Positions 1 through 64,000 of a stretch of 64,000 nt of DNA are shown piece after piece (position 1 is the stretch's first letter; the number at the start of each line of letters is the position of its first letter). The translations under genes and the position numbers were made by a program. The stretch lies in NCBI GenBank assembly GCA_028283825.1, contig JAPWJW010000003.1, forward strand, positions 1,798,501 to 1,862,500, written 5' to 3'. The notes under the pieces are model-generated. The model was not told the DNA's origin. It worked only from the letters and a program-made list of their open reading frames with translations, and searched no databases. Origin of the DNA: Azospirillaceae bacterium (GTDB taxonomy: Bacteria; Pseudomonadota; Alphaproteobacteria; Azospirillales; Azospirillaceae).

Positions 1-321
1 CAGGACAACCGCCGCATCCTGGCGGCGGCGTTCGGCCGGGTGCGGGGCAAGCTGAAATACCGGCCGGTGGTGTTCGACCTGCTGCCGCCGCAGTTCACCC
101 TGTTCCAGTTGCAGCGCCTGGTGGAGGCGCTGTCGGGCATACGCCTGCACAAGCAGAACTTCCGCCGCTTGCTGATCGCCGGCGGCCTGGTGGAGGCGAC
201 CGGCGCCCTGGAAGTGCGCACCGGCGGCCGCCCCGCCGAACTCTACCGCTTCCGCCGCGAAATCCTGCGCGAACGCGCCGCCGCCGGTGTGGGTTTGCCG
301 ACTATTCGGATTACTGAGTGA
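1..321 (+). CDS. NrtR-like NUDIX-family regulator, C-terminal part (cut by window edge)
   Basis: The reading frame is open from base 1 to the TGA at 319-321, so about 106 C-terminal residues are visible. They contain YRPVVFDLLPPQFTL and GIRLHKQNFRRLL, followed by TGGRPAELYRF. This is the winged-helix tail found after a NUDIX-like domain in NrtR-type regulators and related NUDIX proteins, which usually sense ADP-ribose or related nucleotides and control NAD metabolism or transport genes. The NUDIX half lies outside the window, so it cannot be said whether the hydrolase box is intact. A structured repeat starts ten bases after the stop. Confidence 0.7.
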   Translation, partial: QDNRRILAAAFGRVRGKLKYRPVVFDLLPPQFTLFQLQRLVEALSGIRLHKQNFRRLLIAGGLVEATGALEVRTGGRPAELYRFRREILRERAAAGVGLPTIRITE

Positions 322-330
322 TGCGCGCGC

Positions 331-429
331 CCTCAATCGCCGGGCGCCGGCATCCGCCGGCTTGGCTATCCTCCCTTTTCAGTCCGCTCCGCTCCCCGAA
401 AAGGTCCGGCGGCCGCGGTCGCGGCCTAG
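331..429 (+). repeat. dispersed ~100-bp structured repeat, copy 1
   Basis: Full copy starting 10 bases after the stop of the upstream gene. Order of parts: CCTCAATCGCCGGGCG end, hairpin GCCGGCATCCGCCGGC, hairpin CTTTTC...GAAAAG around a TCCGCTCCGCTCCCC core, CCGGCGG (pairs with the first CGCCGG), and hairpin GGCCGCGGTCGCGGCC ending in TAG. Confidence 0.85.
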
Positions 430-507
430 CCCAGTTCCAGGCGGAACTGAGCCTCATGAGCGCCTTTATCCAAACCCGTGCCAGATAATGCTTCCGGAGC
501 GCAGCGA

Positions 508-608
508 CTAGGACGCGACCGCGTCCGCCGGAAGTTTCCGGGGAGCGGAGCGGACTGGAAACTGAGGACAAGGCAAGCGGCCGGATGGCCGCGCCCGCCG
601 TCTGAGGG
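508..608 (-). repeat. dispersed ~100-bp structured repeat, copy 2 (inverted)
   Basis: Full copy on the minus strand, ending two bases before the stop of the small minus-strand gene at 611. Its last hairpin is GGACGCGACCGCGTCC and its first is GCGGCCGGATGGCCGC, both with paired changes relative to copy 1. Copies 1 and 2 lie tail to tail between two convergent genes, about 80 bases apart. Confidence 0.85.
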
Positions 609-610
609 AA

Positions 611-802
611 CTACTCTAAATAAGCATCCACTTCCGCCGCCGCCCGGTCCAGCGGCCAGTCCAGGCGGTCGATGATCTGTTCGATGGCGGTGTCGGCGTC
701 CAGCGTCCGGCGGCCCAGCCGGTCCAGGATGTCGTTCAGCACGTTCTCCTCCGCCACCGTGGCCGGGGCGTAGGACTTCAGGATCTCAAGCGCCTTGCTC
801 AT
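611..802 (-). CDS. small acidic hypothetical protein (63 aa)
   Basis: ATG at 802, stop at 611-613. The product begins MSKALEILKSYAPATVAEEN and ends in DAAAEVDAYLE-like acidic helix; the composition suggests an all-helical soluble protein with two or three amphipathic helices. No family is recognised. It lies downstream of the RNA methyltransferase on the same strand, separated by a hairpin at 834-860, so it probably has its own promoter. Codon use matches its neighbours and a copy of the structured repeat follows its stop, as for many real genes here. Confidence 0.6.
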   Translation of the reverse strand: MSKALEILKSYAPATVAEENVLNDILDRLGRRTLDADTAIEQIIDRLDWPLDRAAAEVDAYLE

Positions 803-833
803 GGGACTGCCGGACTCGCTTATGAATTGTGCA

Positions 834-860
834 ACGGGGCGTGGTTATAACACGCCCCGT
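834..860 (-). terminator. hairpin downstream of the RNA methyltransferase
   Basis: A 10-bp perfect stem, ACGGGGCGTG / CACGCCCCGT, closes a 7-base AT-rich loop. It lies 25 bases past the stop of the RNA methyltransferase gene. No strong T-run follows, so termination is inferred from position. Confidence 0.5.
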
Positions 861-884
861 GCCGCACCGACACCCGCCCTGGCC

Positions 885-2267
885 TCAAGGGCGACGGAAA
901 CGCGCCGCGACCTCCAGATGGGGTGACCACAGGAACTGGTCCACCGGCACCACCCGTTCCAGGACATAGCCGCCGCCCAGCAAAAGGGCGGCGTCACGGG
1001 CGAAACTGACCGGGTTGCAGGAGATGGCGACCACCACCGGCACGGAAGACGCCGCCAGCGCCGTCGCCTGCGAGATGGCCCCGGCGCGCGGCGGATCGAA
1101 CACCACCGCCTGGTAGGCCGACAGCTCGGCCGGCGACAGCGGTTCCTTGAACAGGTCGCGGCGTTCCACGGTGACGGGATGGGCACCGGAGGGCAGCCGG
1201 GCCGCCGCCTCCAGCGCGGTGATGGCCACACCGTCGCTTTCCACCGCGTGCACCGGCGCCAGGGTGGACAGCGGGAAGGTCAGGGTGCCGCTGCCGGCGA
1301 ACAGGTCGGCGATACGGGCCGCCCCTTCAGCACCCGCCAGCGCCTCCGCCACCAACGCCGCCTCACCCTCGGCACTGGCTTGCAGGAAAGAGCCCGGGGC
1401 CGGCGACACGGCCACGGGGCCGAAACGCACCACGCCGGTGCGGGTCAGGGCAATGGGTTCCACCGGCGCGCCCGGCCGCTTGGACCAGGTCAGGCGGGCC
1501 AGGTCGTGTTCCTGGGCGAAGGCGCCCAGCTTTTCCAGGGCGGCGAAATCGGGCTGGGGCAGCCCCATCAGCACCACGTCCGGCCCGTCGTCCAGCAGGG
1601 TCAGCGCCACGTCCAGCGTGTGCTCATCCGGCAGCAGGTCCAGCAGCAGGGCGCGCAAGGGCGCCACCAGGTCCATCAGCCGGGGGGCCAGCACGGCGCA
1701 TTCGGCGATGTCCACCAGCCGGTGGCTGGCGCGTTCATTGAAGCCCAGCCACATGCGCCGGCCCCGGCGGGCGCCGGCCAGCACGGCGCGGCGGCGGGCA
1801 TGTGCCGGCGTGCGGGCCAGCGGGGCCATGGGCACGTCGGTGATGCCGGCGCGCGACAGGGCGTAACGCAATTGTTCCACCTTCCAGGCGCCGTAGGTGT
1901 CGGCGTCCAGATGTTGCAGGGTGCAGCCGCCGCACAGGCCGAAATGGCGGCAGGCCGGGTCGGCCCGGCCCGGCCCCTCGGCCAGCAGGGACACGGGCTC
2001 GGTCAGCCAACCCTCGCCGCGCGGCTGGGTCAGGCGGACCATCAGCCGGTCGCCGGCCAGGGTCTGGGGCACGAACAGGCGATGGCCCTGCCAATGGGCG
2101 ACGCCGTCGCCCAACGCGCCCACGCTTTCCACCTCGATCTCGACCGGGCCGCTGGTGGGTGGTTCCACCGGCGGCTGGTAGGGCCGCGCCGGCGGGCGCT
2201 TGGTCTGGTGGCGACCGGCACTGCCGGGGCGGCCGGCGCCGGGCTTGTTGGGGGGACGACGGTTCAC
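885..2267 (-). CDS. class I SAM-dependent RNA 5-methyluridine methyltransferase (TrmA/RlmC/RlmD family)
   Basis: About 460 aa. A basic, proline-rich N-terminal tail leads into a TRAM-like region (EIEVESVGALGDGVAHW). The iron-sulfur cysteines follow in CRHFGLCGGC with a later ECAVL. The Rossmann SAM site is IADLFAGSGTLTFPL, then FDPPRAG and the catalytic cysteine in AISCNPVSFARD. The family methylates C5 of a uridine in 23S rRNA or tRNA; which one cannot be told from sequence. The start is a GTG at 2267 that overlaps the thioesterase stop (GTGA) and has GGAGGG upstream; a longer in-frame reading to 2351 would run into the thioesterase gene. The two genes look translationally coupled. Confidence 0.9.
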   Translation of the reverse strand: MNRRPPNKPGAGRPGSAGRHQTKRPPARPYQPPVEPPTSGPVEIEVESVGALGDGVAHWQGHRLFVPQTLAGDRLMVRLTQPRGEGWLTEPVSLLAEGPGRADPACRHFGLCGGCTLQHLDADTYGAWKVEQLRYALSRAGITDVPMAPLARTPAHARRRAVLAGARRGRRMWLGFNERASHRLVDIAECAVLAPRLMDLVAPLRALLLDLLPDEHTLDVALTLLDDGPDVVLMGLPQPDFAALEKLGAFAQEHDLARLTWSKRPGAPVEPIALTRTGVVRFGPVAVSPAPGSFLQASAEGEAALVAEALAGAEGAARIADLFAGSGTLTFPLSTLAPVHAVESDGVAITALEAAARLPSGAHPVTVERRDLFKEPLSPAELSAYQAVVFDPPRAGAISQATALAASSVPVVVAISCNPVSFARDAALLLGGGYVLERVVPVDQFLWSPHLEVAARFRRP

Positions 2268-2734
2268 AGCCAGCCCTCCAGCGCGGTGCGCAAATTGTCC
2301 GGCAGTGGCGCCGGCCGGCGGGTGGCGACGTCCATCAGGACCGAGACGCAATGGCTGGTGGCGTGGCAGCGGTCGCCCACGAACAGGGCAGCCCCGGTGG
2401 TCCAGGAGGTGCGGCCCAACCGGATCAGGCGGGTGCCCACCCGCACGTCGTTGGGGTAGGTGATCTCCGCCAGATAGTCGATGGTGATCTTGCGCATCAC
2501 CACGGCATAGCCGGGGAAGGATGTGGCCTGGCGCAAGTCGCGGTGCAGAGCCACGCGACCCGATTCGAAATAGACCCCGAAGGCGTTGTTGTTGACGTGG
2601 CCCACCGGGTCCAGGTCATTGAAACGCACATGCTCATCCGCCCAGAAGCGGTAACTGGCGGGGGCGGCCAAGTCGAAAGGCGGTTCGCCATCCGGGGCGG
2701 CGGCCGGCGGCGGAAACGGGGAAGGGACGGACAC
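2264..2734 (-). CDS. hotdog-fold acyl-CoA thioesterase (YbgC/FadM type)
   Basis: 156 aa, the usual length for a single 4HBT domain. After a proline-rich leader of about 30 residues comes RFNDLDPVGHVNNNAFGVYF, the family motif in which the first Asp of the D-x-D-x-x-x-H pattern is catalytic. These enzymes cleave acyl-CoA thioesters in the cytoplasm; the substrate is not predictable. The gene overlaps the downstream RNA methyltransferase by 4 bases, so the two form an operon. Confidence 0.88.
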   Translation of the reverse strand: MSVPSPFPPPAAAPDGEPPFDLAAPASYRFWADEHVRFNDLDPVGHVNNNAFGVYFESGRVALHRDLRQATSFPGYAVVMRKITIDYLAEITYPNDVRVGTRLIRLGRTSWTTGAALFVGDRCHATSHCVSVLMDVATRRPAPLPDNLRTALEGWL

Positions 2735-2893
2735 GGGCGTTAAGTTCCTGTGACGGGATGCGGCTTGCCCCAGGGATTAGGGGGTGTGGGGCCCCTTTGG
2801 CAAGCCGGGCGGCGTGACTGGCGCCCAGGAAGGATGCTATAGCTGCCCCGCATCAGCCCTATATCAATCCCTTTAGCACTAAAAAGGTCTGCC

Positions 2894-3133
2894 ATGAGCG
2901 ACACCAACAACTCCACCGCGGAAGCCCTTTTCGAGAAGGCCCTGTCCATCGCGGAAAAGCACCTTGAGGCGGCGCTGAAGGAGGCCGGCCCCCTGGCCGC
3001 CTACGTGTCGGTCGCCATGATCGAGGTTGCCGTCAACCAGGCCGTGGAAGAGACCACCCACCAGGACGTGGTCGACATGCTGCACGACCTGGCCGCCCAG
3101 ATCGAGCAGGACGCCGACGAAGAAGAAGAGTAA
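2894..3133 (+). CDS. small acidic helical protein (79 aa), function unknown
   Basis: ATG at 2894, stop at 3131-3133. The sequence is helical and acidic: AEALFEKALSIAEKHLEAAL, a short hydrophobic middle (YVSVAMIEVAVNQAVEE), and a run of Asp/Glu at the C-terminus. No domain is recognised. It stands alone with a possible AT-rich promoter at about 2835-2880. It lies 520 bases ahead of the ammonium transporter, where a PII gene would often be, but it has no PII features. Confidence 0.65.
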   Translation: MSDTNNSTAEALFEKALSIAEKHLEAALKEAGPLAAYVSVAMIEVAVNQAVEETTHQDVVDMLHDLAAQIEQDADEEEE

Positions 3134-3652
3134 GCGCGTCCGTTGTCCGTCAGGACGCGGCTTGAATCCACAGGGGCCGTCGGCACCGTCCGACCCGATC
3201 CCGGGGGCGACCTTGGGACCGGGGCAGGAGCGCTTGCCGGCGGCCTTTGTTTTTGGCGGAAGACGCCTGCCCCTTAGGGGCACCCCTAGCAGCTTAATTC
3301 TTCTTTTGCGCATATAAAATAAGCAAATGCGCGGATCATTGCCGACAAACGCGCCGGTTCCATCCAATCATTTCCGATATAGCCTTGAAAATATTAAGAT
3401 CGCGACGACAAACCGATCCATCTGCTGCTTATATTTTCAGCATCCCTCGAATCTCTGAACAAGAATCCTGCGCAATCAGATCAAAATTTGGGCAAGCCCT
3501 GACGAAGGCGTGGATGCCGGGAACACCGGAACGCCTGCCCGCGTACCGGACGGCATGGATTTTGAAGAGGCGGCGGGTTTGCCGGGGGCTGGTTTCCTTG
3601 TTTTCGGGGGGTGCCTGGGCCTGGGCTGGGATGACTGGGAATGGGGAGCGGC
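3134..3652. other. intergenic region upstream of amtB
   Basis: About 520 bases with no convincing gene. The stretch 3296-3480 is markedly AT-richer than its surroundings and holds an inverted repeat GCGCAT (3308-3313) / ATGCGC (3327-3332). This is the likely promoter and regulatory region of the transporter. A sigma-54 promoter (GG and GC 10 bases apart in a TGGCAC/TTGC setting) was looked for and not found. Confidence 0.4.
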
Positions 3653-5056
3653 ATGAACCGTTTGTTTGGGAAGCGCCGAATGGGCGCGTTGGGGATGGGG
3701 GCGCTGGGCATGGCGGCGGGGCTGATGCCCGCGCTGGCCTTCGCGCAGGACGCGGCCGCACCGGCCGCCGCGGCGCCGACGATCAGCGGCGGCGACACCG
3801 CCTGGATGCTGATGTCCACCGCCCTGGTCCTGATGATGACCATCCCCGGCCTGGCGCTGTTCTACGGCGGCATGGTGCGCAAGTTCAACGTGCTGGCCAT
3901 GGTGATGCAGAGCTTCACCATCACCTGCCTGATCACCGTGCTGTGGGCCCTGATCGGCTATAGCCTGGCCTTCACGGCGGCCAGCGACGCGGCCGACGCC
4001 AAGGAATTCATCGGCGGCTTCAGCCGCATCCTGCTGGCCGGCATGGACCCGGCCGGCACGCACGCCCTGGCCCCGACGATCCCGGAGCCGGTGTTCATGA
4101 TGTACCAGATGACCTTCGCGATCATCACGCCGGCGCTGATCACCGGCGCCTTCGCCGATCGCATGAAGTTCTCGTCCATGCTGGTGTTCATCACCCTGTG
4201 GTCGCTGCTGGTCTACGCCCCCATCGCCCACACCGTGTGGCACCCCAACGGCTTCATGGCCAAGCTGGGCGTGCTGGACTTCGCCGGCGGCACCGTGGTG
4301 CACATCAACGCCGGTGTCGCCGGCCTGGTGGCCTGCCTGGTCATCGGCAAGCGCAAGGGCTATCCCAACGCCGATTTCAGCCCGCACAACCTGGTGCTGA
4401 GCCTGATCGGCGCCTCCTTGCTGTGGGTGGGCTGGTTCGGCTTCAACGCCGGTTCCGCCCTGACCGCCGGCCCGCGCGCCGGCATGGCGATGACGGTCAC
4501 GCAGGTCGCCACCGGTGCGGCCGCCCTGGCCTGGGTGTTCGTGGAATGGGCCCTGAAGGGCAAGCCGTCGGTGCTGGGCATCATTTCCGGCGCCGTCGCC
4601 GGCCTGGTGGCCATCACCCCGGCGGCCGGCTTCGTCGATACCGTGGGCGCCTTCGCCATCGGCATCGCGGCCGGCATCATCTGCTTCTTCACCGCCACCT
4701 CGATGAAGCGCGCCTTCGGATATGACGACAGCCTGGACGCCTTCGGCGTGCACGGCATCGGCGGCATCGTCGGCGCCCTCCTGACCGGCGTCTTCGCCAA
4801 GATCGGCATCGCCAACAGCGAAGGCGCCTTCGCCAGCGCCCTGAAGGACGACCCGACCACCAAGCTGGGCCTGATCGAGGGCAACGTCCACCAGGTGCTG
4901 ACCCAGATCGAGGGCGTGGCCTTCACCGTCGTCTGGTGCGCCGTCATCACCTTCGTGCTGCTGAAGATCATCGACCTGGTGATCGGCCTGCGCGTGGACG
5001 AGGACATCGAGCGCGACGGCCTGGACATCGCCCTGCACGGCGAGTCCATCCACTGA
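3653..5056 (+). CDS. amtB: ammonium transporter, Amt family
   Basis: 467 aa from the ATG at 3653, which has GGGGAG just upstream and gives a proper signal peptide (residues 1 to about 28, ending ALAFAQ). It has the expected eleven membrane segments. The pore twin-histidine pair is visible in GGTVVHINAGVAGLV and DAFGVHGIGGIVGAL, and the family N-terminal motif appears as LALFYGGMVRKFNVLA. Amt proteins conduct ammonium into the cytoplasm and are normally gated by a PII protein. No glnK or glnB lies beside it, unlike in most bacteria. A strong terminator follows. Confidence 0.95.
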   Translation: MNRLFGKRRMGALGMGALGMAAGLMPALAFAQDAAAPAAAAPTISGGDTAWMLMSTALVLMMTIPGLALFYGGMVRKFNVLAMVMQSFTITCLITVLWALIGYSLAFTAASDAADAKEFIGGFSRILLAGMDPAGTHALAPTIPEPVFMMYQMTFAIITPALITGAFADRMKFSSMLVFITLWSLLVYAPIAHTVWHPNGFMAKLGVLDFAGGTVVHINAGVAGLVACLVIGKRKGYPNADFSPHNLVLSLIGASLLWVGWFGFNAGSALTAGPRAGMAMTVTQVATGAAALAWVFVEWALKGKPSVLGIISGAVAGLVAITPAAGFVDTVGAFAIGIAAGIICFFTATSMKRAFGYDDSLDAFGVHGIGGIVGALLTGVFAKIGIANSEGAFASALKDDPTTKLGLIEGNVHQVLTQIEGVAFTVVWCAVITFVLLKIIDLVIGLRVDEDIERDGLDIALHGESIH

Positions 5057-5077
5057 GGATGGTCGCTTAACGCAAAG

Positions 5078-5109
5078 GGCCGGCGTCCCCAGCGGATGCC
5101 GGCCTTTTT
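5078..5109 (+). terminator. rho-independent terminator of amtB
   Basis: Stem GGCCGGC...GCCGGCC (5078-5104) with an inner GT/AT extension, followed directly by five T residues at 5105-5109; 22 bases past the amtB stop. Confidence 0.85.
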
Positions 5110-5118
5110 ATTGCCTGG

Positions 5119-5439
5119 TCACCGGATGAGCCGGGGGAAGTCCCGCGCCCCATGAAGCACGCGCAGTACCTGTCGCGTGCTCGGGTTGTAGACAACCACG
5201 AACGGGGCCTCGTTCAGGAAAAGCCTCAAGCGGCGGGATGTCACGTCGTGGCGGCTATGCCCCAAGGCCGTTCCATCCGCGACTGAATGACATCTTGAGA
5301 ATAGACGGTTACGCGTCTGAAAAGCCGTTTGAGCGCCCCACTCGGCCCAACTGTTTCCCAAGATCCGGATAAGATCCTGGGCCGCGCGGCTGGATAGATT
5401 GTCAGGCAGGTCAGCCAGTAGGTCGGATAGGCGCATCAC
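5119..5439 (-). CDS. ParE/RelE-like toxin
   Basis: About 105 aa. The C-terminal half, GHSRHDVTSRRLRLFLNEAP then FVVVYNPSTRQVLRVLHGARDFP, has the ParE/RelE strand pattern that ends in a basic or aromatic HGARD element. These proteins poison gyrase or cut mRNA on the ribosome; which one is not predictable here. The start is either the GTG at 5439, overlapping the antitoxin stop, or the ATG three bases on. With the preceding gene it forms a standard antitoxin-then-toxin operon. Confidence 0.75.
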   Translation of the reverse strand: MMRLSDLLADLPDNLSSRAAQDLIRILGNSWAEWGAQTAFQTRNRLFSRCHSVADGTALGHSRHDVTSRRLRLFLNEAPFVVVYNPSTRQVLRVLHGARDFPRLIR

Positions 5440-5666
5440 GGGCCAGGCGTCGGCCCTTCTTCAGCCAGATCGTCTTCCAGCCCCCATTCCCGGGCCAGTT
5501 CCCGCAACATGGCGGCGAACTGGGCGGGCGGAACCGGACCATCGCGTTCAAGTTCCGCCTCGGCGGCATCCAGCGACGCCGCCAGTTCTTCGGCCTGGCG
5601 GCGGAATTCCTCATCCTGCTCAGGATGAGGCGGGTCGGAGCGGCGGGATGGGATCTTGCTCATCAT
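5436..5666 (-). CDS. antitoxin partner of the ParE-like toxin
   Basis: 76 aa from the ATG at 5666, chosen because AGGAAGGA lies six bases upstream; a longer in-frame reading to 5822 enters the asparaginase gene. The product is charged and helical (DEEFRRQAEELAASLDAAEA), typical of a toxin-neutralising tail. No DNA-binding fold is evident. It overlaps the toxin start by 3-4 bases. The assignment rests on size, position and overlap more than on a family motif. Confidence 0.65.
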   Translation of the reverse strand: MMSKIPSRRSDPPHPEQDEEFRRQAEELAASLDAAEAELERDGPVPPAQFAAMLRELAREWGLEDDLAEEGPTPGP

Positions 5667-5733
5667 GGAAATCCTTCCTGACGACCTCAGGATACCATCA
5701 TCTGGGCATTCCACAAACCGCCGGCCAGCCCCC

Positions 5734-6858
5734 TTACCCCACCGCCACCGCGGTCGGGCGGATTTCGCCGACGGTGTCGCCGCGCCGGCTGGTGATCGGG
5801 GCCACGGCCAGATGGCCGACACCGTCCCACACCGTGTCGGGCAGGACGCCCAGGCGCTTCAGCACCGCCGCCATGGCGGGACCGGAGGCGCGCGGCGCCC
5901 CGTCCTCGATCTTCAGGGCGATGCCCAGGCCGTGTTCCGGCAGCACGGCGCAACACACGCCCTCCGCCCCCGACTTCAGCAGCACGCGGGATTCCGCCGC
6001 GCGCATGAAGTCGGTGTCGAAGTTGCCGGTGCCGCCCACCAGTTCGGGGTGGGCTCCCCAAGCCCGGCGCAGGCGCGTCACAGCCTCCGCCCGGCGGTCG
6101 GGCAGGCAATCGGGATCGGCCAGGCGGGCCATGCCCAGGGCCAAGGCCCCCAGCGGCAGGCCGATGGTGGGGATGGAACAGCCGTCCACGCCCCAGGGCG
6201 CGCGACTGAGATCCTGGCCCGTCACCTGTTCGATGACGCCCAGGATGCGCTGCTGCACCGGGTGCTGGTAGCGGACATAACCCACCAGCTTCTCGCCCTT
6301 GTGCTTGGCCACCGCCAGGAAACCGGTGTGCTTGCCGGAACAGTTGTTGTGCAGGGCCGTGGGCTTTTCCCCCGTCGCCAGCAGGGCGGCGGCGGTGGGC
6401 TCATGCGTGGGCAGGTGGGAACCACATTCCAGATCGGCCACCGATAGGCCCAGCCGGTCCAGCCAGGCGGCCACGCGGGTGGTGTGCATCGCCTCCCCCT
6501 GGTGGGAGGCGCAGGCCAGCGCCAGTTCCTCATCCGTGACGGCGAAGGCGTCGGCCGCCCCGCTTTCGATCAGGGGGATGGCCTGCAAGGCCTTGTTGGA
6601 GGAGCGGGGGTAGACCAGCCCGTCCATGTCGCCCCAATGCGCCACTACCCGGGCGTCGGCATCGACCACCACCACCCGGCCGCGATGGCGGGATTCCACC
6701 ATGGAACCGCGCGTCACCTCCACCAGGATGGGCGCGTCCGACCGGTCGGGAATGTCCACCTGGCGCACGGTGGGCGCCGGTTCAGCACCATGGCCGCCGC
6801 AGCAGCCATCCTGGTGGTCATGGCCGTCGTGGGAATGATCGTCGGTGTGGTCGTGCAT
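5734..6858 (-). CDS. L-asparaginase II (AnsA/ReAV class) with His-rich N-terminal tail
   Basis: 374 aa. The asparaginase-II domain starts near residue 43 (ILVEVTRGSMVESRHRG) and contains the Ser-x-x-Lys element RSSNKALQ, CASHQGE, NNCSGKHTGFL and the GGTGNFDTDFM stretch. Enzymes of this class hydrolyse asparagine to aspartate and ammonia; the characterised Rhizobium member binds zinc through conserved cysteines in the second and third of these motifs. The first 24 residues are an added tail with seven His, six Asp and two Cys. The ATG at 6858 gives this tail; the next in-frame ATG is inside the domain. A GTG after the tail is possible but has no ribosome-binding site. Confidence 0.88.
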   Translation of the reverse strand: MHDHTDDHSHDGHDHQDGCCGGHGAEPAPTVRQVDIPDRSDAPILVEVTRGSMVESRHRGRVVVVDADARVVAHWGDMDGLVYPRSSNKALQAIPLIESGAADAFAVTDEELALACASHQGEAMHTTRVAAWLDRLGLSVADLECGSHLPTHEPTAAALLATGEKPTALHNNCSGKHTGFLAVAKHKGEKLVGYVRYQHPVQQRILGVIEQVTGQDLSRAPWGVDGCSIPTIGLPLGALALGMARLADPDCLPDRRAEAVTRLRRAWGAHPELVGGTGNFDTDFMRAAESRVLLKSGAEGVCCAVLPEHGLGIALKIEDGAPRASGPAMAAVLKRLGVLPDTVWDGVGHLAVAPITSRRGDTVGEIRPTAVAVG

Positions 6859-7000
6859 GGCCGGCCGCTTCGCCTTCAGGGGAATGTGAAAGGGGTTTCA
6901 GATCGCCTGCGTTCTCCCCCGGGCGGGGCATGACTGCAATCCTGATTCCCGGGGGGCTGGAACCTTGCCCAAGCGGCTTGGCTTGTGCAAGGTGCGCGAC

Positions 7001-7570
7001 ATGCGTGGATATTTCGCCCTGGGCGCCGAGGGGATCAGCAAGTCGGGCAATATCGGGACCATCATGCGCTCCGGCCATGCGTTCGGGGCGAGCTTCGTGT
7101 TCACCGTGAACGCGGCGCTGGACCTGGATGAGGTCAACCGGGTGGACACATCCGGCGGCCAGGACCATGTCCCCCTCTACACCTACCCCAACGTCGCGGC
7201 GATGGCGCTGCCCGAGGGCTGCACCCTGGTGGGTGTGGAACTGACGGACGACGCGGTGGATCTGCCCAGCTTCCGCCACCCCCTGCGGGCGGCCTATGTG
7301 CTGGGGCCGGAGCGCGGCAGTTTGTCGCCGGCCATGCAGGCGCGCTGCGACCACATCATCAAAATCCCCACCAAGTTCTGCGTCAACGTGGCCGTGGCCG
7401 CCGCCATCGTCATGTACGACCGCATGATCTCGCTTGGCCGTTTTGCTGAGCGTCCGGTGCGTGTCGGCGGCCCGGCGGGCCCGGCGCCCACCCATGTCCA
7501 TGGCCGGCAGAAGGTCCGCAACGTGGACAGCAAGCGCATGCGCCCCCTGCTGGGCGACTGGCAAGAATAG
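7001..7570 (+). CDS. SpoU/TrmH-family RNA methyltransferase
   Basis: 189 aa from the ATG at 7001, which has CAAGG nine bases upstream; an upstream TTG at 6965 is less likely. The product has the SPOUT-fold markers GNIGTIMRSGHAFGASFVF near the start, then YVLGPERGSLSP and IPTKFCVNVAVAAAIVMYDR, which form the knotted SAM site. These enzymes methylate ribose 2'-O of tRNA or rRNA. The C-terminal 30 residues are basic. It is the only gene on its strand locally and has its own upstream region of about 140 bases shared with the divergent asparaginase. Confidence 0.88.
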   Translation: MRGYFALGAEGISKSGNIGTIMRSGHAFGASFVFTVNAALDLDEVNRVDTSGGQDHVPLYTYPNVAAMALPEGCTLVGVELTDDAVDLPSFRHPLRAAYVLGPERGSLSPAMQARCDHIIKIPTKFCVNVAVAAAIVMYDRMISLGRFAERPVRVGGPAGPAPTHVHGRQKVRNVDSKRMRPLLGDWQE

Positions 7571-7759
7571 TGGCGGGCGGGCCTGGGAATAACCCACGGA
7601 CTTGCCTATCTTAATTTGGACAGGGCCTTTGCCCGCCACCGCCCACCACCGTCCCGGCCCACGCGCCCGAAGCGCGGGCCCCGGGGCACCGTCCATCGCG
7701 GTCGCGGATTCCTTCAACGTCCGGCGCCATGGCGTCGGCAATCGCAGGAGACCGATGCC

Positions 7760-8179
7760 ATGCCGATCCACCGCCCCTACACCCGCCTCCATGCGGCGCT
7801 GCCGGTCCTGGGCCTTGCCCTGGGGCTGGGCGTCGCCGTGCCCGGTTGGGCCCAGACCACCACGGCCCAGCCCGCGGCCACCACCGAGACGCAGACGATC
7901 ACCACCCAGGGCCCGCGCGGCCCCACGACCCGGCAGGAGGAGGTGATCATCACCCCCCGCTCCTACCCCAGCTTTGAAGAGAACGACGCCTTCCACCGGG
8001 CGGAGTATGAGCGGTTGAGCCTGATGTTCCAGAAGCCCAACACCCTGAACGTCCGGGCAGAGACCCTGATGGACGTGCCCAACGGCAAGATGCCGCAGGA
8101 CCGCTCGGCCCTGCGCGCCATCATCAACGACCCGGACACCCCGCACCTGCAGCAGGTGCTGGACCCGGATACGCGCTGA
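7760..8179 (+). CDS. exported hypothetical protein (139 aa)
   Basis: The ATG at 7760 has AGGAG nine bases upstream and opens a clear signal peptide: basic start, LHAALPVLGLALGLGVAVPG core, and cleavage near GWAQ-T. The mature part begins with a Thr/Gln-rich linker and then a polar segment (SYPSFEENDAFHRAEYERL...LMDVPNGKMPQDRSALRAI). No family is recognised. It is probably periplasmic. A hairpin terminator follows 25 bases after the stop. Confidence 0.7.
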   Translation: MPIHRPYTRLHAALPVLGLALGLGVAVPGWAQTTTAQPAATTETQTITTQGPRGPTTRQEEVIITPRSYPSFEENDAFHRAEYERLSLMFQKPNTLNVRAETLMDVPNGKMPQDRSALRAIINDPDTPHLQQVLDPDTR

Positions 8180-8204
8180 CCCGATCAGCACAGTGGTAAC
8201 GAAA

Positions 8205-8241
8205 ACGGCCCCCGCCCGGATGACACCGGATCGGGGGCCGT
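8205..8241 (+). terminator. terminator-like hairpin
   Basis: A 10-bp perfect stem, ACGGCCCCCG / CGGGGGCCGT, downstream of the exported hypothetical gene, followed by a weak pyrimidine tract (CTCGTTTC). Confidence 0.65.
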
Positions 8242-8271
8242 CTCGTTTCGCGTATCTGGCCTCATGCCGGT

Positions 8272-8375
8272 ATAGGCCCCGACCGGGGCCGCCGGAGGTT
8301 TCCGGGAAGCCGTAGGCGGACTGGAAACCGAGGATCAGGCAAGGGCGCGGACGCGCCCGCCCGCCGCCTGAGGGC
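8272..8375 (-). repeat. dispersed ~100-bp structured repeat, copy 3
   Basis: Minus-strand copy starting 12 bases after the gpt stop. Hairpins GGGCGCGGACGCGCCC and GGCCCCGACCGGGGCC are both perfect but differ in sequence from other copies. Confidence 0.8.
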
Positions 8376-8387
8376 GGATTCGAAAGA

Positions 8388-8873
8388 TCAGTCGTTCCGG
8401 ATCTGCATGAAGGCGATGGGGTTCAGGTCCCAGGGGAAATGGATCCAGGTGTCCTGCGACACTTCCGTGATGAAGGTGTCCACCAGGGGGCGGCCGGCCG
8501 GCTTGGCATAGATGGTGGCGAAATGCGCCTTGGGCAGCAGCTTGCGCACGATGGCGGCCGTCTTGCCGGTGTCCACCAGGTCGTCGATCATCAGCCAGCC
8601 CTCGCCCTCGTCCTCGACCGCCACCGGCATCTTCAGCTGCTGCGCCGTGCGCTGGTTCTGATGGTCGTAGCTGGAGATGCAGAGGGTATCGATCAGGCGG
8701 ATGTTCAGCTCACGCGCCAGGATGGCGGCCGGTACCAGGCCGCCGCGGGTGATGGCGACGATGCCCTTCCACGGCCCACGGTCGCTGAGGCGCCAGGCCA
8801 GCGCCTTGGCGTGACGATGCAGTTCTTCCCAGGTCACGGGAAAGTTCTTGGCGGTATCGGCGTGCTGGGACAT
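8388..8873 (-). CDS. gpt: xanthine-guanine phosphoribosyltransferase
   Basis: 161 aa from the ATG at 8873; the frame is open further upstream to 9035 but that part has no family similarity and a poor start. The PRPP-binding signature is [14 protein letters not shown] near the middle, preceded by [20 protein letters not shown]. The enzyme converts xanthine, guanine or hypoxanthine plus PRPP to the nucleotide in purine salvage. Length and the C-terminal [10 protein letters not shown] pattern match the Gpt subfamily rather than Hpt. Confidence 0.93.
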
Positions 8874-9053
8874 GGGGGCGGCGCTCCGCAAAACGGGTCG
8901 AATATTCACATCAATGTGGAAGAAACCGTAGATAGCCCATCCCCCGGGCCTGGACAATGCGTCCCGTGCGCATTCCCGGTACGGCGGCCCCGCCGGGGTC
9001 GGGGGTCCCTTCGGGCAAAAAACATCAAACGTCACACCGATGAAAAAAAGCTA

Positions 9054-9080
9054 TTGCATTCCCCCCGATCGTCCTTTAGA
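9054..9080 (+). promoter_or_regulatory. probable promoter of the tRNA-Arg gene
   Basis: TTGCAT (9054-9059) and TTTAGA (9075-9080) are separated by about 15-16 bases and lie 40 bases ahead of the tRNA. A 7-bp leader hairpin, TCACCGG / CCGGTGA (9091-9110), comes between. Confidence 0.5.
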
Positions 9081-9119
9081 AGCACCCACCTCACCGGTTG
9101 ACGCCGGTGAGACGAAAAA

Positions 9120-9196
9120 GCGCCCGTAGCTCAATTGGATAGAGCACCAGACTACGAATCTGGGGGTTGGAGGTTCGAGTCCTTCCGGGCGCGCCA
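9120..9196 (+). tRNA. tRNA-Arg (anticodon ACG)
   Basis: Cloverleaf of 77 bases with encoded CCA. The acceptor stem GCGCCCG (9120-9126) pairs with CGGGCGC (9186-9192). The anticodon arm CCAGA-CTACGAA-TCTGG puts ACG at 9154-9156, and GGTTCGAGTCC is the T-loop region. ACG is read as ICG after deamination and serves CGU/CGC/CGA. A small hairpin CATTCGC / GCGAATG overlaps the 3' end (9195-9220) and may help end transcription. Confidence 0.97.
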
Positions 9197-9384
9197 TTCG
9201 CACCAAGTCGTCAGCGAATGAAGTTTCAGGCCGTTGAGTAATCCGGCCCAATCCCCCAGACAGCACATCGTCGATTAGTTACCCCCACGCTGGGTCATAT
9301 GATTTCCCGCGTATGTTTTCGCCGTACCATCCCGGCTTTATCGCCCGCATGGGGTCGGCCGGGACGGTGGGCGACGTTTCTTCT

Positions 9385-10161
9385 TCAGCCGGCGACCGGC
9401 ACCCAAGGAAAATCCGGGTAGAATTCCGCCATCAGGCGGTCGGTGTAAGCCAGCAGGTTGGGATACCCCAAGGCCTGGCGCCGCACGCCGCTGTCGAAGA
9501 ACGGCGTCAGCAGGCCGGCCAGCACGCCCAGGGCGGTGGCATCCACGGCACTGGCCTTATCCCCCATGAAATAGGGTCGGTCGCCCAGCAGCAGCGACAG
9601 CGCGGAGAGGGAGCGGTCACACAGGGCCGCCACCTCCGCCGCCGTGTGCCGCGCGGGCCCGGCGGCGCGCACGTTCTGCGCGACCCGGTCCCGCGCCGCC
9701 TGGCGGACACCGTCCCGCGCCGCCTCCGGCACCCGGTCGAAGAACTGGGCGGGGCCCTTGGCGAAATTCTCCGGGATCAGCCAACGGCCGTAGACCACGC
9801 ACCAGTAGAGCTGGTTTTCCAGCAGCCGTTCCAGTGCCCAGGACTGCGCCCGCTGTTCAGGCGTCAGCCCGGCATCCAGGTCGATGCCGTAGGTCCCCTC
9901 CAGATGCGCGCGGATGAAGGTGGTGTCGCCCACCCGCTGGCCATCGTCATCGATGAAGGGCAACTGGCCCTTGGGGCCCTGGTCGGGCATGGCCTGGGCC
10001 TTCACATAGGGCAGGCCCGCCATCTTCAGCTGCACCTCCGCCTTGATGGCGAAGGGGCTGGCGTCGGGCAGGCCGAACAGGCTGCCGCCGCCGAACAGGG
10101 TGATGGGCTGGGCGGGAAGGCCGGGGGGAAGGCCGGGGGGAAGGGCTGTGGGGGCGTTCAT
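9385..10161 (-). CDS. glutathione S-transferase-like protein
   Basis: 258 aa. An N-terminal thioredoxin-like domain carries PITLFGGGSLFGLPDASPFA, GLPYVKAQA, and the KGQLPFIDDDG stretch where cis-Pro and glutathione contacts lie in this fold. A helical C-terminal domain contains DRPYFMGDKASAVDATALG. The overall pattern resembles the failed-axon/metaxin-like bacterial GST branch. The first 16 residues hold a PPGLPPGLP repeat made by a short tandem DNA repeat. It is transcribed divergently from a YafY-type regulator whose probable operator lies between them. Confidence 0.8.
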   Translation of the reverse strand: MNAPTALPPGLPPGLPAQPITLFGGGSLFGLPDASPFAIKAEVQLKMAGLPYVKAQAMPDQGPKGQLPFIDDDGQRVGDTTFIRAHLEGTYGIDLDAGLTPEQRAQSWALERLLENQLYWCVVYGRWLIPENFAKGPAQFFDRVPEAARDGVRQAARDRVAQNVRAAGPARHTAAEVAALCDRSLSALSLLLGDRPYFMGDKASAVDATALGVLAGLLTPFFDSGVRRQALGYPNLLAYTDRLMAEFYPDFPWVPVAG

Positions 10162-10212
10162 GGCGGCGTCTCTCTGAGGACAGTTGGCGATGGCCCCTGT
10201 CTACTGCCATCC

Positions 10213-10234
10213 TGCTGCCAACATGCTGTCAGCA
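10213..10234. promoter_or_regulatory. inverted-repeat operator between the GST gene and its YafY-like regulator
   Basis: TGCTGCCA (10213-10220), six bases, TGTCAGCA (10227-10234): two 8-base arms that match at seven positions. It sits in the 94-base divergent gap, 22 bases before the regulator start and 52 before the GST start, so it could control both. Confidence 0.6.
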
Positions 10235-10255
10235 GCAGACATCCAGGATGGCCCC

Positions 10256-10990
10256 ATGAGACGCGCCGACCGCCTGTTCCAGATCATCCAGATCCTGCGC
10301 CGCACGCGCTTCCCCCTGACGGCCGACGCCCTGGCGGCGGAACTGGAGACATCGAAACGCACCGTCTATCGCGATGTCGCCGACCTGATGGCCCAGCGCG
10401 TGCCCATCCGGGGGGAGGCGGGCATCGGCTATGTGCTGGAGGACGGCTACGACCTGCCGCCCCTGATGCTGACGCCCGATGAGATCGAGGCCGCGGTGCT
10501 GGGCGCCCAATGGGTGGCGGAACGGGGCGACCCGGCCCTGGCCCGCGCCGCCCAGGACTTGATCGCCAAGATCGCGGCCACCGTGCCGGATCGCCTGCGC
10601 CCCTATGTGCTGGAGCCGGCCGTGCGCGTGCCCATGGCTTTACCGGGCCAGAACCCGCGCGAGACGCCGGCACATGCCCTGGACCTGGCCCGCACCCGCG
10701 CCTGGATCCACGCCGGCCGCAAGATCGCGCTGCGCTACACCGATGAGGGCGGGCGGGACAGCCGCCGCGTCATCTGGCCCGTCACCATCGCCTATTTCCA
10801 CACCGCGCGCCTGCTGGCGGGCTGGTGCGAGTTGCGCCAGGACTTCCGCCATTTCCGCACCGACCGGGTGGTGGCCGCCGATTTCCTGGACGAGCGTTAT
10901 CCCGAACAGCCGATCGCCCTGCGCGGGCGCTGGCTGAAGCAACTGAAGCGCCGCCGGCAGGAGGAATTGGGCTTCGCCCGCGATAATTAA
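10256..10990 (+). CDS. YafY-type HTH/WYL-domain transcriptional regulator
   Basis: 244 aa from the ATG at 10256 (MRRADRLFQIIQIL). The N-terminal helix-turn-helix is LTADALAAELETSKRTVYRD, followed by a WYL-type ligand domain with IALRYTDEGGRDSRRVIWPV and LLAGWCELRQDFRHFRTDRV. Such regulators usually control a divergent neighbour, here the GST-like gene. An in-frame extension to 10184 runs through the operator and is not supported by a ribosome-binding site. Confidence 0.88.
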   Translation: MRRADRLFQIIQILRRTRFPLTADALAAELETSKRTVYRDVADLMAQRVPIRGEAGIGYVLEDGYDLPPLMLTPDEIEAAVLGAQWVAERGDPALARAAQDLIAKIAATVPDRLRPYVLEPAVRVPMALPGQNPRETPAHALDLARTRAWIHAGRKIALRYTDEGGRDSRRVIWPVTIAYFHTARLLAGWCELRQDFRHFRTDRVVAADFLDERYPEQPIALRGRWLKQLKRRRQEELGFARDN

Positions 10991-11053
10991 TACGCATATC
11001 TTATTATAATACCCCATATAACGGTGAATACGGCCGTTGACTCTCCATAAATG

Positions 11054-11072
11054 ATAAGTCATAGCTTCTTAT
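11054..11072. promoter_or_regulatory. inverted repeat abutting the marR-like start
   Basis: ATAAG (11054-11058), nine bases, CTTAT (11068-11072) ends exactly at the base before the ATG, within an AT-rich stretch (10990-11072). This position would suit autorepression by the MarR protein. Confidence 0.45.
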
Positions 11073-11564
11073 ATGGAGACACACGGCGACATATTCGAGG
11101 CGGCGCTGGAGACGGCGCGCCACCTGCACCGCAGCACCACCGCCCTGTCGCGGCGTCTGCTGACGGCACGGCCGGCGGAAGGCCTGAGCACCACCAAGCT
11201 GGGCGTGCTGGGCCGGCTGTACCGGGAGGGGCCGGCCACGGCCACGGCGCTGGCGGCGTATCTGCGCATCCAGCCGCAATCGCTGACCCGCCTGCTGGCG
11301 GACCTGGAAAGCCAGGACCTGATCCTCCGGCGCCCGGACGCGGTGGACCGCCGCCAGGTACGGATCGAGATCACCGACGCCGGCAACCGCCTGCTGATCG
11401 GCGACGTGCAGGACCGCCGCACCGCCCTGGCCCGCGCCATGGTCGCTACGCTGACGCCGACGGAGCGCGATTTGCTGCGCCTGGCCGCCCGGCTGATGGA
11501 CCGCCTGGCCGACGCCCCCCTGCTGACATCCGACACGCCCCCAAGCGAGGAACAGGACGAATGA
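11073..11564 (+). CDS. MarR-family transcriptional regulator
   Basis: 163 aa. The winged helix covers about residues 35-105, with GPATATALAAYLRIQPQSLT as the recognition-helix region and the wing DAVDRRQVRIEITDAG, which has the typical D-x-R-x wing. The stop overlaps the start of the next gene by four bases (ATGA), so both are one operon. No good ribosome-binding site precedes the ATG. The ligand is unknown. Confidence 0.88.
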   Translation: METHGDIFEAALETARHLHRSTTALSRRLLTARPAEGLSTTKLGVLGRLYREGPATATALAAYLRIQPQSLTRLLADLESQDLILRRPDAVDRRQVRIEITDAGNRLLIGDVQDRRTALARAMVATLTPTERDLLRLAARLMDRLADAPLLTSDTPPSEEQDE

Positions 11565-12817
11565 TGCGCCGCGACACCCTGGCGGCGGCAACCGCCGCCC
11601 TGATACTCGCCACCGGCATGCCCGCCGGGGCCCAGAGCTTCAACCCCGGCGGCCCCGACGCCGCGGCCTATGGCCAGGCGGAGGGCTATCCCGCCGGTAC
11701 CGGCGACAATTGGTTTGAGAAGGGCCACATGGTCTGGGGCTACAGCCATTATGACAGCGTGGCCAAGACCCGCACCCTGCCGGCGGCGGCCCGGCCCTGG
11801 ACCTTCAAGCGGGCGGCGGAGCCGGTGGTCCACTACGTCCCCGACATCCTGCATGTGAAGGACGGGCCGGTGCTGGGCCTGGACGACTACATGGCGCGGG
11901 TGCCGGCCACCGGCCTGCTGATCCTGAAGGACGACACCATCCTGGTGGAGCGCTACCAGTATGGCCGCACCGACAAGGACCGTTTCCTGTCGCAATCCAT
12001 GGCCAAGACCCTGGTCAGCCTATTGCTGGGGCAGGCCATCGCCGACGGCCGGGTCAAGGGCATCGGCGACACGGCGGAAACCTACGTGCCCACCCTGAAG
12101 GGCAGCCCCTATGGCCAGACGCCGCTGAAGGCCCTGTTGCAGATGTCGTCCGGCGTGGCGTTCGAGGAAGCCCCCCACGACCTGTTCCACGACCTCCACA
12201 GCGGCGTGGACGCCGGCACGGCCCTGGCCAAGTACACCCAGCGCACCGAGGCGGCCGGCGCCAAGTTCCGCTATTCCTGCGGCGACAGTGAGACACTGGC
12301 CACCGTGGTGCACCACGCCACCGGCCGGTCCCTGTCCGACGACCTGGCCGCCACGGTGTGGCAACCCATGGGGGCGGAGGCCGAGGCGCGGTGGGAGGTG
12401 GACGCCAGCGGGCAGGAGATCGGCTGTTCCGGCTTCAACGCCACCCTGCGGGATTACGGCCGGCTGGGCCGCCTGCTGGCCCGTGACGGCGACTGGGACG
12501 GCAAGCAGTTGCTGCCCAAGGACTGGCTGCTGGCCATGACCACCCTGGACCCGGCCGATGCCCAGGTGGCACCAGGCACGGCGGCGCACTTCTACGGCTA
12601 CGGCTATCAGGTCTGGGTGATGCCGCCCAAGGCCAGCCCGGACGGGCGGCGCCTGTTCGCCCTGCTGGGGGCGGAGGGGCAATACATCTTCGTCGATCCC
12701 AAGACCAGGCTGGTCATGGTCCAGACCTCGGTCAAGACCGACAACCAGCCGCTGACCACGCCGCGTTCGGAAACCCTGGCCCTGTGGCTGGCGGTCATCC
12801 GCGAACTGGACCGGTAG
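11561..12817 (+). CDS. exported serine hydrolase, class C beta-lactamase / 6-aminohexanoate-dimer hydrolase fold
   Basis: 418 aa from the first ATG of an ATGATG pair. A signal peptide covers about residues 1-25 (TLAAATAALILATGMPAGAQ). The nucleophile motif Ser-x-x-Lys appears as SQSMAKTLVSLLLG. The second motif position reads FRYSCGDSETL, where many members have Tyr-x-Asn, so here the Asn is Cys. LLGAEGQYIFVDP is the C-terminal strand motif. It overlaps the MarR gene and is likely controlled by it. The substrate may be an ester or amide; true beta-lactam hydrolysis is unlikely to be its main role. Confidence 0.82.
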   Translation: MMRRDTLAAATAALILATGMPAGAQSFNPGGPDAAAYGQAEGYPAGTGDNWFEKGHMVWGYSHYDSVAKTRTLPAAARPWTFKRAAEPVVHYVPDILHVKDGPVLGLDDYMARVPATGLLILKDDTILVERYQYGRTDKDRFLSQSMAKTLVSLLLGQAIADGRVKGIGDTAETYVPTLKGSPYGQTPLKALLQMSSGVAFEEAPHDLFHDLHSGVDAGTALAKYTQRTEAAGAKFRYSCGDSETLATVVHHATGRSLSDDLAATVWQPMGAEAEARWEVDASGQEIGCSGFNATLRDYGRLGRLLARDGDWDGKQLLPKDWLLAMTTLDPADAQVAPGTAAHFYGYGYQVWVMPPKASPDGRRLFALLGAEGQYIFVDPKTRLVMVQTSVKTDNQPLTTPRSETLALWLAVIRELDR

Positions 12818-12831
12818 GTTTGTTCCAACGC

Positions 12832-12930
12832 CCTCAATCGCCGGGCGCCGACATCCGCCGGCTTGGGCTTCCTCAGTTTTCAGTCCGCTACGCTCCCCAA
12901 AAACTTCCGGCGGCTGCGGTCGCAACCTAC
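12832..12930 (+). repeat. dispersed ~100-bp structured repeat, copy 4
   Basis: Plus-strand copy starting 15 bases after the serine hydrolase stop. Hairpins GCCGACATCCGCCGGC and GGCTGCGGTCGCAACC; the outer arm reads AGTTTT...AAAACT. Confidence 0.85.
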
Positions 12931-12940
12931 GGTGGTGGCT

Positions 12941-14620
12941 TTACTCCTCGTCGTCGGTGACGCCCACCGCCTCACCCCTGAGGCGGCTGGGCAGCAGGTC
13001 GCCGGAGCGTTCCAGCACCGGATAGGCCGCGGCCTCCACCAAATGGGTGTTCACCCGCTTCAGGTCGCGCAGCAGATCCAGATGCAGGGCGCTGGTCTCG
13101 GCCGATTCCACCCGGCCGGTGCTGAGGCGGGCGAAGTGGGCGATGGTGGCCGCGTTCTCGCGACGGCGGAACACCTCCTTCTCGCGGGCCAGCAGGCGGG
13201 CGGCGCGGGCGTCACCGGTCATGAACAACGACCCGGCCGTGTGCAGATTGACGATCAGGGTGTCGACCAAATCCAGCAGGTCCCGCCGTCCTTCGGCGGA
13301 AAAAGCCAGGCCGCGCTTCAACCGCTTGCGCGCCAGGCCCATCAGGTTGCGGTCCACCACGTCGCCCGCATGTTCCATGTTCATGGCGAAGGTCAGGATT
13401 TCCAGCGCGCGCCGCTGGTCCCCGTCCGACAGGGCGTCAGTGTCCAGGGCGGAGAGATAGGCCTTGATGGCGGCGTTCAGCCGGTCCAGCACGTCGTCCA
13501 TGCGTTTGGTCTCGGCCATGCGGCGGCGGTCGCCATCGTCCAGCGCGTCGCGCAGGCCCTGCATCATGCCCTCCAGCACATCGATCAGGCGCAGGGCCTC
13601 GCGCGCGGCGTTGCCCAGCGCCACCACCGGCGTGCCCTGGGCCGACGCGTCCAGGTACAGCGGCCGCCCGGGATCGGACGCATCCACCCGTGCCGGCAGC
13701 ATCCGCGTCAGCAGCCGGGCGTAGGCCGGCAGCAAGGGGAAACACAACACCCCCACCGCCACGTTGAACAGGGTGTGGAAATCCGCCACGGCGCGGGTGA
13801 CGTCCGGTTCCAACCGCACCATCAGTGGCCCGATCTGCCGGATCAGCACCAGGCCCAGCAGCACCGCCACCGCCCGGTTCAGCAAATTGCCCAGCGGCAG
13901 GCGCCGGGCCACGGGATCGTCGCCGGCCGCCCCCTCCAGCAACGGATTGATGGCGGTGCCCAGGTTCGCCCCCAGCACCAGGGCGAAGGCGGCCTGGGGC
14001 GGCACGGCACTTTGCGTCGCCAGCGACATGACCAGCAGCACCACCGCCACGCTGGAATGCGCCGCCCAGGTCAGCACCGCCGCCAGGATGACGTCCACCA
14101 CCGGTTCGGTGGCGATGGCGCCCAGCAGCATCCGCAGGCTGGGCGCGTCCTCATAAGGGGTGATGATGGCCAGCAACTGGTGCAGCGCCATCAGCATCAG
14201 GCCCAGGCCGATGAAGCCCCGGCCCACGTCGCGCGAGGGCGACACGCCCCGGCGGAACAGGATGAAGCCGGTCAGGATCAGCACCGGGGCGATGGCCGCC
14301 ACGTTGAAGGACAGGGCCTGGACGATCAGGGTGGTGCCGACATTGGCGCCCAGCATGACGGCCAGGGCCGGCACCAGATCCACCAGCCCGCCGGCGACGA
14401 AGCCGGAGACCATCAGGCCGGTGGCCGTGCTGCTCTGCAACAGGGCGGTGACGCCCATGCCCACCAGGAAGGACTGCGCCCGGTTGGCCAGCGCCCGGCC
14501 CAGAACGGCACGCAACCGGGCACCGAACGCGCGCTGCACGCCCGTCTGCACCATGTGCACGCCCCACAGCAGCAGGGCCACGCATCCCGCCAGATCGGCG
14601 AGCGCCAGGGTGAACTCCAT
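12941..14620 (-). CDS. Na/Pi cotransporter family protein with C-terminal PhoU-like domain
   Basis: 559 aa from the ATG at 14620, chosen because GGGAGG lies just upstream. The N-terminal half has about nine membrane segments with the two inverted Gln/His-Ser-Ser repeats LLQSSTATGLM and WAAHSSVAVVLLVMS and two GANxGT motifs (LGANVGTTL, LGANLGTAI). The C-terminal third (from about residue 330) is helical with FAMNMEHAGDVVDRN and DTLIVNLHTAGSLFM, as in PhoU. The architecture matches YjbB/NptA transporters that move phosphate, coupled to sodium, across the inner membrane. It could relate to the phytase operon 6 kb away. Confidence 0.9.
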   Translation of the reverse strand: MEFTLALADLAGCVALLLWGVHMVQTGVQRAFGARLRAVLGRALANRAQSFLVGMGVTALLQSSTATGLMVSGFVAGGLVDLVPALAVMLGANVGTTLIVQALSFNVAAIAPVLILTGFILFRRGVSPSRDVGRGFIGLGLMLMALHQLLAIITPYEDAPSLRMLLGAIATEPVVDVILAAVLTWAAHSSVAVVLLVMSLATQSAVPPQAAFALVLGANLGTAINPLLEGAAGDDPVARRLPLGNLLNRAVAVLLGLVLIRQIGPLMVRLEPDVTRAVADFHTLFNVAVGVLCFPLLPAYARLLTRMLPARVDASDPGRPLYLDASAQGTPVVALGNAAREALRLIDVLEGMMQGLRDALDDGDRRRMAETKRMDDVLDRLNAAIKAYLSALDTDALSDGDQRRALEILTFAMNMEHAGDVVDRNLMGLARKRLKRGLAFSAEGRRDLLDLVDTLIVNLHTAGSLFMTGDARAARLLAREKEVFRRRENAATIAHFARLSTGRVESAETSALHLDLLRDLKRVNTHLVEAAAYPVLERSGDLLPSRLRGEAVGVTDDEE

Positions 14621-14692
14621 CGGGCCTCCCGTGTCATCGGAAGCCAACCAGCGTCCGCCCATGATCCGAAGGGCGCAACACGCACCATGGTC

Positions 14693-15802
14693 CTAAGACG
14701 GCTGGACGATCACCGCCAGGGCCGGCGCGTCCGGTTCCAGGAAGCGCAACAGCGCCTCCCCCTCCTGCCGCAGGGCGTCCTCATCCGCCTTGGCCAGGGG
14801 GATGAACGGTTCCAGCGTCAGGGTAGCCAGTTTGGCCTTGCGGGTGGTTTTCCAGATACCGGCGACGAAGCCGTCCACCAGGAAGGTGGCGGCCACCTGC
14901 AAATTCTTGGACACGATGCGGGGGCGCCAGGCCTCATCCACGATGCGGGTCCGGTCGGCATGGGCCAGGATCAAATTGTCGAAGGCGGGGACATAACGCA
15001 CCGGCGCCGGCGTTTCCGGCGGCGGGCGCGGGCCATCGGGCAGGTCATACAGGGCCCGGCCCTTTTCATCGCGCAGCACCACCAGGTCAGGCGCCATGCC
15101 GTCCAGCACGGGCTTCAACCCCTTCAGCCCGCACCAGACCTGCATGTCGGCGGCGGTCGCGGGCCCGAAGGCGGCCAGGTAGCGGCGCACCATGTCCTTG
15201 ATGTCCGCGCCCTCCCCCACCGGCGTGGACAGCCAGTTGTCGGCGGCGATGTAGAGGGGGTCGTTGGCGATGCCCCAGATGCTGTCGTCCGGCACCGTCA
15301 CCAGCGGCAGATGGCAACGCACGGCATGGCCCATGGCGCGGTCGTCCGGCTGGTCCGGAAAAGCCGCGGCCAAATGGGCGCGCAGATCGGTGAAGGTGCG
15401 GGGGCTGGCCATGTGCAGCCGGGCGGCGGCGGCGATAGGGTGGGGATCGATGTGGCGGGTGCGGTCGCCAAGCCCCAAGAATCCCGCGCTCAACACCGGT
15501 TGCAGCAGGGGTCGCCAGGCGGCGTAGTCGCGGGCGCTGACCAGATGTTGGGTCCCGCGCAGCAGGGTCCCCCGCACCAGGTGCCGGTCGTGCAGCGGGG
15601 CCAGCAGGTCCGCGCGCCGGAAGCCCAGCAGGCGTGACCACAGCCCCACGAAGGGCGGGCGGGGTTCCTGGGCCTGCAAACCGGCCACGGCCTCCACCGC
15701 CGCGACCGGGGTGGCGGCATGGCGGGACAGCAACATCTGGCGCGCCAGCAGGGCCCGGTTCAACGCCGCCCGGGACATGACCTTATTATTCACGTCGTCC
15801 AT
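14693..15802 (-). CDS. winged-helix DNA-binding domain protein (HTH_42 family, YcaQ/AlkX-like)
   Basis: About 369 aa. The product opens with SRAALNRALLARQMLLSRH and carries AVAGLQAQEPRPPFVGLWSR, LVRGTLLRGTQHLVS, IAADNWLSTPVG and VDGFVAGIWK. This is the family of three tandem winged helices. Some relatives (AlkX, YcaQ) unhook DNA interstrand crosslinks; the catalytic Gln-x-Gln of those glycosylases would correspond to the LQAQE here, which supports a repair role, but regulatory paralogues exist. The start may be 15802 or the ATG at 15778. Confidence 0.75.
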   Translation of the reverse strand: MDDVNNKVMSRAALNRALLARQMLLSRHAATPVAAVEAVAGLQAQEPRPPFVGLWSRLLGFRRADLLAPLHDRHLVRGTLLRGTQHLVSARDYAAWRPLLQPVLSAGFLGLGDRTRHIDPHPIAAAARLHMASPRTFTDLRAHLAAAFPDQPDDRAMGHAVRCHLPLVTVPDDSIWGIANDPLYIAADNWLSTPVGEGADIKDMVRRYLAAFGPATAADMQVWCGLKGLKPVLDGMAPDLVVLRDEKGRALYDLPDGPRPPPETPAPVRYVPAFDNLILAHADRTRIVDEAWRPRIVSKNLQVAATFLVDGFVAGIWKTTRKAKLATLTLEPFIPLAKADEDALRQEGEALLRFLEPDAPALAVIVQPS

Positions 15803-15973
15803 TCGTGAAATCATCCCCGCGTTTTCTGTATTATTCGGCAAATGCCGTTCCGCCATGTGTTCTTCGTTGGGAAATGCCTGCTGCCAGGGCTTTCCCTAAC
15901 CCCCATATCAGGCATAATGATCCCATCCGCGCTTGCAAAAACGCGACATGACCCTTTGGCCGGGAGTTGCCCG

Positions 15974-16513
15974 ATGACCGTTCGCACCACGCTTTCCGCC
16001 CTGGGCGTCACCGCCCTGCTGGCCGTTTCCGCCGGCGCCCATGCCCAGGTCGCCGCCCCGCAGGTGGGCAATGTGGAACTGAAGCAGCCCCTGCCCTACC
16101 CCTATGATGAGGCCATCGACAACCAGGCGGTCAACGCCCAGGTGGACGCGGCCCTGGCCAAGGCGAAGAAGGAACACAAGCGGGTGCTGCTGGATTTCGG
16201 CGGCAACTGGTGCGGTGATTGCCGCGTGCTGGCCGGCCTGGTGGAATTGCCCGAGGTTCACGCCTTCCTGGACAAGAACTACGTCATGGTGACGGTGGAC
16301 GTGGGCCGCTACACCAAGAACATGGACGTGCCCGCCCGCTTCGGCGTGCCCAAGTTCAAGGGCGTGCCCACCGTGCTGGTGGTGGAGGCCGACGGCAAAC
16401 TGGTGAACGGCGACGCCAGTTTCGACCTGACCGACGCCCGCCACATGGAACCGCAGGCCGTGGTCGATTGGCTGGCCAAGTGGGCCCCGCCGTCGAAAAC
16501 CGCCTCGCGATAA
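15974..16513 (+). CDS. exported thioredoxin-fold protein
   Basis: 179 aa from the ATG at 15974. The signal peptide runs LSALGVTALLAVSAGAHA and is cleaved before Q. The mature domain has VLLDFGGNWCGDCRVLAGLV, a Cys-Gly-Asp-Cys redox centre rather than the standard Cys-Gly-Pro-Cys, then FGVPKFKGVPTVLVV with the cis-Pro. It probably handles thiol-disulfide exchange in the periplasm. The in-frame extension to 15842 would bury the signal peptide and is rejected. Confidence 0.85.
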   Translation: MTVRTTLSALGVTALLAVSAGAHAQVAAPQVGNVELKQPLPYPYDEAIDNQAVNAQVDAALAKAKKEHKRVLLDFGGNWCGDCRVLAGLVELPEVHAFLDKNYVMVTVDVGRYTKNMDVPARFGVPKFKGVPTVLVVEADGKLVNGDASFDLTDARHMEPQAVVDWLAKWAPPSKTASR

Positions 16514-16544
16514 ACCAAGGGGCACGGGCGTTCGCGCCCTTGGA

Positions 16545-16630
16545 GGCCGGCGACGGCCGGCCCCGGAGTGAGCACCGCAGGGCGGGTACCGAGGAAGCCC
16601 AGGGCGCGGATGCGCCCGCCCGGCGATTGA
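16545..16630 (-). repeat. dispersed structured repeat, copy 5 (diverged)
   Basis: Keeps the hairpin GGGCGCGGATGCGCCC and the GCCCGGCGATTGA end, with a GGCCGGCGACGGCCGG hairpin at the other side; the central part is poorly matched. It lies after a plus-strand gene but is in minus orientation, one of two exceptions to the orientation rule. Confidence 0.6.
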
Positions 16631-16756
16631 TGGCATATCGATAAGACAAAACAGCGTCGCGCCGGCACGCCGGCCGTCGTCACAAGACCGTAACGCAAGG
16701 GCCCTATCACAGGGGGAATGAAGGCACCGCCTTCGTCTCATCCGTGATGGGGCCTT

Positions 16757-18763
16757 TTGCTGTCCGCACCTACGACCGATAGGGGCCGTTGGCCCTGGAT
16801 GCTGCTGGCGCTGTACCCGCTGGCGGGATTGCTGGATTCCACCCTGGTTTCGGCCGTGCCCGGCTGGGCCCCGTGGAATGTCCGCGCCGGCATCGGCCTG
16901 GCCCTGGTGATGCTGTGGGGCCCCCGCCGCCTGCCCCTGCTGATGGCGGCAGCCGTGGCGGGGCTGGCCTTGCGCGGGCTGTTGTTCCCCGGCACGGTGT
17001 GGGTGCCGTCCATCGTCCTCCCCACCCTGGCCGAACCCTTGGTCTTCGCCCTGCCGGCCGTGCTGCTGGCCCGCCGCCTGCCCCGCGATGGCGCCGCCTT
17101 CGTGCTGGAGGATGCGGAGGGTGTGATGCGCCTGTTGGTCCTGGCCATGGGCGGCGCGCTGGCGCAAAGCGCCCTGCTGCGGGCCCTGGCCTGGGGCCTG
17201 CCGGCTTGGCCGCTGGCGGGGGGCATGCTGACCGGTTGGGATGGACGGGCCATCGCGGCCGATCCGGTGACCATGGCCCTGCAGCACTGGATCAGCGACA
17301 TGGCCGGCATCGCCGTCGCCACGTCCCTGGCGCTGGTGGCCCCCAGGCTGGTGCGCCACCTTCGGCCCGGACGCCTGCTGCGGGTCGAGGTACTGGCCCA
17401 GGTAGCGGGCATGGCGTTATCCGTGGCCGTGATCTTCCCCCGGGTGGTGGGGTCGCGTTTCTATCCCGTGTTCATTCCCCTGGTTTGGGTGGCGGCGCGC
17501 AGCGGCCTGCCGGGCGTCGTGCTGGCGCTGGCGGCGCTGGAAGCCAGTCTCAGCCTGGGGGGTGCCTTGTTCGACATCCAGCCCTACCAGGCGCTGAAGC
17601 TGCAAATCCTGATGCTGTCGCTGGCCATGACCGGCCTGCTGCTGGGGGCCGTCATCACGGAACGCGAACGCGTGCGGGCGGCGGCGGCCAAGGGTGAGGC
17701 GCGGCTGAAAACCCTGATCGAGCTGGCGCCCGACGGCATCGTCATCCTGGACGCCCAGGGCCGGGTGGACCAGGTGAACCGCCTGGTGGCCGACCTGACC
17801 GGCCGCCCGGCCGACAGCTTGCGCGGCCAGCCACTGGACAGCCTGCTGCGGCGCGAGGTTTCGGATGAATGGCTGGTGGCGGCCGACGGCGCCCCGCTGC
17901 CGGTGGAATCGTCGCTGTCGCTGGTGGATGAGGCAGGCGGACGCACCGGCGTGCTGACCATCCGCGACATCAGCGCCCGCAAGCGCGCCGCCGTGGCGCT
18001 GGGCCAGCACCGCGCGGCGGTGGAGCAGGCCGGCCGCAGCCATCTGTCGGGGGAACTGGCGGCGGCCCTGGCGCATGAGCTGAACCAGCCGCTGTCGGCC
18101 ATCGTCAGCTACACCGGCGCCTGCCAGCGCGTCCTGGACGGCGCCGACGCGCCCGCCAAGGCGCTGGAACTGATGGCCAAGGCGGCCGCACAGGCGGAAC
18201 GGGCCGGCGCCATCATCCGCCACATGCGCGAATTCTTCCGCACCGGCCAGGTGGACGCAGGCCCCGTGCCGGCCCAGGATCTGGCGGCGGGTGTCGCCCG
18301 CCTGCTGGCGGATGAGGTGGCCAGCGCCGCCGCCCGGCTGGATTTGGACGTGGCGCCGGACTTGATGCTGTCGGCCGACCGGCTGCAGGTGGAACAGGTG
18401 CTGATCAACCTGGTGCGCAACGCCCTGGATGCCCTGGCCGACCGTCCGGCCGGCGACCGCCGCGTCCTGATCCAGGCGCGCGCCACCGACGATGGTGCCC
18501 ATGCCGACATCCGTGTGGCCGACACCGGCCCCGGCATCGCGGCGGAGGTCGCACCCCGCCTGTTCGCCCCCTTCACCACCACCCGGCGCAGCGGCATGGG
18601 TCTGGGCCTGACCATCAGCCGCGGCATCGTCGAGGCGCACGGCGGCCGTTTGCAGGCCCTGCCGGCGGAGGCGCCCCTGCACGGCGCCGTCTTCCGTTTC
18701 ACCTTGCCGCTGGCCCAGGCGGATGCCACGCCACAGGAGGAATTGCCCCATGCCGCCGCCTGA
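16757..18763 (+). CDS. membrane sensor histidine kinase with PAS domain
   Basis: About 668 aa. Roughly eight membrane helices fill residues 10-290, in the manner of a MASE1-like sensor. A PAS domain follows (TLIELAPDGIVILDAQGRVD, about 310-420). The H-box is LAAALAHELNQPLSAIVSY, the N-box LINLVRNALDAL, G1 VADTGPGIA and G2 GMGLGLTISR. This is the HPK4-type layout also seen in FixL and NodV-like kinases. The start at 16757 is a TTG; an ATG at 16799 is the main alternative. The 3' end overlaps the response-regulator start by 14 bases, so the two are one unit. Confidence 0.88.
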   Translation: MLSAPTTDRGRWPWMLLALYPLAGLLDSTLVSAVPGWAPWNVRAGIGLALVMLWGPRRLPLLMAAAVAGLALRGLLFPGTVWVPSIVLPTLAEPLVFALPAVLLARRLPRDGAAFVLEDAEGVMRLLVLAMGGALAQSALLRALAWGLPAWPLAGGMLTGWDGRAIAADPVTMALQHWISDMAGIAVATSLALVAPRLVRHLRPGRLLRVEVLAQVAGMALSVAVIFPRVVGSRFYPVFIPLVWVAARSGLPGVVLALAALEASLSLGGALFDIQPYQALKLQILMLSLAMTGLLLGAVITERERVRAAAAKGEARLKTLIELAPDGIVILDAQGRVDQVNRLVADLTGRPADSLRGQPLDSLLRREVSDEWLVAADGAPLPVESSLSLVDEAGGRTGVLTIRDISARKRAAVALGQHRAAVEQAGRSHLSGELAAALAHELNQPLSAIVSYTGACQRVLDGADAPAKALELMAKAAAQAERAGAIIRHMREFFRTGQVDAGPVPAQDLAAGVARLLADEVASAAARLDLDVAPDLMLSADRLQVEQVLINLVRNALDALADRPAGDRRVLIQARATDDGAHADIRVADTGPGIAAEVAPRLFAPFTTTRRSGMGLGLTISRGIVEAHGGRLQALPAEAPLHGAVFRFTLPLAQADATPQEELPHAAA

Positions 18764-19421
18764 CGGCCTGACCCTGGCCATCGTCGATGATGACGAGGCC
18801 GTGCGCGACGCCCTGGGCGCCCTGTTCCAGGCGGAGGGGTATCCGGTGGCCAGCTACGCCTCCGCCCTGGAATTCCTGGCGGCGGGGGCCGACGCGGTGC
18901 CCGGCTGCGTCGTCGCCGACATCCACATGCCGGGCATGACCGGCCTGGAATTGCAGGCGGAACTGGCCCGGCGCGGCTGCGCCCTGCCCATGATCATCCT
19001 GACCGGCCAGGGCGACGTGCCCAAGGCGGTGGCCGCCCTGAAGGCCGGGGCGGTGGACTTCATCGAAAAGCCCTTCGCCGTGGACGCCCTGGTGCGCGCG
19101 GTGGAGACGGCCATGGACCGCAGCGGCCACACCCTGCGCCATCAGGCCGCGACCGAGGCCGCGCATGGCCGGGTGGAACAGCTGAGCGCCCGTGAACGTG
19201 AGGTCATGGCCCTGCTGGTGGCCGGCCACCCCAACAAGGTCATCGCCTGGAAGCTGGGCATCAGCGCCCGCACGGTGGAAAACCACCGCGCCAAGGTCAT
19301 GGAAAAGACCGGCTGCGACAATGTCAGCGCCCTGATCCACCTGGCGCTTGAAATGGAGGCTGGCGTTCCGCCGCCTCAGGCCGCCATGGCCGTCTCGGGC
19401 TCGGCCGAGGCCAGGCGGTAG
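18750..19421 (+). CDS. FixJ-like response regulator (receiver + LuxR-type HTH)
   Basis: 223 aa from the ATG at 18750, with AGGAGG nine bases upstream. The receiver shows LAIVDDDEAVRDALG, the phosphoacceptor Asp in CVVADIHMPGMTG, LTGQGDVPKAV and FIEKPF. The C-terminal HTH is LSAREREVMALLVAGHPNKV then ISARTVENHRAKVMEKTG. It is the cognate regulator of the overlapping kinase and probably a transcription activator. Its last 46 bases overlap the 3' end of the convergent gene at 19376. Confidence 0.92.
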   Translation: MPPPDGLTLAIVDDDEAVRDALGALFQAEGYPVASYASALEFLAAGADAVPGCVVADIHMPGMTGLELQAELARRGCALPMIILTGQGDVPKAVAALKAGAVDFIEKPFAVDALVRAVETAMDRSGHTLRHQAATEAAHGRVEQLSAREREVMALLVAGHPNKVIAWKLGISARTVENHRAKVMEKTGCDNVSALIHLALEMEAGVPPPQAAMAVSGSAEARR

Positions 19422-20047
19422 CCCACGCCCCGCAGGGTGTGCAGCAGCCGGGACTGGCCCGCCCCGTCCAGCCGGCGGCGCAGGCGTGAGGCCAGGGCAT
19501 CCACGGCATTGTCCGCCACCTCAAGATCGCCGGCCCACAGCCGTTCCAGAATGGCGCTGCGCGGCACCACCGCCCCGTCGGCCTGCAACAGCAGGACCAG
19601 TAGCTGGAATTCACGCGCCGACAGCAGGACGTCACGCCCCGCCCGCCGCACGCGACGCTGGCGCACATCCACCGCCATGTCATCCAGGGCATAAGCCAGG
19701 CGCGGCCCCTGCCGCTTCAGCCGCAGCAGGGCCAGCAGCCGGTCCGCCACCAGGTCCCCGGCCAGGCCGGCATCCACCTGGTCGTCGGCACCCAGCGCCA
19801 TGGCGCCGACCCGGTCGGCGGCACCTTCAGCGGCCAGGGTCACCACCAGGGTGCCCGGCAAAAGCGCCCGTGCCTGGACCACGCGGTCCCGCAAGGTGCG
19901 GCCCTCGGCCGGCAGCACCACCACGTCGACGGATCGCGGCACACCGGGCAGGGCCGCCAGGGCATCCACCTGCCAGCCGCGCTCACGCAACACCCGCGAC
20001 AGCCGCGCCGCCGCCGGGAAAGCCTTGCCGATCAGAAGGGCACGCAT
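19376..20047 (-). CDS. OmpR-like winged-helix regulator with degenerate receiver
   Basis: 223 aa. The C-terminal 95 residues are a normal OmpR/PhoB winged helix: LLSAREFQLLVLLLQADGAV, then NAVDALASRLRRRL and LLHTLRGVGYRLA. The N-terminal 115 residues have receiver length and strand pattern but lack its chemistry. There is no acidic pair after the first strand (MRALLIGKAF). The phosphoacceptor position in VDVVVLPAEGR is Pro or Ala rather than Asp, and the conserved Lys is missing (GADDQVDAG). It should therefore act without phosphorylation. It is followed upstream, on the same strand, by a second gene of the same type. Confidence 0.82.
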   Translation of the reverse strand: MRALLIGKAFPAAARLSRVLRERGWQVDALAALPGVPRSVDVVVLPAEGRTLRDRVVQARALLPGTLVVTLAAEGAADRVGAMALGADDQVDAGLAGDLVADRLLALLRLKRQGPRLAYALDDMAVDVRQRRVRRAGRDVLLSAREFQLLVLLLQADGAVVPRSAILERLWAGDLEVADNAVDALASRLRRRLDGAGQSRLLHTLRGVGYRLASAEPETAMAA

Positions 20048-20119
20048 GGGGCACCCGTGGGTGGTGGAACCATGTTGGCCACCCTAGGCGGAACACCGTC
20101 AGCGCCGATATCCGGGATT

Positions 20120-20725
20120 CTACCTACTGCCGCCCAGCACATAGCCGCGATGCCCCCGTGTGTGCAGCGGCACGGCGGCGCCCAGGGCGCGGCGCAGGCG
20201 GTGGATGTGGGCCGCCAGCCTATCGGCGGCATCCACCGCGTCGGGCCACAGCCGGGCGCGCAGTTCCGCCGCCGGCACCACCTGTCCCGCCCGGCTGGCC
20301 AACATCAGCAGCAGGTCGAATTCCAGCGGCGGCAAGGCCAGCGGCCGGCCCCGGCACAGGGCCACGCGCCGGTCCACATGCAGCGCCAGATCGCCCACGC
20401 GCAAGGCGCGGGAAGCCGGGTCAGCCAGACGCAGCAGGGTCGCCAGCGCCGTGCCCAAATCTTCCGGCGCCGTGGCCAGGGGCAGCACCAGGTGGGCGCC
20501 GGCGCGCAGCAACGCCCCCTCGTCCACGGCATCCACGTTGGCCAGGCACAGGGTGGGAACATCCCCGTCGGCCAGCAGCGCCACCAGCACGCGACCATCG
20601 GCGGCGGCCAGCAGCCGCACGTCGGGCGCCGCCTCGGCGGACAGGTCCCAACCCATCACGGTCAAAGCCTGGGACAAATCGGCCGCATCCCAATCGATCG
20701 CGGTCAGGGCAAGGCGGCCTGTCAT
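20120..20725 (-). CDS. second OmpR-like winged-helix regulator with degenerate receiver
   Basis: 201 aa from the ATG at 20725. The C-terminal winged helix reads LALPPLEFDLLLMLASRAGQ, AADRLAAHIHRLRRAL and LHTRGHRGYVLG. The N-terminal part is a shortened receiver-like segment with no phosphoacceptor Asp or switch Lys, only ADGRVLVALLADGDVPTL in that region. It is 72 bases ahead of its relative at 19376-20047, and the two may have arisen by duplication. It starts inside a Pho-box-like site and is divergent from the TonB receptor/phytase operon, making that operon a candidate target. Confidence 0.78.
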   Translation of the reverse strand: MTGRLALTAIDWDAADLSQALTVMGWDLSAEAAPDVRLLAAADGRVLVALLADGDVPTLCLANVDAVDEGALLRAGAHLVLPLATAPEDLGTALATLLRLADPASRALRVGDLALHVDRRVALCRGRPLALPPLEFDLLLMLASRAGQVVPAAELRARLWPDAVDAADRLAAHIHRLRRALGAAVPLHTRGHRGYVLGGSR

Positions 20726-20747
20726 CGTCCCGTCATGTATCAGTCAA
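20719..20747 (+). promoter_or_regulatory. Pho-box-like triple direct repeat upstream of the TonB receptor/phytase operon
   Basis: CTGTCAT (20719-20725), CCGTCAT (20730-20736) and CAGTCAA (20741-20747) recur every 11 bases with 4-base spacers. This matches the PhoB-binding pattern CTGTCAT-N4-CTGTCAT, with one mismatch in the second unit. The orientation points toward the receptor gene, whose start is 187 bases away. Confidence 0.7.
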
Positions 20748-20934
20748 ATGAAATTCACAAGAAAAGCGGTGGACCTTAAGGCCTTATGGCGGCCGCCTGA
20801 TCGGCAATACCTGAAATTCCCGTCAGGCTGCCGTCAAGATCCGCATCCCGTCCCGACTGTACCAGCGCGGTGAGCGAATTTGCAAAGCGCCAGCGCCGGA
20901 CAAGGTGCTGCACCGCCAGCAGCGAAGGGGGACG

Positions 20935-23172
20935 ATGATGACGACGAAGCAGGACATGACGCGCACACGGTTGATGATGGGGGTGGCCGCGGCCGCCCTG
21001 GCCCTGGGCGCCTTCGCCCCCGCCCGCGCCGCTGAAGCGCCGGCCGATGCCGCCACCACCGGCGGCGACATCACCGAGGTCGACGTCATCGCCCCGGCCA
21101 TGCGCGTGTCGCCGTCCAACGTGCCGCTGGACGCCGCCCAGCCCACCTCCATCGTTCCGGAAGGTTTCCTGCGCGACAACATCGTGCCGCTGTCCAGCTA
21201 TGACGACATGGTGAAGTTCCAGCCCAGCGTCTTCGCGCAAAGCCCCAACGGCCCCGGCCTGGGCAAGGCGGAGACGGTGGCCCTGCGCGGCTTCCAGGAC
21301 GGGCAGTACAACGTCACCTTCGACGGCATCCCCTTCGGCGACGCCACCGACATGGGCCACACCAGTTCCGCCCTGTTCATCGCCCACGACATGGCGGAGG
21401 CCGAGATCGACCGCGGCCCGGGTACGGCGTCCACCATGGGCAAGGCCACCTTCGGCGGCACCATGGGCTTCCGGTCCCGGACCCCGTCGGACGACCCGTC
21501 CGTCACCGCCTACGGCACCTACGGCAGTTGGAACACCAAGGCCATCGGTGGTGAGCTGGACACCGGCCGGACCGTGCTGGGCAGCATGTTCTTCGACGTG
21601 CAGCATGAATCGTCCGACGGCTACCTGACCAACGCCTCGGAAGAGCGCACCAACTATTTCTTCAAGGACGTGCTGGATATCGGCGAGCGCACGGTGGTGA
21701 CCCTGGCCGCCAGCAAGAACCACGCGTTCGAGTACACGACGCAGGGCGCCACCCTGGCCGACATCGCCAAGTACGGCGCCAACTACGGCCTGGGCACCAA
21801 CCCCAACGTCCAGTCCTATTACAAGTACCAGCCCAGCCGCTACAGCTCTGACTTCGAATACATCAACGTGAAGTCGGAACTGACCGACAGCCTGAAGCTG
21901 GACAACACCGCCTACACCAATTCCTTCGGTCATCATTACGAGGAGTCGTCGGACGCCACCGACAGCGACCCGGCGGACAACGGCGTCACCTTCTATAATT
22001 CCGCCGGCAAGAAGGTGAAGACTTACGCCAACGACATCCCGGGCAAGCAGGTCAACGCCAACTACCGCACCTTCGGCGACACCTTCCGCCTGGACCAGGA
22101 CCTGCCCTTCGGCGAGATCAAGGCCGGCGTCTGGTACGATCGGCAGTTGGACAACCGCCATTCCGAATCCTACGACTGGACCCAGGACACCGTCGTCACC
22201 GGCAAGTACGGCACGATCTACAGCTATAAATACCGCGACCTGAACACCACCTGGCAGCCCTATGCCGAGTTCGACTGGAAGGTCACGCCCGACCTGACCG
22301 TGATGCCGGGCGTCAAGTTCACGTCCTTCACCCGCGACGTGGACGCCCTGTACAACAAGACCAAGCCGCCGGCGCCGCTGGACTACAGCGAAAGCTACAC
22401 CGCCACCCAGCCCTCCATCGCCGCCCACTACACCCTGGATGAGGGCTGGACCGCCTATGCCCAGGTGGCCAAGGGCTTCCTGGCGCCGCCCATCGATGTC
22501 TTCCAGGTCACCACCATCGCCAGCATCAAGCCGGAAGAGACCTGGAACTACCAGGTCGGCACGTCCTTCCAGCGCGGCCACTGGATGGTGGGCGCCGACG
22601 CCTATTACATCGACTTCTCCAACTACATCTCCACCAGCCAGGTGCCGGGCACGACCGACAGCACCTACATCAACGGCTCCGGCGCCATCTACAAGGGTGT
22701 GGAGATCGAGGCGCAGTACGCCCTGACCCCGTCGCTGTCGCTGTATGCCAACGCCAGCGCCAACCGCGCCGCCTACAAGAACACCAGCGTGGAGGTGGCG
22801 GACACCCCGCAATGGATGGCCACCGGCGGCGTCATGTACGACAGCGCCAACGGCCTCTACTTCTCCGCCATCGGCAAGGTGGTGGGCCCGTTCTGGGGCC
22901 AGGACAACACCACCGACGCCACCACCGGCAAGCCGGACTTCGCCAATGATTTCCGCATCCATTCGGCCTTCACCGCCGACGTGTCGATGGGTTGGCGCCT
23001 GAAGGACCTGGGCTATCACCTGACCGACGTCACCCCCAGCATCAAGATCGGCAACATCTTCGACAGCCATCGCGTCAACGGCTTCGCCGGCACCAACGCC
23101 GACGGCGCCGGGCTGTACTGGACGACGCCGGGCCGCAGCGTGTTCTTCAACCTGTCGGTTTCGGTGTGGTGA
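20935..23172 (+). CDS. TonB-dependent outer-membrane receptor
   Basis: 745 aa from the first of two tandem ATGs (20935, 20938), with GAAGGGGG upstream. A signal peptide ends near ARAAEA. A TonB-box-like EVDVIAP follows, then the plug domain (GKAETVALRGFQDGQYNVTF, IDRGPGTASTMGKATFGGTM). The rest is a 22-strand barrel rich in Tyr/Asp/Thr ending in VFFNLSVSVW with a terminal aromatic residue. Substrate uptake would use TonB energy. The phytase gene overlaps its stop and a Pho-box-like site lies upstream, so the cargo may be phytate or a phosphate ester; an iron-phytate complex is another option. Confidence 0.88.
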   Translation: MMTTKQDMTRTRLMMGVAAAALALGAFAPARAAEAPADAATTGGDITEVDVIAPAMRVSPSNVPLDAAQPTSIVPEGFLRDNIVPLSSYDDMVKFQPSVFAQSPNGPGLGKAETVALRGFQDGQYNVTFDGIPFGDATDMGHTSSALFIAHDMAEAEIDRGPGTASTMGKATFGGTMGFRSRTPSDDPSVTAYGTYGSWNTKAIGGELDTGRTVLGSMFFDVQHESSDGYLTNASEERTNYFFKDVLDIGERTVVTLAASKNHAFEYTTQGATLADIAKYGANYGLGTNPNVQSYYKYQPSRYSSDFEYINVKSELTDSLKLDNTAYTNSFGHHYEESSDATDSDPADNGVTFYNSAGKKVKTYANDIPGKQVNANYRTFGDTFRLDQDLPFGEIKAGVWYDRQLDNRHSESYDWTQDTVVTGKYGTIYSYKYRDLNTTWQPYAEFDWKVTPDLTVMPGVKFTSFTRDVDALYNKTKPPAPLDYSESYTATQPSIAAHYTLDEGWTAYAQVAKGFLAPPIDVFQVTTIASIKPEETWNYQVGTSFQRGHWMVGADAYYIDFSNYISTSQVPGTTDSTYINGSGAIYKGVEIEAQYALTPSLSLYANASANRAAYKNTSVEVADTPQWMATGGVMYDSANGLYFSAIGKVVGPFWGQDNTTDATTGKPDFANDFRIHSAFTADVSMGWRLKDLGYHLTDVTPSIKIGNIFDSHRVNGFAGTNADGAGLYWTTPGRSVFFNLSVSVW

Positions 23173-24452
23173 TGGGGCGGGCCGCCTTGATCCTGGCCCT
23201 GGCGGCCGGCCTGATGGCCGGTACCGCCGGGGCCGCCATGTCCGCCAATCCCGACAAACCGGTTCTGGAGCGGGTGGTTATGCTGACCCGCCACGGCGTG
23301 CGGTCCCCCACCAAGGGACCGGCGGAACTGCGCCGCCTGTCCGACCAGGATTGGCCGACCTGGCCGGTGGGGCGGGGCATCCTCACCCCCCATGGCGCCG
23401 ACACCATCCGTCAGTTGGGCACCTATCTGGGCGATGCCTACCGCCGGCGCGGCCTGCTGGGCGGTGACCGCTGCCCGGCCACTGGCGCCGTCTTCGCCTG
23501 GGGTGACAGCGGCGACCAGCGCACCCGCGCCAGCGCCCAGGCCCTGCTGGACGGCCTGGTGCCGGACTGCGGCCTGATGGCCCAGGGCCGGACGCCGGAT
23601 GCCAAGGACCCGTTGTTCGACGCGGCCAGCAGCGGCGCCTGCCCCATGGACGGGGCGGAGGCCACCCGCGCCCTGGCGGCGGCCAACGGCGGCGACATCA
23701 GCGCCATCCCCGCCGCCGTGGCCGCGGCCCTGGCCGCCCTGGTCCAGGTGGTGGCGCCGGAGGCCTGCAAGCCCGGTGCGTCCGGCCCCTGCTTCGCCGC
23801 CGGCCCCGCCAAGGTGGTGGACAAGGGTGGTGAGGTGAAGATGGACGGCCCCCTGGCGCGCGGCGCCATGCTGGCCGAAAGCCTGTTCCTGGAATACGTC
23901 CAGGGCTTCCCGGCATCCCAGGTGGGCTGGGGCCGGGCGGCGACGCCGTCGGTCCTGGCCGCCATCATGCCGGTGCACGACTACCAGGCTGACCTGACCC
24001 GCCGCACGCCCTACATCGCCAGCCACAATGGCGCCCTGCTGGCCCGGCAGATCGTGGCGGCGGTGACGGGGCAGACGCCCACGGACAGCCATTTGGCACC
24101 GGTGCCGGCAGCGGCCAAGCTGGTCTCCATCCTGGGGCACGACACCAACCTGTCCAATGTGGCCGGCATCCTGGGCGTGGACTGGACCCTCCCCAACCAG
24201 CCGGACAAGACCGCCCCCGACACCACCCTGGCGTTCGAGGTCAGCCGTGAGCCCGCCACGGGCAAACGCTATGTCCAGGTCGTCCTCTATTACCAGACGC
24301 TGGACGACCTGCGGCAAGGGGCCGCCCTGACGCCGGACCACCCGGCGGGTAAGGTGGTCCTGTCCTTGCCCGCCTGCGGCGGCGACCGCTGCACGGTGGC
24401 GGATTTCGCCGCCCTGGTGCGCAAGGCAGTGCCGGCGGCCTGCTGGCACTGA
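23172..24452 (+). CDS. exported histidine acid phosphatase / phytase (AppA type)
   Basis: 426 aa. The start codon overlaps the receptor stop (TGATG). The signal peptide is ALILALAAGLMAGTAGAA. The catalytic motif RHGVRSPTKGP holds the nucleophilic His and phosphate-binding Arg residues, and the proton donor appears in SILGHDTNLSNVAG (the HD motif, here extended as HDTN). Such enzymes release phosphate stepwise from phytate or other phosphomonoesters in the periplasm. Co-translation with a TonB receptor and a Pho-box suggest an uptake-and-cleave system for organic phosphate. Confidence 0.9.
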   Translation: MGRAALILALAAGLMAGTAGAAMSANPDKPVLERVVMLTRHGVRSPTKGPAELRRLSDQDWPTWPVGRGILTPHGADTIRQLGTYLGDAYRRRGLLGGDRCPATGAVFAWGDSGDQRTRASAQALLDGLVPDCGLMAQGRTPDAKDPLFDAASSGACPMDGAEATRALAAANGGDISAIPAAVAAALAALVQVVAPEACKPGASGPCFAAGPAKVVDKGGEVKMDGPLARGAMLAESLFLEYVQGFPASQVGWGRAATPSVLAAIMPVHDYQADLTRRTPYIASHNGALLARQIVAAVTGQTPTDSHLAPVPAAAKLVSILGHDTNLSNVAGILGVDWTLPNQPDKTAPDTTLAFEVSREPATGKRYVQVVLYYQTLDDLRQGAALTPDHPAGKVVLSLPACGGDRCTVADFAALVRKAVPAACWH

Positions 24453-24471
24453 TCCATCGCCTTCAAAAGAG

Positions 24472-24551
24472 GGTGCCGCCGGTTCTCCCATCATCATCGG
24501 CGGCACCTTCCGTGGGACGGGCGCCCTTTCCTGGGACGGAAGGGCGCCCGT
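24472..24551 (+). terminator. double hairpin terminator after the phytase gene
   Basis: First stem GGTGCCGCCG / CGGCGGCACC (24472-24507), second stem ACGGGCGCCCTT / AAGGGCGCCCGT (24517-24551) followed by a T-rich tract. Together they separate the phytase operon from the iteron region. Confidence 0.8.
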
Positions 24552-24585
24552 TTCGTTTGGTGCTTCCAAGGAAGGCCGCGGGCAA

Positions 24586-25228
24586 GGCCGGTAAAGTCCG
24601 AGTCCCGTTCCGGCCCACTCTCATGCAACCCTTTCGAGTCGCCGGTGCCGGCATCACCGATGCCCCGGTTTTCCTGGCATCGCGGGGGCGGCCTGATCCA
24701 AGGCCGGTAAAGTCCGAGTCCAGGAAAAAGTCGGCCGGCGGGACAGCCCCCCGTCCACGGCAGGGCCGGTAAAGTCCGTGTGGATCCGCCCCGCCCCAAT
24801 CTGGGCCGCGCCGACACCCACCAGCGCGCCCATCGATCAGGCCGCCGGGCGAACCGAAGGCCGGGAAAGTCCGGCTTTGTCGTGCCAGGGCCGGTAAAGT
24901 CCGTGCCCGATCCGCGAGTCGAGCCCGGTTTCGAGTCCCGTGGAGTCGCCGGCGGGATCCCGCAAGAGTCGATTCGTCACGATTCGGCACGGACTTTACC
25001 GGCCACAGTCGACTTACCCACAAGCGGGGCCGGTTTCCCCACGGACTCTACCGGCCATGAAATGAGGGGACGCCACACCGGCGCATACAAAGACGACTTG
25101 TCCCACGGATTTTACCGGCCCTGATCCGGACTCTACCGGCCCGACTCGGCTTTATTTCCCGGACCTGACCGGCACATCAAATAACAGACTCCAAATACCC
25201 CACAAATAGCGGCGGCCGGTAAAGTCCG
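24586..25228. other. iteron-type replication origin region
   Basis: The 15-mer GGCCGGTAAAGTCCG occurs exactly at 24586, 24702, 24764, 24889 and 25214, with a one-base variant (GGGAAAG) at 24859. It occurs inverted at 24990 (exact), 25042, 25106 and 25127 (one or two changes each), and a degenerate inverted copy lies at about 25160. A DnaA-box-like TTACCCACA (one mismatch to TTATCCACA) is at 25014-25022. An AT-rich stretch is at 25171-25205. The RepA-like gene follows. Mixed direct and inverted iterons, a DnaA box and an AT-rich segment next to an initiator gene are the parts of a plasmid-type origin. Small open frames within this stretch look spurious. Confidence 0.85.
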
Positions 25229-25305
25229 ACCTAGATTTAGTGGATTGGCTTTGGAACACTCCGCCCCATCGAAAAGACGAACCGAACCGGCGGAGGGCAC
25301 GGGCT

Positions 25306-26238
25306 ATGGCCGACATTCATCGTTTGATCCTGGAACACGGCGTGGACCGGGCGCGTGAGATGGCGACCAGCAAGAGCGGGCGCAACCTGGTGGACGTGGC
25401 CGCCGCCATGCTGGCCCAGGAAGAGGACAGCATGGGCATCACCCATGCCGGCTTCGCCCTGACCAGCCTGCCCCACCGGTCCATCGACAAGGCGGCGGAG
25501 CCGGAATACCACCGTAAGGAAACCGGTCGCTGCACCCTGATCGTGCAGAGCGGCCGGCACGCCGACGGCAGCCTGGTGGGCGTGCCCTATGGCGCCAAGG
25601 CGCGCATGATCCTGCTGTATCTGCAGACCGAGGCCTTGAAGACCAATTCCCGCCAAGTGGAACTGGGCAAGAGCTGGCATTCCTGGCTGAAGGCCATGGG
25701 CGAAAGCCCCGGCGGCAAGACCTATCGCCTGGTCATGGAACAGGCGCAGCGCATCACCGCCTGCAGCCTGCAATTCCTGTGGGAGACGGACGCGTCGGTC
25801 ACCCGGCAGAACGCCGGCTTCGTCAACAACTCCATCCTGTTCAAGGCCAGCCCCGACCAGCGCCACGTGGCCCTGTTCCAGGACGTGATCGAGTTGAACG
25901 AAAGCTTCTACGACAGCCTGAAGCAGCACGCCGTGCCGGTGTCGGAGGCGGCCTTGCGCCACATCAGCGCCAGCAGCACCGCCATCGACGTCTACATCTG
26001 GCTGGCCTATCGCCTGCACGTGCTGAACCAGACCACGCCGGTGCGCTGGGCGGCGCTCCGCCGCCAGTTCGGCGAGCATTACGCCAAGCTCAGCCACTTC
26101 AAGCCCGTGTTCCTGGACGCGCTGGCCCTGGCCACCGCCGTCTACCCGGAAGCGAAGGTGGAAATCGCCGACGACGGCATCGTCCTGCACCCTTCGCGCC
26201 CGCCCATCGCCAAGCGCGAAGCGGCGTTGATCGCCTGA
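25306..26238 (+). CDS. RepA-like plasmid replication initiator (RepA_C family)
   Basis: 310 aa from the ATG at 25306, with GGAGGG eight bases upstream; an ATG at 25240 would add 22 residues but has no ribosome-binding site and nearly abuts the last iteron. The product contains PYGAKARMILLYLQTEALKT, SRQVELGKSWHSWLKAMG, LNESFYDSLKQHAVPVSEAA and IDVYIWLAYRLHVL, characteristic of the winged-helix RepA_C initiators of broad-range plasmids in alphaproteobacteria. It should bind the upstream iterons and open the origin. The iteron at 25214 lies 78 bases before the start and could serve autorepression. No parAB genes are within the window. Confidence 0.87.
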   Translation: MADIHRLILEHGVDRAREMATSKSGRNLVDVAAAMLAQEEDSMGITHAGFALTSLPHRSIDKAAEPEYHRKETGRCTLIVQSGRHADGSLVGVPYGAKARMILLYLQTEALKTNSRQVELGKSWHSWLKAMGESPGGKTYRLVMEQAQRITACSLQFLWETDASVTRQNAGFVNNSILFKASPDQRHVALFQDVIELNESFYDSLKQHAVPVSEAALRHISASSTAIDVYIWLAYRLHVLNQTTPVRWAALRRQFGEHYAKLSHFKPVFLDALALATAVYPEAKVEIADDGIVLHPSRPPIAKREAALIA

Positions 26239-26300
26239 CGTCTCCCCTGGCGCATTCATCCACCCGCCCATACACTACCCCCACGTGCACAATATGATGG

Positions 26301-27836
26301 GTGGGGCGGGTGGTAGCGCGGGTCTCGACGGTGGCCTTCCAAGGCGTGGACGTCTTGGACATCGACGTCCAGGTGCAGATGTCGGGTGGGCAGGTGGCGT
26401 TCACCATCGTCGGCCTGCCGGACAAGGCGGTGGCCGAAAGCCGGGAGCGGGTGCGGGCGGCGCTGCACGCCCTGGGCCTGGCCCTGCCGCCCAAGCGCAT
26501 CACCGTGAACCTGGCGCCGGCCGATGTGCAGAAGGAAGGGTCGCATTACGACCTGCCCATCGCCATTGCCCTGCTGACCGTCATGGGCATCCTGCCCGAT
26601 GAGGACATCCGCGAATTCTGCGCCCTGGGCGAATTGGCACTGGATGGCGCCCTGACGGCCGTGGCCGGCACCCTGCCCGCCGCCATCCATGCCGTCGCCA
26701 CCGACCGGGGCCTGATCTGCCCGGCGGCCTGTGGGGGTGAGGCCGCCTGGGCCGGGGAGCTGGAGGTGCTGGCGCCCCGCACCCTGCTGGAGCTGATCAA
26801 CCATTTCAAGGGCACCCAGCTGCTGTCGCGGCCCGAGCCCAGGATGGAAGAGGACGATGGCGGCCAAGTCCTTGATATGGCGGATATTAAAGGCCAGGAG
26901 ACGGCAAAGCGGGCAATCGAGATTGCCGCCTGTGGCGCCCACCATCTGCTGATGGTGGGGCCGCCGGGATCGGGCAAGTCCATGCTGGCGGCGCGCCTGG
27001 CGGGATTACTGCCCCCGCTGGAACCGGCGGAGGCGCTGGACCTGTCCATGATCCATTCCGTGGCGGGCAAGCTGGACGGCGGGCGCCTGATGCGTCGCCG
27101 ACCGTTCAGGGATCCTCACCACAGCGCCAGCCTGCCGGCCCTGGTGGGTGGGGGCATGAAGGCCAAGCCGGGGGAGATCAGCCTGGCCCACCAGGGCGTG
27201 CTGTTCCTGGATGAATTGCCGGAATTCGCCCGCGCCACGCTGGAGGCCCTGCGCCAGCCGCTGGAGACCGGCCGGGCCACGGTGGCGCGGGCCAACGGCC
27301 ATGTCACCTATCCCGCGCGGGTGCAATTGGTGGCAGCCATGAACCCCTGCCGCTGCGGCCATCTGGGGGATGAGGCGCAAGCCTGCGGCCGGGCGCCCAA
27401 GTGTGCTGCCGACTATCAGTCCAAAATCTCCGGCCCGCTGTTCGACCGCATCGACCTGCACGTGGACGTGCCAGCCGTCAGCGCCGCCGACCTGTCCCTG
27501 CCCCCGCCACGCGAGACCAGCGCCACCGTGGCCGCCCGCGTGGCCCTGGCCCGGGGCATCCAGGCGGCGCGCTACGCCGCCCTTTCCAAGCCCGGCCAAC
27601 CGACCATCCGCACCAATGCCGAGGCCGATGGCGAACTGCTGGAAAAGGTGGCCGCCCCCGACACCGCCGGCCGCGCCCTGCTGACCGAAGCCGCCGACCG
27701 CCTGCGCCTGTCGGCGCGGGGATATCACCGCGTCCTGCGCGTGGCCCGCACCCTGGCCGACATGGAAGCGGCCGACACCGTGCGCCGCGTGCACATCGCC
27801 GAGGCGCTAAGTTATCGTCGGGTGGCGGTGCGGTGA
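26301..27836 (+). CDS. comM: YifB/ComM-family Mg-chelatase-like AAA+ ATPase
   Basis: 511 aa from a GTG at 26301. The N-terminal Lon-like domain is TVAFQGVDVLDIDVQVQMSG and HYDLPIAIALL. The ATPase core has Walker A VGPPGSGKSMLAARL, Walker B GVLFLDELPEF, and a sensor region RVQLVAAMNPCRCGH with an added cysteine pair. ComM is a hexameric helicase that promotes branch migration during DNA uptake and recombination; homologues occur widely outside naturally competent species. It lies just after repA but with its own start region and codon use like the rest. Confidence 0.92.
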   Translation: MGRVVARVSTVAFQGVDVLDIDVQVQMSGGQVAFTIVGLPDKAVAESRERVRAALHALGLALPPKRITVNLAPADVQKEGSHYDLPIAIALLTVMGILPDEDIREFCALGELALDGALTAVAGTLPAAIHAVATDRGLICPAACGGEAAWAGELEVLAPRTLLELINHFKGTQLLSRPEPRMEEDDGGQVLDMADIKGQETAKRAIEIAACGAHHLLMVGPPGSGKSMLAARLAGLLPPLEPAEALDLSMIHSVAGKLDGGRLMRRRPFRDPHHSASLPALVGGGMKAKPGEISLAHQGVLFLDELPEFARATLEALRQPLETGRATVARANGHVTYPARVQLVAAMNPCRCGHLGDEAQACGRAPKCAADYQSKISGPLFDRIDLHVDVPAVSAADLSLPPPRETSATVAARVALARGIQAARYAALSKPGQPTIRTNAEADGELLEKVAAPDTAGRALLTEAADRLRLSARGYHRVLRVARTLADMEAADTVRRVHIAEALSYRRVAVR

Positions 27837-27902
27837 GGGAAACTCTGGCCGCCGCTCCTATGATAGGCTTTCCTTCCAACAGGGCGTTGGAGGCTTGATC
27901 CT

Positions 27903-28145
27903 ATGCCGACCGTTTTTCGTTGGAACGGCTATCGGTTCTTTTTCTTTTCCAACGAGGGCAACCCGCGCGAGCCGGTCCATATCCACGTCGAGCGCGACGG
28001 CGGCGAAGCCAAATTCTGGCTGTATCCCGACGTTCGCATCGCGGACTGCATTGGGTTCAACCGATCAGCCCAGGCCGAATTGCTGCGGATTGTGGAAGCA
28101 CGGCGCCAAGAGATCGAGAGGGCATGGAATGGGCACTTCCGCTAA
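27903..28145 (+). CDS. DUF4160 protein
   Basis: 80 aa from the ATG at 27903. Features of the DUF4160 family are TVFRWNGYRFFFFSNEGNPR, the HIHVERDGGEAKFWL motif and IVEARRQEIERAW. The function is not established. It overlaps the next gene by 17 bases; DUF4160 and DUF2442 genes are commonly found together, which has led to the idea of a toxin-antitoxin-like pair, but no activity is shown by the sequence. Confidence 0.82.
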   Translation: MPTVFRWNGYRFFFFSNEGNPREPVHIHVERDGGEAKFWLYPDVRIADCIGFNRSAQAELLRIVEARRQEIERAWNGHFR

Positions 28146-28383
28146 GGCACTGCGCTTTGATGACCATACACTCTGGGTGGACCTGGATGACGGCCGAACC
28201 ATCGGCGTTCCCCTGGCCTGGTTCCCGCGCCTGCTGCGCGCCACGCCGGAGCAGCGCCAGGCCTATCGCATCAGCGCCAGCGGCCGGGGCCTGCATTGGG
28301 ACGCGTTGGATGAGGACATTTCCGTCGCCGGCCTGCTGGAAGGCCGGGGCGACATGAGCCATCCAGCCCCCAACGCCGCCTGA
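28129..28383 (+). CDS. DUF2442 protein
   Basis: 84 aa. The start is the ATG at 28129 inside the end of the DUF4160 gene, with GAGAGGG upstream. The family core is LWVDLDDGRTIGVPLAWFPR, followed by ISASGRGLHWDALDEDISVA, where the LHWxxLDEDI segment is diagnostic. It is the partner of the upstream DUF4160 gene. Function unknown. Confidence 0.85.
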   Translation: MGTSAKALRFDDHTLWVDLDDGRTIGVPLAWFPRLLRATPEQRQAYRISASGRGLHWDALDEDISVAGLLEGRGDMSHPAPNAA

Positions 28384-28388
28384 CATCC

Positions 28389-28946
28389 TTGATCGCGGCC
28401 CTACTCCTCATCGACCTGCAACGCGCCATCGACGATCCGCGCTGGACAGCAGAGGGACCGCGCAACAATCCGCATGCCGAAGCCAACGTGGCGCGATTGC
28501 TGGCCGCCTGGCGCGAAGTGGGATGGCCCATCATTCACGTGCGCCACGATTCCGTAGAGCCCAATTCCACCTACCGCCCCGGCCAGCCGGACCACGCCTT
28601 CAAGGAAGAGGCCACGCCCCTGCCCGGCGAAACGGTGGTGGCCAAGCGCACCAACAGTGCCTTCATCGGCACGGGCCTGGATGATCTGCTGCGGGGACAG
28701 GGCATCACCGCCCTGGTGGTGGTGGGCGTCATCACCAACAATTCGGTGGAGGCCACGGTGCGCATGGCCGGCAACCTGGGCTACGCCACCACTGTGGTCA
28801 GCGACGCCACTTTCACCTTCGCCAAGCGGGACGGCCGGGGGCGGGTGTGGAAGGCGGAAGATGTGCACGCCCTGTCGCTGGCCAACATGGCGGGCGAGTA
28901 CGCAACCGTGGCAACGACGGAGGCGGTGTTGAGCGCCCTGGCCTGA
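28389..28946 (+). CDS. isochorismatase-fold hydrolase with Ser in place of the usual catalytic Cys
   Basis: 185 aa from a TTG at 28389, five bases after the DUF2442 stop. The fold markers are LLIDLQRAI (catalytic Asp) and VVAKRTNSAFIGTGL (catalytic Lys). The third catalytic position, normally Cys in T-x-x-C-V-x-x-T, is Ser in ITNNSVEATVRMAGNLGY. The same NNSVEAT pattern is familiar in a subgroup of this family, so it may be inherited rather than a recent loss. Cysteine-hydrolase activity is doubtful. The stop abuts the hemW stop on the other strand with no gap. Confidence 0.83.
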   Translation: MIAALLLIDLQRAIDDPRWTAEGPRNNPHAEANVARLLAAWREVGWPIIHVRHDSVEPNSTYRPGQPDHAFKEEATPLPGETVVAKRTNSAFIGTGLDDLLRGQGITALVVVGVITNNSVEATVRMAGNLGYATTVVSDATFTFAKRDGRGRVWKAEDVHALSLANMAGEYATVATTEAVLSALA

Positions 28947-30137
28947 TCAGTCCAGCAGCGCCGCCAGCACGCCGTTCAGGCGCTGGCGCCCCCCCGCCGT
29001 CGCGGCCAGGCGGTCGCCATCCTGGGTGACGAAGCCGTGGCGGGTCAGGCGTTCCACGGCGGCGGCATTCACCGGCGACACGCCGCCGCCCTCGGCCGCC
29101 AGGCGCGACAGGCTGACGCCCTCGGCCAGGCGCAGACCCATCATCAGGGCCTCGCGGGCGCGGTGGTCGGGGGTCACCACCTCATCGGCGTGGGCGCCGG
29201 TGCCGCCCTGTTCCACCCGGTCCAGCCAGATTTCGGGCGCGCGGTGGGTGCGGGTGGCGATCTTGGCGCCGTCGGCCAGGGTCAGGCGGCCGTGGGCGCC
29301 GGGGCCGATGCCGACATAGTCGCCATAGCGCCAATAGACCAGGTTGTGCCGGCTTTCCTGTCCCGGGCGGGCGTGGTTCGACACCTCATACGCCGGCATG
29401 CCGGCCTGGTTAAGCAGCGCTTGCGTCGCCTCATACAGATCGCCCGCCACCTCCTCATCCGGCACCACCAGGGCGCCGCGCTGGTGCAGGGTGTGGAACT
29501 GGGTGCCTTCCTCGATGGTCAGCTGGTAGAGCGACAGGTGGCCCACCGCCATGTCCAGGGCGCGGGAGAGTTCATCCTGCCAGGCGGCCACCGTCTGATC
29601 CGGGCGGGCATAGATCAGATCGAAACTGAAACGATCAAACACGCCCTTGGCCATGGCGATGGCGGCCATCGCTTCGGAGGCGGAATGCTTGCGGCCCAGT
29701 GTCTTGAGATCGGCGTCGTTCAGCGCCTGGATGCCCATGGACAGGCGGTTGACGCCGGCGGCGCGGAAGCCGGTGAAGCGCGCGGCTTCCGATGAGGTCG
29801 GGTTGGCCTCCAGCGTCACCTCGACACCGGCGCCGATGCCCCAATGGTGGTCGGCGCGTTCCAGGATGGCCGCCACCGTTTCCGGCGGCATCAAGGAGGG
29901 CGTGCCGCCGCCGAAGAACACGCTGTCCAGCCGGCGGGGTGGTGCCTCGGCCAGGCGGGCGGCCATGGTGTCCAGTTCGCACAGCATGGCCGCCCGCCAG
30001 CGGGCCTGGTCCACGCCTTCGCGCACATGGCTGTTGAAGTCGCAATAGGGGCACTTGCTGGCGCAGAACGGCCAGTGGACGTACAGGCCGAAGCCGCCGG
30101 GGACGGCCGCGGCCGTGTTGTCCGTCAACGGAAGCAT
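28947..30137 (-). CDS. hemW: radical SAM heme chaperone HemW
   Basis: 396 aa. The radical SAM cluster motif is FCASKCPYCDFNSH near residue 27, with Tyr-Val-His before it (GFGLYVHWPF), as in the HemW/HemN family. FFGGGTPSLM and LEANPTSSE complete the barrel. The C-terminal HemN_C-like domain has ALMMGLRLAEGVSL. It lacks the coproporphyrinogen-oxidase-specific N-terminal tail, which favours HemW, a heme-trafficking protein. The start overlaps the rdgB end by 13 bases; the two are an operon. Confidence 0.9.
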   Translation of the reverse strand: MLPLTDNTAAAVPGGFGLYVHWPFCASKCPYCDFNSHVREGVDQARWRAAMLCELDTMAARLAEAPPRRLDSVFFGGGTPSLMPPETVAAILERADHHWGIGAGVEVTLEANPTSSEAARFTGFRAAGVNRLSMGIQALNDADLKTLGRKHSASEAMAAIAMAKGVFDRFSFDLIYARPDQTVAAWQDELSRALDMAVGHLSLYQLTIEEGTQFHTLHQRGALVVPDEEVAGDLYEATQALLNQAGMPAYEVSNHARPGQESRHNLVYWRYGDYVGIGPGAHGRLTLADGAKIATRTHRAPEIWLDRVEQGGTGAHADEVVTPDHRAREALMMGLRLAEGVSLSRLAAEGGGVSPVNAAAVERLTRHGFVTQDGDRLAATAGGRQRLNGVLAALLD

Positions 30138-30727
30138 CGCTCCACCAGCTGGCGGAAGGCGTCGGCCCGGTGGCTGATGGCGTGCTTCTCATCCGGCGCC
30201 ATCTCACCATAGGTGCGGTCGTAACCGTCCTGGACGAAGATGGGGTCGTAGCCGAAGCCCTTGTCGCCGCGCGGCGGGTTGACCAGTGCCCCGCGCACCT
30301 CACCCTGCACCGTTTCCACATGGCCGTCGGGCCAGGCGATGGTCAGGGCGCAGATGAAGCTGGCGTCCCGGTCGGCGCCGGCCGGCAATTCCCGCTCCAC
30401 CCGCGCCATGGCGGCCTTGAAATCCTTCTCCGGCCCGGCCCAGCGGGCGGAATAGATGCCCGGCGCGCCGTCCAGCGCCTTCACCGCCATGCCGCTGTCG
30501 TCCGCCAGCGCCGGGATGCCCGCCGCCTTGGCCGCCGCCAGGGCCTTCAGCTCCGCGTTCGCCACGAAGGTCAGGCCGGTCTCTTCCGGTTCCGGCAAGC
30601 CCAGTTCGCCCGCCGTGGGGAAGTTGGCGACATGATCGCCCAGCAAGGCGGCGATCTCCTTCACCTTGCCCTTGTTGTGGGTGGCGATGATCAGGGTGTC
30701 GCCGGTGAATTGTCTGGGAGTGGTCAT
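30125..30727 (-). CDS. rdgB: RdgB/HAM1 non-canonical purine NTP pyrophosphatase
   Basis: 200 aa. Motifs are IIATHNKGKVKEI (substrate and metal), ALADDSGMAVKALDGAPGIY, GYDPIFVQDGYDRTYGEM and HAISHRADAF. The enzyme hydrolyses dITP, ITP and XTP to monophosphates and keeps inosine out of DNA and RNA. It is followed by hemW with a 13-base overlap, and comes after rph on the same strand, separated by a structured repeat. Confidence 0.95.
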   Translation of the reverse strand: MTTPRQFTGDTLIIATHNKGKVKEIAALLGDHVANFPTAGELGLPEPEETGLTFVANAELKALAAAKAAGIPALADDSGMAVKALDGAPGIYSARWAGPEKDFKAAMARVERELPAGADRDASFICALTIAWPDGHVETVQGEVRGALVNPPRGDKGFGYDPIFVQDGYDRTYGEMAPDEKHAISHRADAFRQLVERCFR

Positions 30728-30736
30728 GTTCAGTTC

Positions 30737-30837
30737 CCTCAGGCGCCGGGCGCCGACATCCGTCGGCTTGGCTTATCCTCGACTTCCAGTCCGCTGACGC
30801 TCCCCGGAAATCTCCGGCGCCCGCAGTCGCGGGCTAG
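30737..30837 (+). repeat. dispersed ~100-bp structured repeat, copy 6
   Basis: Plus-orientation copy between rph and rdgB, both on the minus strand. Its CCTCA end is 10 bases from the rdgB start rather than a stop, the second exception to the orientation rule. Hairpins GCCGACATCCGTCGGC and GCCCGCAGTCGCGGGC. Confidence 0.85.
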
Positions 30838-30901
30838 GGGCTTGGGTTTGCCCAAGCCCCGTGGCGCCTATCATCGTCGCCCTGAATATGGGCGCGCCTG
30901 C

Positions 30902-31621
<720 letters not shown>

Positions 31622-31831
31622 GGCGGGGCGGTCCCGTTGCTGTATTGGAGGATGGGCCTTACCTAGCGATGGATGACCCGCCCTGTCCACCCTGGATATG
31701 CCCGGCATGGCCGGGGTGCGATCCGCGAGGCGGCGGGTGTGGCGGATCCGTCCCAGTGGGCACCGTCTTGGGCGCCACCCCCCGGGTGATTGATAAGTGC
31801 CGCTGTCACCATTAGATTTCCGGGTGAAGGG

Positions 31832-32908
31832 ATGCGCGCCCCGCGCCGTCCCGCTTGGATGACCCGCCCCCGCATGATCACAGAGCTGAACCAGCGTTCC
31901 CGCGACATCTTCCGTCAGATCGTGGAAGCCTATGTCGAAACCGGGGAACCGGTGGGCAGCCGCACCCTGTCGCGCCGCCTGGGCATCACCCTGTCGCCGG
32001 CCACCATCCGCAACGTCATGGCGGATCTGGAGGAACTGGGCCTGCTGAAGGCGCCCCACACCTCCGCCGGGCGCATCCCGACCGAGGTGGGCCTGCGCCT
32101 GTTCGTCAACGGCCTGCTGGAGGTGGGCGACCTGTCGGAGGATGAGCGGGTCAGCATCGACGCGCAGTGCGCCGCCTCCGGCCGATCCCTGCCCGAGGCG
32201 CTGGAGGAGGCGACGACCATGCTGTCGGGCCTGTCGTCCTGCGCCGGGCTGGTGCTGGCGCCCAAGACCGACCGGCCGTTGAAGCATATCGAGTTCGTGA
32301 ACCTGTCGCCCGGCCGCGCCCTGGTGGTGCTGGTGACGGAGGATGGCCTGGTGGAGAACCGGGTGGTGGACGTGCCGGTGGGCATCCCCGCCTCCGTCCT
32401 GCAGATGGCCAGCAACTATCTGAACGCCCGGGTGGTGGGCAGCACCCTGGCGGAGGCGCGGGGCCGTTTGCAGGTGGAGGCGGACGAGCAGCGCACCCAG
32501 CTGGACGAACTGACCCGCCGGGTGGTGGACACCGGCATGGCGACCTGGGCCGGCAGCCGCAACAACGGCGTGCTGATCGTGCGCGGCCAGGCCAAGCTGC
32601 TGGACGACGTCAGCGCCCTGTCGGACCTGGAACGCATCCGCACCCTGTTCGAGGCGCTGGAAACCCGCGACGCCATGATGCGCCTGCTGGAGGCGGCGGG
32701 CACCGCCGACGGCGTGCAAATCTTCATCGGGGCGGAGAACAATCTGTTCAGCCATACCGGCTGTTCCCTGATCGTCTCGCCCTACACCAACGGCAAGGAC
32801 CAGATCGTGGGCGCCATCGGCGTGATCGGCCCCACCCGCATCAACTATGCCCGCATCATTCCCATGGTGGACTACACCGCCAAGGTCATCAGCCGCATGA
32901 TTGGATAG
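31832..32908 (+). CDS. hrcA: heat-shock repressor HrcA
   Basis: About 358 aa. The N-terminal winged helix is [20 protein letters not shown] and [19 protein letters not shown], followed by [20 protein letters not shown]. The C-terminal domain ends [20 protein letters not shown]. HrcA normally represses groESL and dnaK through the CIRCE element. No CIRCE repeat is visible upstream. The start is uncertain: ATGs at 31832, 31859 and 31874 are all in frame. A repeat lies between this gene and grpE. Confidence 0.93.
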
Positions 32909-32918
32909 TTTTCGTGTT

Positions 32919-33016
32919 CCTCAGGCGCCGGCAGGCCATACAGCCCTTGGCTGTCCTCCTTTTCCAGTCCGCCTTCGGCTACCCGGAAAAGTCCGGCGGC
33001 CCCGGTCGGGGTCTAT
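32919..33016 (+). repeat. dispersed ~100-bp structured repeat, copy 7
   Basis: Starts 11 bases after the hrcA stop. The first hairpin is altered (GGCAGGCCATACAGCCC) but the last keeps GGCCCCGGTCGGGGTC, and TTTTCCAGTCCGCC...GGAAAA forms the middle arm. Confidence 0.8.
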
Positions 33017-33151
33017 TGGGGGTGCGCAACCGGTCCAATGCCATGCCGGTGGTATTATTGCCCGGTATGGGCCGCATCCCCTCTGGCGCCGCGGCCCGGC
33101 CATGCCTATCTTCCGTGCGTTCCATTTGCCCTTCTTTTGAGACCGAGCGAC

Positions 33152-33721
33152 ATGACCGATAGCAACGAGACGACCGCCCCCGACATCGACGCCGCCGTGA
33201 CGCAGGAAGCGCCGGCCGCCAAGGAAGGCACCGCCGCGCTGGAAGCCGAAGTCGCGTCCCTGAAGGACCAGCTGCTGCGCGCCATGGCCGAGGTGGAGAA
33301 CGTCCGCCGCCGCGCCCAGAAAGAGCGTGAGGACACCGCCAAGTACGCAGTGTCCGGCTTCGCCAAGGAGCTGGTGTCCGTGGCCGACAACCTGCGCCGC
33401 GCCATCGAGGCCGTGCCGGAGGACGCCCGTTCCGGTAACGACCAGGTGAACAACCTGCTGACCGGCGTCGAGGCGACCGAGCGCCAGCTGAACGCCGCCT
33501 TCGACCGCGCCGGCATCGTGAAGCTGGACCCGTTGGGCCAGCCCTTCGATCCCAACTTCCACCAGGTGGTGGCCGAGGTCGATGGCACCGACAAGCCCGC
33601 CGGCACCGTCGTCACCATCCTGCAGCCCGGCTACACCATCCAGGGCCGCCTGCTGCGCGAGGCCATGGTCTGCGTCGCCAAGGCCGGCCCCAACAACACC
33701 AAGGTCGATACCAGCGCGTAG
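33152..33721 (+). CDS. grpE: nucleotide exchange factor GrpE
   Basis: 189 aa from the ATG at 33152. After an acidic, disordered tail, a long coiled coil runs from LEAEVASLKDQLLRAMAEVE through VRRRAQKEREDTAKYAVSGF. The beta domain contains FDPNFHQVVAEVDGTDKPAG and YTIQGRLLREAMVCVAK. GrpE releases ADP from DnaK in the chaperone cycle. It follows hrcA as in most alphaproteobacteria, and dnaK is not adjacent. Confidence 0.95.
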   Translation: MTDSNETTAPDIDAAVTQEAPAAKEGTAALEAEVASLKDQLLRAMAEVENVRRRAQKEREDTAKYAVSGFAKELVSVADNLRRAIEAVPEDARSGNDQVNNLLTGVEATERQLNAAFDRAGIVKLDPLGQPFDPNFHQVVAEVDGTDKPAGTVVTILQPGYTIQGRLLREAMVCVAKAGPNNTKVDTSA

Positions 33722-33724
33722 TAC

Positions 33725-33756
33725 GCGCGGGCTTTGATCGTGACCGATCAAAGCCC
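33725..33756 (+). terminator. long hairpin after grpE
   Basis: A 14-bp perfect stem, GCGGGCTTTGATCG / CGATCAAAGCCCGC, with a 4-base loop, starts four bases after the grpE stop. It has no T-run and runs directly into repeat copy 8. Confidence 0.7.
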
Positions 33757-33855
33757 GCCTCAGGCGCCGGGCGCCGACATCCGTCGGCTTGGCTTCCTCA
33801 CGTTTTAGTCCGCTGCGCTCCCCAAAACGCTCCGGCGGCCACAGTCGTGGCCTAG
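33756..33855 (+). repeat. dispersed ~100-bp structured repeat, copy 8
   Basis: Follows the grpE hairpin. Middle arm CGTTTT...AAAACG; last hairpin GGCCACAGTCGTGGCC, where the CACA/TGTG change preserves pairing. Confidence 0.87.
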
Positions 33856-33899
33856 TCGCTTCGCTCCAATGCGCCTCACACTCCCATGGAGCGAAGCGA

Positions 33900-33999
33900 C
33901 GAGCCCGCGACCGCGGGCGCCGGAAGTTTCCGGGGAACGAAGTGGACTGGAAACTGAGGACAAGCCAAAGGGCCGGATGGCCCTGCCGGCGCCTGAGGA
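33900..33999 (-). repeat. dispersed ~100-bp structured repeat, copy 9 (inverted)
   Basis: Minus-strand copy ending 12 bases before the divL stop. Hairpins AGGGCCGGATGGCCCT and GCCCGCGACCGCGGGC. With copy 8 it forms a second tail-to-tail pair between convergent genes. Confidence 0.85.
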
Positions 34000-34011
34000 A
34001 CAGGAACTAGA

Positions 34012-36510
34012 CTAAACCACCATCACCGCATTCTGCCGTAATGGCAGATGGCACTGGATCAGCGTGCCGTGGTCGCTGTCGCTGATCTCCACCCAGCCGC
34101 CGTGCAGTTCCATGAAGCTCTTGACCAGCGACAGGCCCAGGCCGGCGCCGGCGGGGTGGTTCTGCACGTCGCCGCGTTCGAACTTGTTGAACACGCGCTG
34201 GCGGTCGGCGGCGGGGATGCCGATGCCGGTGTCGCTGACCGACAGCACCATCTCCGGCCCGCCCTCCGCCATCTGGCGCTGGGCCGCCAGGGTCACCTGG
34301 CCGCCGGGCGGGGTGAACTTCACGGCATTGCTGACCAGATTGTAGAGCGCCTGCTTCAGCCGCCGCTCGTCCGCCTCGACCACGCCGATGTCGGGGCTGT
34401 GCTGCACCACCAGCGTCACCTCCTGCTTGCGGGCCCAATCCAGCGTCAGGTTGGAAACGCCGTCCAGCATCTGGGCGATGTCGACGGGGGAGCAGTCCAG
34501 CGTCATGAACCCGGCTTCGATGGTGGCCAGATCCAGGATGTCGTTGATCAGCGCCAGCAGCCGCCGGCTGGCCTCCAGCACACCCTTGGTGTAGTCGGCC
34601 TGGCGTTCGTTCAGCGCGCCGAAATACTGATTATTCAGGATCTCCGCGAAGCCCATGATGGCGTTCAGCGGCGTGCGCAGCTGATAGGACACGTTGGCGA
34701 TGAATTCCGACTTCAGCCGGTCGGCGGTGGCCAGCGCCTCATTGCTGGCGCGCAAGGCCTCTTCCACCCGCACGCTGTCGGTGATGTCCAGCACGCTGAT
34801 CAGCACGGCGCCATCGGGCAGCGGCACGTTGGAGACGTTGACAATGCTGCGGTCCGTGCGTTCCATCCGGCCGGCGTAGATGGAGCGTTCCAGCAGATCG
34901 GCGATCATGGTGCGGCGGCGGGCTGGCCAGTCGCCGTCATGGTCCAGCAGGGGCTGCAGCCGATCGATCACCTGGGTGATGTGCGGCTCACCGTTCAGGT
35001 CGGCGGGCTTCAGACGCCAGATGCGGGCGAAGGACGGGTTCCACAGCTTCAACCGGCCATCGCCGCCGAAAACAGCCACCCCCTCCGCCAGATTGTCCAG
35101 CGTCTCCTGCTGCACCGCCATCAGCGTGTTGTATGAGGATTCCAGCGCCAGGGTGTTGGTCACGTCCTCCAGCACGAACATCAGGCCGCCGAAGGGGTGG
35201 GGCACGGTGATGTTGCGCAGAGTGGTACCGTCCGGCAGGTGGGTCAGGTCCTCGCGCGGTTCCGTCAGGTTGGTGAACTGCGCCATCAGGCCGCGTTTCC
35301 ACCGGGGGAAGTCCGCCTCCTCCTGCAGGCGCCGGCGGGTGCGCAAATCCTCCAGCACCTCGCCATAGGTGGGTTCCGTCGCCAGCCACGCCTCTTCCAG
35401 CCCCCACAGGCGGGCGTAGGAGCGGTTGTGGAACTTCAGCTTGGTATCGGCGCCGTAGATGGCGATGGCGGAGCCCAGATGTTCCAGCACGTCGGCGTGG
35501 CCGGCGATGTGGCGTTGCAGTTCCCCCGCCAGGTCATGTTCGCGCGTGATGTCCAGGGCATGGCCCATCAGGACGGCATCCCAGCCGGGACCCACGCCCG
35601 AAGCATCGCCCGAGATCACGCTCGCCAAGGGCGTTTCCGTCAGGTGCAGCAGCCGGCGCTCCCCCCCCACCACCACGTGGCGGCTTTCCGAAGCGGGTGC
35701 CCGGGCGGCCAGGGCGCGGGCGGCCAGCGACTGGCCGGTGCCGGGTCCGGTGACCAGTTCGATGCCGCCGGACACCGCGTCCTCCACCGTGGCCCCCACC
35801 GCCCGGGCGTAGGCGGCGTTGCACCACAGCAGGCTGTAATCGGCCCGGCGCACCCACAGGGGAAACGGCAGCAGGTCCAGGGCGGCGCGATAGCGGGCCA
35901 AACCGGCCTCAGCCGCCGCACCCCGGTCGGTCAGGTCACGGCGTTCCTCCGCCATGTCGCTGATGTCGCGCAGCCACAGGATGCTGAGCGGCCCGGGCGC
36001 ATCGGCGCCATCGCCGGGCGCCACCGGCGGCACCACGCGGCGTCCGGTGACGGACAGGACGCGGCCATCGTCGCGGCACAGGAAGGATCGGGTGAAGACG
36101 ATGTCGCGGGCATCCAGATCCTGGATGGCCTGGCGCAGCTGGGCGGCATCACCGGGGGCGAAAGCGGCGACCACATCCTCCGGCCGGCCACCGATCAGCC
36201 CGCCGGCCAGCCCAAGGCAAGTGCCGGCACCGGCGGACGCCGACAGCACGCGGGGGCCAGCCCAGGCGATCCAATCGTCGGGGCAACCGGCCAGCAGCGC
36301 CTGTAGCTGGGTCTTTTCCGCATCGGCGCGGTTATGCACACGGGTCAGGCGGGCCAGGCATATCCCCGCCGCCACCAGGCTGACCACCATGCCCACCACC
36401 ACCACCGGCCACGGCAGAGCGGGGAAAGCCAGGCGCAGGCAAGGGACGCCCGACACCGCCAGGGCGGCGATCATCAACGTTATGGGCAGGAAGGCGGCGT
36501 TTCTCGGCAT
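34012..36510 (-). CDS. divL: DivL-type PAS sensor kinase with Tyr in the H-box
   Basis: 832 aa from the ATG at 36510; an upstream TTG at 36549 is possible. Two membrane helices occupy about residues 5-60. Several PAS domains follow (about 75-560; GSAIAIYGADTKLKFHNRSY and NLAEGVAVFGGDGRLKLWNP are typical). The kinase H-box reads FIANVSYQLRTPLNAIMGF: the phosphoacceptor His is Tyr, codon at 34684-34686, about residue 609. The ATPase motifs are present (LYNLVSNAVKF, SVSDTGIGI, GAGLGLSLV). In Caulobacter, DivL has the same substitution and controls CckA and so CtrA. The neighbouring ahcY, and tsaE/addAB elsewhere in the window, also fit divL context. Confidence 0.85.
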   Translation of the reverse strand: MPRNAAFLPITLMIAALAVSGVPCLRLAFPALPWPVVVVGMVVSLVAAGICLARLTRVHNRADAEKTQLQALLAGCPDDWIAWAGPRVLSASAGAGTCLGLAGGLIGGRPEDVVAAFAPGDAAQLRQAIQDLDARDIVFTRSFLCRDDGRVLSVTGRRVVPPVAPGDGADAPGPLSILWLRDISDMAEERRDLTDRGAAAEAGLARYRAALDLLPFPLWVRRADYSLLWCNAAYARAVGATVEDAVSGGIELVTGPGTGQSLAARALAARAPASESRHVVVGGERRLLHLTETPLASVISGDASGVGPGWDAVLMGHALDITREHDLAGELQRHIAGHADVLEHLGSAIAIYGADTKLKFHNRSYARLWGLEEAWLATEPTYGEVLEDLRTRRRLQEEADFPRWKRGLMAQFTNLTEPREDLTHLPDGTTLRNITVPHPFGGLMFVLEDVTNTLALESSYNTLMAVQQETLDNLAEGVAVFGGDGRLKLWNPSFARIWRLKPADLNGEPHITQVIDRLQPLLDHDGDWPARRRTMIADLLERSIYAGRMERTDRSIVNVSNVPLPDGAVLISVLDITDSVRVEEALRASNEALATADRLKSEFIANVSYQLRTPLNAIMGFAEILNNQYFGALNERQADYTKGVLEASRRLLALINDILDLATIEAGFMTLDCSPVDIAQMLDGVSNLTLDWARKQEVTLVVQHSPDIGVVEADERRLKQALYNLVSNAVKFTPPGGQVTLAAQRQMAEGGPEMVLSVSDTGIGIPAADRQRVFNKFERGDVQNHPAGAGLGLSLVKSFMELHGGWVEISDSDHGTLIQCHLPLRQNAVMVV

Positions 36511-36600
36511 GACGTTGGAAATCTTAGTTAATGACGCCCCGGGTGCCAAGCGAACGGAAGGCTACGTTTTCATGGCAAATAGTTCGCCGAACAAATGAAT

Positions 36601-36628
36601 AAAGGCCGGGCAGTGACGCCCGGCCTTT
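36601..36628 (-). terminator. hairpin between ahcY and divL
   Basis: An 11-bp perfect stem, AAAGGCCGGGC / GCCCGGCCTTT, with flanking A and T runs, so it could work in either direction. Confidence 0.75.
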
Positions 36629-36655
36629 ACGACTGTGCTAGAAAAACCGCTTACC

Positions 36656-36695
36656 ACCATCGTCCCGGCCGGGAAAGCCTGATCGGGACGATGGT
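36656..36695 (-). terminator. first terminator after ahcY
   Basis: A 12-bp stem, ACCATCGTCCCG / CGGGACGATGGT, starts six bases beyond the ahcY stop; a T5 run (A5 on the plus strand at 36642-36646) follows about 10 bases later. Confidence 0.75.
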
Positions 36696-36701
36696 CCTTT
36701 A

Positions 36702-38012
36702 TTAGTAGCGATAGTGGTCCGGCTTGAACGGGCCCTGCGGGCTTACGGCGATGTAGTCAGCCTGCTTCTGCGACAGGGTGGTCAGGGTGGCGCCGACCTT
36801 GTCCAGGTGCAGGCGGGCCACCTTCTCGTCCAGGTGCTTGGGCAGCACATAGACCTTACGCTCGTACTTGCCGTGGTTGTTCCACAGCTCGATCTGGGCC
36901 AGCACCTGGTTGGTGAAGCTGGCGGACATGACGAAGCTGGGGTGGCCGGTGGCGCAGCCCAGGTTCACCAGGCGGCCCTGGGCCAGGACGATCAGGCGCT
37001 TGCCGTCAGGGAACACCACTTCGTCCACCTGCGGCTTCACTTCTTCCCACACGTAGTTGCGCAGGGCGTCGATCTGGATTTCGCTGTCGAAGTGGCCGAT
37101 GTTGCAGACGATGGCCCGGTCCTTCATCTCCCGCATGTGGTCCAGCGTGATGACGTCGACATTGCCGGTGGCGGTGACGAAAATGTCGCCCTGGGCGGCG
37201 GCCTGCTCCATCGTGACGACCTGGTAGCCTTCCATGGCGGCCTGCAGGGCGTTGATGGGATCGATCTCGGTCACCAGGACGCGGGCGCCCTGGCTGCGCA
37301 GCGAGGCGGCGGAGCCCTTGCCCACGTCGCCGTAGCCGCAGACCACGGCGACCTTGCCGGCCATCATCACGTCGGTGGCGCGCTTGATGCCGTCCACCAG
37401 GCTTTCGCGGCAGCCATAGAGGTTGTCGAACTTCGACTTGGTGACGCTGTCGTTCACGTTGATGGCCGGAACCTTCAGCGTGCCCTTCTTCATCATCTCA
37501 TACAGGCGATGCACGCCCGTGGTGGTCTCTTCCGACAGGCCGCGGATGCCGGCCAGAATCTCGGGGTACTTGTCATGCAGGATCTGGGTGACGTCGCCGC
37601 CGTCGTCCAGGATCATGTTCGGGGCCCAGCCGGCATTGGGACCCTCGGCCGGGCCGCGCAGCGTCTGCTCAATGCACCACCAGAACTCCTCCTCCGTCTC
37701 GCCCTTCCAGGCGAAAACCGGGATGTTGGCGGCGGCGATGGCCGCGGCGGCGTGGTCCTGGGTCGAGAAGATGTTGCACGAGGACCAGCGCACGGTGGCG
37801 CCCAGGTCCACCAGCGTCTCAATCAGCACGGCGGTCTGGATGGTCATGTGCAGGCAGCCGATGATGCGGGCGCCGTCCAGCGGCTTCTTGCCCGCGTATT
37901 CCGTGCGCAGGGCCATCAGGCCCGGCATCTCGGTCTCGGCGATGGTGATTTCCTTGCGACCCCAGCCGGCAAGGCCGATGTCCTGGACTTTGTAGTCGGT
38001 GAAGGCGGTCAT
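36702..38012 (-). CDS. ahcY: S-adenosylhomocysteinase
   Basis: 436 aa from the ATG at 38012 (GAGGAG upstream). Family markers are [52 protein letters not shown] and [20 protein letters not shown], the NAD site, and the C-terminal KPDHYRY that reaches the neighbouring subunit's NAD. It splits S-adenosylhomocysteine to adenosine and homocysteine and so protects cellular methyltransferases. A perfect 18-bp palindrome lies about 117 bases upstream and may be its operator. Confidence 0.97.
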
Positions 38013-38128
38013 GGGGATCAATGCTCCTCTAACGCCCATGGAAGCAGCCGATGGCGCAGACGATGCCGCCCCGGCCTTCCCAGGCTGGATGATGGCTGGG
38101 TGTATCAGTGGGTCCGCTCGCCAGCAAG

Positions 38129-38146
38129 CATAAAGATATCTTTATG
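38129..38146. promoter_or_regulatory. perfect 18-bp palindrome upstream of ahcY
   Basis: CATAAAGATATCTTTATG reads the same on both strands. It lies 117 bases before the ahcY start in an AT-rich segment. Its form is like operators of ArsR-family SahR regulators that control the SAM/SAH cycle; the exact consensus was recalled, not checked. Confidence 0.65.
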
Positions 38147-38202
38147 TGTGCATTTGTTGGTGGGATAGCCGTTTGCACCGACCAGCCCCAAGGGACGAAT
38201 GT

Positions 38203-38246
38203 TAGGCCGCGACTGCGACCGGATGGCCGCACCCGACGATTGAGGG
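38203..38246 (-). repeat. dispersed structured repeat, copy 10 (internally deleted)
   Basis: Only the two end segments remain: TAGGCCGCGACTGCG joined to GCGACCGGATGGCCGC and CGACGATTGAGGG. The middle arm is gone. It precedes the stop of the broken toxin gene by 10 bases, in the usual orientation. Confidence 0.65.
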
Positions 38247-38256
38247 CAAAAAAACC

Positions 38257-38699
38257 TTACTTCAGGAACCGCTCCACCTCGTGCACCAGCACCACCCGGC
38301 CGGCCAGGCGCCCGCCCAGGGGGCCGCGCACCGCCCGGACCAGGTTCGCGTTGGCGGTGACGTAGACCAGTTGCATGCCCTGGGCCAGGGCCAGGTACAG
38401 GCAATCCTGCGCCGGATGGGTCAGTTGGGCCGCCAGGCGCACGGCGTCGGCCAACAGCGGACGCGAGGGCATCAGTTCCACCTCCGCCCCCTGCAAGGCC
38501 ATGGCGGCGGTGGCGGCCTCCGTCGCCGTCAGGTCGCCCAGGGCCACCTTGGCGCCCAGCACCTGGGCCAGATCGCCCATCAGCACGTCAGGCGCCATCA
38601 GGCGGTGGCCCAGCAGCAGGTCTGGGCCACCGCGCTGGTCGCTTCCGGCACCACCCATTGCAGGGCGACGGAGGCGTCGATGACGAATTGCAGGCTCAT
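38257..38699 (-). pseudogene. VapC/FitB-like PIN-domain toxin, frameshifted
   Basis: The start at 38699 gives MSLQFVIDASVALQWVVPE, the normal PIN N-terminus with its first catalytic Asp. In this frame translation stops after 33 residues. The rest of the domain continues in another frame: SDQRGGPDLLLGHRLMAPDV, then DCLYLALAQGMQLVYVTANA and HEVERFLK. The two parts fit together if one base is missing near 38641-38645. The gene therefore looks inactivated by a single-base deletion, unless it is a sequencing error or a programmed shift. Some acidic sites already differ from consensus (LMGDLA, TANANL). Its start overlaps the antitoxin stop by 4 bases. Confidence 0.8.
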
Positions 38700-38986
38700 T
38701 CCCCGTCCCCCGTTTCCGGCAGCACGCTCTCCGGCAGGGCCGCCCAGGTTTCGGTGCGGACGCCGGCCAGGACGTCGCCGGCGGGACGATGGGGCCGGTC
38801 GGCCAGGGATTGGCGCAGCGAGGACGCCAGGGCGCGAAAATCCTGCGGCTCGTTGGCCAGCGCCTGGCGCAGGATGTCGCGGCACTCGGCCTCCATGGAT
38901 CGGCCGTGGCGGGCGGCGCGCAGCTTCAGGCGGCGCACCAGTTCCTCATCCAGGCCACGAACGGTCAAGGCGGTGGGCATAGGCAT
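38696..38986 (-). CDS. FitA/VapB-like ribbon-helix-helix antitoxin
   Basis: 96 aa. The N-terminal ribbon-helix-helix is ALTVRGLDEELVRRLKLRAA then HGRSMEAECRDILRQAL. This pattern is typical of FitA-like antitoxins paired with PIN toxins. The C-terminal half is the toxin-binding tail. The gene is intact, although the partner toxin is frameshifted. It may still bind and repress its own promoter. Confidence 0.83.
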   Translation of the reverse strand: MPMPTALTVRGLDEELVRRLKLRAARHGRSMEAECRDILRQALANEPQDFRALASSLRQSLADRPHRPAGDVLAGVRTETWAALPESVLPETGDGE

Positions 38987-39103
38987 TCTCCCGGCAATGC
39001 CAGCAGTGCTGGCAGCCGCCCCAAGGTGCGATAGCCCCCGAATCCCGTCAAGCGGTGGGTTTCACCCGTCTGTCAGGGCCATGAAAGCATCCTTCATGCC
39101 CCT

Positions 39104-39203
39104 GTAGGACGCGACCGCGTCCGCCGCAGGTTTCTGGGGAGCCAAAGGCGGACTGGAAACCGAGGAAGCCAAGCCGGCGGATGCCGGCGCCCGGCGTTTG
39201 AGG
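39104..39203 (-). repeat. dispersed ~100-bp structured repeat, copy 11
   Basis: Minus-strand copy ending 5 bases before the EI gene stop. Hairpins GCCGGCGGATGCCGGC and GGACGCGACCGCGTCC. Confidence 0.85.
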
Positions 39204-39208
39204 GCGCA

Positions 39209-41002
39209 TCAAGCCGCGGCGTCGTTGAAATCGTCCAGCAGCGCCGCGATGCGGCCCTGGTCGGTCTGGTCCATGATGGTGCGGGCGCGGCGCGTTGCCT
39301 CCACCAAATCCAGGCCGCGCAGGCGGCGCTTCACCAGCAGCAGGTTGTTGGGCGCCATGGACAGCTCACGGATGCCCAGGCCCAGCAGCAGGGCGGTGTA
39401 GCGGGGATCACCCGCCATCTCGCCACAGATGGACACGGGGATGCGGGCGCGCAACGCCGCCTCGGTGGTGAACTGCACCAGGCGCAGCACGGCCGGGTGC
39501 AGCGGGTCATAGAGGTCCGCCACCTGCTCGTCACCCCGGTCGATGGCCAGGGTGTACTGGATCAGGTCGTTGGTGCCAATGGCGAAGAAATCGCAGAACG
39601 GCGCCAGCCCGTCGGCCGACAGGGCGGCCCCCGGGATTTCGATCATGATGCCCAGCTTGGGCAGGGGGTTGGCGATCTTCACCCCCCGGCGACGCAGGCG
39701 GCGCACCACGTTGGCCATGATCTCGCGCACCCGCCGCACCTCCGCCACCGAACTGATCATGGGCAGCAGGATGCGCAGGTTGCCATGGGCGCCGGCCCGC
39801 AGCATGGCCGCCAGCTGGGTTTCCAGCAGCTTGGGCTCCTTCAGCGACAGGCGGATGGCGCGCAGGCCCAGGGCGGGGTTGGTGGGTTCGCTGAAATAGC
39901 CGCGCAGGGCGGTGGCGATCTTCTCGCCCCCGATGTCCAGGGTGCGGGCGGTGACGGGCTTGCCGTCCATGCTTTCCACGATGCGGGTCATCACCTCGGT
40001 CTGTTCATCCTCATCGGGCAGGTCGTCCCGGTTCATGAACAGGAATTCGGTGCGCAGCAGGCCGATGCCGGCCGCCCCCACGTCGATGGCACCATCCAAC
40101 TCGCGCGGCAGTTCCAGGTTGGCGTTCAGCGTCACGGCCGTGCCGTCGCGGGTGACGCTGGGCAGCTTGCGCAGGCTTTTCAGCTGCGCGCGTTCCGCCA
40201 GCAGTTCCGCGCGGCGGCGGCGGTATTCGGCCAGCACCTCGGGACTGGGGTTGACGCAAACCTGGCCGGCGATGCCATCCACCACCACGGTGTCGCCATT
40301 GTGCACCCCCTGCAGCAGGCCCAGCGTGCCCAGCACCGCCGGCAGGCCCAGGGAGCGCGCCATGATGGCGGTATGGCCTTCCGCCCCGCCCAGCATGGTG
40401 GCGAAGCCGGCGATGCGGCGCGGATCCATCAGGGCGGTGTCGGCGGGGCTCAACTCCTCCGCCAGGACGATGCAGCCTTCGGGCAGGAAGGAGAAGGCCT
40501 GGTACTTGTGCTGCATCAGGTTGCGCAGCAGGCGCTGCCCCACCTCGCGCACGTCGGCGACGCGGGCCGCCAGGTAGGCGTCCTCCATATCCGCGAAGGT
40601 CTGGGCGATGCTGGTGATTTCCGCCTGCACCGCCGCCTCGGCGTTCAGGCGATCCTGGCGCACGCGCCGTTCCACCCCGCGGATGAGGCGGGAGCCGGAC
40701 AGCATGGCGAAGTGGGCATCCAGCAGGAAGCCGACCTCCTCCGCTGCCGAGTCGGGCAGCGCCGCGGCCTTGGCCTTCAGCTTGCGCACCTGGCGGCGCG
40801 CCTTGTCGGCGGCACCGGCGAAGCGCTGGACCTCGGCCTCCACCCCGTCCTCGGGCACCAGGTACTCCGGGGCCTGCAAGGCGCCGGCGTCGACCACGTG
40901 GGCCGGACCGATGGCGATGCCGGACGACACGCCGACGCCACGCAGCAGGCGGCCCCCCACCGCCTTGCCCGGGCGCGCCCGGCCCGCCGGACGTTCAGCC
41001 AT
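39209..41002 (-). CDS. ptsP: PTS enzyme I (phosphoenolpyruvate-protein phosphotransferase)
   Basis: About 597 aa from the ATG at 41002 (another ATG at 41020 overlaps the HPr gene). After a basic tail come GVGVSSGIAIGPAHVVDAG and the phospho-His site GGAEGHTAIMARSLGLPAV. The PEP-binding barrel has GIGLLRTEFLFMNRDDLPDE, MIEIPGAALSADGLA and ICGEMAGDP. It has no N-terminal GAF domain, so it is not the classical PtsP/EI-Ntr form. It passes phosphate from PEP to HPr, encoded just upstream, in a regulatory phosphorelay. Confidence 0.93.
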   Translation of the reverse strand: MAERPAGRARPGKAVGGRLLRGVGVSSGIAIGPAHVVDAGALQAPEYLVPEDGVEAEVQRFAGAADKARRQVRKLKAKAAALPDSAAEEVGFLLDAHFAMLSGSRLIRGVERRVRQDRLNAEAAVQAEITSIAQTFADMEDAYLAARVADVREVGQRLLRNLMQHKYQAFSFLPEGCIVLAEELSPADTALMDPRRIAGFATMLGGAEGHTAIMARSLGLPAVLGTLGLLQGVHNGDTVVVDGIAGQVCVNPSPEVLAEYRRRRAELLAERAQLKSLRKLPSVTRDGTAVTLNANLELPRELDGAIDVGAAGIGLLRTEFLFMNRDDLPDEDEQTEVMTRIVESMDGKPVTARTLDIGGEKIATALRGYFSEPTNPALGLRAIRLSLKEPKLLETQLAAMLRAGAHGNLRILLPMISSVAEVRRVREIMANVVRRLRRRGVKIANPLPKLGIMIEIPGAALSADGLAPFCDFFAIGTNDLIQYTLAIDRGDEQVADLYDPLHPAVLRLVQFTTEAALRARIPVSICGEMAGDPRYTALLLGLGIRELSMAPNNLLLVKRRLRGLDLVEATRRARTIMDQTDQGRIAALLDDFNDAAA

Positions 41003-41009
41003 GGAACGG

Positions 41010-41312
41010 TCAGTCTTCATCGAACTTGCGGTCGACCAGGGCAACCAGGGCGTCCAACGCCTGTTCCCCCTGCGGCCCCCGCGCCCGCAGGGTGATGGAG
41101 GTGCCGATGGCGGCCGCCAGCATCATCAGGCCCATGATCGATTGCCCGTTGACCTGGGTGTCGCCCCGCTCGACCTCCACCTCGGCGTCGAACTCCGCCG
41201 CCAGCTTCACGAACTTGGCCGCCGCGCGGGCATGCAGCCCCCGGCGGTTCTGGATCAGCGCCGTGCGCGCAGGCCCGAAGGGGCCCGCATCCCCCGTCCC
41301 GTCCCCGGTCAT
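41010..41312 (-). CDS. HPr phosphocarrier protein
   Basis: 100 aa from the ATG at 41312, which lies 4 bases after the EIIA stop. The active His is in RRGLHARAAAKFVKLA, and the regulatory serine target of HprK is in NGQSIMGLMMLAAAIG. It relays phosphate from EI to EIIA and can be phosphorylated by HprK, encoded in the same cluster. A short N-terminal extension of about 13 residues precedes the domain. Confidence 0.92.
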   Translation of the reverse strand: MTGDGTGDAGPFGPARTALIQNRRGLHARAAAKFVKLAAEFDAEVEVERGDTQVNGQSIMGLMMLAAAIGTSITLRARGPQGEQALDALVALVDRKFDED

Positions 41313-41316
41313 GATC

Positions 41317-41721
41317 TCAGCCACCATCCGCCAGCAGCGACGACGCGACGTTGATGTACTTGCGGCCAGCGTCGCGCGCGGCCTGGACCGCACTTTCCAG
41401 CGTGTCGGTCTTGCGCACGCTGGCCAGCTTGATCAGCAGGGGCAGGTTGACGCCGGCGATGACCTCGACCTTGGCGCGGTCCATGGTGCTGATCGCCAGG
41501 TTAGACGGCGTGCCGCCGAACATGTCGGTCAGGACGACCACCCCGTCACCACTGTCGCATTCCGCGACCTTGGCCAGGATATCCTCCCGCCGTTCCTCCA
41601 TGTCGTCTTCGGGCCCGATGCAGACGGCGCGCACCTGCGGCAATTCCCCCACGACGTGCTGGAGGGCCAGAATGAACTCCTCGGCCAGGCGGCCGTGGGT
41701 CACGAGGACCATGCCGATCAT
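41317..41721 (-). CDS. PTS EIIA component, mannose (EIIA-Man) family
   Basis: 134 aa, single domain. The phospho-His is in MVLVTHGRLAEEFILAL. LTDMFGGTPSNLAISTM and EVIAGVNLPLLIKLA are the family's strand motifs. No EIIB or EIIC genes are nearby, so its role is probably regulatory (carbon, nitrogen or envelope signalling) and not sugar uptake. It overlaps rapZ by 4 bases and HPr follows within 4 bases. Confidence 0.92.
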   Translation of the reverse strand: MIGMVLVTHGRLAEEFILALQHVVGELPQVRAVCIGPEDDMEERREDILAKVAECDSGDGVVVLTDMFGGTPSNLAISTMDRAKVEVIAGVNLPLLIKLASVRKTDTLESAVQAARDAGRKYINVASSLLADGG

Positions 41722-42623
41722 CGTATCTCCCTATTGGTGACGATTGCGGGCTCCGGGGACACGCCGGACCGGTCCAATTCCCGGTGGGTGACACCCACCC
41801 GGAAGCCCTGGGTTTGCAACCACGCCGCCAGCCGGTTGGCGACGAAAACGGAACGATGCCGCCCGCCCGTGCACCCCACCGCGATGGTGAGGTAACGTTT
41901 GCCCTCGCCGCTGTAGCGGGGCAGCAGGGGGGCCAGAAGCCGGGTCAGATTGTCGAAGAAGCCCGCGTAATCCCCATCCTTCTCGATGAAGGCGCCCACC
42001 GCCGCGTCATTGCCCGTCAGGGGACGCAGGTCGGCATTCCAATGGGGGTTGTCGAGGAAACGGACGTCGAACACCAGATCGGCCTCACGCGGGACGCCGT
42101 GGCGGAACGAGAAGCTGGTCACGAAGACATGCAGCGACGGCGCCGTGTCCAACCGGAAGTGCCCGCCCAGCAAACGACGGACATCGTGGATGGAAAGCTG
42201 GGTGGTGTCGATGACCACGTCGGCATTGTCACGCAAGGACCACAGCAGGGTGCGTTCCCGCGCGATGCCGTCCGCCACCGGCCGGTCGATGGCCAGCGGA
42301 TGGGGCCGCCGCGTTTCCGTATAGCGCCGCTGCAGCACCTCGTCCGAGGCCTCCATGAACAGCAGGCTGACGGAGCGGCCGGCCGCCTGGCGCAGGCGGT
42401 CCAGTTCGGCCAGCACGGCGTCGGCGGAAAAATCGCGGGTGCGGCTGTCGATACCGATGGCCAGCGGCCGGTCGCGCGCCTGCTCCACCAGATGGGTCAG
42501 CAGGGTGAGGCGCAGATTGTCCACCGCCTCATACCCCAGATCCTCCAGCGCCTTCAGCGCCGTGGACAGGCCACCGCCGGACAGGCCGGTGACGACGACG
42601 ACGGGGGGCAACTCGGTGCTCAT
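41718..42623 (-). CDS. rapZ: RapZ-family P-loop protein with altered Walker A
   Basis: 301 aa from the ATG at 42623, which overlaps the hprK stop. Family motifs are ALEDLGYEAVDNLRLTLL, IDSRTRDFSAD, FRHGVPREADLVFDVRFLDN and the C-terminal VGCTGGRHRSVFVANRLA, which holds RNA-binding and ligand residues. The Walker A stretch reads GLSGGGLSTALKAL: Leu (codon 42567-42569) replaces the usual Lys or Arg before Ser-Thr. ATP or GTP binding by the N-terminal domain is therefore doubtful. In other bacteria RapZ controls glmS mRNA or senses glucosamine phosphate; in alphaproteobacteria it sits in this PTS cluster. Confidence 0.9.
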   Translation of the reverse strand: MSTELPPVVVVTGLSGGGLSTALKALEDLGYEAVDNLRLTLLTHLVEQARDRPLAIGIDSRTRDFSADAVLAELDRLRQAAGRSVSLLFMEASDEVLQRRYTETRRPHPLAIDRPVADGIARERTLLWSLRDNADVVIDTTQLSIHDVRRLLGGHFRLDTAPSLHVFVTSFSFRHGVPREADLVFDVRFLDNPHWNADLRPLTGNDAAVGAFIEKDGDYAGFFDNLTRLLAPLLPRYSGEGKRYLTIAVGCTGGRHRSVFVANRLAAWLQTQGFRVGVTHRELDRSGVSPEPAIVTNREIR

Positions 42624-43081
42624 GCCGCCACCTGTTCGAAATCCGCCGGCACCAGCGGCCGGCCGGCCAAAAGTGCCGACAGCGCCAGGCGCAAGGCGGC
42701 GGGGGCGGAAGGCGCGAAGGACCACAAGGCCACGCGCGGCAGGGTGACCCCTTCCAGAACGACGGCGGCGGGTTCGGGCAGGCGGGGCACGGAGGCGGGA
42801 TCAGCCATCAGATCGACCACCAGGCGCAAGGGCGCGCTGTCCACGGCGGGGGCGGGCAGGATGCCCAGGCCGCGCACCTCAATCAGGCCGGCCAGTCGTT
42901 GTGGTGCCATGGCCGTCAGCACCCCGTCAGCGGATTGCAGCATAACTTGGTCGTCCGCCACCAGCCGGGCACCCGCATCGATCAGGCGCAAGGCCAGGTC
43001 GGACTTGCCCGACCCCGACGGTCCCCGCAACAGGAGGCCGGCACCGCTAACACTGACGCAAGTGGCATGGACGCGGATCAT
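42620..43081 (-). CDS. hprK: HPr kinase/phosphorylase, short alphaproteobacterial form
   Basis: 153 aa from the ATG at 43081. It has only the catalytic domain: Walker A LLRGPSGSGKSDLALRLIDA, DDQVMLQ and the signature LIEVRGLGIL. The N-terminal domain of Firmicutes HprK is absent, as expected in this class. It should phosphorylate the Ser of HPr and so link the PTS relay to regulation. The chvG/chvI genes that often lie upstream in related bacteria are not present here. Confidence 0.92.
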   Translation of the reverse strand: MIRVHATCVSVSGAGLLLRGPSGSGKSDLALRLIDAGARLVADDQVMLQSADGVLTAMAPQRLAGLIEVRGLGILPAPAVDSAPLRLVVDLMADPASVPRLPEPAAVVLEGVTLPRVALWSFAPSAPAALRLALSALLAGRPLVPADFEQVAA

Positions 43082-43492
43082 GGTCGAGCGAAGGTGCGAC
43101 CGATGGCCCCCCCTGTCAATGCCGTGCAGCGCATGCGGGGTCCCCCCGGACCCGGCCCCCATTCCCATCATCCCCCCTTGATTTCAACCGGACCGCCTTC
43201 AGGTCCGCGGGCTTCCCATCCCTTCATCCCCCGATGACGGATACGGAATCCACTCTCCCGCGGCAGTTTTAGCAGATGCGGCGGGTGGCGCAAAGCCGGG
43301 GACAACCGTTCCTTCGGCAACGCAACAGATAAGCGGATGACGCACCACCCTTGGCCCCAGGCCCACATACCCCTATCTTTTCACCGCCACGGACCGCCAC
43401 TTTGGTGCGCCGCCGCATGGAACAGCGACGCCAGCGCGCCAGCAGGGCCGCCCGAGACGATATCCCCCCAAGACAGCGAACAAGGTATCCCG
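43082..43492. other. intergenic region between hprK and the patatin gene
   Basis: About 410 bases without a convincing gene, repeat copy or terminator. It should contain the two divergent promoters. Confidence 0.4.
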
Positions 43493-44560
43493 ATGCCCGA
43501 CGCCACGTCCCCCATCAACCCGCCGACCCAGAGCCGCCGGCCCGGCCAGCCGCACAAGCGCGTGAACTTCGGCCTTCAAGGCGGCGGATCGCACGGCGCC
43601 TTCACCTGGGGCGTGCTGGACCGCCTGCTGGAGGACGGACGGCTGGAGGTGGAGGCCATCTCCGGCACCAGCGCCGGGGCCATGAACGCGGTGGTCCTGG
43701 CCGATGGCTATGGCAAGGATGGGCGCGACGGCGCCCGCAAGGCGTTGCGCGACTTCTGGACCCGGGTGGGACAGGCGGGGCGCGGATCGCCGCTGCAACG
43801 CAGCTGGCTGTCGCGGCTGCGGGGCAGCTGGCGGGTGGATGACAGCCCAGGCTACGCCTGGATCAATTTCATGAACATGCTGGTCTCGCCCTATCAGAGC
43901 AATCCGATGGGCATCAACCCCCTGCGCGGCATCCTGGAGGACCTCATCGATTTCGACCAGGTGCGCTACGCCGCCGGCATCGACCTGTACCTGTCGGCCA
44001 CGAATGTGGAAACCGGCAAGGTCAAGATCTTCCGCAACCGCGACATCACGGTGGACGCCGTGCTGGCGTCGGCCTGCCTGCCGCAGATGTTCCAGGCGGT
44101 GGAGATCGATGGCGAGCATTACTGGGACGGCGGCTTCATGGGCAACCCGTCGCTGTGGCCCATCGCCTATGAGAACGAAAGCCACGACATCATCGTCATC
44201 CAGATCAACCCGCTGATGCGCAAGGGTGTGCCCAAGACCCCGTATGAAATCGCCGACCGGGTGAACGAGATCACCTTCAACGCCTCGCTGATGCGTGAGA
44301 TGCGGTCCATCCGCTTCGTCTCGCGCATGATCGAATCCGGGGAACTGAAGTCCGACCATTACAAGGCCCTGCGCATGCACGTCATCGAGAACGACGAGGC
44401 ACTGTCCGACATGCACGCCTCCAGCAAGCTGAACGCCGAGCCGGAGTTCCTGCAATACCTGTTCGCCAAGGGGCGGGAGACGGCGGACTGCTGGCTGGCC
44501 GCCAACTTCGACAAGGTCGGCGTGGAGACCAGCATCGACATTGTGCGGGATTATTTGTGA
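43493..44560 (+). CDS. patatin-like phospholipase
   Basis: 355 aa from the ATG at 43493 with CAAGGT upstream. The oxyanion loop is FGLQGGGSHGAFTWGVLDRL, the nucleophile is in ISGTSAGAMNAVVL (G-x-S-x-G) and the second catalytic residue is in YWDGGFMGNPSLWP (Asp-Gly-Gly). It is a Ser-Asp dyad lipase of the cytoplasmic or inner-membrane type, with no signal peptide. Several bacterial members take part in polyhydroxyalkanoate or lipid turnover; the substrate is unknown. Confidence 0.92.
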   Translation: MPDATSPINPPTQSRRPGQPHKRVNFGLQGGGSHGAFTWGVLDRLLEDGRLEVEAISGTSAGAMNAVVLADGYGKDGRDGARKALRDFWTRVGQAGRGSPLQRSWLSRLRGSWRVDDSPGYAWINFMNMLVSPYQSNPMGINPLRGILEDLIDFDQVRYAAGIDLYLSATNVETGKVKIFRNRDITVDAVLASACLPQMFQAVEIDGEHYWDGGFMGNPSLWPIAYENESHDIIVIQINPLMRKGVPKTPYEIADRVNEITFNASLMREMRSIRFVSRMIESGELKSDHYKALRMHVIENDEALSDMHASSKLNAEPEFLQYLFAKGRETADCWLAANFDKVGVETSIDIVRDYL

Positions 44561-44594
44561 GGCGTCCCCCAGGCGCCGGGCGGTTTTTTGATGG

Positions 44595-44698
44595 CCCTCA
44601 AGCGCCGGGCGCAGTCATCCGGCCGCTTGGGGCTATCCTCGTTTTGCAGTCCGCCTTCGGCTCCCCACAAAACTCCGGCGGCCGCGGTCGCGGCCTAG
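44595..44698 (+). repeat. dispersed ~100-bp structured repeat, copy 12
   Basis: Plus-strand copy 34 bases after the patatin stop, preceded by a fragment of the same end (AGGCGCCGGGCGG at 44571-44583). Middle arm GTTTTG...CAAAAC, last hairpin GGCCGCGGTCGCGGCC. Confidence 0.85.
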
Positions 44699-44782
44699 GG
44701 GCTTCGCCCGTGACCGTTTAGCCTCATGAGGCACCCATAAGGCCCCTTGGCCTGCGGGCCTGGCCGGCTATATGATGGAACC

Positions 44783-45010
44783 ATGGTCGAGACACGCCCC
44801 ACCACGTCCCGCCTCGGCGGATTGATCCCTGACGGTTCGGACCGGCAATCCATCGTGGTGCCGCCACCCGCCCCCGTGCGGGCCGTGCAGAAGGCCAAGC
44901 CGGGCAACCGCTGGCCCAGCGCGCGTGAGCTGGCCAGCCTGATGGTCAACGGCATCCTGACCCTGCCCCTGCGTTATCGCCGGGGCATGTTCCTGGACGT
45001 GCTTCTCTGA
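44783..45010 (+). CDS. small basic hypothetical protein (75 aa)
   Basis: ATG at 44783 with TGATGGAA upstream. The product starts MVETRPTTSRLGGLIPDG and ends ILTLPLRYRRGMFLDVLL, with a proline-rich middle and a short hydrophobic C-terminal helix containing RYRR. No family is recognised. It lies alone between the patatin gene and oxyR. Confidence rests on codon use and a plausible start only. Confidence 0.45.
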   Translation: MVETRPTTSRLGGLIPDGSDRQSIVVPPPAPVRAVQKAKPGNRWPSARELASLMVNGILTLPLRYRRGMFLDVLL

Positions 45011-45171
45011 CGTTTCCGGACGGCATTCGCTGCGCCACTTGAGAAGCCCCGGCAACGGGTCATTCCGGCGCCACACGTTTGGGCAACTTTTGTAATTAGA
45101 ATAATTCCAATTGAACCGGTTTGGGTCTAGGATGGCGGCGTCACCGTCCCCTCGAAGACGCCGCCGCCCCG

Positions 45172-46059
45172 ATGACCCTCCCCAGCCTCAAGCAACTCCG
45201 CTATCTGGTGCACCTGCATGAGCACCGGAACTTCAGCCGGGCGGCCGAGGCGTGCAACGTCACCCAGGCCGCCCTGTCGTCCAGCATCCAGGAACTGGAG
45301 GCGTTGTTGCGTCTGCGCCTGGTGGATCGGACACGCCGCATGGTGGCCTTCACCAAGGTCGGTGAGCAGGTGGTGGAGAAGGCCCGGGAAATGCTGCGGG
45401 TGGCGCAGGATCTGGGCAACATCGGCCATGCCGAGGGGCCGCTGACAGGCGTCCTGCGGCTGGGCATCATCCCCACCATCGGCCCTTTCCTGCTGCCCCG
45501 CCTGCTGCCCAAGTTCGCCAGCTGCTATCCCATGCTGGAGCTTCACGTGCGGGAGGAGTTCAGCGCCGGCCTGTGCACCGCCCTGGGCCGGGGCGACCTG
45601 GACTGCGCCATCCTGGCCCTGCCCTATCCCTGCGCCACGCTGAACTATGACGCGCTGTTCGATGACCCGCTGATGCTGGCCTTCCACCAGGAGGACCCGG
45701 TGGGCCGGCAACCGATCCTGACTGAGGAGGATTGGACGGAACGCCTGCTGCTGCTGCCGGACGGGCATTGCCTGCGCGACCACACCCTGTCGCTGTGCGG
45801 CCGCGCGGACCTGCAGCGCCAGGCCATGGCGGCCTCCACCCTGCAAACCCTGGTGCATCTGGTGGACAACCGCCTGGGTGTCACCCTGCTGCCGGAAATG
45901 GCGGTGCGGGCCGGCATCCTGAACGGCCTGCATGTGGAAACACGGGCCCTGCCGGACCCGGACGCCAAGCGCCGCATCGTGCTGGCCTGGCGCAGTGGTG
46001 CCGCGCTGACCGACACCTATGGACGTCTGGCCCAGGCTATTCGTGAAGCCGGACATTAA
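45172..46059 (+). CDS. oxyR: peroxide-sensing LysR regulator OxyR
   Basis: 295 aa from the ATG at 45172. The HTH is NFSRAAEACNVTQAALSSSI. The redox pair of OxyR is present in LPDGHCLRDHTLSLCGRADL, with eight residues between the two cysteines as in E. coli Cys199/Cys208. The domain ends NRLGVTLLPEMAVRAG. The katG gene follows on the same strand, and the gap between them carries a good OxyR site. It should activate katG when peroxide oxidises the cysteines. Confidence 0.93.
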   Translation: MTLPSLKQLRYLVHLHEHRNFSRAAEACNVTQAALSSSIQELEALLRLRLVDRTRRMVAFTKVGEQVVEKAREMLRVAQDLGNIGHAEGPLTGVLRLGIIPTIGPFLLPRLLPKFASCYPMLELHVREEFSAGLCTALGRGDLDCAILALPYPCATLNYDALFDDPLMLAFHQEDPVGRQPILTEEDWTERLLLLPDGHCLRDHTLSLCGRADLQRQAMAASTLQTLVHLVDNRLGVTLLPEMAVRAGILNGLHVETRALPDPDAKRRIVLAWRSGAALTDTYGRLAQAIREAGH

Positions 46060-46180
46060 TAAATATGACGGATATCAGCGCGATAATGCCTGTTCACCAA
46101 ACAAATTAATTGGCACACTAAATGTTGATGCGACAACCGCAAGCCAATTATCTGAGATGTGCCGCACAAATATTAATACT

Positions 46181-46217
46181 ATAGATTTTCCCTATGACGA
46201 TCATAGGTTTAATTAGT
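46181..46217 (+). promoter_or_regulatory. candidate OxyR-binding site upstream of katG
   Basis: ATAG (46181), 7 bases, CTAT (46192), 7 bases, ATAG (46203), 7 bases, then TAGT in place of the fourth CTAT. Three of four tetranucleotides of the OxyR consensus are exact with the correct 7-base spacing. It lies about 75-110 bases ahead of the katG start. Confidence 0.75.
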
Positions 46218-46292
46218 TTGTTCCCTTTTTTTCAGCGTGATAGCTGCTGACGCATCCTGAGTTGCGATTTTCCCAGAAAGGGAGAAACTTCG

Positions 46293-48509
<2,217 letters not shown>

Positions 48510-48525
48510 TTGGGTAGGGGTATAT

Positions 48526-48553
48526 CGGCGGCATGGGAAGTCCCATGCCGCCG
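48526..48553 (+). terminator. hairpin after katG
   Basis: A 13-bp perfect stem, CGGCGGCATGGGA / TCCCATGCCGCCG, 16 bases past the katG stop. It has no clear T-run and is next to repeat copy 13. Confidence 0.65.
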
Positions 48554-48655
48554 TAGCCCGCGACGGCGGGCGCCGGAGCTTTTTGGGGAGCGTCAGCGGA
48601 CTGAAAAGCGAGGACAAGCCAAGGGCGCGGATGCGCCCGCCCGGCGCTTGAGGGC
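48553..48655 (-). repeat. dispersed ~100-bp structured repeat, copy 13
   Basis: Minus-strand copy ending 8 bases before the trpF stop. Hairpins GGGCGCGGATGCGCCC and GCCCGCGACGGCGGGC, middle arm GCTTTT...AAAAGC. Confidence 0.85.
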
Positions 48656-48663
48656 GGAAATGA

Positions 48664-49305
48664 TCAGGCGTTACGCACGGCATCCAGGAAGGCGCGGATG
48701 AGGGCCGGGTCCTTGTGGCCCGGCCTGTCCTCCACGCCGGAGGACACGTCCACCGCCGTGGCACCGCTGATACGGACGGCCTCGGCCACCGTGTCGGGCG
48801 TCAGGCCGCCGGACAGCATCCAGGGCTTGGCCCAGGACCGGCCGGTCAGCAGGGTCCAGTCGAAGGCGACACCGTTGCCGCCCGGCAGCACGGAATCCCT
48901 GGGCGGCTTGGCATCGAACAACAGCATGTCCACCACCGGCTCATAAGCCGCAGCAGCGTCCAGGTCGGTCGCCGTTTCCACCTTCAGCGCCTTGATGACC
49001 GGCAGGCCATGGCGGGCGCGGATGGCGGCCACCCGTTCCGGCGTCTCATTCCCATGCAACTGCACCATGTCCAAGGGCACCTGGCCCAGCACGTGGTCCA
49101 GGAAGGCATCATCCGGATCGACGAACAGGCCCACGGTGCGCACGCCGGTCGGCACCATGCGCGCCAGTTCCGCCGCCATGGGCGGGCTGATGTTGCGCGG
49201 CGACTTGGCGAAGAACACCAGCCCGATGTAGCGCGCGCCACCGGTCACGGCGGCGTCCAGCGCCTCAGGGTGGGTGATGCCGCAGATCTTCGCCTTGACG
49301 GGCAT
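48664..49305 (-). CDS. trpF: phosphoribosylanthranilate isomerase
   Basis: 213 aa. The catalytic Cys is in AKICGITHPEAL and the catalytic Asp in VDMLLFDAKPP; GLVFFAKSPRN, VQLHGNETPE and WMLSGGLTPDTV are further family motifs. It performs the Amadori rearrangement in tryptophan synthesis. It starts 12 bases after the pyrF stop and is in the same operon. The trpBA genes that often follow are not here. Confidence 0.95.
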   Translation of the reverse strand: MPVKAKICGITHPEALDAAVTGGARYIGLVFFAKSPRNISPPMAAELARMVPTGVRTVGLFVDPDDAFLDHVLGQVPLDMVQLHGNETPERVAAIRARHGLPVIKALKVETATDLDAAAAYEPVVDMLLFDAKPPRDSVLPGGNGVAFDWTLLTGRSWAKPWMLSGGLTPDTVAEAVRISGATAVDVSSGVEDRPGHKDPALIRAFLDAVRNA

Positions 49306-49317
49306 GGTCCGTGTTCC

Positions 49318-50037
49318 TCAGGCGGCCAGTTCGGTGACGATGCGCTGGGCGGCCTGGACGGGGTCGGCGGCATCGGTGATGGGCCGGCCGATGACCAAAT
49401 AGGTGGCGCCGGCCGCGACCGCCGCCGACGGGGTCATGATGCGCTTCTGGTCGTTGGCCGACGCCCAGACGGGGCGGATACCCGGCACCATCAGGGTGAA
49501 GTTCGGGCCCATCTGCCGACGCAGCACCGGGCATTCGTTGGGCGAACAGACGATGCCGTCCAGTCCGGAGACATGGGCCAGGTCAGCCAGCAGGGCCACC
49601 TGGTCGGCCACCGGCCGGTCCACGCCCACCGACGCCAGGTCCAGCAGGCTCATGCTGGTCAGCACGGTGACGCCCAGCAGGGCCGGGCGCGGCACCCCCA
49701 GCTTGGCCGCCGCGTCGTTGGCGGCATCGGCCGCCGCCCGCATCATTGCGGCCCCGCCCAAGGTGTGCAGGGTGATGAAGGCTGGTGCCAGGGGCATGAC
49801 GGACCGGATGGCGCCCGCCACCGTGTTGGGGATGTCGTGCAGTTTCAGGTCCAGGAACAGCGGCAGGTCCAGCCCCTCGGTCACGGCGCGCACGCCGTCC
49901 GGCCCCGTGGCGCAGAAGAACTCCAGCCCCAGCTTCACGCCGCCGACATGGCCGGCCAGACGCTGCGCCAAGGCGCGGGCGGCCGGCGGCTCGGGCATAT
50001 CCAGGGCGACGAAGGTGCGGCGGGCGGGCGGGATCAT
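49318..50037 (-). CDS. pyrF: orotidine 5'-phosphate decarboxylase
   Basis: 239 aa. The catalytic Lys-Asp network is in LFLDLKLHDIPNTVAGA. KLGLEFFCATGPDG, SPNECPVLR and VPGIRPVWASANDQKR (phosphate contacts) complete the barrel. It makes UMP in the last step of pyrimidine synthesis. It leads the pyrF-trpF operon. Confidence 0.96.
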   Translation of the reverse strand: MIPPARRTFVALDMPEPPAARALAQRLAGHVGGVKLGLEFFCATGPDGVRAVTEGLDLPLFLDLKLHDIPNTVAGAIRSVMPLAPAFITLHTLGGAAMMRAAADAANDAAAKLGVPRPALLGVTVLTSMSLLDLASVGVDRPVADQVALLADLAHVSGLDGIVCSPNECPVLRRQMGPNFTLMVPGIRPVWASANDQKRIMTPSAAVAAGATYLVIGRPITDAADPVQAAQRIVTELAA

Positions 50038-50136
50038 GGCGGAAGGCTGCTCCGGCTATTTAAAGGGGGTTTTTAGAGGAAATACGGGATTTATCGCCAC
50101 CACGCATGCGCATTTATGGGCGGGGGGCCCCGCGCA

Positions 50137-50706
50137 TCAGGCCCCATCAGCGTCCGGCCGCCATCCACCCAGGGGGTAATGCCGCAGGGCGTGGTAGGTG
50201 CTGCCCTGCCGGCCCAGCACGCTTTCATAAAGGACGAAGCGATCCACCGGGAACGGCCCCGCCTGGAACAGCCCGTAATCCTCCAGGAAGCGGCCCAGCC
50301 TGGACGCCGGCGTCTCGCGGCCGGACAGCCAGGCCAGGGTCACGTGGGGGGTGAACTTGCGCGGCTCGGCGGCCAGCCCCGCCCGCACCACCGCACTTTC
50401 CACCTTGGCCCGCAGGTGGTCCAGGGCCGGTTCGGGGCGCACGCCGGCCCACACGGCGCGCGCCTTGTCGCCGGCACCGAACTGGCCCAGCCCGTCCAGC
50501 GCCAGGGTGAAGGCGGGGGCCACCACCAGATCCAGCGCCTCATCCACATCCTGGGCCACCCCCTCGTCCACCTCACCGATGAAACGCAGGGTGAGGTGGT
50601 GGTTCTCCGGCGCCACCCAGCGGGCGCCGGGCAGGCCGCCGGACAGGCGCGCGAGGGCATCACGCACCCCTTCCGGCATTTCCAGGCCCACGAACAGGCG
50701 GATCAT
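50137..50706 (-). CDS. thpR: RNA 2',3'-cyclic phosphodiesterase
   Basis: 189 aa from the ATG at 50706 (MIRLFVGLEMPEGV). The two catalytic His-x-Thr motifs are NHHLTLRFIGEV and TPHVTLAWLSG, about 85 residues apart. It opens cyclic phosphates on RNA, or ligates tRNA halves in vitro. It follows the aldo/keto reductase by 24 bases on the same strand. Confidence 0.92.
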   Translation of the reverse strand: MIRLFVGLEMPEGVRDALARLSGGLPGARWVAPENHHLTLRFIGEVDEGVAQDVDEALDLVVAPAFTLALDGLGQFGAGDKARAVWAGVRPEPALDHLRAKVESAVVRAGLAAEPRKFTPHVTLAWLSGRETPASRLGRFLEDYGLFQAGPFPVDRFVLYESVLGRQGSTYHALRHYPLGGWRPDADGA

Positions 50707-50730
50707 GGCGGCGGCCCTCCCGACCATCCC

Positions 50731-51768
50731 TCAGGGACAGGGCGTGGGGTTGAGACGGTGCACGGCCTCGATGGCGGCCACCACCTCATCCCCCAGCGTC
50801 AGATCAAAGGCGGCCAAGTTGCTTTCAAGGTTGGCCATGCTGGTGGCGCCGATGATGGTGGAGGTGACGAACGGCCGGCGGTGGACGTAGGCGATGGCCA
50901 TCTGCGCCGGATCCAGGCCGTGGCGGCGGGCAATGTCCAGATAGGCCGCCGTGGCGGCATCCGCCCCCGGCCGGTCGTAGCGCGAGCCACGCCCGTCGAT
51001 GGACCGGCGGCTGCCCGCCGGCATGGCGCCGTCCAGGTACTTGCCGCTCAAGGTGCCGGCCCCCAGCGGCGAATAGGCCAGCAGGCCCACATCCTCGCGC
51101 ACCGCCACCTCCGCCAGATCACCATCGAACTCACGGGACAGCAGGTTGTAGACGTTCTGGATGCTGGCGATGCGCGGCAGGCCCTGTTGTTCCGCCGCCC
51201 GCAGATAGGCCATGACGCCCCAGGCCGTCTCATTGGAAACGCCGATGTGGCGGACCTTGCCGGCCGTGACCAGTTCACCCAGGGCCGCCAACGTTTCCTC
51301 GATGGGCACGCCGCCGTCGATGGGCTGGTCGGTCGGGGCGGGGCGGCCGAACAGGGCGAGCGGGCGCTGCGGCCAGTGCACCTGGTACAGGTCGAGGTAG
51401 TCGGTCTGCAAACGCTTCAGGCTGGCATCCACCGCGGCCTGGATGTTGGCGCGGTCCAGCCGATGCCGGCCGTCACGCACCCAGGGGGCCGGCGTGGGGC
51501 CGATGACCTTGCTGGCCAGGAACACCCGGTCGCGCCGGCCGCTGGCCTTGAACCAGGTGCCGATGATCTCTTCCGTGCGGCCATAGGTCTCTGCCGTCGG
51601 CGGGATGGCGTACATTTCGGCGGTGTCGAAGAAGGTCACGCCCCGGTCAAAGGCGTGGTCCATCTGGGCGTGGCCCTCGGCCTCGGTATTCTGGCGGCCC
51701 CAGGTCATGGTGCCCAGGCAGATGGCGCTGACGGTGACGTCGGTACGGCCGAGACGGCGGTATTCCAT
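50731..51768 (-). CDS. aldo/keto reductase (Tas-like)
   Basis: 345 aa from the ATG at 51768; an ATG six codons upstream is also possible. The catalytic set is Asp in VTFFDTAEMYA with its Tyr, Lys in FLASKVIG and His in LYQVHWPQRP. NADPH-binding elements are GLLAYSPLGAGTLSGKY and TSTIIGATSMANLESNL. The long insert GRPAPTDQPIDGG matches the Tas/NADP(H)-dependent group. The physiological substrate is not known. Confidence 0.9.
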   Translation of the reverse strand: MEYRRLGRTDVTVSAICLGTMTWGRQNTEAEGHAQMDHAFDRGVTFFDTAEMYAIPPTAETYGRTEEIIGTWFKASGRRDRVFLASKVIGPTPAPWVRDGRHRLDRANIQAAVDASLKRLQTDYLDLYQVHWPQRPLALFGRPAPTDQPIDGGVPIEETLAALGELVTAGKVRHIGVSNETAWGVMAYLRAAEQQGLPRIASIQNVYNLLSREFDGDLAEVAVREDVGLLAYSPLGAGTLSGKYLDGAMPAGSRRSIDGRGSRYDRPGADAATAAYLDIARRHGLDPAQMAIAYVHRRPFVTSTIIGATSMANLESNLAAFDLTLGDEVVAAIEAVHRLNPTPCP

Positions 51769-51837
51769 GGGAAGGCTCACTTGCATAACTTGCGGGATGG
51801 TCCGTCATAGCGGGACGGACGGACGGGGAACAGGGGC

Positions 51838-52503
51838 TTATTTGGCCGCGGTCGCCCCTGCATTGAGGCCGGCCAAGGCCTTGGCCACCAGGGGTTTCAG
51901 CCCCTTCACCATGACGGCGACGCCATCGGCGTTGGGGTGCATGCGGTCAGCAATGGTCAGCTTCGGGTCCAGCGCCACCCCGTCCAGGATGAAGGGATAG
52001 AAGGGTACGGCGTACTGTGCCGCCAGGTCGGGATAGATCCGGTCGAAGGCGGCGACGTAGTCCGCACCCAAATTGGGCTGGGCCCTCATACCGGCCAGGA
52101 TGGCGGGGATGTGCCGGTCCTTCAGCGTGGCCAGAATCTTGTCCAAATTGGCGCGGGTGGATTTGGGGTCGATGCCGCGCAGCATGTCGTTGGCGCCCAG
52201 TTCCACCACCACCAGATCCGGCTTGTCGCCCAGGAACCAGTCCAGCCCGGCCAGGCCGCCGGCCGAGGTCTGGCCGGAAACGGCCGTGTCCGCCACCTTC
52301 GCGTCCAGCCCGTCCTGGCGCAGCGCCGCCTCAAGCTGGCGGGTCAGGCCCTGGCCCGGCGGCAGGTTGTAGCCGGCCGACAGGCTGTCGCCCAGCACCG
52401 CCACCGTCAAGGTGCGCGCCTGTGCCGCACCGGACCCGACCGCGAACACCAGGAACATCACCGCCGCCAAAGGCTTGAAAACGCGGGATAGATAAAGTCG
52501 CAT
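51838..52503 (-). CDS. tesA: periplasmic SGNH esterase / lysophospholipase TesA
   Basis: 221 aa. A signal peptide ends near GAAQARTL. The SGNH blocks are LGDSLSAGYNLPPG (nucleophile), SGQTSAGGLAGLDW, LGANDMLRGIDP and DRMHPNADGVAVM (Asp-His). It hydrolyses acyl esters and thioesters. It is divergent from an ABC transporter gene pair across 84 bases, an arrangement common with tesA and ybbA-ybbP, and perhaps a sign of joint work on lipids. Confidence 0.92.
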   Translation of the reverse strand: MRLYLSRVFKPLAAVMFLVFAVGSGAAQARTLTVAVLGDSLSAGYNLPPGQGLTRQLEAALRQDGLDAKVADTAVSGQTSAGGLAGLDWFLGDKPDLVVVELGANDMLRGIDPKSTRANLDKILATLKDRHIPAILAGMRAQPNLGADYVAAFDRIYPDLAAQYAVPFYPFILDGVALDPKLTIADRMHPNADGVAVMVKGLKPLVAKALAGLNAGATAAK

Positions 52504-52587
52504 GCCGCTCACCTGCCGCCTGTTGAAAACCCGGGGGGCCGGGCCATATCGCGTGAAGACCTGTAGCCGCCGGAAAGTTTCGCCCCC

Positions 52588-53310
52588 ATGCCCAATTCGG
52601 AACCCGCGCTGACGCTGGACGGCCTGACCCTGACATTGGGAAGCACGGCCGGGCGCGTCAACATCCTGAAAGGCATCGACCTTTCCATCGGCGCCGGTGA
52701 GCGGATCAGCATCGTGGGCCCCAGCGGGTCGGGCAAGTCATCGCTGATGATGGTGATCGGCGGGCTGGAACGGCCCACCGGCGGCACGGTCACGGTGGCG
52801 GGCCGCACGCTGAACACCCTGTCGGAGGATGCGTTGGCCCGCTTCCGCCGGGATCATGTGGGGATCGTCTTCCAATCCTTCCACCTCATGGGGGCGATGA
52901 CGGCGCTGGAGAATGTGGCCCTGCCCCTGGAACTGGCGGGGGAGGAGGATGCCTTCGACCGTGCCCGCGACGGCCTGGCCGCCGTGGGCCTGGCCCATCG
53001 CCTGGACCATTATCCCGGCCAGTTGTCGGGCGGCGAACAGCAGCGCGTGGCCCTGGCCCGCGCCTTCGCCCCCCGGCCGCGCCTGGTGCTGGCGGATGAG
53101 CCCACCGGCAATCTGGACCAGGAAACGGGTGAGCAGATCATCCGCCTGATGTTCGACCAGTCGCGCCGCCACGGCACCACCCTGATCCTGGTGACCCACG
53201 ACCCCAGCCTGGCCGCCCGCTGCGACCGCACCATCCGCCTGGCCGACGGCCGGGTGGTGGAGGACACGGTGGCGCGTGGCGTGCCCGACGCGTTGAACAG
53301 CGCCGATTGA
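52588..53310 (+). CDS. ABC transporter ATP-binding protein (YbbA-like, LolD group)
   Basis: 240 aa. Walker A VGPSGSGKSSLMMVIGGL, Q-loop VGIVFQSFHLMGAM, signature LSGGEQQRVALARAF, Walker B LVLADEPTGNLD and H-loop LVTHDPSLA are all intact. This is the MacB/LolD-type ATPase. It pairs with the large FtsX permease that follows, the start of which overlaps or abuts its stop. Confidence 0.94.
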   Translation: MPNSEPALTLDGLTLTLGSTAGRVNILKGIDLSIGAGERISIVGPSGSGKSSLMMVIGGLERPTGGTVTVAGRTLNTLSEDALARFRRDHVGIVFQSFHLMGAMTALENVALPLELAGEEDAFDRARDGLAAVGLAHRLDHYPGQLSGGEQQRVALARAFAPRPRLVLADEPTGNLDQETGEQIIRLMFDQSRRHGTTLILVTHDPSLAARCDRTIRLADGRVVEDTVARGVPDALNSAD

Positions 53311-53321
53311 GGCCGCGGGCG

Positions 53322-55886
53322 ATGACCATGATCGACGACCTGAAACTGGCGGCGCGGCTGGCGCGGCGCGAACTGCGCGGCGGCATCCGGGGCTTTCGCA
53401 TCTTCCTGCTGTGCCTGGCCCTGGGCGTGGGCGCCATCGCCACCGTGCAGTCGGTGGCGGGCGGCATCCAGCGGTCCCTGACCCAGGACGGCCGCGCCAT
53501 CCTGGGCGGCGACGCCTCCGTCCGTGTGCTGTACCGGGAAGCGACGCCGGAACAGCGGCAGTGGCTGGACGGCCAGGGTACGGTGGCGGTGACGGCCGAC
53601 ATGCGCGCCATGACGCACAAGGTCTCCGGCGACGCGGCCAATGCCGACGCCGACCTGGGCGCCTCCGGCCTGGTGGAATTGAAGGCGGTGGACGGGCGTT
53701 ATCCCCTGTACGGCCAATTGACCCTGACCGACGGCGCCACCAACGGGCAAGCCCGCCTGGCGCCGCGTGACGGCGTCTATGGCGCCCTGATCGACGACAC
53801 GCTGGCCGCCCGCCTGTCCTTGAAGCCGGGCGACCGGGTGGCGGTGGGCGACATCGCGGCGGAGGTACGCGGCATCATCGATCATGAACCGGACAAGGCC
53901 GGTTCCGGCGGCTTCGCCATCGGCCCGCGCCTGATGGTATCGCTGGACGCCCTGCCGGCCAGCGGCCTGGTGCGGCCGGGCAGCCTGATCAACTGGTCCT
54001 ACCAGCTGCGCCTGCCGCCGGACACGGACTCGACCGCCTGGGTCAAGACGGCGGACAAGGCCTTCCCCGACGCCGGCTGGCGGGTGCGCGACTTCCATAA
54101 CGCCGCCCCGCAGCTGACCCGTTTCATCGACCGGCTGGCGCAGTTCCTGACGTTGGTGGGGCTGACCGCCCTGCTGGTGGGCGGGGTGGGCGTGGGCAAC
54201 GCCGTGCGCAGCCACATGGACGCCAGCACCGCCTCCATCGCCACGCTGAAGTGTTTGGGCGCCCCCGCCCGCCTGATCTTCCAGCTGTACCTGCTGCAAA
54301 TCCTGGCGCTGGCGGGCCTGGGCATCGTGGCCGGGCTGGTGCTGGGCACCGTGCTGCCGCTGACGGCGGGGCATCTGCTGGCCGGCCTGCTGCCCATCAC
54401 GGCGGAGATCGGGGTCTACCCCGGCCGGCTGGCGCTGGCCGGCCTGTTCGGCCTGATGACGGCGCTGCTGTTCTCGCTCTGGCCCTTGGGCCAGGCGCAG
54501 GGCGTGCCGGCCGCCCGCCTGTTCCGGGAGGGGTCGGCCGGGCGTCGGGGCCGCCCCCCCGCCTTCCTGCTGGCCTTCCTGGTGTGGCTGGCATTGGCCC
54601 TGGGTGCCTTGGCGGTGTTGACCTCCGTCGACCAGAAGCTGGCGGCGTTCTTCGTGGTGGGTGCCGCGGCCACCCTGCTGTTGTTCCTGGGTGCGGGCAC
54701 CGGCCTGACGCGGCTGGCCCGCCTGCTGCCCCGCCCGCGCCGGCCGGCGCTGCGCCTGGCGCTGACCAACCTGCACCGGCCGGGCAATTTGTCGGGCATG
54801 GTGGTGCTGTCCCTGGGCTTGGGGCTCACCGTGCTGGTGGCCGTGGCCCTGATCGAGGGCAACTTCCGCCGCGAGGTGGGTGAGTCCCTGCCCGCCAACG
54901 CCCCCAGCTTCTTCTTCGTCGATATCCAGCCCGACCAGCTGGACGCCTTCCGCCAGACGGTGATGGCGGTGCCGGGCGCCAGCGACCTGGAAACCACCCC
55001 GTCCTTGCGCGGCACCGTCGTGCGGGTGGACGGCAAGCCGGCGCAGGACATGGTGCACGACCCCGACAAGAAATGGGTGGTGAACGGCGACCGCGGCGTC
55101 ACCTACCAGGCGGTCGCCCCCGCCGGCGACAAGGTGATGGCCGGCGCCTGGTGGCCAGCCGACTACAGCGGTCCGCCGAAGCTGGCCATTTCCAAGGATG
55201 TGGCGCAGGCCTTCGGCATCGGCCCCGGCGCCCACATCACCCTGTCCATCCTGGGGCGGGAGATCGAGGCCGAGGTGGCGGTGGTCCGCGACCTGGACTT
55301 CACCACCCTGGGCATCAACTTCACCCTGGTGCTGAGCCCCGGCGTGCTGGAACACGCGCCGCAGACCTACTTGGCCACCGTGCGGGCGCCGGCGGCATCC
55401 GAGGCCACCATCCAGCGCGCCGTCGTCAAGGCCTTCCCCAACGTCACCGCCATCCGGGTGAAGGAGGCGCTGTCCACCGTCGCCGTCATCATCGCCAACA
55501 TCGGCATGGCGGTGCGGGTGGTGGCGGCCGTGTCGCTGGTGGCGGGCACCCTGGTGCTGGCCGGGGCCATCGCCGCCGGCCACCGCCGCCGTGTCTATGA
55601 CGCCGTGGTGCTGAAGGTGCTGGGCGCCACCCGGTCCACCATCCTGCGCACCTTCCTGGTGGAATACGGCGCCCTGGGCCTGGTCACCGCCCTGATCGCC
55701 GGCGCCCTGGGCACCCTGACCGCCTGGGCCGTCCTGACCCAGGTGATGCACATGAAGTGGGTGTTCCTGCCGGAAACCCTGGTGCTGACCTCATTGATCA
55801 GCACCGCCATCACCCTGGCCCTGGGCCTGGTCGCCACCTGGCGCGCCCTGGGCCAGCCGGCCGCACCGTTGCTGCGGGAGGAGTGA
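53322..55886 (+). CDS. FtsX-like ABC transporter permease (YbbP-like)
   Basis: 854 aa from the ATG at 53322, with GAGG nine bases upstream. The layout is one membrane helix (FRIFLLCLALGVGAIATVQS), a large periplasmic domain, three helices (FtsX domain 1, LVGLTALLVGGVGVGN), further helices in the middle, a second periplasmic domain and a C-terminal FtsX domain (VVAAVSLVAGTLVLAGAIAA). The role is probably mechanotransmission or lipid/lipoprotein movement. YbbAP has been linked to TesA in other species. Confidence 0.92.
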   Translation: MTMIDDLKLAARLARRELRGGIRGFRIFLLCLALGVGAIATVQSVAGGIQRSLTQDGRAILGGDASVRVLYREATPEQRQWLDGQGTVAVTADMRAMTHKVSGDAANADADLGASGLVELKAVDGRYPLYGQLTLTDGATNGQARLAPRDGVYGALIDDTLAARLSLKPGDRVAVGDIAAEVRGIIDHEPDKAGSGGFAIGPRLMVSLDALPASGLVRPGSLINWSYQLRLPPDTDSTAWVKTADKAFPDAGWRVRDFHNAAPQLTRFIDRLAQFLTLVGLTALLVGGVGVGNAVRSHMDASTASIATLKCLGAPARLIFQLYLLQILALAGLGIVAGLVLGTVLPLTAGHLLAGLLPITAEIGVYPGRLALAGLFGLMTALLFSLWPLGQAQGVPAARLFREGSAGRRGRPPAFLLAFLVWLALALGALAVLTSVDQKLAAFFVVGAAATLLLFLGAGTGLTRLARLLPRPRRPALRLALTNLHRPGNLSGMVVLSLGLGLTVLVAVALIEGNFRREVGESLPANAPSFFFVDIQPDQLDAFRQTVMAVPGASDLETTPSLRGTVVRVDGKPAQDMVHDPDKKWVVNGDRGVTYQAVAPAGDKVMAGAWWPADYSGPPKLAISKDVAQAFGIGPGAHITLSILGREIEAEVAVVRDLDFTTLGINFTLVLSPGVLEHAPQTYLATVRAPAASEATIQRAVVKAFPNVTAIRVKEALSTVAVIIANIGMAVRVVAAVSLVAGTLVLAGAIAAGHRRRVYDAVVLKVLGATRSTILRTFLVEYGALGLVTALIAGALGTLTAWAVLTQVMHMKWVFLPETLVLTSLISTAITLALGLVATWRALGQPAAPLLREE

Positions 55887-55924
55887 GGCTTTTGCGCCAT
55901 ACGGAATTGTAGTAACATTTCCGT

Positions 55925-56229
55925 ATGAGAATGCGGTTCGAATGGGATCCGGATAAGGCGACCAGCAATGTCCGCAAGCATGGCGTCGCCTTCAGCTTCG
56001 CTCTGCGTGTGTTCGCTGACCATTCGTACTCACCATTCAGGACCGTATCGAAGGCGGTGAACAACGCTGGCAGAGCCTAGGCGTGGTTAGAGATCATCTG
56101 CTGCTGATGGTGGTGCACACCATCCGGGACATTGATGAAAATGGCGAGACGATAGAAATCATCCGCGTCATTTCGGCCCGATCCGCCACCCCCAAGGAAA
56201 GGCGTCGCTATGAATACGAAGCTCGTTAG
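55925..56229 (+). pseudogene. brnT: BrnT toxin, frameshifted
   Basis: From the ATG at 55925 the product begins RFEWDPDKATSNVRKHGVAF, the BrnT N-terminus. It stops after 51 residues at 56080. From 56026 a second frame continues with VLTIQDRIEGGEQRWQSLGV, then LLMVVHTIRD and EIIRVISARSATPKERRRYE, ending at the TAG at 56227-56229. One missing base near 56020-56030 (for example a G in TCG-GTA) joins the parts into a full-length BrnT. The BrnT fold is a RelE-like ribonuclease. The antitoxin gene that follows is intact. Confidence 0.85.
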
Positions 56230-56524
56230 GATGGATATCGATTTGGAAAACCTTCCCCCGTTAACCGAGGAGGAAAAGGCCCAGCTCAAAGCCCTGGCGG
56301 AGCGGCCGGACAGCGAGATCGATTTCAGCGACATCCCTGAATTGACGGAAGCGTTCTGGAAGAACGCCGTGCGGGGCCGCTTCTACAAGCCGACCAAGAC
56401 ATCGACGACCGTGCGCATCGATTCCGATGTGCTGGCTTGGCTGCGGTCGGAAGGCAAAGGGTACCAGTCCCGCATCAACGCCATCCTGCGGCGGGAGATG
56501 CTGGCCTCACTCAAGGTGAAGTGA
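56210..56524 (+). CDS. brnA: BrnA antitoxin
   Basis: 104 aa from the ATG at 56210, which overlaps the end of brnT by 20 bases. The BrnA motif is LTEAFWKNAVRGRFYKPTKT, followed by the ribbon-helix-helix TTVRIDSDVLAWLRSEGKGY and RINAILRREML. Normally it binds BrnT and represses the shared promoter. Here its toxin is frameshifted, so it may only serve as an autorepressor or as a defence against incoming related toxins. Confidence 0.88.
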   Translation: MNTKLVRMDIDLENLPPLTEEEKAQLKALAERPDSEIDFSDIPELTEAFWKNAVRGRFYKPTKTSTTVRIDSDVLAWLRSEGKGYQSRINAILRREMLASLKVK

Positions 56525-56543
56525 GGCCAGCGCCGACGTTCCC

Positions 56544-57587
56544 CTACGCCCCCGGCACGCCGCGGCTGGTGGAGTATTCGAAGTGCAGCGCTTCGCCCGG
56601 GTGGACCAGGGGGTGGATGGCGTGCACGGCCATGGCGGCCTCGGCGAAGCCGCACAGGATCAGCTTCACTTTACCCGGGTACGTGGCGATATCGCCGATG
56701 GCGAAGATGCCGGGCACGTTGGTGGCCATGGTGGCGGGGGTCACCGCCACGTGGTGGTGTTCCACGTTCAGGCCCCATTCGGCGATGGGGCCGAGGTCCA
56801 TCGCCAGGCCGAAGAAGGCCAGCAAAGCGTCGGCCGGCAGGGTCTTTTCCACGCCGTCCAGGGTCGCGACCTTCACGCCGGTCAACTGGCCGTCGGCGCC
56901 CTCAAGCCCCGCCAGCTGGTAGGGCACGACCATGTCGATGGCGCCGTCCTTGGCCAGTTGGTCCAGGCGGGCGGCACTTTCGGGGGCGGCGCGGAACTTG
57001 GCGCGGCGGTGCACCACCTGCACCCGGGCCGCCACCTCGGCCAGGGAGATGGCCCAATCGACGGCGCTGTCGCCACCGCCGGCGATGACCACGCGCTTGC
57101 CGGCGAAATCCTGGCGGCGGCGCACTAGGTAGTGCACCGACTTGCCCTCATAGTCCTCAAGCCCGTCCAGCGGCGGCTTGTTGGGGCCGAAGGCGCCACA
57201 GCCGGCGGCCACGATGACGGCGCGGGCATCGATGGTGGTGCCCTTGGATGTGCCCACCAGCCAGCGCCCATCGTCACTCTGGGTCAGGGTGGTGACCTGC
57301 TGGCCCAGGTGATAGTTGGGGTTGAAGGGGGCGGCCTGTTCGGCCAGCCGGTCGATCAGGGTGGCGGCCTCGATCGCGGGATAGCCGGGGATGTCGTAGA
57401 TGGGCTTTTCCGGGTACAGCGCCGTGCACTGGCCGCCCACCATGTCCAGGGCGTCCACCACGTGGCAGTCCAGCTTCAGCATGCCGCATTCGAAGATGGC
57501 GAACAGACCCACGGGGCCGGCGCCGATGATGCAGACGTCGGTGCGGTGGGTGCCGCCGGGGGCGATGGACTGCGAAGCGGTGGACAT
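56544..57587 (-). CDS. NADPH-dependent ferredoxin/flavodoxin reductase, thioredoxin-reductase-like (FNR2 type)
   Basis: 347 aa from the ATG at 57587 (CAGGAG upstream). FAD site CIIGAGPVGLFAIFECGM, NADPH site VVIAGGGDSAVDWAISL with the downstream HRRAKFR, and VPGIFAIGDIATYPGK are present. GGQCTALYPEKPIYDIPGYP is the family marker. It has no Cys-x-x-Cys redox motif, so it is not a true thioredoxin reductase but a ferredoxin-NADP reductase of the ONFR/TrxR-like class. It stands alone. Confidence 0.9.
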   Translation of the reverse strand: MSTASQSIAPGGTHRTDVCIIGAGPVGLFAIFECGMLKLDCHVVDALDMVGGQCTALYPEKPIYDIPGYPAIEAATLIDRLAEQAAPFNPNYHLGQQVTTLTQSDDGRWLVGTSKGTTIDARAVIVAAGCGAFGPNKPPLDGLEDYEGKSVHYLVRRRQDFAGKRVVIAGGGDSAVDWAISLAEVAARVQVVHRRAKFRAAPESAARLDQLAKDGAIDMVVPYQLAGLEGADGQLTGVKVATLDGVEKTLPADALLAFFGLAMDLGPIAEWGLNVEHHHVAVTPATMATNVPGIFAIGDIATYPGKVKLILCGFAEAAMAVHAIHPLVHPGEALHFEYSTSRGVPGA

Positions 57588-57754
57588 GATGGGTGCGAAC
57601 TCCTGAACGCGGGGCCGATGGCCGTTTCGGGTTGCTTTCATCACGCGATTTGATGCGCTAATCAACAGCCCAATTCGCAGACGCCGCCCGACGATGCTTG
57701 CCCGGCGCCCGTCCGGCGAAGCAGAATCCCGCACCGACCTTCGCCAGGATACCG

Positions 57755-58213
57755 ATGTCCCAGCCCCTGATCTTCACCCTGGATGACGAGGCGGCGACAG
57801 CCGCCCTGGCCGCCCGCCTGGGCCACCTGCTGGCGCCGGGCGACGTGGTGGCGCTGGGCGGCGATCTGGGTGCCGGCAAGTCCGCCTTCGCCCGTTTCCT
57901 GATCCGCAGCCTGGGCGACGCGGATGAAGAGGTCCCCAGCCCCACCTTCACCCTGGTGCAGACCTATGACCTGCCCGGCTTTCCCCTGTGGCACTTCGAC
58001 CTGTATCGCCTGACCGAACCGGACGAGGTGCTGGAACTGGGATGGGAGGAGGTGCGGCACGGGGGCGTGGCCCTGGTGGAATGGCCGGTGCGCCTGGGAT
58101 ATCTGCTGCCCACCGAGCGGCTGGACGTGGAATTGGCCGTCACCGGACCCGACAGCCGCCGCGCCACCCTGACCGGCCATAGCGGCTGGGCCCTGCGCCT
58201 GAAGGACCTGTGA
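57755..58213 (+). CDS. tsaE: tRNA threonylcarbamoyladenosine ATPase TsaE
   Basis: 152 aa from the ATG at 57755. Walker A is ALGGDLGAGKSAFARFLI; the following VPSPTFTLVQTYD and WHFDLYRL are the family's most conserved parts, and LVEWPVRLG holds the later motif. It supports TsaBCD in making t6A37 of tRNA. It leads the tsaE-amgK-murU-addB-addA operon, with overlaps or gaps of only a few bases throughout. Confidence 0.95.
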   Translation: MSQPLIFTLDDEAATAALAARLGHLLAPGDVVALGGDLGAGKSAFARFLIRSLGDADEEVPSPTFTLVQTYDLPGFPLWHFDLYRLTEPDEVLELGWEEVRHGGVALVEWPVRLGYLLPTERLDVELAVTGPDSRRATLTGHSGWALRLKDL

Positions 58214-59226
58214 TGCGGGACGCGCTGATCATCGCCTTCCTGGAAAAGGCCGGCTGGGCCGACGCCACCCGCCGGCCCATGGGCGCCGATTGGTCCGCCC
58301 GCCGCTATGAACGGCTCTCCCGGGACGGCGACAGCGCCATCCTGATGGACTGCGCGGACCCTGCCGCCGCGGCCCAGGTACCGCCCTTCGTGCGCATCGC
58401 CAAACTGCTGCGGGATGCCGACCTGTCGGCACCCGCCATCCTGGCCGGTGAGCCGGGGCATGGCCTGCTGCTGATCGAGGATTTCGGGGGCGAGGACTAC
58501 GCCCGCCTGCTGGATGCCGGTGTCGAGCCCTGGCTGCCGCTGTATGAGGCCGCGACCGATGTGCTGATCACCCTGCACCGGCGTTTCGACCCCGCCACGG
58601 CGCCCGATGTGCCGCGCTATGACGCCCGCCTGTTCCGCGACCAGGTGATGCTGTTCGCCGACGCCTTCGCCCCAGCCGTGCGCGGTGGCGCGCTGCCCAC
58701 CAGCGCCTGGGATGAGCTGGCGGCAGCGTGGGACGAAGTATTGCCGGCGGCACTCAGCCTGCCGGATACCCTGTTGCTGCGCGACTACCATCCCGGCAAC
58801 CTGATGCGCCTGGCCGGCCGCGACGGCGTCAATGCCTGCGGCCTGCTGGATTTCCAGGACGGCGGCCTTGGCCCGCGCGCCTATGACCTGGTGTCCCTGT
58901 TGCAGGACGCGCGGCGCGATGTGCCGGCGGACATCGCCGCCGCGATGACGGCGCGCTACCTGGCGGCCTTCCCCGGCATTGATGCCCAAGCCTTCGCGGC
59001 ATCGGCGTCCATCCTGGCGGCCCAGCGCCACGCCCGTATCCTGGGCCGGGTGGCGCAATTGGCCCAGGCCACGGCCGGCGCGCCGCAACTGTCCTTCCTG
59101 CCCCGGGTCTGGAGGCAGTTCGCCGACGCCATCCGCCACCCGGCACTGGCGCCTGTCGCCCATTGGGTGGAAATCCACCTGCCGCCTTCCGATCTGATCA
59201 CCGACACCATCGTCCGGAGTTTCTGA
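58210..59226 (+). CDS. amgK: anomeric sugar kinase AmgK (aminoglycoside phosphotransferase fold)
   Basis: 338 aa. Starts at the GTG 58210 (overlapping the tsaE stop) or the ATG at 58213. The kinase catalytic loop is LLLRDYHPGNLMRL, with the metal site in CGLLDFQDGGLGPRAYDL. GLLLIEDFGGEDYARLL is the N-lobe/hinge element. Beside murU it is best read as the N-acetylmuramate/N-acetylglucosamine 1-kinase of cell-wall recycling and not as a resistance enzyme. Confidence 0.9.
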   Translation: MMRDALIIAFLEKAGWADATRRPMGADWSARRYERLSRDGDSAILMDCADPAAAAQVPPFVRIAKLLRDADLSAPAILAGEPGHGLLLIEDFGGEDYARLLDAGVEPWLPLYEAATDVLITLHRRFDPATAPDVPRYDARLFRDQVMLFADAFAPAVRGGALPTSAWDELAAAWDEVLPAALSLPDTLLLRDYHPGNLMRLAGRDGVNACGLLDFQDGGLGPRAYDLVSLLQDARRDVPADIAAAMTARYLAAFPGIDAQAFAASASILAAQRHARILGRVAQLAQATAGAPQLSFLPRVWRQFADAIRHPALAPVAHWVEIHLPPSDLITDTIVRSF

Positions 59227-59230
59227 CGCG

Positions 59231-60001
59231 ATGACCGCCCCCGCCTATTCCGTACCCCATACCGCCATGGTGCTGGCCGCCGGCCTAGGCCTGCGCATGC
59301 GGCCCCTGACCCTGACGCGGCCCAAGCCCCTGGTGTCGGTGGGCGGCGCCCCCCTGCTGGACCACGCGCTGGACCGGCTGGCGGAAAGCGGCGTGGCCCG
59401 TGCGGTGGTCAACACCCATCACCTGGGCGCCATGATCGAAAGCCACCTGTCCGACCGGCAGGCGCCCGCCATCACCCTGTCGCCCGAGGCCGACCTGCTG
59501 GAAACCGGCGGCGGCGTGCGCCACGCCCTGCCCCATCTGGGCAGTGACCCCATCTATGTGGTGAACGCCGACATCCTGTGGCTGGACGGCCCCATTCCGG
59601 CGCTGAAGCGCCTGGCCGCCACCTGGGACCCGGCCATCATGGACGTGCTGTTGCTGATGATGCCGACGGTGGCCGCCGTGGGCTATGACGGCGCCGGCGA
59701 CTATCACATGGACGCCGACGGCCGCCTGCATTATCGGGCCGAGGGCGAACTGGCGCCCTTCGTCTTCGCCGGCGTCCACATCGTGAAGCCGGACCTGTAC
59801 CACGCCATCACCGAGAACCGTTTTTCCAACCTGAAGCTCTGGCAGCAGGCGGAGGAAGCGGGACGCCTGTACGGCATGCGCCATGACGGCGTGTGGTTCC
59901 ACGTCGGCACGCCCGAGGCGGTGGAGGAGGTCGACACCCTGCTGGGCCATCCCATCCTGCACGACGCCAAGCTGAGCCAGCCGCGCAAGGCGGAGCCCTG
60001 A
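59231..60001 (+). CDS. murU: N-acetylmuramate alpha-1-phosphate uridylyltransferase MurU
   Basis: 256 aa. The nucleotidyltransferase signature is AMVLAAGLGLRMRPLTLTRP with the Lys-Pro that follows, then LETGGGVRHALPHLG and VVNADILWLDG for the metal-binding Asp. WFHVGTPEAVEEVD is the end motif. With AmgK it converts recycled MurNAc to UDP-MurNAc, bypassing the fosfomycin-sensitive step. Confidence 0.92.
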   Translation: MTAPAYSVPHTAMVLAAGLGLRMRPLTLTRPKPLVSVGGAPLLDHALDRLAESGVARAVVNTHHLGAMIESHLSDRQAPAITLSPEADLLETGGGVRHALPHLGSDPIYVVNADILWLDGPIPALKRLAATWDPAIMDVLLLMMPTVAAVGYDGAGDYHMDADGRLHYRAEGELAPFVFAGVHIVKPDLYHAITENRFSNLKLWQQAEEAGRLYGMRHDGVWFHVGTPEAVEEVDTLLGHPILHDAKLSQPRKAEP

Positions 60002-60005
60002 GCCC

Positions 60006-63000
60006 ATGAGTGCTGCCAGCGGCACCGTCTACACCATCGCCCCGGGCCTGCCCTTCGTGGACGCGCTGGCGGCCGGCATCCTGGCCCAGGTGGGCGAGGA
60101 TCCGCTGGCCCTGTCACGGGTGACGGTACTGCTGCCCACGGTGCGCGCCGTGCGGGCGCTGCGCGAGGCGTTCCTGCGCCTGTCGCGCGGCCGGTCCATC
60201 CTGCTGCCCCGCCTGTCGCCGCTGGGTGACGTGGACACGGATGAGGTGGTGTTCACGCAAGGCGGCGCCGATCTGGACCAGGCGGTGCCGGCGCTGCGCC
60301 GGCAATTGCTGCTGGCCCGCCTGGTGATGCGGGCCCCCGACCTGGCGGCCACGGCGGCCCAGGCCACGCGCCTGGCGGCCGAACTGGCCAGCCTGCTGGA
60401 CGAGGTGCAGACGGAGGGGTGTTCCTTCGGCGATCTGGCCCGCCTGGTGCCGGACGACTATGCCCAGCACTGGCAGGTGACGCTGAAGTTCCTGGAGATC
60501 ATCACCCAGCATTGGCCGGCCCTGCTGGCCGACGAGGGCGGCGTGGACCCGGCGCGGGAACGGGAACAGCGCCTGAAGGCCCTGGCCGAGACCTGGACGG
60601 CCAAGCCGCCCCCCGGCCCCGTCATCGCTGCCGGTTCCACCGGCAGCATCCCCGCCACCGCCGACCTGCTGGCCGTGGTGGCCCGCCTGCCCCAGGGCGC
60701 AGTGGTCCTGCCCGGCCTGGACCTGGAGTGCGACGCCGCCACCTGGCAGGAACTGGACGAGGCCCATCCGCAATCCGGACTGAAGCGACTGCTGGACCGG
60801 CTGAAGGTGGAGCGGGCCGATGTGCGCCCCTGGCCCCTGCCCGCCGAATTGCCGGCCTCGCTGGACGCGGGGCGGCGCAGCCACCCCGCCCGCGCCCGCC
60901 TGATCGCCGAGGCCCTGCGCCCCGCCGGCACCACCGAGGCCTGGCAGGATCTGCCTGGTGGTCCCCTGGCCACCCAGGCGACCGAGGCCCTGGCCGGCCT
61001 GTCCCGCCTGGACGCCGCCACCCCGCAGGAGGAAGCGTCCGCCATCGCCCTGATGATGCGGGAGGTGCTGGAGACCGACGGGCGCACGGCGGCGCTGGTG
61101 ACGGCCGACCGCGACCTGGCCCGCCGCGTGGCCCTAGCCCTGAAGCGCTGGGACATCGCGGTCAACGACAGCGCCGGCCGGCCGCTGACGCAAAGCCCGG
61201 TGGGCAGCTATCTGCGCCTGCTGGCCGACTGGGCGGCCGACGCCACGCCGCTGGCCCTGCTGGCCCTGCTGAAGCACCCGCTGGCGGCCGGCAGGCAGAA
61301 CGCCATCCACTTCCGCACCCAGGTGCGCGACCTGGAACGCGCCGTGCTGCGTGGCCCCCGGCCGGCCGACGGCTTCGACGGCCTGCGCCTGGCCTTGTCG
61401 CAGGCCGAGCCCCGGCGCTTCGACGCCTATGGCGATCCGGATTCCCATCGCGCCCGCCTGACGCAGTTCGTGGACCATCTGGAAGGGCTGCTGCGTCCCC
61501 TGCTGGCCGCCATGATGGGAGCCGCCCGTCCCCTGACCGACTGGCTGGACCTGCACATGCGCACGGCCGAGGCCCTGGCCGCCAGCGATGAGGTCAAGGG
61601 CGCCGACCGCCTGTGGCGCCAGGACGATGGTGAGGCGGCCGCCGCTTTCGTGGATGAGGTGATGGACGCCGGCCACGACTTCCCCGAATTGGGCGGCCCC
61701 GACTATGCCGGCGTGATCAGCGCCCTGATGGTGGGCCGCGCCGTGCGCCCGCGCTATGGCCTGCACCCGCGCCTGTACATCCTGGGCCTGCTGGAGGCGC
61801 GGCTACAGCAGTTCGACGTCATGATCCTGGGGGGACTGAACGAGGGCACCTGGCCGCCCCAGGCCAAGGCCGACCCCTGGCTGTCCCGTCCCATGCGGGA
61901 GCGTTTCGGCCTGCCCACCCCGGAACGCCATCTGGGCCAGACGGCGCACGACTTCGCCCAGGCCGCCGGCGCCCCCACCGTCATCCTGACCCGGTCGGAA
62001 CGGGTGGAGGGCACGCCCACCGTGCCGTCGCGCTGGCTGTTGCGGCTGGACACGGTGCTGAAGGCGCTGGGCCGCCCCCGCGCGCTCAACGCCGGCATGG
62101 GTCGCTGGACCGCCTGGGCCGACGGCATGGACACGCCCGCCGCCGTGCGTCCCTGTGCTGCCCCCGAACCGCGCCCGCCGGTGGAGGCGCGCCCCCGCCG
62201 CCTGTCGGTCACCCAGGTGGAGACCTGGATGCGTGACCCGTACGCGCTATACGCCCGCCATGTCCTGAAGCTGGACGCGCTGGAACCGCTGGACGCCGAT
62301 CCGGGCGCGGCCGAGCGCGGCACCCTGATCCACGATGCCCTGGACGCTTTCGTGAAGGCCTATCCCGGCACACTGCTGCCGGAGGACGCGCTGGCGCAGC
62401 TGACCCGCTTCGGCCGCCAGTTCTTCGCGAAGTACAGCGGCCAGCCCACCCTGGAAACCTTCTGGTGGCCCCGGTTCGAGCGCATCGCCGCCTGGTTCAT
62501 CGCCCTGGAGCGCGACCGCCGGGCCGGCGGCATCCAACCCCTGGCGACCGAGGCGCGGGGCAGCCTGATGGTGGAGGCGGCGTACAAGCCGTTCGAGGTC
62601 ATCGCCAAGGCCGACCGCATCGACCGCCTGCCCGACGGATCCATCGCCCTGATCGACTACAAGACCGGCATGCCGCCGCGTGCGAAAGAAGTGGAGCTGG
62701 GTTTTGCCCCGCAATTGCCGCTGGAAACCGCCATCGCCCTGGGCAGCGGTTTCGGTTTCCGCGCCGAGGCGGTGGAGCAACTGGCGTTCTGGCGCCTGAC
62801 GGGCGGGGAACCCGCCGGCCAGGTGGTGGCGTTGAAGCTGGACCCCGGCCAGTTGGCGGCCGAAGCGGTGGAGGGCTTGCGCCAGTTGATCGACCTGTTC
62901 GACCAGCCATCCACCCCCTACCGATCGCAGCCCCGGCCGGGCATGGCGCCGCGCTATTCCGATTACCTGCACCTGGCGCGGGTGGCGGAATGGTCGGTGG

Positions 63001-63020
63001 GTGATGGGGGTGAGGCATGA
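60006..63020 (+). CDS. addB: double-strand break repair protein AddB
   Basis: 1004 aa, as expected for the alphaproteobacterial form. The helicase-like N-terminal region has a degenerate P-loop (VTVLLPTVRAVRALREAFLR). VMILGGLNEGTWPPQAKADP and LSRPMRERFGLPTPERHLGQ are the AddB middle motifs. The C-terminal PD-(D/E)xK nuclease is GTLIHDALDAF then AKADRIDRLPDGSIALIDYK. AddAB resects double-strand ends for RecA. The stop overlaps the addA start by 4 bases. Confidence 0.95.
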   Translation: MSAASGTVYTIAPGLPFVDALAAGILAQVGEDPLALSRVTVLLPTVRAVRALREAFLRLSRGRSILLPRLSPLGDVDTDEVVFTQGGADLDQAVPALRRQLLLARLVMRAPDLAATAAQATRLAAELASLLDEVQTEGCSFGDLARLVPDDYAQHWQVTLKFLEIITQHWPALLADEGGVDPAREREQRLKALAETWTAKPPPGPVIAAGSTGSIPATADLLAVVARLPQGAVVLPGLDLECDAATWQELDEAHPQSGLKRLLDRLKVERADVRPWPLPAELPASLDAGRRSHPARARLIAEALRPAGTTEAWQDLPGGPLATQATEALAGLSRLDAATPQEEASAIALMMREVLETDGRTAALVTADRDLARRVALALKRWDIAVNDSAGRPLTQSPVGSYLRLLADWAADATPLALLALLKHPLAAGRQNAIHFRTQVRDLERAVLRGPRPADGFDGLRLALSQAEPRRFDAYGDPDSHRARLTQFVDHLEGLLRPLLAAMMGAARPLTDWLDLHMRTAEALAASDEVKGADRLWRQDDGEAAAAFVDEVMDAGHDFPELGGPDYAGVISALMVGRAVRPRYGLHPRLYILGLLEARLQQFDVMILGGLNEGTWPPQAKADPWLSRPMRERFGLPTPERHLGQTAHDFAQAAGAPTVILTRSERVEGTPTVPSRWLLRLDTVLKALGRPRALNAGMGRWTAWADGMDTPAAVRPCAAPEPRPPVEARPRRLSVTQVETWMRDPYALYARHVLKLDALEPLDADPGAAERGTLIHDALDAFVKAYPGTLLPEDALAQLTRFGRQFFAKYSGQPTLETFWWPRFERIAAWFIALERDRRAGGIQPLATEARGSLMVEAAYKPFEVIAKADRIDRLPDGSIALIDYKTGMPPRAKEVELGFAPQLPLETAIALGSGFGFRAEAVEQLAFWRLTGGEPAGQVVALKLDPGQLAAEAVEGLRQLIDLFDQPSTPYRSQPRPGMAPRYSDYLHLARVAEWSVGDGGEA

Positions 63021-64000
63021 ACGATGTGCGCGAGCGCCCGATCGACCCGACGGTGAAGCAGCGCCAGGCGTCGGACCCCCGGACGTCCGTCTGGGTGGGG
63101 GCATCGGCGGGAACCGGCAAGACCAAGGTGCTGACCGACCGGGTGGTGCGGCTGATGCTGGCCGGCACCCTGCCCGGCCGCGTGTTGTGCCTGACCTTCA
63201 CCAAGGCGGCGGCGGCGGAAATGGCCAACCGCATCGCCGAGCGCCTGGCCGGCTGGGCGGTGATGCCGGACGGCGACCTGACCCTGGCGCTGGATGAGCT
63301 GAACGGCCGGCCGCCGACACGGGATGAGGTGCTGACCGCCCGCCGCCTGTTCGCCCGGGTTCTGGACACCGCCGGCGGCATGAAGATCCAGACCATCCAC
63401 GCCTTCTGCCAATCGCTGCTGCGCCGCTTCCCCCTGGAAGCCCGGCTGCCACCGAATTTCGAGGTGATGGACGACCGCACGGCGGCCGAAGCCCTGGCGG
63501 AGGCGCAGGCCCACATGCTGGCCTCGGCCCAGGAACGCCCGGACACGGCCCTGGGCCGGGCGCTGGCCCGCCTGGCCGGCGCCCTGAATGAGGAGAGCTT
63601 CGGCGACCTTTTGGGCGACCTGGTAGCCCAGCGCGGCCGCATCCGCCGCATCCTGGAAAGCCATGGTGGCCTGGACGCCACCATCGCGGCCCTGTTCCGC
63701 CATTTGGGCGTGGCACCGGGGGAGAGCGAGGGGGGCGTGCTGGCCGCCGGCTGCCGCGACGACGTGCTGGACGTGGCGGGCCTGCGCGCCGCCTGCGCCG
63801 CCCTGGCCGAGGGCACCAAGACGGATGTGGAGCGGGGCATCGGCATCCAGCTGTGGCTGGACCAGATCGACCGGCGCGTCGCCGACCTGGACGCCTACCG
63901 CCGCCTGTTCCTGACGGCGGAAGGCACGGTGCGGGCCAAACTGGCCGGCAAGGACGCCACGGCCGCCAACGCCCGCGCGCCGGACATCCTGGCGGCCGAG
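63017..64000 (+). CDS. addA: double-strand break repair helicase AddA, N-terminal part (cut by window edge)
   Basis: The ATG at 63017 overlaps the addB stop, and the frame stays open to the window end (328 codons). Walker A is WVGASAGTGKTKVLTDRVVR near residue 30, motif Ia VLCLTFTKAAAAEMANRI, and MKIQTIHAFCQSLLRRFPLE follows. This is the UvrD/AddA SF1 helicase start; the rest of the helicase and its nuclease domain lie beyond the edge. Confidence 0.95.
   Translation, partial: MNDVRERPIDPTVKQRQASDPRTSVWVGASAGTGKTKVLTDRVVRLMLAGTLPGRVLCLTFTKAAAAEMANRIAERLAGWAVMPDGDLTLALDELNGRPPTRDEVLTARRLFARVLDTAGGMKIQTIHAFCQSLLRRFPLEARLPPNFEVMDDRTAAEALAEAQAHMLASAQERPDTALGRALARLAGALNEESFGDLLGDLVAQRGRIRRILESHGGLDATIAALFRHLGVAPGESEGGVLAAGCRDDVLDVAGLRAACAALAEGTKTDVERGIGIQLWLDQIDRRVADLDAYRRLFLTAEGTVRAKLAGKDATAANARAPDILAAE

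Follow-up and report, generated by a model that had tools for sequence, protein, structure and literature searches.

A conserved plasmid-type RepA/iteron module near oriC on the main chromosome of Nitrospirillum

Bacterial chromosomes are, to our knowledge, held to use one origin of replication. The natural exceptions that we found in print, in the portions of those papers available to us, are individual strains with replicon fusions. According to the accessible text, Vibrio cholerae NSCV1 and NSCV2 carry oriC and an iteron-type plasmid origin on one fused chromosome, and in such Vibrio fusions one origin is silenced or active depending on the position of crtS (PMC6284228). Both origins are described as active in the natural dicentric chromosomes of Agrobacterium, as far as the available sections go (PMC12153318), while extracts of two further papers report that a plasmid-type RepA origin can drive unidirectional replication of a Pseudoalteromonas chromid (PMC7858055) and that cyanobacterial dnaA mutants replicate from an integrated plasmid origin (PMC7198777). 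For the Alphaproteobacteria, the part of a 2018 review at hand places iteron origins only in small plasmids (PMC6090056), and that of the Azospirillum genome paper says no more than that a typical oriC is found on the largest replicon (PMC3899980). A genus-wide iteron origin lacking par genes and located beside oriC was not found in the literature searched, which took in few subscription papers and some texts only in part.

The locus described here is closest to the RepA_C iteron plasmids and megaplasmids of the Rhodospirillales, with which it shares the initiator family, repeats 5' of repA (at most loci scanned) and a GANTC-rich 5' region (9 of 14 other loci). Plasmid RepAs of Azospirillum, Roseomonas and Rhodospirillum rubrum are about 45-53% identical to it among the matches listed, and of seven RepA regions inspected, three have ParA- and ParB-like genes beside repA and one a ParA-like gene alone. 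Those plasmids are separate replicons, whereas the module of Nitrospirillum, a plant-associated bacterium, lies on the main chromosome, has no par genes and has its own iteron sequence.

Anatomy and chromosomal setting of the module

The window, i.e. the whole stretch of 64,000 nucleotides that was analysed, corresponds to positions 1798501-1862500 of contig C3 in genome G000, which comprises 7.16 Mb in five contigs. Contig C3 (2,662,019 bp) was covered without gaps from 1.62 to 2.16 Mb and sampled elsewhere, and genes were predicted with a home-made caller that uses G+C by codon position. On the + strand, at window positions 25306-26238, lies repA, with an ATG start and a product of 310 aa that matches the RepA_C profile PF04796 in a profile search (E 8.7e-25; score 88 bits, cut-off 26). 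It is the only RepA_C gene found in the whole window genome, in which RepC gave no match at E <= 0.01 and one RPA-family protein passed the cut-off, on C1; for C2, C4 and C5 these searches brought up no initiator of any of the three families. A low-confidence structure model of RepA (pLDDT 57) has its best PDB match in domains 2-3 of RctB at E 0.007, with none at E <= 0.001, and gives no more than a hint on whether RepA has the tandem winged helices of an initiator fold.

The 15-mer GGCCGGTAAAGTCCG, allowing up to three mismatches, matches 18 times in the window against 2.5 +/- 1.65 times in shuffles, a level reached in none of 100 shuffles, and 11 of the 18 matches are packed into the 643 bp of 24586-25228, six on the + and five on the - strand. 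The first five are on the + strand: iteron 1 (24586-24600), from the 15-mer scan; iteron 2 (24702-24716), exact, from the same scan and kept in seven genomes; and, in both the scan and the seven-genome alignment, iteron 3 (24764-24778, exact), iteron 4 (24859-24873, one mismatch, with more degenerate copies in the relatives) and iteron 5 (24889-24903, exact). Scan and alignment likewise place five inverted copies, namely the exact iteron 6 (24990-25004), iterons 7 (25042-25056), 8 (25106-25120) and 9 (25127-25141), each with one mismatch and the seventh and ninth with a GANTC inside, and the degenerate iteron 10 (25160-25174, three mismatches). The exact iteron 11 (25214-25228, + strand) sits immediately 5' of repA. 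When the whole 7.16-Mb genome is scanned for GGCCGGTARARTCCG with at most one mismatch, 10 of the 12 sites fall at the repA locus, and the remaining two are background, because a reversed-pattern control yields 10 sites in total. An action of RepA in trans on another replicon was rejected on this distribution.

At 25014-25022 (+ strand, from the alignment) the window genome has TTACCCACA, one mismatch away from the perfect DnaA box TTATCCACA that occupies the same position in the other six Nitrospirillum genomes. The AT-richer block at 25136-25246, which includes the last iteron, is likely the unwinding element, and is modest, its lowest 50-mer having 46% G+C against 66-69% in local 2-kb windows. 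No par genes were seen adjoining repA when the ORF translations of the window were read by eye. Judged from sequence, RepA, the 11 iterons, the DnaA box and the AT-rich block together form a complete plasmid-type replication module. The preliminary description of this stretch, which had listed about ten copies of a 15-mer in both orientations, a DnaA-box-like site, an AT-rich segment and a RepA_C-family initiator within a region of core genes, was sound in all these respects.

The core-gene setting extends well beyond the window. The single dnaA of the genome is on C3, 41 kb to the left of the module, and 127-144 kb to the right runs the series hemH-hemE-gap-maf-aroE-coaE-dnaQ ... trmE-gidA-gidB-parA-parB (names from translations, without a database), with three parS-like sites 139-141 kb from the module. 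The orthologous sequence is in the databases as the complete chromosome 1 of N. viridazoti CBAmc, and the same repA gene is present in six deposited records, five of Nitrospirillum and one of Azospirillum sp. B4. Since the only dnaA, the hemE-oriC region and parAB are all on C3 and the ortholog is on CBAmc chromosome 1, the module is on the main chromosome, and the earlier suggestion that this replicon might be a chromid was discarded. Elsewhere on C3, segments at about 1.72-1.73 Mb and 2.06-2.08 Mb have 56-61% G+C against 68% for the chromosome and are probable islands.

GANTC is the CcrM motif, and 13 such sites occur in 24600-25191 (starts 24600, 24636, 24716, 24916, 24933, 24943, 24966, 24971, 24981, 25044, 25129, 25143 and 25187). 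Two are inside iterons, two overlap an iteron by one base and nine are outside, so the cluster is not merely a consequence of the iteron repeat. The 720 bp 5' of repA contain 10-13 sites in each of the seven Nitrospirillum genomes, where local density would predict 0.6-1.4; dinucleotide shuffles of the same 720 bp give about 3, the largest of 200 reaching 8-9, and the observed number is higher in each genome. Seven site columns are present in all seven. In each of the three genomes scanned over 400-480 kb (G000, G002 and G006) this cluster is the densest, with 12-13 sites against 6-9 in the next, or 18-21 times the mean density, and C3 of the window genome encodes a CcrM-type RAMA domain. Richness in GANTC is nevertheless not special to the chromosomal RepA copy: the nine GANTC-rich loci among the other 14 have 9-15 sites per 720 bp, only 5 are present in the nearest plasmid relative (G018), and two Azospirillum chromosomal RepA loci have 6 each, within the shuffle range. 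The hemE oriC has 1, 1, 1, 1, 2, 2 and 4 sites in the seven Nitrospirillum genomes, 2-11 in 17 other genomes of the family and 2-3 in three genomes outside it, a contrast that is a lead only, because these regions were cut by their distance from hemE, unaligned, and the genomes are not independent. In the accessible parts of two papers, repABC origins are described as GANTC-rich (PMC11514494, PMC6090056), and by analogy a CcrM link of the RepA module is probable.

Conservation and plasmid provenance

A search of 59 genomes for RepA, that of the window among them, gave homologues at E <= 1e-5 in 24. All seven Nitrospirillum genomes carry a copy, the six others being 97-98% identical to the window RepA, and in every one of them repA and the iterons, with nearly constant iteron spacing, lie between the same two genes, some gaps extending to about 2 kb. 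To the left of the iterons the next matched gene in all seven is a phosphatase-like gene (23173-24452, + strand, start uncertain), which is fast evolving (61-65% identity), and to the right of repA it is a yifB/comM-like gene (26301-27836, + strand), at 75 bp from repA in the window genome and up to about 1.7 kb in the relatives; both names are from translations. The comparison of the locus across relatives, which had been proposed at the outset, finds repA and iterons conserved at this site throughout the genus. In G000, G002 and G006, one of them a complete chromosome, two complete origins, the hemE oriC and the RepA/iteron module, are found on one contig, with repA 128-132 kb from the hemE oriC.

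RepA ranks fifth in identity among the 243 orthologs common to these three genomes in the stretches compared, with 97.9% against a median of 88.0%. Over 271 ortholog pairs of G000 and G006, its dN/dS is 0.053 against a median of 0.189 and its dN is the 12th lowest; the corresponding dN/dS ratios are 0.121 for DnaA, 0.094 for ParA, 0.069 for ParB and 0.128 for yifB. Constraint is also evident in the non-coding part, where 102 of 110 alignment columns of the AT-rich block stretch (194 of 271 in a wider stretch) are invariant in the seven genomes, and where iterons 2-11 have 319 invariant columns of 546 against 218 of 447 at the hemE oriC, in stretches picked after inspection of the alignments. 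In its core the RepA origin is more strongly conserved than the canonical hemE oriC, which itself keeps a conserved TTATCCACA box with its flanks in all seven genomes. Because of the low dN/dS and the near-invariant non-coding core in seven genomes, the module is not a decaying relic. Conservation of RepA above that of DnaA suggests an element captured long ago and still doing an important job; a different essential role of RepA and its sites, not connected with replication, would be expected to leave equal conservation. As a separate observation, the window genome lacks, at its hemE oriC, the near-perfect side boxes present in its relatives, and its DnaA box at the RepA origin is degenerate too.

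RepA matches 908 plasmid records, of which the best is the 454-kb plasmid of Indioceanicola profundi (NZ_CP030128.1; G018:C3), at 65.9% identity, where ParA- and ParB-like genes (read from translations) adjoin repA. In a tree of 35 rows, 33 of them different and with 13 of 30 inner branches unresolved, the Nitrospirillum RepA clade is sister to this plasmid RepA (support 100/99), and both group with G026:C37 and G023:C19 (98/89) and then with G003:C43 (99/96). In 12 other genera of the family, 22 yifB loci with flanks of up to 1.5 kb gave no RepA match beside yifB (G027 has no yifB match, and for the split gene of G012 the larger piece only was used); the RepA genes found in those genomes are on contigs other than that of yifB or, in G029 and G033, share its contig at a distance of at least 50 kb. 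Absence beside yifB in 12 other genera points to integration in the Nitrospirillum lineage. Of the readings put forward in the preliminary description, the one supported is a plasmid origin integrated into the chromosome, which on the best reading took place before Nitrospirillum radiated. The window iteron pattern has no copies at the 14 other RepA loci scanned, and an iteron core is common to the window and some related loci (GTAGAGTCC at G017:C5, AGAGTCCG at G003:C43). The latter, a contig of 16.7 kb in a Nitrospirillum genome, encodes a second RepA, 47% identical, together with ParA-like, resolvase-like and relaxase-like genes (names from translations), and is probably a resident plasmid.

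A comparable situation is found in Azospirillum. The RepA gene of A. ramasamyi (G033) is on contig C1, 189 kb from hemE on the same contig, with no par-like genes among the neighbours inspected, with repeats of its own (GTGGGGANAAGCG type, six copies within two mismatches) and with an AT-rich block that is conserved in the three genomes aligned. The copies of G022:C3 and G025:C22, near-identical to it in the tree, would also be chromosomal, to judge from neighbours common with G022 only, the hemE of G022 being on another contig. Between G033 and G022 RepA is 98.1% identical, against 60-93% for nine other matched frames of the region. G029:C1 carries a further copy with repeats, next to a glnD-like gene and 73 kb away from hemE. 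An asparaginase-like/RNA-methyltransferase-like gene pair (5734-7570 in the window, 18 kb from repA) is directly beside repA in G022:C3. On account of this pair, a common ancestor was considered for the chromosomal copies of Nitrospirillum and those of Azospirillum, and was rejected, as the RepA tree does not group them; with moderate confidence, the Azospirillum case is probably independent. The closeness to oriC (128, 189 and 73 kb) is suggestive only, because there are three cases and two were recognised through sharing the hemE contig. Contig G022:C1 (3,068,947 bp), which carries hemE, has three further RepA_C genes, one with ParA/ParB-like neighbours and one close to the RepA of a separate 438-kb contig of G033; it may have arisen by fusion of plasmids with a chromosome, or by a wrong join during assembly.

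Strand asymmetry and the dominant origin

Which origin has driven the chromosome was read from strand asymmetry, using T-A rates and two codon classifiers that were trained on the arms of G000 only (cross-validated AUC of the classifiers 0.78-0.81). In G000, four-fold T-A asymmetry is 0.37 in leading and 0.13 in lagging genes. The difference between plus and minus genes is -0.31, -0.31 and -0.23 in the repA-hemE interval of G000, G002 and G006, respectively, -0.22, -0.29 and -0.28 to the left of repA, and +0.31, +0.22 and +0.09 to the right of hemE. The best break in T-A, relative to hemE, lies at -2, +10 and +22 kb (2-lnL ranges -2 to 6, 2 to 22 and 6 to 38 kb); after correction for overdispersion, placing the single origin at repA costs lnL 48, 36 and 37 in the three genomes, and assuming two equal bidirectional origins costs 15, 12 and 12. 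Because the asymmetry switches at hemE and not at repA, the hemE oriC did most of the work, and because the interval equals the left arm in sign and size, rightward forks from repA contribute little, if anything. Equal firing of both origins was rejected, since T-A asymmetry and codon classifiers alike show an interval resembling the oriC-driven left arm. The DnaA-oriC at hemE is thus shown by sequence asymmetry to be the dominant origin over evolutionary time, and the earlier proposal that this lineage starts its chromosome with RepA does not hold for the main origin. Replication from repA in the leftward direction only would leave no trace in the T-A test.

Other signals are less sharp. The codon classifier gives -0.92, -0.52 and -0.75 for the half of the interval on the repA side, against -1.13, -1.18 and -1.06, a weaker signal within error. 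Minus-strand genes number 68-76 of about 100-110 in the interval, which fits leftward forks from oriC. The GC3 skew by gene strand is +0.002, +0.016 and -0.005 in the interval (each +/- about 0.02; three genomes) and -0.023 to -0.062 to the left of repA; a flat value in the interval would, alone, fit replication from both sides, and is given less weight because GC asymmetry near oriC is weak on the other side too. Cumulative GC skew, a check recommended at the outset along with a search for dnaA and parAB, placed the origin only loosely (lowest at 1.90-1.95 Mb, slope near flat from 1.83 Mb); the two loci were located on C3.

Proposed role and comparison with known systems

We give an even chance to the reading that strong selection has maintained the integrated plasmid origin as a working auxiliary origin, firing rarely, late or one-way and probably gated by methylation. 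In the ancestor of Nitrospirillum, a plasmid module would have become inserted in the main chromosome beside yifB, about 130 kb from oriC, and would have lost, or never had, partition genes. RepA would bind the iterons and, with DnaA where the box is kept, open the AT-rich block, CcrM methylation of the GANTC cluster gating initiation. Use of this origin would be rare, late or one-way leftwards, away from oriC and along with the passing oriC fork, because bidirectional firing in each cycle together with oriC would reverse the asymmetry beside repA. The degenerate DnaA box of the window genome counts against an auxiliary origin.

Strong conservation with no trace of bidirectional replication from the repA site could also mean that the module no longer fires, and that RepA and iterons have been exapted as a regulatory or timing device, a nucleoprotein complex that would sense methylation or fork passage, or control nearby genes or oriC. 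The GANTC cluster is in keeping with this, as is the fact that RepA-type proteins usually repress their own gene, but the full origin anatomy, with the AT-rich block and, in six of seven genomes, the DnaA box, exceeds what autoregulation needs, and the genome scan shows no convincing RepA sites away from the locus, which has 10 of the 12 near-exact sites, the two others being background; we regard exaptation, the chief rival of the auxiliary-origin reading, as possible, though on the unlikely side. A resident incompatibility barrier, in which RepA and iterons of the chromosome would interfere with any same-group plasmid entering the cell, seems improbable: related RepA plasmids are common, judging from the 908 matching records, one member of the genus has the 47% identical RepA with a ParA-like gene on a small contig, and the cores GTAGAGTCC (G017:C5) and AGAGTCCG (G003:C43) are common with the window iteron, yet the window iteron pattern is absent from all 14 other RepA loci scanned, and conservation above that of DnaA is hard to explain through plasmid exclusion alone.

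It is very improbable that the RepA origin serves the chromosome as its principal origin, or as an equal bidirectional one. In favour of this, it is more conserved than the hemE oriC, GC3 skew in the interval does not differ between the strands in three genomes, and GANTC is scarce at the hemE oriC of the genus (1-4, against 2-11 in 17 family genomes); however, three genomes outside the family also have just 2-3, the T-A break is near hemE, with lnL 36-48 against repA and 12-15 against two equal origins, and the hemE oriC keeps its TTATCCACA box and flanks in all seven genomes. A dormant remnant of an integrated plasmid, which the preliminary description had allowed for, would fit the lack of par genes seen beside repA, main replication from oriC and the mutated DnaA box of the window strain, but is scarcely credible for a module that is among the most conserved sequences of its region (dN/dS 0.053, near-invariant non-coding core) and present at the same position in seven of seven genus members; nor is an assembly artefact, with an identical site in seven assemblies, one a complete chromosome.

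A bolder version of the auxiliary-origin reading, which we think unlikely, is that the main chromosome of Nitrospirillum has, genus-wide and stably, two unrelated initiators, with DnaA acting at oriC and a CcrM-licensed RepA/iteron origin at 130 kb distance firing one-way, in the direction leading away from oriC, in the normal cell cycle. If true, Nitrospirillum would have a bacterial chromosome with more than one origin, conserved since ancient times, that arose through capture of a plasmid origin, repeated in Azospirillum; some archaeal chromosome origins are thought to come from capture. The system lets one test whether a second initiator near oriC is tolerated or silenced, whether CcrM methylation gates an iteron origin, and whether a secondary origin becomes essential without partition genes.

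The known systems, as far as the sections available to us describe them, differ in several ways. The Vibrio NSCV1 and NSCV2 cases are individual strains with whole-replicon fusions, whereas the Nitrospirillum case is genus-wide and old, and concerns an origin module alone, near oriC. Agrobacterium likewise has two origins per chromosome, with its plasmid-type origin under CcrM/GANTC control, but that origin is of the repABC type, the partition systems are essential, both origins are active and the arms are balanced (PMC12153318, PMC11514494); the Nitrospirillum module is of the iteron type, has no second par, lies 130 kb from oriC and leaves no trace of equal use. The Pseudoalteromonas origin belongs to a separate chromid, and its RepA is described, in the text at hand, as lacking significant similarity outside the genus (PMC7858055). 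The cyanobacterial case is a laboratory suppressor event in which the start is shifted from oriC (PMC7198777), while the oriC of Nitrospirillum is intact and dominant. Compared with all of these, Nitrospirillum would stand out in having kept a plasmid origin beside oriC through the radiation of the genus, under a constraint above that on DnaA, with a similar, separate capture in Azospirillum.
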